DNA of 49,295 nucleotides from Pseudomonadota bacterium (GTDB lineage Bacteria > Bdellovibrionota_C > UBA2361 > OMIW01): NCBI GenBank assembly GCA_900299205.1, contig OMIW01000040.1, forward strand, positions 1 to 49,295, written 5' to 3'. This document shows, one piece after another, positions 1-49,295 of the stretch (positions within the stretch are counted from its first letter, which is position 1; each line of letters starts with the position of its first letter). The notes below the pieces were generated by a model. The model made no database searches and was not told where the DNA came from. It worked only from the letters and a program-made list of their open reading frames with translations. A program made the translations under genes and the position numbers.

Positions 1-858
1 GCTCGTCTTGCACTTGTTGGGGCGAGTGGAAGCGATTATCCAAACTTCAAAGGACTGGGTCTTCAGCTTCGGGGGAGGGTTATTTCGCATCACCTCTCAG
101 AGATGATATCCAAGACTCTTTACGCAGTTTGTCACGACGAAACCCGATATCACCTCAACGGAATCTGTTTTGAGGTTGAACCTGCCAGCTCTGAGTCGGG
201 GAATGCTTCGCTCCGATCAATAGCACTCGATGGGTTCAGGCTTGCCACAGTGAGTCGGCCCTGTATTCCTCCCTCGATAACCGAACAGATTATTGTTCCC
301 AAAAAGGGACTCTCGGAACTGCGGCGAATCCTCGATGATGAGCCCGTTTCAGAGGTTGAATTTGACATTATCGAGGGGATGCTTGTGGTGAGGACCCGGA
401 ACGTCGAGTTGTGCACCCGGCTCATTGATGGGGAATTCCCGCCTTATCAGAGGCTTTATGCGCCAAATCGAGACTCAATAATCTCGGTTGATGGGAGGGA
501 GCTTCTGAGAGCTCTTCGCCGGGCATCCCTCCTAGCTGCCGAGAGCTGGAAGTGTGTCCAGCTGGACTTGTCGCGAGGACGTCTCCGGGTATCTACCTCG
601 AGTGCCGATCTTGGTGATGCATCAGAAGAGCTGTCTGCCGATTATGATGGAAAGCCCTTTAGCGTGGGGTACAACGTTAGATCGCTCATTGACCTTATAA
701 GTGCCCTCGGTGAGGATCAAGACCTTTGCTTCGAGCTTTATGGTGGCTCGTTCCCCGGAAAGTTTTGGGGAAGAACCGACCCAGCGTCGTTCGCAATATT
801 GATGCCGATGCGCCTCAATCCTGATGACGACCAGAAGCAGGGAGGAGCCTCGAACTAG
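1..858 (+). CDS. dnaN: DNA polymerase III beta clamp (partial, 5' end outside window)
   Basis: Frame 1 is open from base 1 (ARLALVGASGSDYPNFKGLGLQLRGRVISHHLSEMISKTLYAVCHDETRYHLNGICFE...). ETRYHLNGI, ALDGFRLA and the C-terminal MPMRL are beta-clamp hallmarks; recF and gyrB follow immediately. Confidence 0.95.
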   Translation, partial: ARLALVGASGSDYPNFKGLGLQLRGRVISHHLSEMISKTLYAVCHDETRYHLNGICFEVEPASSESGNASLRSIALDGFRLATVSRPCIPPSITEQIIVPKKGLSELRRILDDEPVSEVEFDIIEGMLVVRTRNVELCTRLIDGEFPPYQRLYAPNRDSIISVDGRELLRALRRASLLAAESWKCVQLDLSRGRLRVSTSSADLGDASEELSADYDGKPFSVGYNVRSLIDLISALGEDQDLCFELYGGSFPGKFWGRTDPASFAILMPMRLNPDDDQKQGGASN

Positions 859-889
859 CAGGTGATTAACGGAACTGAGGCAGCCTCGG

Positions 890-1981
890 GTGTACATTAA
901 ACAGCTTCATATCGAAAGGTTTCGCAATTTTGCCGGGACAGGTCTTCAATTCTCTCCCGGCATAAACCTGATCGTGGGACAAAATGGTCAGGGAAAGACG
1001 AATCTACTTGAGGCCGCCGTTTTTCTCGGGTCAACTAAATCGTTTCGAACCCCCCGCTCCGCAGAGGCGATAGGTTGGGGATATGAATCCTGCTCTATCT
1101 CAGGTGAGGTGAACGACCGGGCAGGTCCATTCAGTCTCGGGTTGGTCATATCACCGAAGGGCAAACAGGGGTTTGTTCACGACAAACGGGTCGAATCTCC
1201 CCAAGACTATTTGGGTAGGCTCCTCACTATTACCTTTTGTCCGCAAGACACTGAGCTTGTGCGGGGGGGGCCGGCGGAACGTCGTGCGCTCCTTGACAGA
1301 CATCTTGTTGACCAGAACCCCTCCCTCATGGTCTCACTGGTCAATTATGGGCGGGCTCTTCGTGCAAAGATGTCTCTGATTAAACGGGGGGAGACAAACT
1401 ACCGAGTAATTGAACCGTGGAACCAGGTTCTCGCGAGGGAGATGTTCCCTATCTTCAAAGCGAGAGCTCGATTTACGAGGGAGCTTACTCCGAGAGCCGC
1501 AAGTTTGTACGAGCGCTTTACGAGCTCTCCCGGGGAGTTCTTCTCCGGTGAATATCGCTCTCCGGTCGAGGGGTACTCCTCCGAGGGGGAGGTGTTGGAG
1601 GCACTTGCTCGGGATTTTTCCCGTGAGGTATCAACCGGCTTGTTGAGACTAGGCATCCATCGGGATGACCTTGTTCTCACCCTCTCGGGTCGGGGGGCTC
1701 GTGAGTTTTCAAGTCAGGGGCAGGCACGCAGCATTGTCCTTGCACTCAAGCTCGCTATTTTGGAGTTGATCGAAGCTCATCGCGGGGAAAGCCCCATTAT
1801 TCTCCTTGATGATGTTGACGCAGAGCTCGATGCTCACCGCTCCGACTACTTCTTTAAACTAATGATTGAGCAGGGACGTCAGGTAATCGTAACATCAACC
1901 GATGCGTACCACGGTGTTTTGAAAACAGAGTCTTCGGTTCAAGTATGTGAAGTGCGGGGTGGAGTTATAGTTCCTCTCTAG
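890..1981 (+). CDS. recF: DNA replication and repair protein RecF
   Basis: GTG start; MYIKQLHIERFRNF...GINLIVGQNGQGKTNLLEAAVFLGSTKSFRT (Walker A), C-terminal ILLDDVDAELDAHRS; synteny dnaN-recF-gyrB. Confidence 0.96.
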   Translation: MYIKQLHIERFRNFAGTGLQFSPGINLIVGQNGQGKTNLLEAAVFLGSTKSFRTPRSAEAIGWGYESCSISGEVNDRAGPFSLGLVISPKGKQGFVHDKRVESPQDYLGRLLTITFCPQDTELVRGGPAERRALLDRHLVDQNPSLMVSLVNYGRALRAKMSLIKRGETNYRVIEPWNQVLAREMFPIFKARARFTRELTPRAASLYERFTSSPGEFFSGEYRSPVEGYSSEGEVLEALARDFSREVSTGLLRLGIHRDDLVLTLSGRGAREFSSQGQARSIVLALKLAILELIEAHRGESPIILLDDVDAELDAHRSDYFFKLMIEQGRQVIVTSTDAYHGVLKTESSVQVCEVRGGVIVPL

Positions 1982-2026
1982 TGGCCTCAGAGGGGAAGCC
2001 AAGAGCCTCCGACATCCCCCTTAAAC

Positions 2027-2054
2027 TTGACGATTTCTGACTGATAGATATACT
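2027..2054 (+). promoter_or_regulatory. Candidate sigma70-type promoter for gyrB (TTGACG-N16-TATACT)
   Basis: TTGACG at 2027-2032 and TATACT at 2049-2054, in the recF-gyrB intergenic region about 165 bp before the gyrB ATG. Confidence 0.55.
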
Positions 2055-2132
2055 CTTAAGGTCTTGTTTTCGGCGATTTTATCGGTAGTTTGGTGGTAAG
2101 GCGCGGTACTAAACTCCGGGCGTCGCCGCTGA

Positions 2133-4646
<2,514 letters not shown>

Positions 4647-4783
4647 TTGGGCTCCGTAAAACCTTCCCTGTGATTTTTCTGAGCTGTTTTACGAATCAAG
4701 AATCGCGAAGAGGCCGCTTCTTTATCCGTTGCCCGAATGACATGTGGTATCGCATGTATCATCCACCCTTTGAGGCGCTCGCT

Positions 4784-4816
4784 GGGTCACCACCTTGCGA
4801 GCAAAAGTGGTGACCC
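4784..4816. repeat. Perfect 10-bp inverted repeat (hairpin GGGTCACCAC-N13-GTGGTGACCC)
   Basis: Read directly; lies between the convergent gyrB and 4856-6382 ORFs. No T-tract on either strand. Confidence 0.7.
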
Positions 4817-4855
4817 CGGCAATTCGTTTAACCCAGAAGAATCGCTCAGGGGGAT

Positions 4856-6382
4856 TTACGGATCACCTTTTTGGTCATCAGTGGTTACCTCGGGAGGAAG
4901 AATCGCTGATAAGGGAATTCTCGGCGAGGGACTGCCCTTTGGGGAGTCAGATAAATCCTGAGGTGCGGGAAAAACGGGTTCGTTGTTGGAATTTCCGTGT
5001 TTGCCGGGAACGAGAACAATTACCGATCTCGTTTCCTCCTTGTATATTTTGAGTGGGTTCCGAGATCCATTCCAAAGAAAGGGAAGGGGATTTCCCCGAA
5101 GGATAGCAGCATCAAAACCTGCAGATGCTGGGCTTGTTCCGTCAATATCTGCGTGTCTGCTCTGCAGCACGATAGCTCCCAAGGGAACTTTGCCCAGGTA
5201 TACCGCTTTAATAAAATCATTTGGTGAGAGAACATTCACCCTGAAGGACCCGTAGGAAGAATTCAGGATAACCTCTTCGGCTGATCCGAGAGGGTTTAGC
5301 GATTGATAGCCAAAATCGTGAACAAGTTGCGCGCCCAATCCGCGCGGATTGTTTCCAATATCCTTCCCCGTTTCCAGTGGATTGGGTATGCCCGCAGCTT
5401 CCATCGTTTTGAGAACCGCCGTAACACATTCGCCGGGGAGGGTTTCAACAAGAGGACCAGTTGACAATCGCTTCAGCCATCCACCCCTGGGGAGGGATAA
5501 CTTTGATTCGAGAGATTGGGGTAAGGCATCCGTTGAGGACGGCTGTTCTTCCATCATGCGGAATATTGGGGGGACACCTCGAGAAAGGTAATATGTACGA
5601 AATCCCTCCTCCCCGCGAGGGTCGAAGAGGGCCTCTTTTTCTTTGAATACCTTCTCCAATCCCTCCAAATATCCCAAAACTCCCTGGGTTCCCCGCACTC
5701 GGGGCTCGCCCGCGCTACCACCACTCCCGGCAAAATATCCCAGCCAAACCGCTGATTGCATCAATCCCTTTGAATAGGTCCTCCCGATCTCCCCGGCGTA
5801 AAAACGGTCGATGGTCTCCGTCATTTGCACAAACTGCTCCGGAGTCTCTCTTCTCCACCGAAGATCCTCGAGGAATCTTCTCGCAGATTCCTCATCGATC
5901 AGTCCCTGCTTGGTCAGGCTGTTCAACTTTTCTCGAGCGGCGAACTTTGTAACTCTCTGTCGGACGGAGGGGGGGGAAGTTGCCTCAGTTTCTTGCGAAT
6001 CAAAAAGGGCACTATGCCCACTGAAGGGCGTAATAGGGGGAGTGACAAGCCCACTAAAAGGGGAGTTTACCTCAGTAGGGGCTCGAAGCTCATTGAGGGT
6101 CGAAGAGCTCATAAGCCAGGGATTGTCAGAGAAGTTCCCCTCAGTGGCATGAAGATGTTCGTCTCGTTGAGCTCCTAAGCCTGAAGATGCGGGATCAGAC
6201 CCGATTCCCGGTGGCGTGGTTGAGGGGCTTTTGATTACGCGACCAGGCCTGTCTGATCTAGGCAACGGTCTCGAGACGGGGGTTCCGGGTCCCAATTCAC
6301 TCACTCCGCCTGGGCTGGCTGAAACGAGAAAGCTGAGCAATGGTGCCAGCGTTTTTTTCACAACGGGCCCCATCTCTACCAT
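4856..6382 (-). CDS. Hypothetical protein; Ser/Pro-rich N-terminal half, C-terminal region weakly resembling a cysteine-peptidase fold
   Basis: 508-aa ORF; disordered N-terminal half, helical spacer, then TLPGECVTAVLKTMEAAGIPNP...VPLGAIVLQSRHADIDG...GFDAAILRG. The catalytic assignment is uncertain. Confidence 0.65.
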   Translation of the reverse strand: MVEMGPVVKKTLAPLLSFLVSASPGGVSELGPGTPVSRPLPRSDRPGRVIKSPSTTPPGIGSDPASSGLGAQRDEHLHATEGNFSDNPWLMSSSTLNELRAPTEVNSPFSGLVTPPITPFSGHSALFDSQETEATSPPSVRQRVTKFAAREKLNSLTKQGLIDEESARRFLEDLRWRRETPEQFVQMTETIDRFYAGEIGRTYSKGLMQSAVWLGYFAGSGGSAGEPRVRGTQGVLGYLEGLEKVFKEKEALFDPRGEEGFRTYYLSRGVPPIFRMMEEQPSSTDALPQSLESKLSLPRGGWLKRLSTGPLVETLPGECVTAVLKTMEAAGIPNPLETGKDIGNNPRGLGAQLVHDFGYQSLNPLGSAEEVILNSSYGSFRVNVLSPNDFIKAVYLGKVPLGAIVLQSRHADIDGTSPASAGFDAAILRGNPLPFLWNGSRNPLKIYKEETRSVIVLVPGKHGNSNNEPVFPAPQDLSDSPKGSPSPRIPLSAILPPEVTTDDQKGDP

Positions 6383-6797
6383 GACCCACCCTCATTTTTT
6401 TTGGTGAAACTTCTTTTGCTTCTCCTCCTCCAACTTCCTTAAGGACCTGTATCAAAGCATTGCCACTGAAGGGAGTCTCTGCATGGAACTACGGACCTTG
6501 GCTCTTGTTTGTCGAACCGGATTTTTCAGCTTGGGCGATTAAAAAAACTTTGATGGAAGGCGTATCTAGCTAAGATTTCCCGCAAAATTATCTATATAGA
6601 AACAACAATCCAATTTCTGGTCATTTTTTGATCGGACCATGTCCAGCCGTTTTGGTCAAGATACTCTTGATGTTTGGTCATTTCGAGGGTACGATGCTGG
6701 CCCTCAGGGTATCGAGAGAGGCGCGAGGAAGGGCCCTCCAGAAAATTTCTGCGCATCAGCTTTCGTTACAATTATTTTTTCTTCACAGGAGGAAGCC

Positions 6798-6932
6798 ATG
6801 GCTTCTCTGACAAAAGTTACCGAAACAAGAAGAGCAAACCGCGATAGAAAAATGGCTCTTCGTCGCCGTCGGCGAGTTCAAAAGCTTCAAAAGGCGCTTG
6901 TAGAGAAGCGCAAAGAGGTACTGGGGCAGTAA
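6798..6932 (+). CDS. 44-aa highly basic small protein of unknown function
   Basis: MASLTKVTETRRANRDRKMALRRRRRVQKLQKALVEKRKEVLGQ; strong SD (CACAGGAGGAAGCC-ATG) immediately before the internal ATG at 6798. Confidence 0.65.
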   Translation: MASLTKVTETRRANRDRKMALRRRRRVQKLQKALVEKRKEVLGQ

Positions 6933-7027
6933 ACAGGCGGTGCACGAATCAAACCGAAAGGGGGGGCTGGCGAATTGAGCGCCATGCGTGGCAAGAGCCC
7001 CCTTCAGGTCAAGAGGTTGACCTATCT

Positions 7028-7050
7028 TCGAGAAGTGGGATGCTTCTCGA
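7028..7050. repeat. Stem-loop, 8-bp perfect stem (TCGAGAAG-N7-CTTCTCGA)
   Basis: Read directly in the intergenic region between the small basic ORF and the convergent Clp ATPase. Confidence 0.65.
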
Positions 7051-7065
7051 CAGTGAAGCCACCAT

Positions 7066-7100
7066 CCGCCTCTGAGGACTTCATGAGAACCTCGAGGCGG
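7066..7100. repeat. Stem-loop, 7-bp stem (CCGCCTC...GAGGCGG)
   Basis: Read directly; follows the 7028-7050 hairpin. Confidence 0.55.
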
Positions 7101-7133
7101 AGTAGTTGTGTCCCAGAGAGATATATTGGTGCA

Positions 7134-9230
7134 CTAGGCTTGGGTGCCAGCGGTAGGATAGGCCTCGAATACGATCTGGCCTTTATCCACCTTTACCTCT
7201 ACTTTTCTTGTTAGCCCCTGCCCGTTTCGTAGGATGCACTCTGACATTGGGTCTTCGATGAGTCGCTGGACTGCTCTTCGCACTGCCCGTCCGTTTCCAG
7301 CGTCTCGCTGACACGTTGACGCGAGCACATCGAGAACCTCAGGCTTTATTTCAAGGCTATACCCGAGCCCCTCGGCAGTCCTCTCGAGTCTCTTTAGTTC
7401 AAGTCCTACAATCTGAGCCATCTGTTCAGCCCTCAGAGGCTTGAATTCCGCGATACCATCCAACCTGTTTATAAACTCAGGTGGGAAGCCACCGCGCAGG
7501 AGGGTCGCTTGCAGGTCGCTCCGAGACTGTTCATTTTTAACGGTCGATGCCCCAACACCGGGAACTGCAAAACCGAAGCTTTGCTCGCGACGCTCTGCGG
7601 TTCCGACATTCGAGGTCATGATGAGAATGGTATTTTTAAAGTCGACGACCCGACCATGGCTATCGCTGAGTCGTCCATCCTCTGCAACTTGGAGGAAGAG
7701 GCGATGGACATCTCTATGAGCTTTTTCGACTTCGTCGAGCAAAAGGACCGCGTTAGGATTTCGGCGAATATCCTCGGTGAGTTGTCCTCCCTCTTGGAAC
7801 CCTACATATCCAGGAGGGGAGCCAATTAGTTTTGAGACGGAGTGTGATTCCATAAATTCGGACATATCGAGCCGAATGAGTGGCCGATTCGTCAGGTCTG
7901 AAAATACCTGGGTCGTGTAGGTCTTTCCGGTCCCAGTTGCGCCGAGAAAGAACATCACATAAGGGCGTTTTGGATCGCGAACACCCGCAATCTCCCTTTT
8001 TTCTGCTTTGACCAACTCTTCGATAGGTCCTTCCTGGCCGATGATGAGTCGCTTCATTTCGGGCTCGAGCTCGCGAACTCGGGCGAGCTTATCGAGCTTT
8101 ACACTTCCGATTGGGATTCCTCGAAGAGACGAAATGACGGCCGCAACATCTGCCTCAGTAACGATGGTGGATGCGGTCTTGTCGAGGTGTTTTCGAAACT
8201 TGACCCGCGATCCGGTCTCATCAATAAGGTCGATAGCTTTATCTGGTTGGTGCCGATCGGGAATGTATCGATCAGAATATTGCGCGACCGCTGTTATCGT
8301 CTCCTGGGGAAAGGTCACTCCATGAAACAATTCATATGAACTTTTCACTCCCATCAGAATATCCATGAGGTCTGATTTAGAGGGTTCACCGACGGTGACG
8401 GGTCGAAAACGGCGCTCCAGAGCAGGATCTCGCTCTATGTGTTGACGATACTCGTCGATGGTCGTGGCACCGATAACTTTAATTTTTCCCCGCGCCAGGT
8501 CAGGTTTGAGCATATTGCTGATGTCTGAACCGGATTCCGAGCCACCGGCGGCAACGACGGAATGAATCTCGTCAATAAAAAGGATGATATTGGGAGAGCT
8601 CTTTGCTTCCTCGAGAATTCCCTTCACTCTCTCCTCCAAGTCGCCCCGAAGCTTTGTACCCGCGAGGAGATTTCCGACAGAGAGAGATACTATCCGTTTC
8701 CCCTCTAACTCTGGAATCAAGCCGACATCAATCTGTCGGGCAAGCTCCTCGACAATAGCAGTTTTTCCAACGCCGGGATCACCAATTAGGACCGGATTGC
8801 TCTTTGTTCTCCGAATAAGTGTTTGGACAACCTGTTCGATCTCCTTGTCTCTGCCAAAAGCGGCATCTACCTTACCTTCGTGTGCCCGCTTACTGATGTC
8901 ATCTCCGAACTTATCAAGAAGAGGTGTGGGGACGCGTCGAGGCTCTGGAGCTCTTGCTGACGGCGTGGGAGGAGTCGGGGGATTGGGAGCTCGACCCGGT
9001 CTATTTCGAGTTCCGCCAGATACTGCCTTTGTTCGGTCATCAGTGTCAGGGAGTGCGTCTGCGAGCACGAACTGTGGATTTGTCCTAGGACGAAGATTAC
9101 GGTCCAGCTCGGTTTGAGAACGAGAGTTTTCTCTCTCGATAGATTCATTATGAGCCGGGGGCTTTTGAAGCTCGGTAGGTGTCGGTAGAGCGTGCCCGAG
9201 AGAGAGAACCGGATGTTGCATGATTTTCAC
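7134..9230 (-). CDS. ClpA/ClpC-like two-AAA+ ATPase lacking a recognisable Clp N-domain and a long middle domain
   Basis: D1: FGRDKEIEQVVQTLIRRTKSNPVLIGDPGVGKTAIVEELA; D2: FFLGATGTGKTYTTQ...MSEFMESHSVSKLIGSPPGYVGFQEGGQLTEDIRRNPNAVLLLDEVEKAH; about 110-aa Pro-rich N-terminus. Confidence 0.9.
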   Translation of the reverse strand: MKIMQHPVLSLGHALPTPTELQKPPAHNESIERENSRSQTELDRNLRPRTNPQFVLADALPDTDDRTKAVSGGTRNRPGRAPNPPTPPTPSARAPEPRRVPTPLLDKFGDDISKRAHEGKVDAAFGRDKEIEQVVQTLIRRTKSNPVLIGDPGVGKTAIVEELARQIDVGLIPELEGKRIVSLSVGNLLAGTKLRGDLEERVKGILEEAKSSPNIILFIDEIHSVVAAGGSESGSDISNMLKPDLARGKIKVIGATTIDEYRQHIERDPALERRFRPVTVGEPSKSDLMDILMGVKSSYELFHGVTFPQETITAVAQYSDRYIPDRHQPDKAIDLIDETGSRVKFRKHLDKTASTIVTEADVAAVISSLRGIPIGSVKLDKLARVRELEPEMKRLIIGQEGPIEELVKAEKREIAGVRDPKRPYVMFFLGATGTGKTYTTQVFSDLTNRPLIRLDMSEFMESHSVSKLIGSPPGYVGFQEGGQLTEDIRRNPNAVLLLDEVEKAHRDVHRLFLQVAEDGRLSDSHGRVVDFKNTILIMTSNVGTAERREQSFGFAVPGVGASTVKNEQSRSDLQATLLRGGFPPEFINRLDGIAEFKPLRAEQMAQIVGLELKRLERTAEGLGYSLEIKPEVLDVLASTCQRDAGNGRAVRRAVQRLIEDPMSECILRNGQGLTRKVEVKVDKGQIVFEAYPTAGTQA

Positions 9231-9589
9231 CGATTAGAGGAAATAGCGAATGATATTAATCATCGCGAAGTTTTGGGGAAACGTGGCTTGTTTCCATTAG
9301 AGGTTTGTTAGCATTCCCATCGCAAGGGGGAATATTGAGACATATCCGAAAAAGTGGAGGGGCGATAGGGGAAAAGAGAGTGAGCCGTCAATCGACAGAG
9401 AGTGGGGCTTAGGAAATCAAACAGGCGAGCCCAGCGTCTCTTTCATAGTTGAGAGGGCTGAATGAAGACTCCAGGAGCAGGAACGTAAGAGGCATGGGAG
9501 ATTTTGTGCCGATGGATTGAGATTGGCCCGAATTGCGGCGGAAAACGGGGATGATTCGCGGGAAAAGGGATCTTCGGACCACTGCGAGT

Positions 9590-10999
9590 TTATTCTCCTC
9601 TCCGCTCCTTGCGGACATAATCTTGCCGTATTTTCACAGGAGGTCGCGTCAAAGCGAGGGAGTTCGCCGGAACATCAGCACTTAACACAGAACCGGCGCC
9701 GATGGTTGATTTGGCACCCACCGAGAGAGGTGCTATTAAACAGGTATCACTTCCAATGAAGCAGTCGTCCTCAATTATCGTGCGGTGCTTTTTGAAGCCG
9801 TCATAGTTGCAGGTTATAGTGCCTGCTCCGATGTTGACCCGCTCACCGATAGTGCAGTCACCAAGATAGGTGAGATGTCCTGCTGAAGAATTTGCACCGA
9901 GCTCCGCATTTTTAGTCTCAACGAAGTTTCCTACTTTTACCGAATCTTTGAGAACCGAACCGGGTCTGAGATGCGCAAAGGGACCGACGGAGGCGTTCCT
10001 GCCGATGATAGACCGCTCGGCTCGAACGCCGAACTTAACAGCTGCTCCCTCTTCAACAAAGGTGTCTTTCAGATAGCTATTTCCCTCGAGCGAGCAGCCC
10101 CGACGGAGAGTCGTCGCGCCTAAAAGCTGCGTGTTTGGTCCAATTGTCACCCCTGGTTCGATAACGACTCGCTCGTCGATAATCACGGAGCGGGGGTCGA
10201 GGATGTTGACACCCGAGAGAAGGAGTTGCTCGATACGTCGGCGCAATATGACCTGATTAACTCGATGAAGGTCGAGATATGTGTTTACGCCGAGCCATTC
10301 ATCTGACTCAAAAACAGGGAGGGCACGAACTTTTTTCCCCGCCAATACAGCCTGCTCGACGATATCTGTGAGGTAGTACTCTCCCTGCGCGTTCTCATTT
10401 GTAATCCGAGAAAGAGATTCCGCAAGGAAGTCGGCATCGACAGCGTAGACCCCCGTATTGATTTCTCGAATAAGGCGTTCATCGGGTGAACAGTCCCGAC
10501 ATTCGGTGATCTTCTGTACCAGATCTCCCGACGCATCACGGATTATCCTCCCATACCCTCGAGGTTCTGGAACGACCGCAGAGAGGAGGGTGATCGCTGC
10601 GCATTCGCGACGGTGGGCGGTTATCATCGCAGAGAGTGTTTGTGGTGATACGAGGGGGGTATCACCACAAATGATGATGACAGTGCCCGAAAAGCCACGA
10701 AGTGATGGAAGTGCGGAGCGTGCGGCATCGCCAGTTCCTCTCTGAGATTCCTGTCGAGGAAAGGAGACGCTAGGAAGGCACAGCTCGCCCGCTTTTAGCG
10801 CGACGGTCACTGCCTCCTCGACCAACGCCGCCCCATGACCGACAACAATCGCGACCTGCTCTGGCTGAAGGGCAGAAATGGCTGAGAGCGTATGACAAAT
10901 AAGAGGCTTATCCACCGTTGAGGTGAGAACCTTGGGGAGATCGCTTTTCATCCGTTTCCCCTGACCTGCGGCTAAGACAATAACGGCTAATCGCTCCAT
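9590..10999 (-). CDS. glmU: Bifunctional UDP-GlcNAc pyrophosphorylase / glucosamine-1-phosphate N-acetyltransferase
   Basis: MERLAVIVLAAGQGKRMKSDLPKVL; left-handed beta-helix C-terminus (GLGANSSAGHLTYLGDCTIGERVNIGAGTITCNYDG-like). ATG at 10999 chosen. Confidence 0.95.
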   Translation of the reverse strand: MERLAVIVLAAGQGKRMKSDLPKVLTSTVDKPLICHTLSAISALQPEQVAIVVGHGAALVEEAVTVALKAGELCLPSVSFPRQESQRGTGDAARSALPSLRGFSGTVIIICGDTPLVSPQTLSAMITAHRRECAAITLLSAVVPEPRGYGRIIRDASGDLVQKITECRDCSPDERLIREINTGVYAVDADFLAESLSRITNENAQGEYYLTDIVEQAVLAGKKVRALPVFESDEWLGVNTYLDLHRVNQVILRRRIEQLLLSGVNILDPRSVIIDERVVIEPGVTIGPNTQLLGATTLRRGCSLEGNSYLKDTFVEEGAAVKFGVRAERSIIGRNASVGPFAHLRPGSVLKDSVKVGNFVETKNAELGANSSAGHLTYLGDCTIGERVNIGAGTITCNYDGFKKHRTIIEDDCFIGSDTCLIAPLSVGAKSTIGAGSVLSADVPANSLALTRPPVKIRQDYVRKERRGE

Positions 11000-11136
11000 A
11001 CCACCATCCAAGAAATCCGCTCTAATCGGCGGAACTATACAAGAGCCCCCCTCTTTTTGCGACACCAGATGTTAATAAAATGAGCGATTGTGCCGACCCT
11101 ACAGACCGGTTTAAGGAAGCCGTCTAGAGATTTGAC

Positions 11137-11742
11137 ATGACCAATTCGGAGAGAAAAGTTGGGCGGCGGCCATCCTCGGGCTCTGTGCATGAGGCTCGGA
11201 CTCAGTTGGCCTCGATTGAGACGTTATTGGCCGAACTGAGGATAAAATATGAGCAGTACTTTGCGGGCATTCTTCAATTTGAGCCTTTAAGGGAACATCA
11301 ACAGGTGATAAGGGAATTTCGTGTTTTGCATAAAGCTCCGGGCAAAAGCTCCGCATTAAACTATCACCTCCGTTCAATTGAGAGCCGATACCAAAGCTAT
11401 AATACTTACTGGCAGCGGATAATGAAGGAGCGAGAGGGGGGCATCTATAAGAGGGATGTCTTCAAAGCAGATCTCAGAGATTCCTACGGACGGGAAAAAG
11501 CGCGCTCCCAAACCGTTGAAGGTAAGGCTGAGAGGGAGATTCAAGAGCTGTTCGCTCATTATAAGGCAGCTATCTCTGCTGCATCGGTCAGTAGCGCAGC
11601 ACTGAACATCTCGCGGTTCGAAGAGGTAATAAAAAGAACAGCCCATTCATGGTCGTTGAAAAACGAGGGGAAAAAACCTCAATTTCGGGTTCTCTCACAA
11701 GGGAATAAGGTAACAATCCAAGTAATTGACCCGGACGGCTAG
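11137..11742 (+). CDS. MXAN_5187 C-terminal-domain-like protein
   Basis: LRIKYEQYFAGILQFEPLREHQQVIREFRVL...SALNYHLRSIESRYQSYNTYWQRIMKEREGGIYKRD recalls the domain known from Myxococcus and related bacteria (recognised from memory). Confidence 0.65.
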   Translation: MTNSERKVGRRPSSGSVHEARTQLASIETLLAELRIKYEQYFAGILQFEPLREHQQVIREFRVLHKAPGKSSALNYHLRSIESRYQSYNTYWQRIMKEREGGIYKRDVFKADLRDSYGREKARSQTVEGKAEREIQELFAHYKAAISAASVSSAALNISRFEEVIKRTAHSWSLKNEGKKPQFRVLSQGNKVTIQVIDPDG

Positions 11743-12050
11743 TCTGAGAATAGTTTCAAAAACTTCCGTTAATCGCCACTTACACGGATTAGGAATTTTT
11801 TAACTTTGCCTCGCTCACCGCATTCTGATATTTGCTCACGAGTTGAAGCCCCCCCGAATCATCAGTGGTACCTTGCGTAACGATGTTTGCGGTCGGGTTG
11901 GTGTTGGCGATTTACACCTATGACTGTTGTACGATTGACGCTCTTTGGGATACAACATCGAAGCGTGTGGCATGGGGTAAATAAGCCGTTAGGCGAGGCT
12001 TTTACTTCCGTGAGAGGACACGATCTGTGGTCAGAAATTCAGAGGATGAT

Positions 12051-13280
12051 ATGAAAAAGATAGTGGTAGAAAACCCTATTGTTGAGATGGATGGCGATGA
12101 GATGACCCGGATTATCTGGGGTTTTATCAAGGATGAGCTCATTACTCCCTTCGTTGATGTGCCTCTCAAGTCGTACGATCTCTCAATTCAAAATCGTGAT
12201 GCTACTGAGGATCGGGTAACCGTAGAGGCTGCTGAGGCGGTGAAACGGTATGGGGTTGGGGTTAAATGCGCCACGATTACCCCCGATGAGGCACGGGTAA
12301 CGGAGTTCGGCCTCAAAAAGATGTGGAAATCACCGAACGGGACGATCCGCAACATTATCGGTGGGACCGTCTTCCGCGAACCTGTCATCTGCAAGAACGT
12401 TCCCCGTCTTGTTCCTGGCTGGGTCGAGCCGATTATCGTCGCACGTCATGCATTTGGCGATCAGTACAAGGCGACTGATTTTGTCGTTCCGGGCAAAGGA
12501 ACCCTCACTCTTCGCTTTACTCCCTCAGAGGGCGGAGAACCTATTGAGCGAGAAGTGTTCACGTTCCCGGGAAGTGGTGTCGCCCTTGGGATGTACAATC
12601 TGGATGATTCTATTGAAGGGTTTGCTCACAGCTGTTTCCGGTATGCCCTCCAACGGCGGGTGCCGGTGTACCTTTCAACCAAGAACACTATCCTCAAGGC
12701 ATACGATGGAAGATTTAAAGATATCTTCCAGGCGATATTCGATGAGCAGTACAGCGCCTCGTTCAAGGAGGCAGGCATCTGGTATGAGCACCGTCTTATT
12801 GATGACATGGTAGCTTACTCAATCAAATCGTCGGGTGGCTTCCTTTGGGCGTGCAAAAACTACGATGGCGACGTGCAGTCGGATGTCGTTGCGCAGGGCT
12901 TTGGTTCGCTTGGGCTGATGACCTCAGTATTAATGACCGAGGATGGGAAAACCGTTGAGGCAGAAGCGGCTCACGGGACAGTCACTCGCCACTACCGACT
13001 CCATCAGCAAGGAAAACCGACCTCAACGAACCCAATCGCATCGATATTCGCCTGGACGAGGGGGTTGTACTACCGAGGCACCTTCGATGGAAACAAACCG
13101 CTGATAGAATTTGCTGAAAAGGTTGAGTCTCTCTGCACAGGTTTGGTTGAGCGGGGGGTCATGACCAAGGATCTCGCCGTTTGTATCCATGGAGCAGAGC
13201 TGCCGACGGGATCGTTTGTGACGACCGAGGAGTTTCTGGCTGCGGTCAAGCAGGAGTTAGTTGCAGCGCTTGGCTCGTAA
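12051..13280 (+). CDS. icd: NADP-dependent isocitrate dehydrogenase (homodimeric, eukaryotic-like type)
   Basis: [31 protein letters not shown]...[31 protein letters not shown]...[14 protein letters not shown]. Confidence 0.95.
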
Positions 13281-13330
13281 GGTTGGTGTTTGACTGACTT
13301 GTGTATGGGGCTTGATATGCGAGGGGGGAA

Positions 13331-13696
13331 ATGTCAGTGAAAGATTCGCGAGACCTGATGATCTCGGAAGTACTCGAGCGGCTCGACGGCGATATGGGTT
13401 TTTTTCTCGAGCTAGCGACTGAATTTTTGGCGGGATTCGAGACAAGTTGGCGACAGCTCAAGGATGCGGTCGAAGGAGGAGACCACGAGACTGTTCACTT
13501 TGAAGCCCACTCTCTCAAGTCAGCCCTTGCGAACCTCGGAGCGGTATCTGCGGCAGAAATCTGCGGCGAGCTGGAGAAGTTAGGGCGCTTCCGGGGTGAT
13601 TTGGGAGGTGGGGGAAGGTTGATATCGGGGTTGTGGGAGGCTGTCGGGAGGTTTCAAGGGTTGGTGGCAGCGGAGGAGAAAAAGTCAGTGGTTTAG
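13331..13696 (+). CDS. HPt (histidine phosphotransfer) domain protein
   Basis: 121 aa with EAHSLKSALANLGA around the phospho-His. Confidence 0.8.
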   Translation: MSVKDSRDLMISEVLERLDGDMGFFLELATEFLAGFETSWRQLKDAVEGGDHETVHFEAHSLKSALANLGAVSAAEICGELEKLGRFRGDLGGGGRLISGLWEAVGRFQGLVAAEEKKSVV

Positions 13697-13833
13697 GCTA
13701 CCCGGATTTGAGAACTCTGAATAACCCTAGAGAGGGTTCGATTTACGCTCAGTCAGCTCATTGGTTTCGCGCATTTCCTGGCGGGGTCGGTCGACTGGGT
13801 GAAGAGAAAGTAGTTCCTGTAAGGGTTCACCAA

Positions 13834-15531
13834 ATGAACGGAAGTCTGCCAGCAGCAAGTCATCAAACATCCGGACCTGCCCCAGCTCAAACCCCGGTAA
13901 GCCCGGACTCCCTGACGCCGAGGCCGACCCCGGCAGACCAGCGCGCCTCGAGCCCCTCCTTGGGAGCCGTAACTCAAAAGATAGACGAATTAGTCGAGAA
14001 AAATCTGTTGAGTAAGACCCTCGGGGACAAGCTGAGAGAGAAGCTAACGGAGCATGGTGTAGGACTCATGCAGAAGGTAGGCGCGTCAGAGGTGTTGGCC
14101 GCACTTAAATCGATCGAGGATCTCAAGGCGAAGGGCTACAGCGATCAAGCGGTTAAAGCGGCAGCGGCTATCGGTTTTGGAAGGGGGGGCACGAAGGGAA
14201 TGCTCGATTATCTCCCGGCGGTGGGAGAGTCGGTCAGCCCGGACGACTTTTTAAATTATGCGCAGACCAACAATGCGTACAGTATTGTTTGGCTTCAGGA
14301 TAACTACAATCTCTTCGAGGAAGAGGAAGCAACGTTCCTTGATATTTCGACCTTGACCGCTCGCGCCCGTTCTTCGCTTTCGACCTACTATGGGAGCATC
14401 CTGGATCCTTCGGTAGATCCTCTTCGACAGCTCACGAGTTCTCAGGTTACTGGCTTTGAGAGCATCCTCACCTTCATATCGAAGGGAGAGGGTGGGTATA
14501 ATTCAATGAACCAGGGTACTTCGGGGGGGGAGATAATCGGAAGTACTCCTAACGCGGCCTCAATTCTGGGTAAAAACCTTACTGATATGACAATAGGCGA
14601 GGTGATGGGCCAACAGTCGAGTGGACGACTCTTTGCCGCTGGGAGGTATCAGATTATCCCATCGACCATGGTGGAGGCCGTGAGGTATGCGGGGCTATCG
14701 TCAAATGACAAATTTTCGCCGGAGAATCAAGACAAACTTGCAATTGCACTGATACTTCACAAGAGACCAAAGCTTGGTGAGTATTTGTTGGGTAAGCATA
14801 ATAATCTTCATCTTGCGATGCGAGAGGCGGCACTGGAATGGGCATCTTTGCCTGACCCAGACACGGGCAATACCATGTACGGGAGTGGAAACAGGGCCCT
14901 TCATTCGGTATCGGCAGTGTCGGAGGCTTTACGGGCTGCAAGAATAAATATCGTCAATGCCTCTGCCTCAGGACCCTCAAATGGGAGCTCTCCCTCGACT
15001 CCTGCCCGAACGTCTCAATCAGCGACAGAGATTGCTCGAGGAATGCCTCGGAGGGAGTATGTATTGGGTCAGCACGATTGCTCTACCTTTACGAGGGACG
15101 TTCTAACGCGATATTTAGGTCGCCAGTTAACAGAAGAAGAGTCTCAGAGGGTGATGATTGGATATAACCTTGGAAGCGGTTCACCAATTGAAGCGTACAA
15201 CAGGGCTGTCTCGAGCGGTGACCCTCGAGTCAGGGGGGCAGCAGGTTGGGTGGATGAATCTGGTTTGGGGACCAGAAAACCCCTCAATAACATCACTGAG
15301 GCCGATATTCAGAGTGGAGTAGTAGCCCAGGTTCATTGGGCCAAAGGGGGGGGGCATTCAGGTTTTATTACTCGTATCAAAAGGGATTCGCAGGGGAACA
15401 TATCGGGTTTCTACATGCTCACTGCGCACTCAGTCGCGGATAGTTCGGGCAAAACTGGCAACTATGAGGCATTTATCTCGATGTCCGAAGTCAAGGGAGT
15501 CGTCGCAGCTTCTCTGAGGAAAACGGCTTGA
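13834..15531 (+). CDS. Putative bifunctional peptidoglycan hydrolase: lysozyme-like region plus C-terminal NlpC/P60-like cysteine peptidase
   Basis: ILTFISKGEGGYNSMNQGTSGG...GRLFAAGRYQIIPSTMVEAV (lysozyme/muramidase-like) and GQHDCSTFTRDVL...AKGGGHSGFITRI...MLTAHS (Cys-His-His pattern). Start uncertain: the ORF is open from 13633; ATG at 13834 preferred. Confidence 0.7.
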   Translation: MNGSLPAASHQTSGPAPAQTPVSPDSLTPRPTPADQRASSPSLGAVTQKIDELVEKNLLSKTLGDKLREKLTEHGVGLMQKVGASEVLAALKSIEDLKAKGYSDQAVKAAAAIGFGRGGTKGMLDYLPAVGESVSPDDFLNYAQTNNAYSIVWLQDNYNLFEEEEATFLDISTLTARARSSLSTYYGSILDPSVDPLRQLTSSQVTGFESILTFISKGEGGYNSMNQGTSGGEIIGSTPNAASILGKNLTDMTIGEVMGQQSSGRLFAAGRYQIIPSTMVEAVRYAGLSSNDKFSPENQDKLAIALILHKRPKLGEYLLGKHNNLHLAMREAALEWASLPDPDTGNTMYGSGNRALHSVSAVSEALRAARINIVNASASGPSNGSSPSTPARTSQSATEIARGMPRREYVLGQHDCSTFTRDVLTRYLGRQLTEEESQRVMIGYNLGSGSPIEAYNRAVSSGDPRVRGAAGWVDESGLGTRKPLNNITEADIQSGVVAQVHWAKGGGHSGFITRIKRDSQGNISGFYMLTAHSVADSSGKTGNYEAFISMSEVKGVVAASLRKTA

Positions 15532-15716
15532 TGAGAGCACAGTTGTCGGGGAGCGGGTTAAGGATAGAGAGAGGAGGAAAAAGGGCGGTATGCGTGAAGG
15601 ATGGCCTTTGAAGGAACCCGTGGGAACGGTGGATTACCGATGGCTTGAATTGAAACAGACCTTGGTGTCGAACCCGTTCGTGAGATCGTCAATAAGGGGG
15701 GTAAAAAAAGTCTTTC

Positions 15717-16775
15717 ATGCCAGAACGTACTCCACCACCCTCTAATACCACCCCCTCTCTGGGCGCTTTCAATTGGAATGGTGGATGGGTTGGAGTTATC
15801 AATGAGGGTTTTCAGGTCAAACTTGGCTACACCAATAACGGATATCGCGCAGTTCAGACATCATCAGCGGTATATCGAATCCCCGATGGAGCGCAGTCTC
15901 GTGCCGAAATAGTCGCCTGGCTTAAAGAAGCATATCGCTCCGGTGCTATCTCGGGAGTCTATGATTTAAACCAAACCTCCGGGAGCTCTTTCTCGCCGAC
16001 CGGGGGTGAAGTCCGAAAGCTATGGCAAATTTACAAAGGGTCGTTTGAGGTTTTACAGAGGTACAATGAGTCCCCTGGCTATGGGACGCGACAGGTTAGC
16101 GATGCATTGACGAGAGTGCGGAGAGCTTTGGAGCCGTACGCTCGTGGATTTACCGAAGAACCGGGACAGGTACAAGATGCTATCAAGGCTCTCGGAGACC
16201 TTCAGCGTCAGTTAAACCGGGCTCTGAAATTACCAGGCTCCCAAGACTCGACATGGCTTTCCTCAGTAGGAGGCCAGTTGGAAAAAAAAGAGGCGGGTCA
16301 ACCCTACGAACTCGGAGTAAATGATTGCTCGATATTTATCAGTTCTCTTCTGAAGAGTCGGTTTCTCGTGAAAGAGAGCGACCTCGATCGCATCATGATC
16401 AGGGACACCCCACCATACGATGAACTTATCCGCACAGATGATGAAAGAGCCCTCGGTCCGGTGGGCTGGCTGGTCAAGGAAGAGGGGTGGCAGCGAACGA
16501 CTCTAGAGCAGCTCACTCCGAGAGAATTGAGGGAGGGTGCTGTTGCACAGATTACCTGGGCAAAGGGAGGGGGACACTCGGTTTTAATAACAGACGTTGT
16601 GCGCGATTCCCGCGGAAACGTTACCGGTTTTCAGGCGCTCAGCGCCCATTCCTTGCCGAATCCAAAAACGGGTCAGACGGGTATTTATTCCGCTTTTATT
16701 CCCCTTTCGGAGGTGAGGGCAGGTTCAAAGGGGGTAGCGGTTGCTGTTGAAGTACGTAACGAGGGAGGCCGGTGA
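15717..16775 (+). CDS. Putative NlpC/P60-like cysteine peptidase, C-terminal paralogue of the preceding gene
   Basis: ELGVNDCSIFISSLL...REGAVAQITWAKGGGHSVLITDVVRDSRGNVTGFQALSAHSLPNPKTGQTGIYSAFIPLSEV closely parallels the C-terminus of 13834-15531. Confidence 0.7.
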   Translation: MPERTPPPSNTTPSLGAFNWNGGWVGVINEGFQVKLGYTNNGYRAVQTSSAVYRIPDGAQSRAEIVAWLKEAYRSGAISGVYDLNQTSGSSFSPTGGEVRKLWQIYKGSFEVLQRYNESPGYGTRQVSDALTRVRRALEPYARGFTEEPGQVQDAIKALGDLQRQLNRALKLPGSQDSTWLSSVGGQLEKKEAGQPYELGVNDCSIFISSLLKSRFLVKESDLDRIMIRDTPPYDELIRTDDERALGPVGWLVKEEGWQRTTLEQLTPRELREGAVAQITWAKGGGHSVLITDVVRDSRGNVTGFQALSAHSLPNPKTGQTGIYSAFIPLSEVRAGSKGVAVAVEVRNEGGR

Positions 16776-16780
16776 GCTCT

Positions 16781-19700
16781 TTACTGCCTGCCAAGCTCTC
16801 GCCCCCACGGCGTGTTCCCTCCTCGAAGCCCTGCGGGTGATCCTTGAAAAATGACCCGTCCCCCCGCCTCTGCGGCACCAGGCCCCATTTCGATAACATG
16901 ATCTGCTGCCATCAAGAGATCGAGATCGTGTTCAATACATAGGACGGAGTGGCCACGCTCGACGAGCGTGTGCAGAACAGAAACCAATTTTCTAACATCT
17001 GCACGATGCAGGCCGATGGTGGGTTCATCAAGAAGGTAGACGGTGTGGCGGGTTCGATTTTGTGCAAGCTCCTGGACGAGTTTGATTCTCTGGGCCTCGC
17101 CACCAGAGAGAGTGGATGAACGTTGTCCAATCGTCAGGTATCCGAGTCCGAGGTCGCACGCGAGCGCTGTGATTCGATGGATTTTTTTGTGGGCAGAAAA
17201 AAGCTCTCGAGCCTCGTTCAATGAGAGAGAGAGTACTTCATTCACTGAATATCCTCGATAGCGTATGTGGGTAATGTCATCGATAAACCGGGCCCCGTCA
17301 CACGCTTCACACGTCATCGATGCTTCTGAGAGAAAGCTCATCTGGAGGGATATCGTACCGAGGCCTCCGCAGGTTGCGCACCTCCCACGCCCGGCATTAA
17401 AAGAGAAGTCGCTCGCCGACCATCCGAGCGTTTTGGCCTCCACAGTCGAGGCAAAGAGTTTACGGATGTCATCCCAAATGCCGAGATATGATGCTGGCAC
17501 CGAGCGGCTATGGCTGCCGATAGGTGTCTGATCGATTGAAACAAGAGTGCCGAGGTCGAAAGTGGAGCGGACAAAACACCCGCCGTTTTTGAAGACCGTC
17601 TCTACGCCGCGACCTCGAGAGCTTCGGCCCTCTGAGATGGTCTTTGCGAGCATATCGTTCAATAGCGTACTTTTCCCCGCACCAGAGACACCAGCGATAG
17701 CCACAAAACGCTGGAGGGGGACAGTAAGGGTGAGATCTTTTACGGTCCGACACGAGCCTTCGATATGAAGAACGGCCGGAGCGGGCGCAGGTTCTGTTTG
17801 TTCGCTCTCCGATTTGGCTTTTGTTCGCTCACCCTCGTGATATCGGGGTGTTGATTCGTGCACTTCAAAGAGCCGTTCACCCCCGAAGCTCTTTGAGAAA
17901 GACGAGGCTGATCCCTGAAAGATAACGTGTCCACCTTCTGCACCACCACCGGGACCTATCTCGATTATCTGATCGCACGAAGCGATAGTTGAAGGATCGT
18001 GCTCGATCACGACCACTGTGTTTCCCGCGTCTTTGAGCTTCGCTATTTGTTTGAGAACGAGACGATTATCGCGGGGATGCAGCCCAGCGCTCGGTTCATC
18101 AAAAAGGTAGAGGACTCCGGTCAATGGGGAGCCCATGGCGGCTGCAAGCCGCAGCCGTTGAAGCTCGCCTCCTGAAAGTGTGTGACTTGCACGATCGAGA
18201 GGAAGCGTGCCAATCCCAAGAGCGATGAGGTGATTTATCCGAGAGGAGATCTCCGTAAATATTGGTTCAGCAACTGGTCGCTGATGGGATGTGAGGGGAA
18301 TAGATTCAAGAAAGGGTATCAGTTCGTGAGCAGGGAGGTGAGAGGCTTCTCCGATCGAGCAATCCGCAAGGCGCAGCGATTGACCTATCTTATTGATCCT
18401 TGTTCCATCGCACCCGTGGCACGGTTCTCCGCACGCATTTACCCCAAGACCATCACACGAGTCGCACCTTCCGCGCTTTGAGTGAAAGCTTAGATCCTCC
18501 GGGTCGAGGGTAAGGTATCCACGTTTACACACTGGGCACATCCTTGTTGAGCTTAGGACGGTCTCTCCCGACTCTGAGAGCGCGATTGCTTGTCCCCCAC
18601 CCAGGCTGAGTGCAAGCGATACTGCTGATGTTATCAAATCATCATCGGTCCGAGTGGGATCTATCTTTGCGACCACAAAGTCGATCGAGTGGGCCTTGCT
18701 CTTTTCTAATCCTTCTAAGCAGGAGGTTGCCTTGCAGAAGATACCATCGACCCGGACTTCCTGAATCTCTGAAGTAATAGCTCGCTGGAATATCGGTTTA
18801 TGATTTCCCTTTTTCTTAACCACAATCGGGGCGAGGAGCCGAAGGGATCGGCCCGGCACCAGGCGCAGCTGTCCTACCATATCGGAGAGGGTGCCTCCGG
18901 TGATAACTGCATCGGGGTGCTCCACGCAGTGTTGAGTGCCGAGCTTGACGAAGAGTAGCCTGAGAAATTGATAGACCTCCGTGATTGTCCCCACCGTTGA
19001 GAGTGTGCCAGGGGATGAGGCGTGCTGATTAACATAAATGCTCGGCGGAATGTTCTCCACACTATCGAGATCGGGGCGTCTGACGTCCTTGATAAATTGT
19101 TGTGCGTACGGAGAGAGACAATCGAGATATCGTCGCTGCCCCTCAGCGAAGAGGATATCTTTTGCAATAGTCGATTTTCCTGATCCGCTCACCCCCGTAA
19201 TGGCGATGGTTCTTTCAAGCGGTATATCGAGATCCACCCCCCGCAGGTTATGTTCTCGGGCACCTCGAATTTTGATCGAGTGGTTGATAATTTCGTCGCG
19301 GATTTCTCTCTCTTGTTCCCGCTTTTGGTGGGGTGAAATAGTATCCAAGTTCCTTGGATCGTTCTTCCTTTCCCCCAAATTATTCGCCTGATACTCCCTT
19401 AAATAGCGCGCGGTGAAGCTTGTTCCTTTGAACAACGCTAGCCCCTCAGGAGTGCCAGTAAAGAGAATCTTCCCCCCGCCCGCACCTCCCTCTGGTCCCA
19501 TATCAATAACCCAATCTGCTTCGTTAATAAAAGAGAGATTGTGCTCTATACACACAACTGTGTGCCCCCGATCTCTGAGTGCGCGACAAACCGTGACGAG
19601 ACGCATGACATCTCGAACGTGAAGCCCTGTTGTCGGTTCGTCAAAAATAACAAGAGATCCCGGGACCGTCGTAGAAGCGAGCGAGGACGAAGAAAGAGCG

Positions 19701-22345
19701 GAGGAGTCGCGGGAGCGGCTCTCCGTCTGCGAAATCAGGGGAACTAACTTTAATCGTTGCGCTTCTCCGCCAGATAATTCACTGAGCGAATGACCGAGGG
19801 TAAGATGGCCAAGTCCCAGAGATTGAAGAGTCTCGAGAGGGCCGAAAATCTTCCGATATTCCTTAAATAAAACGAGCGCATCCTCAACGGGAAGGTTAAG
19901 AAGATCGTCGACCGTTTTTCCGTTCCACTTGACCTCGAGCACACTCGGTTGAAAACGTTTGCCGAGACATGTTTCGCACACGAGATAGACATCAGATAGA
20001 AACTGCATATCCTCTTTGATGGCGCCACCTCCCTCACAGGTGAGGCAGCGACCCGCCTCAACATTGAATGAAAAAGATGATTTCGTGAGGGCGCGTGAGC
20101 GTGCGTCCTCGGTCTCAGCAAGGAGAGTTCGGATAGGGTCCCATATCTTCGTATAGGTGGCGATATTAGCCCGAGGACTCTTTGCAAGAGGGGTTTGATC
20201 AATTATGAGCAGTTGATCGATCAGATCAAATCCTTCGATATGGTGAGCGGGAGAGAAACCTAATGCTCGACGTTCGTATTCTCTTGCGAGTATCTCTTGG
20301 ACCAACGTGCTCTTTCCGCAACCCGAGACCCCGGTAATACAGACAAGCCTCCCGAGAGGAATGGAGAGGTGAAGATCGCGAATATTTCGGGCTGATGCTC
20401 CAACGATTGAAAGCGATCGGTTTTGTCCTTTCTCTTTTTTGTCGTCACGTGGTGGTGGCGTAAAGTCGATACCTCTCCAATCTGATGCGGGGCCGTGATA
20501 GACAATCTCGCCTCCCGCTGAACCACTCCCCGGCCCAAGTTCAATTATCTCCTCTGCTGCGCTGATTATTTGCGGATCATGCTCGACGACGGTGAGGGTA
20601 TTGCCGCGCTGGTGAAGGGTATGAAGTGACCCAAGGAGTCGATCGCTATCGCGTGGATGAAGCCCGACAGAGGGTTCATCGAGAACAAAATGGGTCGAGG
20701 TAAGGCCACTTCCGAGAGCTCCGGCAAGGTTGACGCGCTGCGTTTCGCCCCCGGATAGGGTACGAGCGGCGCGGTCAAGGGTAAGGTAGGAAAGACCCAG
20801 ATCCTCGAGAAAAGAGAGGCGCGATCGGAAGGCCGCGAATAGCTCGCGCACCTCGCGAGGCAGCGAGTCGAAGGAGGTGCTCCTCTCGCGAAGTTGGTCG
20901 GTCCATACAAGAATATCTCCGACGGACTTCGACCACACCTCAGCAATCGACAGATCACCAATTCGATATGATAAAGCATCCTCTTTGAGTCGAGTGCCCT
21001 TGCATGATGAGCATATTTCCTGTTTGCGATACCGATTCAGAAATACCCGAACATGCATCTTGTATATCTTTTTCTCGAGCCATTCAAACCACGGCCTGAT
21101 GCCGCAGAAGCTCTTTGAATCGGAGGTAATAATCGTCGCTTTTTGTTCATCAGTCAGGCTCTGCCATGGCTGGTTTGTTGGAATTTTTTGATCGGCGCAG
21201 AATTTTTTAAGAGCTTTTCGCTCCCACTCAGCGGCATCACCATTCCAACATGCGATGCATCCTTCATCGATGGAGAGCCTCGGATCAGGGATGCAGCGCT
21301 CGATATCAGTTACCAGTACGCTGCCAAAACCCTTGCAGGTGGGGCACGCGCCGAGTGGGTGATTAAAAGAAAAAAGCCCCGGCCGAGGACGGAGGAGAGC
21401 CTGCTGGGAACGAGGGCACTGCGCCCGCTCCCAGAAATCGCTCCGAAGGTATGGTTGACCGAGGAGCGAACGGTTGCCACCCGACTGTTCAATTTGAGCA
21501 AAGGGGCGACGGGAGACGGCGGGGCCGTCCCCTTTGTGAAGGGGAAACCGAATCAGTGCACACCTTCCGCCCGAAAGGGCAAACGAGTGCTCGATTGCTT
21601 CTCGCAATCGGGAATGTTCAAGGTCGGATGGATCGCTCGATGCAGTGATAACTCGATCAAGCACCACCAGAATCTCCTCATCAGCCTTCAGCGCATCCTT
21701 TGATTTCTCGTCATCAATCGAAATAATAGCCCCGGTTTTTGGGGAGAGGATACGAGAAAATCCGAGAAGACCAAGACGGGCAAGCTCTGCTTTCAATGCC
21801 CCCCGTTTTTTTGGCAGGGCGAGTGGAGCAGCTATAAGAATTGGATGATGTGGGAAGAGCGCAATAATCGTCCTGAACCGATCCGCAAGCTGGGTAGGCG
21901 TCCACTGTTCAAGATTTATGCCACAGGTTCTGCATACCGGTTGCGAGAGCGCATTCCAGATTCCCTTGAGGTAATCGAGAAGCCCTGTCATTGATCCCAC
22001 AGTTGAGCGCGAGTTGTTTATCCGCGTTCGTTGCTGAATCGCGATCGTTGGTCGAACCTGTTCTACAAGCTCAACCTGCGGCTTTTTGACCTTATCAAAA
22101 AATTGCCGAACGTAGGGGCTAAATGTCTCAAGATACCGACGCTGTCCCTCGGCATAGATGGTGTCAAACGCCAACGACGATTTCCCTGAACCAGAGAGTC
22201 CTGTGATGACGGTGAAGGAATCGTGGGGTATACAGAGGGATATCTCCTTGAGATTGTGCTCTGCTGCGTGCTGAATGGTTAAAGCTCGAGGCTTTTTTGA
22301 GGGGGTTTCCACCCGAAAATCAGCTTTTTTTAAAACTTTAGTCAT
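16781..22345 (-). CDS. uvrA: Tandem-fused (dual) excinuclease ABC subunit UvrA
   Basis: 1854 aa; two UvrA-like halves, each with two ABC ATPase modules ([72 protein letters not shown]), CxxC zinc motifs and repeated LSGGE signatures. Confidence 0.95.
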
Positions 22346-22393
22346 GAAAGGTACCGCTCTGAGTAAAGTCTTCTTCCTGCGCGGTGCTCCCCG

Positions 22394-23857
22394 TTACTGA
22401 GCATCTCTTATAAGATGCTCTCGAGCACTGGCAGGGGGGCAGCCAAGCTGCAAACGCAGACAGCTCTCTATGGTATCATCAAGGAATACAAACCCGCGAT
22501 CTTGAAGGCGAGAAGAGACAACCTTTGTCGTGGCGAGCATCAGCTCGTTTGCGGCCTCCCCGAGCGTAGCCCGCAGAAGGGAAGCGGGCACACGACAGAT
22601 TGATGGTCTGTGGAGAAGGGAACTGAGCATTTTTGTAAATTCTCGATTTGTCACCGATAGAGGACTAACCGCATTGTATGCTCCAGAGTATGAAGGATCG
22701 GTAAGCGCAGCATCAATCAACCGAACTGCATCCTCAATCGAGATCCAATTCATCCACTGTTCGCCGTCACCAATAGGACCCCCAACGCCTCCCTTGAACG
22801 GAAGGAGAACCGTCGAGAGAAGCCCTCCGCGAGCTGAAAGGATAACCCCGAATCGGAGGAAAACAACACGAATCCCCATCGCCGAAAAGCCTGAAGCAGC
22901 AGCCTCCCACTCTTCCACTACATCTGCGAGGAAGCCATCTCCTCGGTCACTTTCCTCATTGACGATATCGCTCCGGTTTGCACCGTAGAGGCCGATTGCA
23001 GATGCCATGATAACGGTCGAAGGCGGATTTTTCATCCGCCGAATTGTCTCAACAAGCCGAGTCGTTCCCGCGACACGACTCGAGCGAATACGTTCTTTGC
23101 GATCCTTCGTCCAGGGGATCTGAGCGATACTTTCGCCCGCGAGATGAACAAGCGCATCAATCCCCTCAAGTGACAGGGTATCAAGCTCGCCCGTTGAGGG
23201 ATCCCATAGTGCCTGGAGAAACTGCCCCTGGGGTGCAGGTCTCAACGCTCGAACAATCGAAATAAGCCGATGCCCACGCATGGAGAGAAAGGGAGTTAAA
23301 GAGCTACCCACGAGGCCCGAGGAGCCCGTGATTCCAACAGTCATCGGTCGCACGGGAAGCGGATGTTCGATGTCTCGGGCGAGAATCTGATGACGGTACC
23401 AAAATGTGCGAAGAAGCTCAGATTCTGCTGCCGAAATAACCGGGCCGATACTAGGAAGGAACGAGGGGAGTGTGTAAGAGATAATATCATCGAGCACTGA
23501 AGATGGGCTCGAAGTGGGGGTAGGTGCAGTGAAATGAGAAGTAGTGGATGAAAATCGATGGGTATGAAGCCAGGAGCGAAAGGGACCAGCGACTTGCCGA
23601 TCCTGAAACTGAACCCCCCTCTGGTATCCCTCGTGCACCACCCGGAGAGGAACCTTAACGGGACCCAAGACGGGTATCTTGAGCGAGACGGTCGAGCCGT
23701 TCTGTATACTGCGTGACGATTGAACGACAGTAAATGGAGCCCATGGCGTGTTCAATCGTTCGAGAGCGGCCGGTCGCTCGTGCCACCCAAAGAGCTCTTC
23801 GACAGGTACAGGGAAGGGAGACCGATAGTGAAACAAGAGCGGGGCGGAACGGGACAT
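22394..23857 (-). CDS. SRPBCC domain fused to a TIGR01777-family sugar epimerase (YfcH-like)
   Basis: N-terminal LFHYRSPFPVPVEELFGWHERPAALERLNTPW; then MTVGITGSSGLVGSSLTPFLSMRGHRLISIVR...SRVAGTTRLVETIRRM. Strong SD (AAGGAGGAG) before ATG at 23857. Confidence 0.88.
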   Translation of the reverse strand: MSRSAPLLFHYRSPFPVPVEELFGWHERPAALERLNTPWAPFTVVQSSRSIQNGSTVSLKIPVLGPVKVPLRVVHEGYQRGVQFQDRQVAGPFRSWLHTHRFSSTTSHFTAPTPTSSPSSVLDDIISYTLPSFLPSIGPVISAAESELLRTFWYRHQILARDIEHPLPVRPMTVGITGSSGLVGSSLTPFLSMRGHRLISIVRALRPAPQGQFLQALWDPSTGELDTLSLEGIDALVHLAGESIAQIPWTKDRKERIRSSRVAGTTRLVETIRRMKNPPSTVIMASAIGLYGANRSDIVNEESDRGDGFLADVVEEWEAAASGFSAMGIRVVFLRFGVILSARGGLLSTVLLPFKGGVGGPIGDGEQWMNWISIEDAVRLIDAALTDPSYSGAYNAVSPLSVTNREFTKMLSSLLHRPSICRVPASLLRATLGEAANELMLATTKVVSSRLQDRGFVFLDDTIESCLRLQLGCPPASAREHLIRDAQ

Positions 23858-23985
23858 GCGATAGCTCCTCCTTCGGTCGGGGGTTGAAGCCTGAGTGCGC
23901 GAGCCTCCGGCCCGCATTAGGTCAGAACCGGTGACCGAGTAACTATTAGGCTCCCCCCGCCATACAGTTTGGGCGTACCAGCACC

Positions 23986-24426
23986 CTACAAACTCATGAC
24001 CTCTCGCGCAACATCACTCGCCATCTTTCCGTCATAACAACCGGAGTGTCGCTCCTTAAGAAGCTTCATCAATTCGCCGAGATTTTTTGAGCCAAGGCCG
24101 GCTGATAGCTCGGTTACAATATCAACCAGCTCGGCCCGCGAGAGCTGCTTTGGGAGGAATTCCTCAATGATCGCGAGCTCTCGCTCGAGCGAAGTAATCG
24201 TCTCAAATCTTCCTGCCTTTTCAGCAAATTCGATCTCTTCCCGGCGCTTTTTCGCTTCCCGCTGTACCACTCCGAGTGACTCCTCAGCGGAGAGTTCTTC
24301 GACCGACTTTTCCATCTCCAGGTACTGAATCGCACTCAGCAATGAGCGCACCGTCTCAGTACGAACACCATCACGTTTTTTCATCGATTCTTTGAGGGCA
24401 TCACGGAGAGTCGGTTTAAGCGCCAT
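23986..24426 (-). CDS. GatB/YqeY domain-containing protein
   Basis: LRDALKESMKKRDGVRTETVRSLLSAIQYLEMEK...EFLPKQLSRAELVDIVTEL...MKLLKERHSGCYDGKMASDVAREVM. Confidence 0.92.
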   Translation of the reverse strand: MALKPTLRDALKESMKKRDGVRTETVRSLLSAIQYLEMEKSVEELSAEESLGVVQREAKKRREEIEFAEKAGRFETITSLERELAIIEEFLPKQLSRAELVDIVTELSAGLGSKNLGELMKLLKERHSGCYDGKMASDVAREVMSL

Positions 24427-24563
24427 AGCTGAAGGGCTCCAGAGGAAGGGGTAATAGTGTCGGGGGAGAGTTTAGCATGCGAATGGTGGGAGTTGAAGAG
24501 TCTGGTTTTTTTGGGGAAATTTGAACAAAATACGGCTCCTTACATTTGACCCAAGAGAGGGGG

Positions 24564-25598
24564 TCACGAAGTCATATCCCTAAGAGGCTGCGAAATTAGG
24601 GGGTTCGGAGCCTCTAAAACTCCACCCAATAAATCCCCCGCCGCTTTCTGATCAAGCACAAACGTAACATTCGGCAATAATCGGAGGTACGACGCTGGAC
24701 ACCCGGGAGAAATCATCCCGAAAAGCGCATCTCTCACCGCATCTGCTTTTTGAGCCCCTGTTGCGATGAGGAGCAGCTCCGTTCCTCTATGAGCCATGGC
24801 AGAGAGGGTTCCCATCCCCATAGTCACTGCTTGTTTAGGAACGGCATCCAGGTCGTCGGAAAAAAAACGGGCATTTGCTGCGCGAGTTTTTGGTGAAAGA
24901 TCGCTGATGTGGGTCCGTTGGTGGAGATCGCTCCACGGCATCGAAAATCCAATATGACCGTCATGGCCCAAACCGAGGAGCTGGAGCCTCAGGGGTAGGC
25001 TATGCACGAGGGCCTCATAACGAAAGCATTCTTCGCGGAGCTGTTGAGGGCTTTTGGGCCGTCCAGTTTTATCATCCCAGGTGTCGGGAAGATGAATCTG
25101 TTCGGAACGGAAACCAAACCTTTGCAACGGTTGAAGTCGGCTCCTCATCTCTTGGTGATAGCTCTGCGGAGAACTGGGGGAAAGCCCGACATATTCATCG
25201 AGCCCGACGGTGAAAAGAGATTGAAGGTCGAGAGCCGCATCCGACGCGATCTGGGCATGAACTCGCTGCCAGATCGGCCCCATAGTGCCCCCCGTCGCTG
25301 TTCCGAGACCCCGACTGCCAGATTCTCGCAAAACTTCAACAATTCGGGTGGCAGCGATATCAGAGGCGATTCCCGCATCGGGGGCGATAACCACGGTGAC
25401 ACCGGGAATGTACACCCGAGACGAGTCAATTGCACCCGAGACATCAATCTCTTGACCAACTCTGCCAATCGTCAATCGCACACTGCCGGCAAGGATACCC
25501 TGACGATCGACGAACGGGTCATCGTCTTTCATGGGAGCTTTCGGCAGAGGGATCGGATGATTGAGAGGATATTGCGCCGGAGGATTCTCATGCAACAT
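24564..25598 (-). CDS. nagB: Glucosamine-6-phosphate deaminase / 6-phosphogluconolactonase-family protein
   Basis: LGTATGGTMGPIWQ, FTVGLDEYVGLSPSSPQSYHQEMRSRL, LLGLGHDGHIGFSMP. Start uncertain (ORF opens at 25655; ATG 25598 has GGAG upstream). Confidence 0.85.
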   Translation of the reverse strand: MLHENPPAQYPLNHPIPLPKAPMKDDDPFVDRQGILAGSVRLTIGRVGQEIDVSGAIDSSRVYIPGVTVVIAPDAGIASDIAATRIVEVLRESGSRGLGTATGGTMGPIWQRVHAQIASDAALDLQSLFTVGLDEYVGLSPSSPQSYHQEMRSRLQPLQRFGFRSEQIHLPDTWDDKTGRPKSPQQLREECFRYEALVHSLPLRLQLLGLGHDGHIGFSMPWSDLHQRTHISDLSPKTRAANARFFSDDLDAVPKQAVTMGMGTLSAMAHRGTELLLIATGAQKADAVRDALFGMISPGCPASYLRLLPNVTFVLDQKAAGDLLGGVLEAPNPLISQPLRDMTS

Positions 25599-26105
25599 AG
25601 AGCTCCGCAAGGAAAATTGAGGGCGAAAATGGGCCCAAGATTTGGCACCAGCCACCTGTGATCGTACTCACGGGAGCGGCGTTACGCAACAATCGTCCAA
25701 TTTGATTTTTGCCGGAATCGGCGAACGATGCCTTTCCTTCTTAAAGCAAGTAGAGGTATGTATTGCGGAAGAGATACTTGCGGGCTCAGTTGAAATCAAG
25801 AACGAATCGAATGATAAACCATCACGAAATCAATCGCTCAATCACCATCGCATCCACCCGCAAAAAAAGGCCACTCAATGGGATGTATTTGGGTTTTTTC
25901 CGGTGCTTAAGATAAAAAGAGGGATGATTTATTTAAGCGGCGAGGGCACATGATTCGGTCTTTGAGGCCAAATCTGATTCAAGCGCACTGATTTTTAGCG
26001 GTTTGCATTACTGAGTATCTCTTTCCCCTCGTCCCCATCGATCATCCCCCGCGACCGGCGCGACAAATTCGTATAGACTAAATTGGTCTGTCGTGAAGTC
26101 TGGCT

Positions 26106-27941
26106 ATGAATGAACTCCAACACCTCCTTAAAAAACACTTCGGCTTTGATACCTTTCGTCCGCTTCAGCAGGAGATTATCGCGAGCTCTCTCGCGGGTAG
26201 GGATGTCGTTGCTCTGCTTCCGACCGGAGGGGGAAAATCTCTCTGCTATCAGCTGCCCGCCCTGGTGCGCGATGGTTTAACAGTGGTCGTTTCTCCGTTG
26301 ATCGCCTTGATGAAAGATCAGGTTGATGGTTTGCGTGAGATAAATATACCCGCGACATATATCAATTCAAGCTTGGATAGCGGGGAGTTTCTTGATCGAT
26401 TCTCGCGGCTTAATAGTGGAGATTTTAAAATCCTCTATCTTTCTCCAGAGCGTCTCCTTCAGGAGAGTATGCTTAATCAGTTATCGCTCTGGAATATCTC
26501 AGCAATCGCGATAGATGAGGCGCATTGTATCTCTGAATGGGGGCACGATTTTCGCCCAGAATATGCGCAACTTGCGAGGCTCCGAGAGGTGTTTCCAGAA
26601 GTGCCGGTGATCGCGCTTACCGCGACGGCTACGGAGCGGGTGTGCGACGATATCATTTCGCTTCTCAATCTCCGCGAACCAGCCCGATTTGTCGCGAGTT
26701 TTAACCGACCGAACCTTTCATACCGGATAATTGCGCGACGTGATCCGTTGAAGCAGATTATTGAGTTCCTTGAGGAGCACCCTGACGAAAGTGGTATTAT
26801 TTATTGCCTGAGCAGAGCTAAAACAGAAGAGTTCGCGAAATCGCTATCCGACAAGGGATTCTCTGCGCTTCCGTACCATGCGGGTCTCTCCACCGAAGAG
26901 CGAGCCGCGCATCAGGAGCGATTCCTCCGCGATCAGGTACCGCTCATGGTGGCGACGGTGGCGTTTGGTATGGGGGTGAATAAGCCAAACGTCCGTTTTG
27001 TTATTCATCACGATCTGCCCAAAAATATCGAGAGTTATTATCAGGAGACCGGGCGTGCTGGGCGTGACGGATTGCCTGGAGAGTGTGTGCTTCTGTATAG
27101 CCCTTCGGACACCGCGAAGCTGTACCGTTTCGCCGAACAGGCGAACGAACCTAGGGAGCAAGAAGTCGCTCGTCGTCAGATTTCGCAAATGGTCCGCTTC
27201 GTGGAGGGATCTGAGTGTCGTCGAGTTGCAGTGCTCAGATATTTCGGTGAGGAGTATCGAGGTGAAGATGGTACGCCACTTTCATCGTGTGGTGCGTGCG
27301 ATAATTGCCTCACCCCTCGGGATCAATTTGACGGAACGACCGAGGCTTTGAAGATCCTCTCGTGTATTGCGCGGGTGAAGCAGCACAGTGGGTTTGGGGT
27401 GGGAGTACACCATATAGCTGAGGTGCTCGCGGGTGCCGACACGGAGAAGATTCGCCGATGGGAGCACCAGAGGCTGTCGACGTACGGGATCGGAAAGGAG
27501 AGAACCCGTCAGGAGTGGATCTCGTTTACCCAAGAACTTGTCAGTCAGGGGTTAGTGCGTATCAATGCGGAGCGGTTCAATACGGTCGAAATAACCGAGG
27601 CTGGCAAAGGGGCGATGAAGTCGCGCATTCCAATAACCCTCACCAAACCGCTGACGACTACCAGGCTTGAGCGGGAGAAGCGGCGGGAGCTTCGCGTTAA
27701 GACCGGAGAGAAATCATTCGATAATGAGCTTTTTGAAAGGCTTCGAAGGCTCCGGCGTGCGATCGCTGACGCAAAAGGGATGCCGGCGTTCATGGTGTTC
27801 TCCGATGCCACTCTTCAGGATATGGCGGCAAAGAAGCCCCAATCTCTAGAAGAGATGCTATCGGTTTCGGGGGTCGGCGAGCGGAAGCTCGAGCAGTACG
27901 GTGAACTTTTTTGGGAGGAAGTCGTGCGAATAGTGGTTTAA
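26106..27941 (+). CDS. recQ: ATP-dependent DNA helicase RecQ
   Basis: FRPLQQEIIASSLAGRDVVALLPTGGGKSLCYQLPALV, DEAHCISEWGHDFRPEY, YQETGRAGRDGLPGECVLLY, zinc site CGACDNC, C-terminal HRDC. Confidence 0.96.
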   Translation: MNELQHLLKKHFGFDTFRPLQQEIIASSLAGRDVVALLPTGGGKSLCYQLPALVRDGLTVVVSPLIALMKDQVDGLREINIPATYINSSLDSGEFLDRFSRLNSGDFKILYLSPERLLQESMLNQLSLWNISAIAIDEAHCISEWGHDFRPEYAQLARLREVFPEVPVIALTATATERVCDDIISLLNLREPARFVASFNRPNLSYRIIARRDPLKQIIEFLEEHPDESGIIYCLSRAKTEEFAKSLSDKGFSALPYHAGLSTEERAAHQERFLRDQVPLMVATVAFGMGVNKPNVRFVIHHDLPKNIESYYQETGRAGRDGLPGECVLLYSPSDTAKLYRFAEQANEPREQEVARRQISQMVRFVEGSECRRVAVLRYFGEEYRGEDGTPLSSCGACDNCLTPRDQFDGTTEALKILSCIARVKQHSGFGVGVHHIAEVLAGADTEKIRRWEHQRLSTYGIGKERTRQEWISFTQELVSQGLVRINAERFNTVEITEAGKGAMKSRIPITLTKPLTTTRLEREKRRELRVKTGEKSFDNELFERLRRLRRAIADAKGMPAFMVFSDATLQDMAAKKPQSLEEMLSVSGVGERKLEQYGELFWEEVVRIVV

Positions 27942-28020
27942 AAAGAGGGGGATGATTTATTGCTCAGACGGTCAAAAATTGATATCTTCCCTATGTTTTA
28001 CCCACCTCAGAAGTATCGAG

Positions 28021-29028
28021 ATGGTAGAGAATCTCCCTGTCGAATCTTTTAAACCCGAACCTGCCCGAGAACCCTCTTGCGCATCTCAGGGGCTCGCCCC
28101 TTCATTCTCTGTGAAAGCCCCAAAAGCAATATCTCTCTTTACCCCCGACTGGGATCGGTATGAACTGGTCGATTCAGGGGGAGGGCGACGTTTAGAGCGC
28201 ATGGGAGAGATGATAGTTGATAGGCCCGAGCCAAAGGCGTGGTGGGATCGCTCTGCTCCTGATGAAGTTTGGAATGGCGCAGATGCGAGGTTCGACGTTG
28301 ATAGTGGGTGGCGTTCCTCCTCACGAGCCGGAAGGCTGGCTCAGGGTTCCCAATGGGAGCTTTCGTACGGTCCGGCCAGGTTTTTTGCCCGTTTGTCGAG
28401 CAACAAACACCTCGGCGTATTTCCTGAGCAAGCGGCCATGTGGGGTTGGATCAGGGACAGGGTGAGTCAGGGAGGGATCGCTCAGCCTCGGGTGCTTAAT
28501 TTATTCGGGTACACCGGTATCGCCTCTTTGGTTGCAGCGCATGCAGGAGCGGTGGTTACTCATCTCGATGGGTCGAAGCCGGCGGTCTCCCAGGGGCGTG
28601 AAAATATCGACGAGCTTGGCCAAGAACATCTATCCATTCGGTGGATCGTTGATGATGTGCGGGCGTTCGTGGCTCGGGAGCTGCGTCGGGGAAATAGCTA
28701 CGAGGGTATTATTCTCGATCCTCCGTCTTTTGGAAGGGGGCCACGGCAGGAGGTGTGGAAATCGAGCGAGCAGCTCCCAGCGCTGCTCAAGGAGTGCGCG
28801 AAGCTGCTCTCGGAGAAGGCGCTGTTTATGGTCGCAACGGTGTATTCAATCGAGGCATCTGCGACGATGGTCGGCAATCTGGTGCTTGATGCAGTTGGCG
28901 ACAAAGGGGGCTCTATAGAGGCGGGGGAGATAGCGATGATCCCGACTTATGGGAGCAAGCCTCTTTCAGTGTCGCTCGTGGGGCGATGGTCGGCGGTAAA
29001 CGGGGGGGCAGGGAGTTATGACCGCTAA
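28021..29028 (+). CDS. Class I SAM-dependent methyltransferase (RlmI/RlmK-like)
   Basis: VLNLFGYTGIASLVAAHAGAVVTHLDGSKPAVSQGRENIDELG...GIILDPPSFGRGP. Confidence 0.85.
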   Translation: MVENLPVESFKPEPAREPSCASQGLAPSFSVKAPKAISLFTPDWDRYELVDSGGGRRLERMGEMIVDRPEPKAWWDRSAPDEVWNGADARFDVDSGWRSSSRAGRLAQGSQWELSYGPARFFARLSSNKHLGVFPEQAAMWGWIRDRVSQGGIAQPRVLNLFGYTGIASLVAAHAGAVVTHLDGSKPAVSQGRENIDELGQEHLSIRWIVDDVRAFVARELRRGNSYEGIILDPPSFGRGPRQEVWKSSEQLPALLKECAKLLSEKALFMVATVYSIEASATMVGNLVLDAVGDKGGSIEAGEIAMIPTYGSKPLSVSLVGRWSAVNGGAGSYDR

Positions 29029-29884
29029 GAGCGCAGGGATGGACCTTAGTAGGGGTCAGCGGCCCATCGGTGCGATTTTTCTTCTTTGCCTTTTGTTCGT
29101 CCTGAGTATTGGGCGCACCGCTGCCTCATACGCGCTTGAGGACCCGAAGACCGGACTTCAAGACGTTGGCATCGAGTCGAAGCTGGGTCAGCGGGTCGAT
29201 CTTGATAGGCCCTTTTTTGACGAGCGCGGAAATCAAACAACGCTTCGAGAGTTTGTGCGGGGGGACGTTCCCCTCATTATTACGCCGGTATACTACCGAT
29301 GTCCCCGGATCTGCGGACTTCTTTTTGAAGGGGTGTCGCGTTTACTGAGCGAGCTTGAGCTAGAGCCCGGCTCCCAGTATCGGGTGGTATCAGTAAGCTT
29401 TAATCCAGCAGAAAAGCCGGAGGTAGCCGCGAAAAAGGCGGCACAATATCGGGGTAAAACCGAGAAAAAGGACCTTTCTCCGGAGAGTTGGGCTTTCCTC
29501 ACGGGACCTGAGAGTTCCAGCTTTCCGCTGATGAAGGAGCTCGGGTTCAAGTTTGCCCCTGATGCCGAGGAATTTGCCCACAGTCCCGTGATTGTGATAC
29601 TTACCCCAGACGGAGAAGTGTCTCAGTACTACACCGACATTCAGTTTTCTCCGTGGGATGTGCGCCTTTCGCTCGTTGAGGCTTCGAAGGGCCGCATCGG
29701 CTCGCCGGTCGATCACATCCTTCTCTTTTGTTTCCGTTTCGACCCGACAAAAGGGCGGTATTCTTGGGCTGCATTTAACTTTTTGCGGTTCGGGACTATC
29801 CTCTGTGTGTTACTCTGCGGGCTGTTCGTCGTGCGTCAGGTGCGACGGGGCCAAAGGGGGGGGGCACGCGAAGGCGGGTCGTAG
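29018..29884 (+). CDS. SCO1/SenC-family copper chaperone for cytochrome oxidase assembly
   Basis: VPLIITPVYYRCPRICGLLFEGVSRLL (CxxxC), DHILLFCFRFDPTKGRYSW, N- and C-terminal TM segments; directly upstream of coxB. Confidence 0.92.
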   Translation: MTAKSAGMDLSRGQRPIGAIFLLCLLFVLSIGRTAASYALEDPKTGLQDVGIESKLGQRVDLDRPFFDERGNQTTLREFVRGDVPLIITPVYYRCPRICGLLFEGVSRLLSELELEPGSQYRVVSVSFNPAEKPEVAAKKAAQYRGKTEKKDLSPESWAFLTGPESSSFPLMKELGFKFAPDAEEFAHSPVIVILTPDGEVSQYYTDIQFSPWDVRLSLVEASKGRIGSPVDHILLFCFRFDPTKGRYSWAAFNFLRFGTILCVLLCGLFVVRQVRRGQRGGAREGGS

Positions 29885-29988
29885 CGGAGAGATTCGTGAT
29901 GAGAGCACGAGAGGGCTACCTCTTCCAGGACGGGTCTTATTTTAGCTTTTTTAGCCAACGAGTTTTAGTCAACGAAGAAGATTGAAGC

Positions 29989-31263
29989 ATGTTTCGTTAT
30001 CTTCCCGAGCAGGCATCAGATTTTGCTCACTCAGTTGATAGTATCAACAACCTCATCACCGATATTAGCGTTTTTTTCACCGTCCTTATCGTCGGTGCGA
30101 TGATCTATTTCGGAATCCGGTATCGACGGCGAGGAGGGGTGGACCATGCGACTCCTCGAATTGAGGGGAGTCATTTTCTCGAGGTGATTTGGACGGTGGT
30201 GCCGACGATCATTTGCATCGTCGTCGCGGTCTATGGCGTCTATGGATTTCGGGTCATGCGGGAGGTTCCTGCCGGTGCTATCGAAATAAACGTCACAGGG
30301 CGTCAATGGGCATGGAACTTTACCTATCCTTCGGGGAAGAAGACGGTCGATGAGTTCGTTGTTCCTGTCGGAAAGCCGATAAAGCTGGTTATAACGTCAG
30401 AAGATGTCCTTCATAGCTTCTTTGTCCCAGCGATGCGGACCAAAGTTGATGCGGTTCCCGGACAGTACACCTATCAGTGGTTTCGACCTATAAAGACGGG
30501 GGATTTTCAGGTATTTTGCACGGAGTACTGCGGGACCAAGCACTCAGCGATGTTAGCGAAGCTTCGGGTTGTTAGTGAAGCGGAGTTTGCACGATGGGAA
30601 GCCGACAAGGGGCGAGCGCTTTCTCCCGCGGAGCAGGGGGAGGCTCTTGTGAAATTGAACGCTTGTGGTTCGTGTCACAGTGTCGACGGGTCGGCGGTTG
30701 TAGGTCCTACGTTTTTGAAGCTCTACGGACGAAAGGGTGAGTTTTCAGATGGCCAGCAGTACACCGCGGATGAAAACTACATCAAGGAATCGATTCTGAA
30801 CCCTCAGGCGCATGTGGTGAAGGGTTATCCAAACCCATCGCCGATGCCCGCGTTTGAGGGAAAACTTTCAGACGAAGACATAACCAATATCATCCAGTAC
30901 ATAAAGTCCCTTAGCGAGGCTCCCAAGGTGGTTGTCGCTAAGAAGCAGGAGGACCTCACTACGATGGCTCCTGCGGACCGAGGGAAGAAGTACTATCAGG
31001 AAAAGCTCTGTATAGGATGTCATAGCCTTGATGGCTCGCGAGTTGTCGGCCCATCGTTTAAGGGGTTGTACGGCAAAGCAGGCAAGTTCACCGATGGTGG
31101 GTCTTATGTGGCAGATGATGCCTACATCACTGAATCGATACTCAAGCCGAACGCCCACGTCGTTGAAGGGTATCCAGCCCCCTCACCGATGCCGGCGTAC
31201 GAGGGCCAGCTCTCTGAGGAGCAGGTGAAAGATATTATCGAGTTCATGAAAACGTTGAAGTAA
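29989..31263 (+). CDS. coxB: Cytochrome c oxidase subunit II with two tandem C-terminal cytochrome c domains
   Basis: CuA site QVFCTEYCGTKHSAM; two CxxCH motifs (CGSCHSVDGSAVVGPTFLKLYG and CIGCHSLDGSRVVGPSFKGLYG), each followed by SPMPA(F/Y)EG. Confidence 0.95.
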   Translation: MFRYLPEQASDFAHSVDSINNLITDISVFFTVLIVGAMIYFGIRYRRRGGVDHATPRIEGSHFLEVIWTVVPTIICIVVAVYGVYGFRVMREVPAGAIEINVTGRQWAWNFTYPSGKKTVDEFVVPVGKPIKLVITSEDVLHSFFVPAMRTKVDAVPGQYTYQWFRPIKTGDFQVFCTEYCGTKHSAMLAKLRVVSEAEFARWEADKGRALSPAEQGEALVKLNACGSCHSVDGSAVVGPTFLKLYGRKGEFSDGQQYTADENYIKESILNPQAHVVKGYPNPSPMPAFEGKLSDEDITNIIQYIKSLSEAPKVVVAKKQEDLTTMAPADRGKKYYQEKLCIGCHSLDGSRVVGPSFKGLYGKAGKFTDGGSYVADDAYITESILKPNAHVVEGYPAPSPMPAYEGQLSEEQVKDIIEFMKTLK

Positions 31264-31302
31264 GACCGATATGAATCGGGCAGTTTACGGAGATGACAGA
31301 CG

Positions 31303-32928
31303 ATGAGTGCCTCAAGCACCACAGCGATAGCGGGATCAGAGACGAATTACCTCAACTGTGAGAGGGGAATTTGGTCGTGGTTGACGACGGTTGATCACAA
31401 GCGGATAGCTTTGATGTACCTGTACACCCTGACCCTCTTTTTCTTCGTTGGGGGTATAGCGGCGCTCGCGGTCCGTACCGAGCTGGCGTTCCCCGGTGGT
31501 CAGATCATGTCGGCCGACACCTACAACCGGTGGTTCACAGCCCACGGGGTGATCATGATCTTTCTTTTCATCGTCCCGGGCATTCCGGCGGTGATGGGGA
31601 ACTTCCTGCTTCCCTTGATGATTGGCGCTTACGATGTCGCGTTTCCGAAGCTGAATCTTCTCAGTTTGTACGTCTATTGGCTCGGTGCCGCGATGGCGCT
31701 GGTGTCATTGGGAATTCATCCAGTTGATACGGGCTGGACCTTCTATGGTCCGTATAGCATTAAGACAGGCAGTGCGGTTGTCTGGATGACCGGCGCAGCT
31801 TTTGTCCTCGGCTTTTCTTCGATCCTGACAGGGCTAAACTTCATCGTCACCATCCACAAACTCCGATGTCCAGGGATGACTTGGTGGAGATTGCCGGTGT
31901 TTGTTTGGGCACTCTATGCAACCTCGGCTATCCAGGTGCTTGCCACCCCGGTAGTTGGGATGACCCTTATGCTTCTCATCTTCGAGAGAGCTTTTGGGGT
32001 CGGCGTATTCAACCCTGCATTGGGTGGCGATCCCGTTCTTTTTGAGCACTTTTTCTGGTTCTACTCGCATCCGGTTGTTTACATCATGGTGTTGCCTGCA
32101 TTTGGCGTCATCGGGGAGATTATTCCCGTGTTCTCACGGAAGCCGCTCTTTGGATACCGGGCCGTCGTTGTTTCATCAATGGGAATCGCACTGGTCGGAT
32201 TTGTTGTTTGGGCCCACCACATGCTCGTGTCCGGCATATCAGATTTCTCGGCTCAGTTTTTCTCGATAGTAACCTTCCTCGTGGCGATACCAACGGCGGT
32301 AAAGGTATTTAACTGGGTGAGCACGATGTACAAGGGGTCGATTACCTTCTCGACTCCCATGTTGTACGCGATGGCGTTCGTGTTCCTCTTTATGATTGCG
32401 GGGACGACCGGAATTTATCTCGCGACGCTCGCGGTGGATGTCTTCTATCACGATACCTACTTCGTGGTCGCTCACTTTCACTACACGATTCAGGGCGGTG
32501 CAGTTATCGGATTGATAGCGGCTCTTCACTACTGGTTCCCAAAGATGTTCGGGAAGATGTATAACGATCTGATTGCTAGAGCAGCCTGGTTCCTGATTAT
32601 CTTGGGCTTTAATCTAACCTTCCTTCCGCAATTTGTCCTCGGGATGCAGGGGATGCCCCGACGCTACTATGATTATTTGCCGCAATTTGCCGATCTTCAT
32701 CTTGCTTCTACCATCGGGGCGTACATAAATGCATTTGGGTATAGTTTGGCTCTGCTGAATCTCTTCTGGGCGATGGCCGTAAGTAAGAAGAAAGCGCCGA
32801 GCAATCCTTATGATGCATTGGGTCTCGAGTGGCGGACTCAGTCTCCTCCCATTAAGGATAATTTTGAAACCATACCGACGGTTGACGATACACCGTATGC
32901 GTATGGGACTCCGGTGGCCTCCCACTGA
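31303..32928 (+). CDS. coxA: Cytochrome c oxidase subunit I
   Basis: WLTTVDHKRIALMYLYT, FTAHGVIMIFLFIVPGIP, HFFWFYSHPVVYIMVLPAFGVIGEI, HDTYFVVAHFHYTIQGG. Confidence 0.97.
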   Translation: MSASSTTAIAGSETNYLNCERGIWSWLTTVDHKRIALMYLYTLTLFFFVGGIAALAVRTELAFPGGQIMSADTYNRWFTAHGVIMIFLFIVPGIPAVMGNFLLPLMIGAYDVAFPKLNLLSLYVYWLGAAMALVSLGIHPVDTGWTFYGPYSIKTGSAVVWMTGAAFVLGFSSILTGLNFIVTIHKLRCPGMTWWRLPVFVWALYATSAIQVLATPVVGMTLMLLIFERAFGVGVFNPALGGDPVLFEHFFWFYSHPVVYIMVLPAFGVIGEIIPVFSRKPLFGYRAVVVSSMGIALVGFVVWAHHMLVSGISDFSAQFFSIVTFLVAIPTAVKVFNWVSTMYKGSITFSTPMLYAMAFVFLFMIAGTTGIYLATLAVDVFYHDTYFVVAHFHYTIQGGAVIGLIAALHYWFPKMFGKMYNDLIARAAWFLIILGFNLTFLPQFVLGMQGMPRRYYDYLPQFADLHLASTIGAYINAFGYSLALLNLFWAMAVSKKKAPSNPYDALGLEWRTQSPPIKDNFETIPTVDDTPYAYGTPVASH

Positions 32929-33006
32929 CGAAGTAAGAAACAAAACTCGGTCAGGAGAGGCGATGCTCTCCTGGACCATTGAAATCGAAAGACGGGATAC
33001 ACACGT

Positions 33007-33654
33007 ATGAGTCACGGCGAACACGCGCATACCCTCGATGATCCTCAGGGCCCTCCTCATATCCATCATATGGATCCCCCGACGGCCTATCATGCAGCAA
33101 AGTTTGGTATGTGGTTGTTTTTGGCGACAGAATTACTGCTGTTTGGCGTTATGTTTGCCGCATTCGCAGTATTTCGCTGGAAGTACTTTCATGAATTTCA
33201 TGAGGCGAGCTCCCACCTTAATTGGAAATTGGGAGCCTTGAATACGGCTGTGTTATTGATATCGAGCTATTATGCAGCTATCGCGGTCGACCACGCTCAG
33301 CACGGCCGAAATAAGCAGGTGCTCAAGAGTCTCCTCATAACTATTGGGTGTGCCGTTGGCTTTCTGATTATTAAAACTATCGAATACTCGGAAAAGTATC
33401 ATCACGGGTATTTCATCGGTGGTGAAAACTTTCATGAGTTTAAGACATTTCTCCCCCTGTACTTTTGTATGACAGGGATCCATGCCCTTCACGTCATCAT
33501 TGGTATGGGACTTCTCGGTTGGGTGGCGACCCTAGCAGCGAAGAATAGATTTTCATCCCGCTATTACACTCCGGTTGAGGTCGGTGCCCTCTATTGGCAC
33601 CTTGTTGACCTTATCTGGATCTATCTGTTCCCGTTGCTTTACTTAGTAGGTTAA
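33007..33654 (+). CDS. coxC: Cytochrome c oxidase subunit III
   Basis: [26 protein letters not shown]...[13 protein letters not shown]...[24 protein letters not shown]. Confidence 0.95.
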
Positions 33655-33702
33655 CGACAGATCCATCGATCTTTCAGGTAACGTATCTTAGAGGATAACG
33701 AT

Positions 33703-34110
33703 ATGGGCCATTCATCTGGATCCGACATTCACGGCGAGCTTGGGCATGTGCTTCCCCTGAAGACATATAAGACCGTTCTTGGTGCGCTCCTCATCCTGAC
33801 TATTATTACAGTTGCGGTGTCTCGGGTTGACTTTGGGACCATGAATCTTGTCGTTGCGATGGTTGTCGCCTCAATTAAAGCGGTGCTTGTGGCACTCTTT
33901 TTCATGCACCTTAAGTACGAAAGTCCTATTACCTGGCTCTACGCGGGTATTCCTGTTTTTCTACTTGGTCTTTTGATCGGCGGGGTTTTTATCGACGATC
34001 CGCTGCGGGTTGATCCGAAGAACGCGACGGTATCGGTTGCAGAGGTCGGTACGTCGAAGGCTTCGGCAAGGGACCACGCAGGAGATCATCACGGTGCTAA
34101 CCATCACTAA
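33703..34110 (+). CDS. Cytochrome c oxidase subunit IV-family protein (CoxD-like)
   Basis: NLVVAMVVASIKAVLVALFFMHLKYE; last gene of the cox cluster. Confidence 0.88.
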   Translation: MGHSSGSDIHGELGHVLPLKTYKTVLGALLILTIITVAVSRVDFGTMNLVVAMVVASIKAVLVALFFMHLKYESPITWLYAGIPVFLLGLLIGGVFIDDPLRVDPKNATVSVAEVGTSKASARDHAGDHHGANHH

Positions 34111-34136
34111 TCGGTGAAGGGGAACTGACCTTTCCC

Positions 34137-34637
34137 TTATTCCTCATGGTCGACGCGGTGAATTGTGAGAGTACCGTCAGGAAGGTCGAGGGTTGCAAAG
34201 GTGTAACGCTCCGCTTTTGATAATGCGCCGGGATTCACAATCCGAGTGGTTCCAATAATATCGGAATCATGGACGTGGGTGTGTCCGTGAAACACATAGT
34301 CATATACTCCTGAGAGCGCCATCTCTTGAATTAGGTGGCCATGGTGCCCGTGACACACGTAGATCGTCGCCCCCTTAACCTGGAGCTCCCGTTCATCCTC
34401 AATAGGCTCCATTCTCAGCTCTTTCGCTTTTTCTTGCAGGAGGTTTCTGTCTCGGTCGCAATTCCCGAACACTGCCAGTAATGGCAATCCGGCGAACAGC
34501 TCAAGCGTTGCGGGGGAGGTAATATCGCCGCAATGCAGCACTGCATACGGGTTCATCTCCTTTATCATAGAAACGGCCCGTCGGACGGGAGCGCTGTTGT
34601 CGTGGGTATCGGAGATGATGGCGATCCGGCTGGTCAT
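34137..34637 (-). CDS. YfcE/MJ0936-like metallophosphoesterase
   Basis: RIAIISDTHDN, VLHCGDITSP, VFGNCDRDRN, YVCHGHHGH, VFHGHTHVH, NPGAL. Confidence 0.92.
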   Translation of the reverse strand: MTSRIAIISDTHDNSAPVRRAVSMIKEMNPYAVLHCGDITSPATLELFAGLPLLAVFGNCDRDRNLLQEKAKELRMEPIEDERELQVKGATIYVCHGHHGHLIQEMALSGVYDYVFHGHTHVHDSDIIGTTRIVNPGALSKAERYTFATLDLPDGTLTIHRVDHEE

Positions 34638-34642
34638 AAAGG

Positions 34643-36247
34643 TTACCTCCTTGGACTACGACGGGAAGAGATGAAGTGGGACGATGTGGCGATAAGTTGC
34701 TCCAGACGGAATCGACGAATGAGGGATGATGCCTCGGGGGTCTTCATCACGAGGGTGCCACACATAAATATCCCCCCAAACATCGGCAAGATAAAAATCG
34801 CCGCAACAATCGGGTGAAACTCAGAGATCCAACCCTTCGTGATAAAACAGAGAACACCGCTGGCCAGGGCGCTGATCGTAACTACCGACAGAAACCCTCT
34901 TTCAATCCGGGGGGCGATTCCTAGCTTCCGACGGAGATGATTTTTTAGCAAGGAATACTCGAGCCATCCCGCACATCCACTTGCTCCTGAGAGACCAACA
35001 GCACCCCAAAGGGGGTTAAGCCCCAGCACCGAGGGAAGGGATGTTGCGCATATATATCCGGCTGCTGAGGCAAAGGTTACCCGGACCATCGCGAACCGAA
35101 GAGGGGTTCTTGGATCACGAAGGGCATAAAGGGCAGATGAGAGGAGGCGAGCCTGGGTCCCCGCTAGGAGACCGATGGTTGAGCCGCAGAGAATGTACCA
35201 GACATACCTGACACTCTCTTCGGAAAAAGCCCCCGTTTGGTAGATTGCACCGGCGATGATGTCACCCAAGAAGAGAAAGGCTACGATGGTGGGAATAATG
35301 GTAAAGCAGAGCTGTCGACAGCCGTTTTTGAGGCGAGCTTCGATCTCATGAGAGGCTGATTCGGTGATGCGCGAGAGCTCGGGTAGCTCTGAAGCTGCGA
35401 TTGACATCCCAAAAAGGCTCACAGGGAGCGTGTAAATTAATTGAGCGTTGGTTAGTCCAGTGATCGCTCCAGTGGGGAGTAAGCTCGCGATAATCTGGTC
35501 AATATATGCGCTCACCTGTCCGACTCCACGCACTCCGGCAGTCGGGATGAAATTCTTGATGACGGTTCTTACCTCGGGCAGGGAGCGGTCAAAGCGAGGT
35601 CTCGTTGATCCCATCAAGCGAATCACTGCAGGGAGCTGAATCAAAACCTGGGCGAGGCTGCCAATAACGGAACCCCACGCTGCAAACACCGCGAGCTGGG
35701 CTTCCGGTTGATACATACCTACGATCAGTGCTCCGATGATAGCGAGGTTCCATATCACTGGCGCGCTGTACGAGAGAAAGAACTTTCGGTGGGAATTTAA
35801 AACTCCAAGGCACCACGCAGAAAGCACAAGAATGCCCGCTCCCGGGAAAAAAATCCGCACCAGTGCGATCGTTAATTCCCGCTTCGCTCCGATAAATCCA
35901 GGAGCAATAACAGAAATAAGCAGAGGAGTAAGAGCAATTCCGAGCGCTACCAGAATCCCAATGACAAGAGCCAGAATCCCAAGAATAGCGCGAGCCGTTT
36001 CATTCGCTTTGTTCGTCTCACCGTCAGCAATGAGGCGAGCATATACTGGTATAAAGGAGCCTGAGAGCGCACCTTCACCAAAAAGGTTCTGGAGGAGATT
36101 TGGTATTTTGAAGGCAGCGTAAAATGCGTCAGCTGCATCAGAGTGGCCGCCGAAGAAGTGATTAAGGGTCCGCTGTCTTAGAAAGCCGACGAGGCGACTC
36201 GCGAGAATCCCGGCACCTACAAAAAAGGCATGGCCCGACCTGGTCAT
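34643..36247 (-). CDS. murJ: MurJ/MviN lipid II flippase
   Basis: GILASRLVGFLRQRTLNHFFGGHSDAADAFYAAFKIPNLLQNLFGEGALSGSFIPVYARL; polytopic. Confidence 0.94.
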   Translation of the reverse strand: MTRSGHAFFVGAGILASRLVGFLRQRTLNHFFGGHSDAADAFYAAFKIPNLLQNLFGEGALSGSFIPVYARLIADGETNKANETARAILGILALVIGILVALGIALTPLLISVIAPGFIGAKRELTIALVRIFFPGAGILVLSAWCLGVLNSHRKFFLSYSAPVIWNLAIIGALIVGMYQPEAQLAVFAAWGSVIGSLAQVLIQLPAVIRLMGSTRPRFDRSLPEVRTVIKNFIPTAGVRGVGQVSAYIDQIIASLLPTGAITGLTNAQLIYTLPVSLFGMSIAASELPELSRITESASHEIEARLKNGCRQLCFTIIPTIVAFLFLGDIIAGAIYQTGAFSEESVRYVWYILCGSTIGLLAGTQARLLSSALYALRDPRTPLRFAMVRVTFASAAGYICATSLPSVLGLNPLWGAVGLSGASGCAGWLEYSLLKNHLRRKLGIAPRIERGFLSVVTISALASGVLCFITKGWISEFHPIVAAIFILPMFGGIFMCGTLVMKTPEASSLIRRFRLEQLIATSSHFISSRRSPRR

Positions 36248-36418
36248 GAAGGAGCTCCCGTTACGGCTCTGTTCGGATCCCCCCGAGCCCTGGTTTACGG
36301 GAAGAGGTCTTGGCTGAGGTTTGGACAGTATCAGGAGCTACACTCGCTCTCACAAGAGCTCTCGAAGTAGAGCAGATGACTGAAGCTTATTTCAGGGCTG
36401 GCTTTTTTTCCAATCCAC

Positions 36419-36763
36419 CTATGTATTTTCTGACCGTATCACAACGAGTATGTGCTTGCCAAACCATGCGAGGAGGCTAATAAAAGCGAACGATCCGATT
36501 ATATCAAAGAGGGCGAATCCTCTGGTTATCAGAACCGAGAGAACAGTGATACAGGACGCAGCCGTTGCAACAAGGAGAAGCTTTGGATAACCAGAGGTAT
36601 TTCGAATGCTGGATTTTACACCAATGAGACCAAGGGGATAAAAAACAAAACCTGATACCAAGGGAATCAGCGGCATCCAGCTTTCCCCATTTGCCAACCC
36701 CCAGGCAAAAGCTAAAACGATGCTTGCGCTACTTACGGCTCTCGTTCGAAGGTCGATATTCAT
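36419..36763 (-). CDS. Small hypothetical membrane protein
   Basis: MNIDLRTRAVSSASIVLAFAWGLANGESWMPLIPLVSGFVFYPLGLIG..., several hydrophobic segments; no family recognised. Confidence 0.5.
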   Translation of the reverse strand: MNIDLRTRAVSSASIVLAFAWGLANGESWMPLIPLVSGFVFYPLGLIGVKSSIRNTSGYPKLLLVATAASCITVLSVLITRGFALFDIIGSFAFISLLAWFGKHILVVIRSENT

Positions 36764-37034
36764 GAATGCTGCTTTTTCAGAAATTTTCAATATTTCCCTA
36801 TTCCATAAACAGAAGAAATGAGGGACTTCACAATGAAGCTTTTCTTTCATACTTTAAAAACTGCTCTGGTCTTTGTCGATAGATTGTTTGTGGACTCTTC
36901 AGCGAAATATTGCGCTGAATCGGGCAGTTGTTCGGAACACATTTTTGGCGGTATTATGGCACGTTGGGGGGGGCAGCTTCGGACGGCACCTTTCACGTAT
37001 CTGCTTCAAGGTCGGGGTTAAATAAGTTTTGATT

Positions 37035-37478
37035 ATGATGCGAGTCCCTGGGCAGATCAGAATATCGCCAAAAGCGCTCATATCGTTGCCCGTCTTGGCC
37101 ACAATCTTTTTCCCTGATCATTCCGATGCGGTGACTCGCCCGTGCCGGGGATTTGCAGGGGCATCATATACCCGTGAGCGGCTCCTAGCGCTGTGTGGAC
37201 AGCCGGATGAAGTCGTTGAGCAGGAGACAAAGCGGACCTTCCTCTGGCGATATAAAGGTTATCCGTTTGTTGTGGTCGGGTCGGAATCCAGAAATTCTCC
37301 CATTCTTCGGCGACCTCGGGATCTACTCCGAGCAACGCCCTCCAATCCTGATTCGGGTAGCAATAGCAAAGAGGCGGAAAAACAGCATGAAGCCGAAAGG
37401 GGCACAATAGCGAGAGAACCGGTCAGTCAGGAGCTATTTCTCTCTATTCTAAATGAGGCTTCAGCAGTTCCTGATTAG
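37035..37478 (+). CDS. Small hypothetical exported protein, DUF2845-like motif
   Basis: Hydrophobic N-terminus, then RERLLALCGQPDEVVEQETKRTFLWRYKGYPFVVV. Start uncertain (ORF opens at 37029). Confidence 0.5.
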   Translation: MMRVPGQIRISPKALISLPVLATIFFPDHSDAVTRPCRGFAGASYTRERLLALCGQPDEVVEQETKRTFLWRYKGYPFVVVGSESRNSPILRRPRDLLRATPSNPDSGSNSKEAEKQHEAERGTIAREPVSQELFLSILNEASAVPD

Positions 37479-37555
37479 GGAAGCCGAAAAAATGAGTTAA
37501 TGTGGCAGATTCAGTTTCTCTCTGCGACCTCTTCTTGTTCTTTCTGATTCCGTCC

Positions 37556-40500
37556 TTACCTGACTGAATTCTCCTCTCCGAGAGCACATTCTACCAAACC
37601 ACTGATATCAATAATCTCATTTGCGCTACAATAAACGACCGGCCCAATTTTTCGTAATATACCCTTCACCAGCAAAGCGCTTCCTGTCATCACCTCGCGG
37701 GCTCGCTTCTCAAAGAGGGGAGGGGTAATGACAATGTTTGTGATCCCAGTCTCATCTTCAATACTCAAAAAAACGACCCCTTTTGCTGTATCAGGCCGCT
37801 GACGGCTAATCACCAGCCCACCGACGATGCAGCGCAGATGCCCCGAAAGCGAGCGATCCTCGGCGAGCTGCCTCCAGGTGAGGCAGCGATATGTCGTGAG
37901 CAGTTCCTCGCGGATCAGCGACATCGGGTGTGCTTTTTGTGAGAAGCCAAGGCTCGCATAATCAAGTGCAACCTGTTGCCCGAGCGAGAGGAGGGGAAGA
38001 TTGTTTCGTCCTACCCGATCCTCGAGCTCTCCAATCGGAATGGGGTGGAGAGGCAACCCGCGGATCTCCCACAATGCCTCACGAGGTGATAGTCCCATAC
38101 TGGCAAAACCATCTGCCTGAGCAAGCTTCACAAGGGTATCGCGCCGAAGGTACAGGCCAAAAGGAAGAACGGCCGCCTGTTGCCAGAGATCCGGTATCGT
38201 CTGAAATGGCCCCCCAAACGCAATAATCGCCGCGATCAGCTCACCCTGTCTTTGCTCGATACCTTTCACAAGGTGCATCCCGATACGGACCGCACCAGAT
38301 TCATCAATCGTTGTTTCCCAATCGCTCGTATTAATGTCAACCGGTTTGATGACCACTCCGTGATCTTTTGCATCTTTGATTATCTGTGCCGGAGCGTAAA
38401 ATCCCATCGGCTGAGAGTTGAGAAGCGAGGCACAGAATTGAGCCGGATAGTGCCGCTTAATCCATGCTGATGCGAGTACTAGGAGGGCGAACGAGGCGGC
38501 GTGAGACTCAGGAAATCCGTACTCACTGAAACCCCGAATCTGGTGCATGCATGTCTCTGCAAATTCCTGTGAATAGCCGTGCATCGTCATCCCCTTGATG
38601 ATTCGGGCTTTAAATCGCTGAATGACATCTTCGTGTCGCTTCCATGCTGCCATCGCTCGTCTGAGCTGCTCTGCCTCCCCCGGTGAAAACCCCGCAAGAC
38701 AGATCGCGAGCCGCATAGCCTGCTCCTGAAAAAGAGGTACGCCGAGCGTTTTGCCGAGAATTCCCTTAACTTTTTCATCCGGAAAATGTACCCGTTCTTT
38801 TCCGAAGCGACGTCGAAGATACGGATGAACCATATCTCCATGAATCGGACCAGGTCTGACAATCGCTACCTCAATAACAAGATCGTAGTAACAACGGGGT
38901 CGCAGCCGGGGCAGCATCGACATCTGGGCGCGAGACTCAATCTGAAAAACGCCGATTGTATCGGAGCGACAGATCATATCGTACGTTTCTGAGTCGTTCG
39001 CTGGAATCGTATAAAGGGCAACAGGCTTTTCCCCAGATCGACGGCGCTCAGCATTTATGAGAGAAAAGGCTCGACGAATACAGGTCAACATGCCAAGCGC
39101 GAGTATGTCGATCTTGAGGATACCAAGCTCCTCGATATCATCCTTGTCCCATTCAACAATCGCCCTGCCCTCCATCGCGGCGGGAATAATTGGAACAATC
39201 CTGTTGAGGGGATATTTCGATATGATAAAACCCCCAACATGTTGTGAGCGATGACGGGGAAATCCAATGATCGCCTCGCTGAGCTCGAGGGCCTTGCGAA
39301 TCCCGAGATTCTGGGGATCAAGCCCTGCAGCAATGAGCGATTCAGGAGAAATATCGGCCGATGACCAACGACGATTACTCTCTGCTATTTGTCGTATCGT
39401 ATCGATGTCGAGCCCACAAACCCTCCCCATATCATTCAGAGCACTTTTGTATCGATAGGTAATAACCTCGGCGGTGAGAGCCGCGTGTTCCCTCCCGAAT
39501 CGCTCATAAATGTACTGAATGACCTCTTCACGACGTTCATGCTCAAAATCGATATCGATATCAGGAGGTTCCTGTCGTTCTTTACTAACAAATCGCGCAA
39601 ACAGCAGATCTATCTCAAGAGGATTTACCGCGGTTATTCCAAGACAAAAACAGACGACCGAATTGGCGGCAGCACCCCTTCCCTGGCAGAGAATCTGACG
39701 CTCTCGAGCAAATCGAACTATTTCATGGCAGGTAAGAAAATACTTTTCGTAGCAAAGCTCCTGAATGAGGTTGAGTTCATCCTCAATCGCCTGTTCAATA
39801 CTCGGAGGAACGCCGTGGGGGAATCGCTCTCTCGCACCCTCGAAAACTCGGCTAATTAGTTCATCGAGCTGCGTCTTTTCAGGTTTGATGGCTATCTCGG
39901 GATATTCATACGTAAGCTGGTCGAGGGAGAATCGTGCGGCGGCAGCGGCAATCTCTGCGGTTCGTTCCACGGCATCAGAGAGTCCTGGAAAAAGGCGTAC
40001 CATCTCAGAGGGAGATTTGAGATAGCGCTCGGCGTTAGAAAGGAGCTTTGTCCCAGCTTCAGAGATGGTTGTTTTTAAACGAACACACGAAAGTGCATCA
40101 AGAACTACCCGCCTCTCGGGGATGTGGTATCTGACATCGTTAGTAATAACGAGTGGGATGTTCTCATCATCACTAAGACGCTGTGCAGCTTCTATTAATT
40201 CGTTATCGCGAGAGGAGAAATACCGACATATACTGAGGAAAAGACGGGATCCAAGATACTTTTTCGCACTTGATAGGGCAGATGAAAGGCTCGCACATCG
40301 AGTGGAATGGTATGGAATTATTGCAATGAGATCGGATGAGGATTGAAGAAGGCGCTCAAAGAAAATATTCCCCGATGACAAAGGTTGGTGTGAAAGCACC
40401 GATGCCGAAGCGGATACCTGTGAGATAAAGAGTGAAAGTGCTTCATATCCATCTTTCGATGTTGGATAGATGAGTGCGTGGGGAATAAAGGGTGTTTCTA

Positions 40501-40750
40501 GATTGTGATGTACAGGGTCGAACGGAAGCCATAGAGGAAGCGCGCACCCAATAAGAAGGGGGATCTGATACCGCTTGGCTGCAGTATGGGCGCGCACCAC
40601 ACCACCGAGAGTCATCCAGTCAGTGATTCCGATGGCTGTATAACCAAGTCCAGCAGCCCGCGCGATCAATTCCTCAGGATTACTTCCTGATTGCAGAAAG
40701 GAGTAGTTTGAGGTGACCTGTAATTCGGCATAAGGGAGGGTACTATTCAT
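37556..40750 (-). CDS. dnaE2: Error-prone DNA polymerase (DnaE2)
   Basis: YAELQVTSNYSFLQSGSNPEELIARAAGLGYTAIGITDWMTLGGVVRAH...CQGRGAAANSVVCFCLGITAVNP...PPDIDIDFEHERREEVIQYIYERFGREHAALTAEVITYR. Downstream of imuB with ATGA overlap. Confidence 0.96.
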   Translation of the reverse strand: MNSTLPYAELQVTSNYSFLQSGSNPEELIARAAGLGYTAIGITDWMTLGGVVRAHTAAKRYQIPLLIGCALPLWLPFDPVHHNLETPFIPHALIYPTSKDGYEALSLFISQVSASASVLSHQPLSSGNIFFERLLQSSSDLIAIIPYHSTRCASLSSALSSAKKYLGSRLFLSICRYFSSRDNELIEAAQRLSDDENIPLVITNDVRYHIPERRVVLDALSCVRLKTTISEAGTKLLSNAERYLKSPSEMVRLFPGLSDAVERTAEIAAAAARFSLDQLTYEYPEIAIKPEKTQLDELISRVFEGARERFPHGVPPSIEQAIEDELNLIQELCYEKYFLTCHEIVRFARERQILCQGRGAAANSVVCFCLGITAVNPLEIDLLFARFVSKERQEPPDIDIDFEHERREEVIQYIYERFGREHAALTAEVITYRYKSALNDMGRVCGLDIDTIRQIAESNRRWSSADISPESLIAAGLDPQNLGIRKALELSEAIIGFPRHRSQHVGGFIISKYPLNRIVPIIPAAMEGRAIVEWDKDDIEELGILKIDILALGMLTCIRRAFSLINAERRRSGEKPVALYTIPANDSETYDMICRSDTIGVFQIESRAQMSMLPRLRPRCYYDLVIEVAIVRPGPIHGDMVHPYLRRRFGKERVHFPDEKVKGILGKTLGVPLFQEQAMRLAICLAGFSPGEAEQLRRAMAAWKRHEDVIQRFKARIIKGMTMHGYSQEFAETCMHQIRGFSEYGFPESHAASFALLVLASAWIKRHYPAQFCASLLNSQPMGFYAPAQIIKDAKDHGVVIKPVDINTSDWETTIDESGAVRIGMHLVKGIEQRQGELIAAIIAFGGPFQTIPDLWQQAAVLPFGLYLRRDTLVKLAQADGFASMGLSPREALWEIRGLPLHPIPIGELEDRVGRNNLPLLSLGQQVALDYASLGFSQKAHPMSLIREELLTTYRCLTWRQLAEDRSLSGHLRCIVGGLVISRQRPDTAKGVVFLSIEDETGITNIVITPPLFEKRAREVMTGSALLVKGILRKIGPVVYCSANEIIDISGLVECALGEENSVR

Positions 40751-42372
40751 ACCCATACGCCACACACCGTCCACTTTTTTTCACTTCGATGGTGACATAT
40801 CCAGAGCCACCGTCCATTCGTATCACACACCCGAAAGTAATCACGGAGTGATGGTATATCCTCCGAAAACCAAGGCTCTTCGATCTTTTCAGGACCGACA
40901 CTCGTTGCAACAGTGATGATCTTGTTGTGAAGATACATCCTCTTTGGAGGGTGATCGGGAAGAAGGGCAAGTACCCGAACCGGATGGCCCGGATGAAAAA
41001 AAAGGGAAGGGCGGTATGGAGGGGAAGGAGTGGTATGAGAATGGTCGTTCGATATTCCGTAGGTAGGTGAGGGGGAACGCAAGGTTTTTGGATCAATAGG
41101 GGTAAATCCTATCGATTCCTCGGGAATTGAAGAGTCGTAGATACGGGCTTGTTGGACTGCTGTTCGACCCATCTTATTGGTCACTGTACCGATAAAACCC
41201 CTGAGAGCTGATTCAGTATCAGCCGCAAGTGATCCATCGAGTCGCATCGTAGTTGGTACATCCTTTTCTGATTCAATCACTGAGAGGTGTATGCTTCCAA
41301 CATCTTGCACTGCCCCTTTCTTTTCAAGATAAGAGAGGATGAGTGTCCTAAATTCGGCGGGATTGGTCGGTCGAAAAAAGAAAATATCTCGTTGCCAGAG
41401 AATCTGCCCTCGCTCCGAATAGAGAGAGAAAGAGAGAGTGCGGGGAGATTTTCTCTCTGCTTCAAGATTTGTACATACTTGTCGATAGAGCCCCTCACCT
41501 GTAGCAGCGATTTGAAGAGAAGAGTTCGAAGGAAACTCAAATATATGTCTCTGAGTAAGAGCGGGAGGGGGAGATACAACCTGAAGAAATTCCATTCGCT
41601 CTCCAGTTAGCTGCTCTATTCGTTCAATGACAGAGTGACCAAACCGTTTCAGAAGGCTCTTCCGAGGAAGTCTAAGGAGCTGAGCAATCGTCTTTATCCC
41701 GAGCTCGGCGATTTGATCCTCTATCTGCGAAGGGAGGCGAAGCGCTGCTATCGGATAATCGCTTACTGATTCGATTCCACATGAACGGTCAGTTTCGATA
41801 CTTACCTCACAACCAGAGAATCGGGCGTGTGCCCACGCTCTTCCTATGGTACCCCCTATTCCTATGCGGAGAGGGATCTTTCGTCTAGCAAAGGTGGATA
41901 CGAGCTTTTCGGTTAGCTGTTGTTCCGTGTGGTGAATCCGTTCAGTACCCTGAATATCAATTAGAATACCGACAAAGAGAGGATGGGGGACTACCCCTTG
42001 AAGATATGAGGTGAGGTATTCCTCATCGATACCGACGATTGGTGATACCGTCAGACACCAAAGGGCTATTTTTTGGAGCAGGGAGAATTCGCCGATGAGA
42101 TCATAGGTATATGAAAGAAGATCGGGGCAGACCGTTTGTGCAACGGTAATATTGACATGAGGATACACGCCACATCTTCGTGCATAATCGGATACCCTTA
42201 CAATCTCTAGCCGATTCCCCTTTTTTAGAGAAAGGACAATCGGAAGCTCCTCTTGTGGTCGGTTAGCGAGTTGTTCCGTATCTCTGAGGAGTCGGGCTAT
42301 CGAGAGATCGGGCAGATAGAGTGAGAGGAACCTCGTTGGCCGGTGATTCGGTATCAGCTGATTGGGTATCAT
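40747..42372 (-). CDS. imuB: Y-family polymerase-like protein ImuB
   Basis: FLSLYLPDLSIARLL...IGGTIGRAWAHARFSG...LGIKTIAQLLRLPRKSLLKRFGHSVIERIEQLTG; start at 42372 has upstream AAGGGAGG. ORF open to 42507. Confidence 0.9.
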   Translation of the reverse strand: MIPNQLIPNHRPTRFLSLYLPDLSIARLLRDTEQLANRPQEELPIVLSLKKGNRLEIVRVSDYARRCGVYPHVNITVAQTVCPDLLSYTYDLIGEFSLLQKIALWCLTVSPIVGIDEEYLTSYLQGVVPHPLFVGILIDIQGTERIHHTEQQLTEKLVSTFARRKIPLRIGIGGTIGRAWAHARFSGCEVSIETDRSCGIESVSDYPIAALRLPSQIEDQIAELGIKTIAQLLRLPRKSLLKRFGHSVIERIEQLTGERMEFLQVVSPPPALTQRHIFEFPSNSSLQIAATGEGLYRQVCTNLEAERKSPRTLSFSLYSERGQILWQRDIFFFRPTNPAEFRTLILSYLEKKGAVQDVGSIHLSVIESEKDVPTTMRLDGSLAADTESALRGFIGTVTNKMGRTAVQQARIYDSSIPEESIGFTPIDPKTLRSPSPTYGISNDHSHTTPSPPYRPSLFFHPGHPVRVLALLPDHPPKRMYLHNKIITVATSVGPEKIEEPWFSEDIPSLRDYFRVCDTNGRWLWICHHRSEKKWTVCGVWV

Positions 42373-43192
42373 GAGCGCGAAACCTCCCTTCATCCCAGAC
42401 GATCCGCCACTGCGTTTTGTGGGGTTGTTTGCCCTTTGTTTTCCTGAGAGTGATTGAAAACGAGGGGAGAGTGACCGTCGTCCGTACGTCATTTCGTATT
42501 GGTTCAACGAACCAATGTGAATAGTAACCAGATGGTTGATGATGATCCCTCGAATGGTGCCCGAGCCCTGTTTTCTTCAGCGGAGCTGCCGTATAGAAAA
42601 ACGCAGTGCAAAAACCCAATCGTGCGAGCACCGAGAGCGACTGGGTTTCGCGAAATGTTAGTCGAGGAGCAGGGGCGACAATTGCGCTCACGGCTCGCGA
42701 AGAGAGAGCAGTCTTTAGCGCCCAGAGGAGATCCGGTGCGGTTTTTGTTTCAATAAAGAGGCATGAACGGGGAGATATATCCGTGGTTAGCTGGTGTAAT
42801 ACCCACGGCGTTGGCCACTGGTGGGACAGTCCAAGCCAGAGCACCGGTCGTTGATCTCGTGTCTCTTGATTTAAAGAGATATCCCTTTGTGAAGCCTCCT
42901 TTTGATTGCGCATAGCTATTCGGCATTGCACCGCCATATACGAGCAAAGAAGAAGGGGAGAAGTGGCGATTTCATCCAGATTTATACCTAAAAGAGAATG
43001 AATGGCGTTTTTCTGAATCCCGCCCCCTAATTCACGATCAAGCTCCGGTATACCCGTTGGCACTAACATAGAACTGTTTGATCTGATGAGTGGAGACGCG
43101 GGAGAAAATTCTCCTGAGAATCCATCTCCTCTGTCTCCAGGACTCCAGAGGAGTCCTTCGGCAATAAGAGAGCGTAGCGACATGTGGTTCAT
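42263..43192 (-). CDS. imuA: ImuA (RecA/SulA-like mutasome protein)
   Basis: VPTGIPELDRELGGGIQKNAIHSLLGI; position upstream of imuB-dnaE2. Confidence 0.85.
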   Translation of the reverse strand: MNHMSLRSLIAEGLLWSPGDRGDGFSGEFSPASPLIRSNSSMLVPTGIPELDRELGGGIQKNAIHSLLGINLDEIATSPLLLCSYMAVQCRIAMRNQKEASQRDISLNQETRDQRPVLWLGLSHQWPTPWVLHQLTTDISPRSCLFIETKTAPDLLWALKTALSSRAVSAIVAPAPRLTFRETQSLSVLARLGFCTAFFYTAAPLKKTGLGHHSRDHHQPSGYYSHWFVEPIRNDVRTTVTLPSFSITLRKTKGKQPHKTQWRIVWDEGRFRAHDTQSADTESPANEVPLTLSARSLDSPTPQRYGTTR

Positions 43193-43217
43193 AGGGGGGC
43201 GTTATCGGCACACGAGA

Positions 43218-43238
43218 TATTCTATATTTATTCTATAT
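43218..43238. repeat. Two direct 10-bp repeats TATTCTATAT at 11-bp spacing
   Basis: TATTCTATAT at 43218-43227 and 43229-43238, 26 bp upstream of the imuA start. Confidence 0.6.
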
Positions 43239-43378
43239 CAAATATGGATGTGATATGCGAGAGAAAGGTCGCAAGAATCGATAAAAATAGGAAAATAGTA
43301 AGAATAAGCTGTGATATGTGATGGTTATATCCCGAGGTGTTTTTTGCGTACCCCGGGTATGGGTGATACCTTTGTTTT

Positions 43379-44002
43379 ATGAGCAACCCTTCCGTTTCCA
43401 TCCTCGAACTCCTCAGGCGGGTCAGAGCGATAGCCCAAAATGGCCTCGCCTATAGCGAGGGCTATTTTGATCGCGAGCGATATCAGGAGCTTTACGACCT
43501 CTCAACAGAAGGAGTGGCGACCCTCTCCGGGGTTGAGCCATCCGTCCTCTTTATCCCTGACGATGACAAGACGGGGTATGCAACCCCTAAAGTCGGCTCT
43601 CGTGGAGCGCTCTTCAGAGGAAATGAAGTCCTCCTCGTCAGGGAGCGAAATGATGACCGGTGGGCGCTCCCCGGGGGATGGGTCGATGTAAACGATTCAC
43701 CGAGCGAAGCGATCGCCAAAGAGTTCATTCAAGAAACGGGGCTTACCGTGAGGCCCTACCACCTTTGCAAGATAGTTGATGGCGGAAAAAGAAATCGGTT
43801 GTCACTGCATCATGTGTATACCCTTATATTCCTTTGTGAATATCTCGAGGGGGAATTGACTCCGAGCTATGAGACGACCGAGGTTCGGTATTTTCCCATC
43901 GATCAACTTCCTGAGTTATCAATCAGTCGGACCAGCCCTGAATATATCGCGACTGCCTGGGCTCACTATCAAAACCATGTGGTTGAAGCCGAATTCGACT
44001 AG
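43379..44002 (+). CDS. NUDIX hydrolase with N-terminal helical domain
   Basis: ALPGGWVDVNDSPSEAIAKEFIQETGL (Nudix box-like). Confidence 0.9.
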   Translation: MSNPSVSILELLRRVRAIAQNGLAYSEGYFDRERYQELYDLSTEGVATLSGVEPSVLFIPDDDKTGYATPKVGSRGALFRGNEVLLVRERNDDRWALPGGWVDVNDSPSEAIAKEFIQETGLTVRPYHLCKIVDGGKRNRLSLHHVYTLIFLCEYLEGELTPSYETTEVRYFPIDQLPELSISRTSPEYIATAWAHYQNHVVEAEFD

Positions 44003-44163
44003 GCCGAAGTTCCCTTAACCAAAACTCTCAAGTTCTGTTTCATTCTCGACGAATTAGGTTCTGCGACCGATCGATTCCCACAAAGGCCTTACGGGAGGCA
44101 GCAAGAGGAGGCCGGTTCGGGTTCAATCTCGCAGGGACCAATCGATAGGAAACAGAGGAGTAT

Positions 44164-44565
44164 ATGCCTATACCAGTAACCGTTCCGAGAGATATTCCTA
44201 TACTCGTCGTCGATGATTTCGCCACAATGCGACGAATAGTCCGAAATAGCTTGCGACAGCTTGGATTTACGAATGTGGTTGAAGCAGCCGATGGCAACGA
44301 AGCGCTCGAGCAGATACGACAGTCCTCATTTCAGGTCATCATTTCTGAATGGAACATGCCAACCCTCGATGGATCAGACCTTTTGCGGGCTGTTCGTTCC
44401 GACGAGAGAAATCGTGAAACGCCGCTCCTCATGATAACGACAGAGTCGCAGCGTAAGCAGGTAGAAGCGCGTGAAGCAGAGGGAGTGGCTACCTATGTAG
44501 TAAAGCCGGTTACCACCTCTGTCCTTGAGTCTAAGATGGAATCACTGCTCAGCAAGGGGCTGTAA
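44164..44565 (+). CDS. CheY-like receiver protein with Glu at the phospho-acceptor position
   Basis: IPILVVDDFATMRRIVRNSLRQLGFTNVVEAADGNEALEQI...VIISEWNMPTLDG...LMITTES...YVVKPV; aligns to E. coli CheY with D57 replaced by E (codon GAA). Confidence 0.92.
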   Translation: MPIPVTVPRDIPILVVDDFATMRRIVRNSLRQLGFTNVVEAADGNEALEQIRQSSFQVIISEWNMPTLDGSDLLRAVRSDERNRETPLLMITTESQRKQVEAREAEGVATYVVKPVTTSVLESKMESLLSKGL

Positions 44566-45204
44566 CCCGCTCAGCGATGAGGCGAGGTTTTCCGCGGAGA
44601 GTCGGCTATCTGGGTCGAGCACTACAATTCCAATCTGCCTCCCTTTCCCGCTCCATACCCCGAGGAAGAACGTCTCCTTGTCCTTAGACTCAATCTGGGA
44701 GAGCGTTACCGGCAGGCCCCCGATGGAGACTTCGATAGTTTTGATGAGTTTGCTTCTGATCGGATTGATCTCAGCCAAAAACAGGGAAACGATGCTTGGA
44801 GCGATCGGTTGCTGTTCTTTGAACGCTTTTGACCGTTTAAGGATATCGAGAAGGTCACCTCCTGCCCGATAATTTTCGGAAGGAACGACCATCACGTCGA
44901 GTCTCGCATTCAGCGAGCGGAGGATCGCTCGCGCATACGAACCGTCATCCGTTTTTTGTGAAAGAACAACTTCAAGAGACTGAGGGAGTGGTGAGCCGAA
45001 GATCTCCTCTGGTGGTATTGAGTGGGCCTGTAACCTTTGCTTTAAAGTCCCCTGCAACCACAGGGTAACTCCCAGCGGAATGATAAAGAGAAGGGTAAGA
45101 ATAAGGCGTGCTGACGATTTCCGCTCCTTTTCCATGAGCCCCATCTCATAAAACAACACATGTAACGAAGAGACTGCGCGTTTTGTCGTATTCCTCTTCA
45201 CCAA
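44542..45204 (-). CDS. Hypothetical protein with N-terminal TM segment
   Basis: 220-aa ORF; SARLILTLLFIIPLGVTLWLQ then a soluble domain; overlaps the cheY-like 3' end. No family recognised. Confidence 0.55.
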   Translation of the reverse strand: MVKRNTTKRAVSSLHVLFYEMGLMEKERKSSARLILTLLFIIPLGVTLWLQGTLKQRLQAHSIPPEEIFGSPLPQSLEVVLSQKTDDGSYARAILRSLNARLDVMVVPSENYRAGGDLLDILKRSKAFKEQQPIAPSIVSLFLAEINPIRSKLIKTIEVSIGGLPVTLSQIESKDKETFFLGVWSGKGRQIGIVVLDPDSRLSAENLASSLSGLQPLAEQ

Positions 45205-45307
45205 ACTGCGGCCCCATCATACAGAAAAACGACCGAATCGCCCACCTCCCCACCTCTTCAAAGATGTGCTACACCATCCGAGGATAATTTTGGGGAGATT
45301 TCAAGCC

Positions 45308-47248
45308 ATGCGAACTATTACGGTCGCGACAGCCAGCGTCAACCAGACCCCGTTAGCATGGGACCGTAATCTGCGCTCGATAACCGAGGCAATCGCCGAG
45401 GCCCGTAGCAAAGGGGCGCAGATCCTCTGTCTTCCTGAACTCTGTATCACCGGTTACGGATCTGAGGATCTCTTTCTCTCCCGATGGTATACCGCGACCG
45501 CATGGTCGGTGCTTGCGCGAATATGCCCCCTCACGCAGGGGATGGTGGTCGGGCTTGGTGTGCCGTTCATCCTCCGTAATTCCCTCTACAACGGGTATGC
45601 CCTCTGTGTTGATGGAAAGCTTGTTGCGGTCGTAGCGAAGCAATTTCTCGCGGGGGATGGGGTTCACTACGAGTATCGGTGGTTCAAGCCGTGGCGAGCA
45701 GGGACGGTCGTCGAACTTGAGGAGGACTATGTGCCGGAGCCATTTTGGGGTGTGCCGGTCGGAGACCTTTCAGTTTTTGTCGACGGAGTGAGAATCGCTG
45801 TCGAGATATGTGAGGACTACTGGGTTCCCAATCGGCCACTCAGAACAGCTGCTCTCTCGGGGGTTGATATCGTCCTAAGCCCGAGCGCATCACATTTCGC
45901 GATTGGCAAAGGGACGGAGCGTCGTTCAATTCTTCGCGAAGGGGCTCGCTTCTCCGGAGCGGTTGTTATCTTTTCAAATCTCCTCGGGTGCGAATCAGGG
46001 AAGATTATTTTTGATGGCGACTCTCACATCGTCACCGCAGAGGGAGTCGTCGCCGAAACAGCTCCCTTTTCGTTGAAGCAATATGAGGTAGCGGTGGCGA
46101 TTGTTGACCTTGAGAGGGGGAGAACACACCAACAAGCGAACGCCGCGCTTCAACCAGAGGCATCGTCAGGTGTTCCAGAGGTCGTCATTCGTGGTGTCTG
46201 GTCAAGCAGTGATGGGCGGATGGGTATCCCGTCATTGCCGTTGCCTGAGCGCGGCCCCGATCTGCGCCAATTTGAGGAGCTATGGCGTGCAATTACCGCG
46301 GGGCTTCTTGATTACGCTGATAAATCATCGAGTCGGGGCTTCGTTGTATCACTCAGTGGTGGTGCTGATTCAGCCTCAGTGGCGTGTCTTGTGTCCTTGA
46401 TGGTAGCGCGGGCTGTTCGTGAGATTGGGCTCAGTGAGCTTGTGCGTCGATTAAGGTTGGCGAGCACAACCACTGAGGATACTGTGATGGCACGCGTTCT
46501 CTCGTGTGTTTACCAGAAAACGGAGAATAGCTCACAACAGACCGAGGATGCTGCGCGTGAGCTGGCAATATCCCTCAGGTGCGACTTCGGGGTTTTTGAG
46601 GTGCAGCCCCTCGTCGATGCCTATCGTTCGCTGGCTGAAAGGTATATCGGTCGGGAGCTATCGTGGGAGGCCGACGATACCGCACTTCAGAACATTCAGG
46701 CGCGAGTCAGAGCTCCCTCGGTGTGGATGCTGGCCAACATTCGGGGTGCGCTCCTGTTGACGACGGGGAACCGAAGCGAGCTTTCGGTTGGCTATGCGAC
46801 GATGGATGGAGATATGTGCGGCGGCCTTAATCCCATTGGAGGCATCGATAAACCCCTGCTTCTCGCTTTTTTGCGGTGGCTCGCCGACAAGGGGCCTGAT
46901 GGGTATGGCCCAATCGTAGGACTCGAAAAGATTCTCGCCGCGCCGCCCACCGCCGAGCTTCGCCCCGTTGCCGCGGCTCAGACCGATGAAGATGACCTCA
47001 TGCCATATCGGATCCTCCAGGCGATAGAAGCGGAGTTTGTTCTCAAGCGCCGTAACCCCGACGACATCGTCACCATGCTCGAGGCAAATCACCCCGGTGC
47101 CCCGGTCAGGATATGGGTCGAGCGATACATGACCCTCTTCCAGAGAAATCAATGGAAACGAGAACGGGCCGCGCCCTCGTTCCACCTTGATCAATACTCG
47201 CTCGATCCCCGTTCTTGGCTCCGATTCCCGATCTTGTCGGGAGAGTGA
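45308..47248 (+). CDS. nadE: Glutamine-dependent NAD+ synthetase
   Basis: N-terminal nitrilase/amidase domain (ILCLPELCITGYGSEDLF, VGVPFILRNSLYNGY); C-terminal synthetase GFVVSLSGGADSASVACLVSLM, LLTTGNRSELSVGYATMDGDMCGGLNPI. Confidence 0.95.
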   Translation: MRTITVATASVNQTPLAWDRNLRSITEAIAEARSKGAQILCLPELCITGYGSEDLFLSRWYTATAWSVLARICPLTQGMVVGLGVPFILRNSLYNGYALCVDGKLVAVVAKQFLAGDGVHYEYRWFKPWRAGTVVELEEDYVPEPFWGVPVGDLSVFVDGVRIAVEICEDYWVPNRPLRTAALSGVDIVLSPSASHFAIGKGTERRSILREGARFSGAVVIFSNLLGCESGKIIFDGDSHIVTAEGVVAETAPFSLKQYEVAVAIVDLERGRTHQQANAALQPEASSGVPEVVIRGVWSSSDGRMGIPSLPLPERGPDLRQFEELWRAITAGLLDYADKSSSRGFVVSLSGGADSASVACLVSLMVARAVREIGLSELVRRLRLASTTTEDTVMARVLSCVYQKTENSSQQTEDAARELAISLRCDFGVFEVQPLVDAYRSLAERYIGRELSWEADDTALQNIQARVRAPSVWMLANIRGALLLTTGNRSELSVGYATMDGDMCGGLNPIGGIDKPLLLAFLRWLADKGPDGYGPIVGLEKILAAPPTAELRPVAAAQTDEDDLMPYRILQAIEAEFVLKRRNPDDIVTMLEANHPGAPVRIWVERYMTLFQRNQWKRERAAPSFHLDQYSLDPRSWLRFPILSGE

Positions 47249-47287
47249 CTCAAAGGGCCGATGTTGTTAATTTAATTAGATAAAATC

Positions 47288-47326
47288 CCGACAATTGTGT
47301 CATAAGGATTTTCACACAATTTTCGG
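47288..47326. repeat. Near-perfect inverted repeat CCGACAATTGTGT-N13-ACACAATTTTCGG
   Basis: 12 of 13 positions complementary; lies between nadE and the HTTM-like gene. Confidence 0.6.
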
Positions 47327-47479
47327 AGGTGGGTCCAAAAATCGACTTAAACCTGCACACTCGCCCCTCTCATAGCGGTGTGCGCGCTTCTTTCAGAACG
47401 AGAAGTCTCTTGTCCCCCGCCTTTGCCACCCTTACTCTCGTAAGAGGCGTTTCGGCCATTCTCTTTGCAGCCTGTCTCC

Positions 47480-48826
47480 ATGACCTCATACCGACTTCAG
47501 ATCCTCTCTTTTTTCTGGGCGGTGGCGATAATTTTTTCGGCTAACTCGGGTTATGGCTGGGTCATCGATCTTTCGCATCAGTGGAGCGTGCTGCTTGCGA
47601 GCGTCTGTGCGATAGCTCTCCTTTCAAGGCCCCACTCTCCTCTTCTCCTGTCCCTGAGCATCGGAGCGTTTCTTCTCGTTATCGCCTCCATTTCTCCCGA
47701 GATACAGAATCACCGAATGGTACTATTTTTCGGGGGCGTAGCGATTTTGTGGGGGATTATCCGCACAGGTAAGGAATCTCGCATAGTCCCTGATCTCCGA
47801 TGGATCACGATAGTGGTTTATTTCTTCGCAGCCCTTGCAAAGTTTAATGCCGACTATCTCAACGACGAGGTAAGCTGCGCGACAATATTTCTCAAGGGGT
47901 CACTCCAGCTGAACGGCCTCGGGGGGATTGCGCTCCCGTCCCTCCCCGGGTTGTCATCTCTCTCAGGGTACTGGTCTCTCCTCGTTGAGGTGCTTTTGCT
48001 TGTTCTTTTAATACCCCGTCGTACCAGAGGATGGGGAATTCTTCTCGGGGTGGGATTTCACATCTGTCTTGCAACTAATTACATCAAGTATTTCACCAAT
48101 TTTTCGGGTGTAATGATCCTGATGTTGAGTAGCTGGCTAACCGATGATCAGTGTCATCGACTGTGGGAGAGGTATATCAGCCCAAATCTCCGAGAATTTC
48201 TTGTTGGGTCGGTAGTTCTCTTTTCGGGGTTGGTCATCACGGCGTTGGGGGGATTTGATAATCTCCTGTGGTTAATTTTTCGGTATTTGATCTGGCTCGC
48301 ATACGCCGTCTATATCGCTGTCGCGTTTGTTCGAGTCGTTCTTTGTGAATCTCCCCGCGCCGATGAAAAATCGATTGGCACCCCTCATTATGCTCTCATT
48401 CTCCTTGCATTTCTCAACGGCCTCTCTCCGTATCTTGGGACCAAAACTCTGAGTTCATTCTCGATGTACAGCAACCTCAGGGTAGAACCGACCTACACGA
48501 ACCACCTCTTCATGCCCAACAGTCTCGATCTGTTCGGCTATCTCTCAGATACTATTCGCGTCTCCTCGAGCACTGACCCGACACATGCACAGCTTGTTGC
48601 CTCACCGACTGAGCGACTACCATATCTCGAGCTGTGCGCCTATCTTGATCGGGAGCAAGAAAAGCCACCTGCGACCCGCACCACTATAACCTACGAGCGA
48701 AACGGTCTCACTCGCACGACAAGCCAGGGCGACCCGATTCCGACCGATTGTCCACGGTGGCTTCCGCGTAAGCTCCTCCGGTTTCAGCCTGTCGGCGATG
48801 GGGCCGAGAAGCACTGCGTGTGGTAG
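47480..48826 (+). CDS. HTTM (vitamin K-dependent gamma-carboxylase-like) family membrane protein
   Basis: Multiple TM segments; VVYFFAALAKFNADYLNDEVSCATIF resembles the HTTM signature; convergent DCC-family neighbour. Confidence 0.7.
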   Translation: MTSYRLQILSFFWAVAIIFSANSGYGWVIDLSHQWSVLLASVCAIALLSRPHSPLLLSLSIGAFLLVIASISPEIQNHRMVLFFGGVAILWGIIRTGKESRIVPDLRWITIVVYFFAALAKFNADYLNDEVSCATIFLKGSLQLNGLGGIALPSLPGLSSLSGYWSLLVEVLLLVLLIPRRTRGWGILLGVGFHICLATNYIKYFTNFSGVMILMLSSWLTDDQCHRLWERYISPNLREFLVGSVVLFSGLVITALGGFDNLLWLIFRYLIWLAYAVYIAVAFVRVVLCESPRADEKSIGTPHYALILLAFLNGLSPYLGTKTLSSFSMYSNLRVEPTYTNHLFMPNSLDLFGYLSDTIRVSSSTDPTHAQLVASPTERLPYLELCAYLDREQEKPPATRTTITYERNGLTRTTSQGDPIPTDCPRWLPRKLLRFQPVGDGAEKHCVW

Positions 48827-48863
48827 CGATTAATTGGAAACGGGGCGGAAGAGGAGTCGATAT

Positions 48864-49295
48864 TCAGGGTAAAAGCCTCGCCCTAACATCAGGTGGCAGC
48901 AAACCACATACCTCTGAACTCCTGCCAAACACACGATACCGAATCCGAGCTACAAAATCGTATAAAAAATCTCGCACTACCCGAGGGATGAAAGAAAACA
49001 AGATCGCCCCAACCGCTGGGAGACCCCCCAGTCTTTTCCCGATAAAAATAATCGCATCGCTCCGGCATAGCACTGCTCCATCTGTTTGCCACACGATGAT
49101 CGAATCGGGAAGGTTTTCCCTCATATCCGATGAAACTAAACCCGAAAACGTCGGGCCTTGTTGAGGAGCAAGCCGAAGAGATCCAACCGAATCCAGCGCG
49201 ATAAGAGCGCGGGCAAAGAAACTACACATCACACACGTACCATCGAAAAATACCACCGGCTTGTCTGATTGAGCGGTGCCTAGCGACGGTATCCA
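48864..49295 (-). CDS. DCC-family thiol-disulfide oxidoreductase (DUF393), partial at window end
   Basis: VVFFDGTCVMCSFFARALIALD (DGxCxxC); the frame stays open to base 49295 (WIPSLGTAQSDKPVVFFDGTC...). Confidence 0.88.
   Translation of the reverse strand, partial: WIPSLGTAQSDKPVVFFDGTCVMCSFFARALIALDSVGSLRLAPQQGPTFSGLVSSDMRENLPDSIIVWQTDGAVLCRSDAIIFIGKRLGGLPAVGAILFSFIPRVVRDFLYDFVARIRYRVFGRSSEVCGLLPPDVRARLLP

Follow-up and report, generated by a model that had tools for sequence, protein, structure and literature searches.

Two adjacent genes in a contig of 49,295 nucleotides (OMIW01000040.1, referred to in its entirety as the window) probably encode a bifunctional peptidoglycan hydrolase, P1, and a paralogous amidase or endopeptidase, P2, that leave the cytoplasm without the Sec system. 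This reading is supported by domain homology, conserved catalytic residues, the lack of an export signal and the presence of machinery genes, from which we infer catalysis, the bond that is cut, the export route and the target. The central domain of P1, a lysozyme or lytic transglycosylase of the phage virion type, would cut glycan strands by means of Glu219, and its C-terminal papain-like domain (Cys416-His508-His532) would cleave either the peptide stem or the amide between sugar and peptide. The tandem paralogue P2 carries the papain-like domain alone, on a different N-terminal half. Both proteins would exit without Sec, with their Pro/Ser/Thr-rich N-termini as the likely export signals. 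Their substrate would be peptidoglycan beyond the cytoplasm, in the wall of another bacterium (for predation or antagonism) or in the cell's own wall (for assembly of an apparatus). Transglycosylase and amidase activities are similarly joined in a single protein in Tae17, an effector of the type VI secretion system (T6SS) that kills bacteria (PMC11796386), to which P1 is likened by its predicted activities.

The gene pair and its genomic setting

Both of the adjacent open reading frames (ORFs) described in a previous, sequence-only reading of this DNA are indeed open. P1 (13834-15531, + strand) is 565 aa long and consists of a Pro/Ser/Thr-rich N-terminus, a middle region, a phage-type lysozyme domain and a papain-like domain; its paralogue P2 (15717-16775, + strand; 352 aa) has another N-terminal half and lacks the lysozyme domain. 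The likely start of P1 is the ATG at 13834. Starting instead from a GTG in the same frame (13633) would lengthen the protein by 67 residues and make it overlap the 3' end of the upstream neighbour, a small gene for an Hpt-domain protein (13331-13696). Downstream of P2 lies the convergent uvrA (16781-22345, - strand), and an isocitrate-dehydrogenase-like gene is also among the neighbours. The same contig carries dnaN, recF, gyrB, cox genes, murJ and dnaE, and the locus therefore belongs to the host chromosome. The genes around the pair are host genes, with none recognised as a holin or phage structural gene, and no obvious immunity gene lies next to it; the missing adjacent immunity gene fits a predator, a role in the cell's own wall or an immunity gene located elsewhere.

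Relatives of P1 and P2 were found in none of 56 other related genomes, a set that holds no members of the same family and whose nearest members come from other families of the same order. Scans of the genome and virus collections with a two-row alignment of the C-termini likewise retrieved none, and P2 had no match among phages. The lack of close relatives in the collections searched counts against the preferred reading.

Elsewhere in the window, the UvrA protein (1854 aa) is made up of two tandem UvrA-like halves that share 38% identity over 520 columns, and the ORFs at 4856-6382 (- strand, 508 aa) and 11137-11742 (+ strand, 201 aa) have no Pfam match above the cut-off.

A phage-type lysozyme domain in P1

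The lysozyme domain of P1 (14434-14952, + strand; Glu219 codon at 14488-14490) was delimited by profile matches, sequence identity, alignment and a tree. Approximately residues 203-373 match lysis and virion families of the PHROG collection with E-values from 2e-31 to 1e-16, among them PHROG 90, 30077 and 37890 (2e-31 to 1e-20). Over some 160 residues the domain is 58-68% identical to viral proteins, namely virion lysozymes of Kyanoviridae and T4-like cyanophages; identity is 58.8% to a Prochlorococcus phage (cyanophage) protein annotated as 'endolysin' and reaches 68% with viral contigs of IMG/VR. Glu219 is invariant in the alignment, and the AGRYQ and EWASLP motifs are common to P1 and the viral proteins. 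The same invariant Glu and motifs link P1 to the lambda endolysin R, which hhalign aligned across the region from AGRYQ to EWASLP with a probability of 88.5 and an E-value of 2.7e-6; a profile search of the PDB retrieved lambda lysozyme only weakly (E 0.29). Since lambda R itself had no Pfam match in the same search, the missing Pfam match for the P1 lysozyme is uninformative. The muramidase-like region of the sequence-only reading is thus borne out and can be sharpened to a lambda-R-like lysozyme of the phage virion type.

In a quick tree P1 fell inside the set of viral sequences (SH-aLRT 83), which is consistent with capture of the domain from a virion gene of a T4-like phage. In most of the viral contigs examined the lysozyme domain is embedded in a large protein, and in phage P-RSM6 it is part of a 2340-base gene within the baseplate cluster, whereas P1 combines it with a papain-like domain and is encoded on a chromosome. 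No papain-like domain was seen in the viral lysozyme proteins examined.

The nesting of this domain among phage virion lysozymes would also suit phage genes, for lysis or for the virion, that have been domesticated, or a module for self-lysis, with products that act only upon breach of the membrane or through a holin. Phage lysozymes such as lambda R have no signal peptide. However, the P1 lysozyme lies outside any recognisable phage structural module, next to the isocitrate-dehydrogenase-like gene, the Hpt-domain gene and uvrA; the genome yielded no phage sheath marker, and the papain-like domain had no phage homologue in our searches. We regard this explanation of the pair as quite improbable.

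The shared C-terminal domain

The C-terminal parts of P1 (14986-15528, + strand) and P2 (16269-16772, + strand) are homologous, with ~40-42% identity over the last ~150 residues (42% at P2 residues 193-335, E 5e-26). Identical in both are DCS, GW, Q..WAKGGGHS, RDS.GN..GF and AHS, so that the shared motifs noted from the sequence are confirmed as invariant between the two proteins. Searches of Pfam, NCBIfam and PDB sequences did not recognise the domain. The Pfam family NLPC_P60 (PF00877) matched P1 below threshold (E 0.056; 13.9 bits against a gathering cut-off of 23) and did not match P2; the PDB sequence searches were uninformative, and matches to dihydroxynaphthoyl-CoA synthase profiles (L013, L017 and PDB 6ojm) were discarded as chance look-alikes of 'GGGH'.

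In a profile search of 285 genomes a single look-alike (L009) had the right motif, and it gave entry to an unnamed papain-like family. The phylum to which genome G056 belongs, probably Sumerlaeota, commonly has this family (25 of 40 genomes), which is also present in Planctomycetota, Myxococcota, Bacteroidota and others. Its motifs are YCSG, GDFVQxWR, GSGHS and YWSxQ, and its members are mostly Sec-exported, judging by their signal-like N-termini. The scanned members of this widespread family (L120-L149 and L150-L229; motif GDFVQxWRxxGSGHSVIF) had no Pfam match.

When a profile built from 26 members, with P1 and P2 left out, was run against the ORFs of the window, P2 was the top match (E 4e-5) and P1 the runner-up (E 0.016, Z=1000), the next ORF having an E-value of 4.2. 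Profile-profile comparison of the P1/P2 domain with the family by hhalign gave a probability of 92 and an E-value of 6e-7. The P2 residues Cys204 (Cys416 in P1), Gln278, Gly286 and His287 are invariant across 41 aligned relatives, and the third catalytic column holds Gln in 40 of the 41 and His in P1 and P2. The proposed triads are accordingly Cys416/His508/His532 in P1 (Cys416 codon at 15079-15081) and Cys204/His287/His311 in P2. Both proteins thus have the catalytic Cys-His-(His/Asn/Gln) arrangement of the papain superfamily, in columns conserved among the 41 relatives, and amidases of the NLPC_P60 and DUF1460 kinds are known to have Cys-His-His triads (PMC10318531).

P1 and P2 resemble the unnamed family in that Cys, Gln, the His of GGH/SGH and the third-site column align, but the family differs in its hydrophobic, signal-like N-terminus, its third-site Gln and its retention of GD...WR. 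In P1 and P2, GD is replaced by GV or GA and WR by HW or TW. The GD motif, together with Asp/Arg, is typical of the NlpC/P60-like papain superfamily (PMC10318531) and is missing from both proteins, a replacement that weighs against the hydrolase reading. With NlpC/P60 enzymes proper (PF00877, MEROPS C40) the pair shares a predicted papain-like fold, a Cys that opens a helix and Cys-His-His, but not the GD motif, and the Pfam match is below threshold (P1) or absent (P2).

Predicted structure of the papain-like domain

An AlphaFold2 model of the P2 domain, computed from a 43-row alignment, reached a pLDDT of 79.6 and a pTM of 0.76; it rests on the alignment to family relatives and is not independent of it. 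A helix starts at Cys204 (residue 20 of the construct) and is followed by a beta-sheet whose strands bear His287 and His311, which is the layout of the papain-like core. Among PDB entries Foldseek placed papain-like enzymes in the lead, IdeS/Mac-1 and then Tae1/Tse1, with marginal scores (E ~0.009-0.04; TM ~0.4, at most 0.44); a viral structure library gave nothing decisive. A model of P2 from two sequences had a pLDDT of 43 and was left out of the fold searches, and two alignments that had misplaced P2 on the lysozyme region were kept out of folding.

The Cys-His-His, NlpC/P60-like assignment of the sequence-only reading is hence supported by independent profiles and by a model of fair quality, and the structural check that it proposed gave a papain-like model with a helix from the Cys and His/His strands, albeit with weak similarity to known structures. 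Together, profiles and model support a papain-like domain of the NlpC/P60 type that would lie outside Pfam NLPC_P60. The marginal structural matches (E ~0.01-0.04, TM <=0.44) and the model's dependence on the relatives' alignment nevertheless stand against the preferred reading.

Loss of the relatives' GD and WR signature, and the presence of IdeS-type proteases among the structural matches, would also be expected if the papain-like domains were dead as hydrolases or acted on another, cytoplasmic substrate, for instance as a protease or an acyl or amide transferase. Against this, both paralogues retain the Cys and the His together with a second His that is plausible as the third residue, and the papain-like domain of P1 is joined to a lysozyme; we consider a lost or different activity unlikely.

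N-termini and the absence of a Sec signal

P1 begins with a Pro/Ser/Thr-rich segment (residues 1-45; 13834-13968, + strand), as judged from translation, hydropathy and composition, with PSLGA at its end. The following residues 46-200 (13969-14433, + strand) have no family match and no similarity to the N-terminal half of P2. That half (residues 1-184; 15717-16268, + strand) has a short Pro/Ser/Thr-rich tip with PSLGA and, in a low-confidence model, beta-rich and helical stretches.

Hydropathy gave no indication of a signal peptide or transmembrane helix in P1 or P2: the best mean Kyte-Doolittle value of any 12-mer in the first 60 residues was 0.57 for P1 and 0.71 for P2, and the result also holds for P1 with the GTG start. 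By contrast, all 33 papain-like relatives scored have an upstream 12-mer with a mean of at least 1.8 (above 2.2 in 26 of the 33). The claim that neither protein carries a Sec signal is thus supported both by hydropathy and by the contrast with the signal-like N-termini of the relatives.

PSLGA, previously singled out as a motif shared near both N-termini, is present in both and is all that the two N-terminal halves have in common. As a clue it is weak: a shared 5-mer arose in 49 of 20,000 trials in which the first 50 residues were shuffled, and the idea of a general export tag was given up, no other N-terminal PSLGA standing out in the genome. Contig C91 encodes a Pro/Ser/Thr-rich protein of 387 aa (L235:4754-5917, + strand) that has no Pfam match; its by-eye similarity to P1 was dismissed, as it is not detectably related to the P1 N-terminus.

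Secretion machinery and candidate roles

Secretion systems were inventoried by marker families in the ~90% complete assembly (206 contigs, 2.45 Mb). This search found neither the T6SS sheath gene VipB, nor the sheath marker of phages and extracellular contractile injection systems (eCIS; PF17482), nor the VirB4-type ATPase of type IV secretion (PF03135). The genome does have a flagellar type III system, with FlhA and a FliH-FliI-FliJ-like cluster. A second SctV, which fits the hrcV model better than that of FlhA, lies with SctJ at the start of contig C55 (C55:1-4400), and towards the end of contig C151 there are a second SctR, SctQ, a 94-aa ORF of SctS size and a TPR chaperone-like gene. These genes represent a divergent non-flagellar type III secretion system (T3SS; SctJ, SctV, SctQ and SctR) split over contig ends. 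No second type III ATPase (SctN) was found, the only one detected being of the flagellar type.

Among the systems searched, the only protein-injection markers detected are those of type III machinery, which makes type III the leading, though unproven, export route for P1 and P2. Of the routes suggested from the sequence, then, T6SS and contractile or eCIS delivery lost ground with the absence of their markers, and type III gained it with the presence of a flagellar and a divergent non-flagellar set. Tae1/Tse1, a papain-like wall amidase that was among the best PDB matches despite weak E-values, and Tae17 are T6SS effectors, whereas in the P1/P2 genome VipB was not found and no immunity gene adjoins the pair. 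In a Mycetohabitans megaplasmid (NZ_CP062179.1, 297000-335000) the gene for a relative of the P1 lysozyme precedes an eCIS cluster by a few kb; an eCIS link through this relative was dropped, there being no sheath gene in the present genome. Several observations go against the preferred reading as far as the route is concerned: P1 and P2 have neither a T3SS gene nor a chaperone or a recognised secretion signal beside them, the T3SS genes lie apart from them, and the second set is spread over contig ends with only a flagellar-type ATPase.

The flagellar genes and the lack of an immunity gene beside the pair would suit a service to the cell's own envelope, with P1 and P2 opening peptidoglycan for assembly of the flagellum or the T3SS in the manner of FlgJ. 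FlgJ-type muramidases are exported by the flagellar type III apparatus, and a Sec-independent muramidase activity linked to assembly is established for them, which provides a precedent. Yet two activities in one protein and a lysozyme of phage derivation suit attack better than housekeeping, and P1 and P2 lie outside the flagellar cluster and are absent from the related genomes examined; we doubt this role.

Myxobacteria hold an early-branching, incomplete T3SS (PMC3459982), and in Myxococcus xanthus the lysis of prey requires a needleless T3SS*, the effectors of which are unknown (PMC10433427, PMC12075869). The present genome resembles M. xanthus in having a non-flagellar type III set, for which a lysis function would fit, but the search by marker families recovered no more than some of the genes of such a system. 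P1 and P2 could be lysis effectors of such a myxobacterial-like T3SS*, injected into prey or competitors and dissolving their walls. The divergent SctJ, SctV, SctQ and SctR, the TPR chaperone-like gene, the requirement of T3SS* for prey lysis with its missing effectors, and peptidoglycan-cutting domains without a Sec signal all point in this direction; P1 and P2 are, however, unlinked to the T3SS loci and SctN was not found, and we rate this specific assignment as fairly unlikely. Still less probable is the more elaborate version in which the pair are wall-dissolving effectors of a primitive, needleless-type T3SS used against other bacteria, and hence an instance of the missing lysis effectors of the myxobacterial T3SS*, and P1 arose by fusion of a phage virion lysozyme with a papain-like amidase whose Sec signal was lost.

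The combination of a lysozyme with a papain-like domain is unusual. Under the preferred reading of a Sec-independent hydrolase pair, P1 and P2 suggest a route from a phage wall-drilling enzyme and a wall amidase to an exported pair that does not depend on Sec. A widespread papain-like family whose tested members have no Pfam match, and which probably consists of wall enzymes, also came to light. Finally, P1 and P2 are concrete candidates for effectors of T3SS*-dependent lysis in a lineage outside the model myxobacteria.
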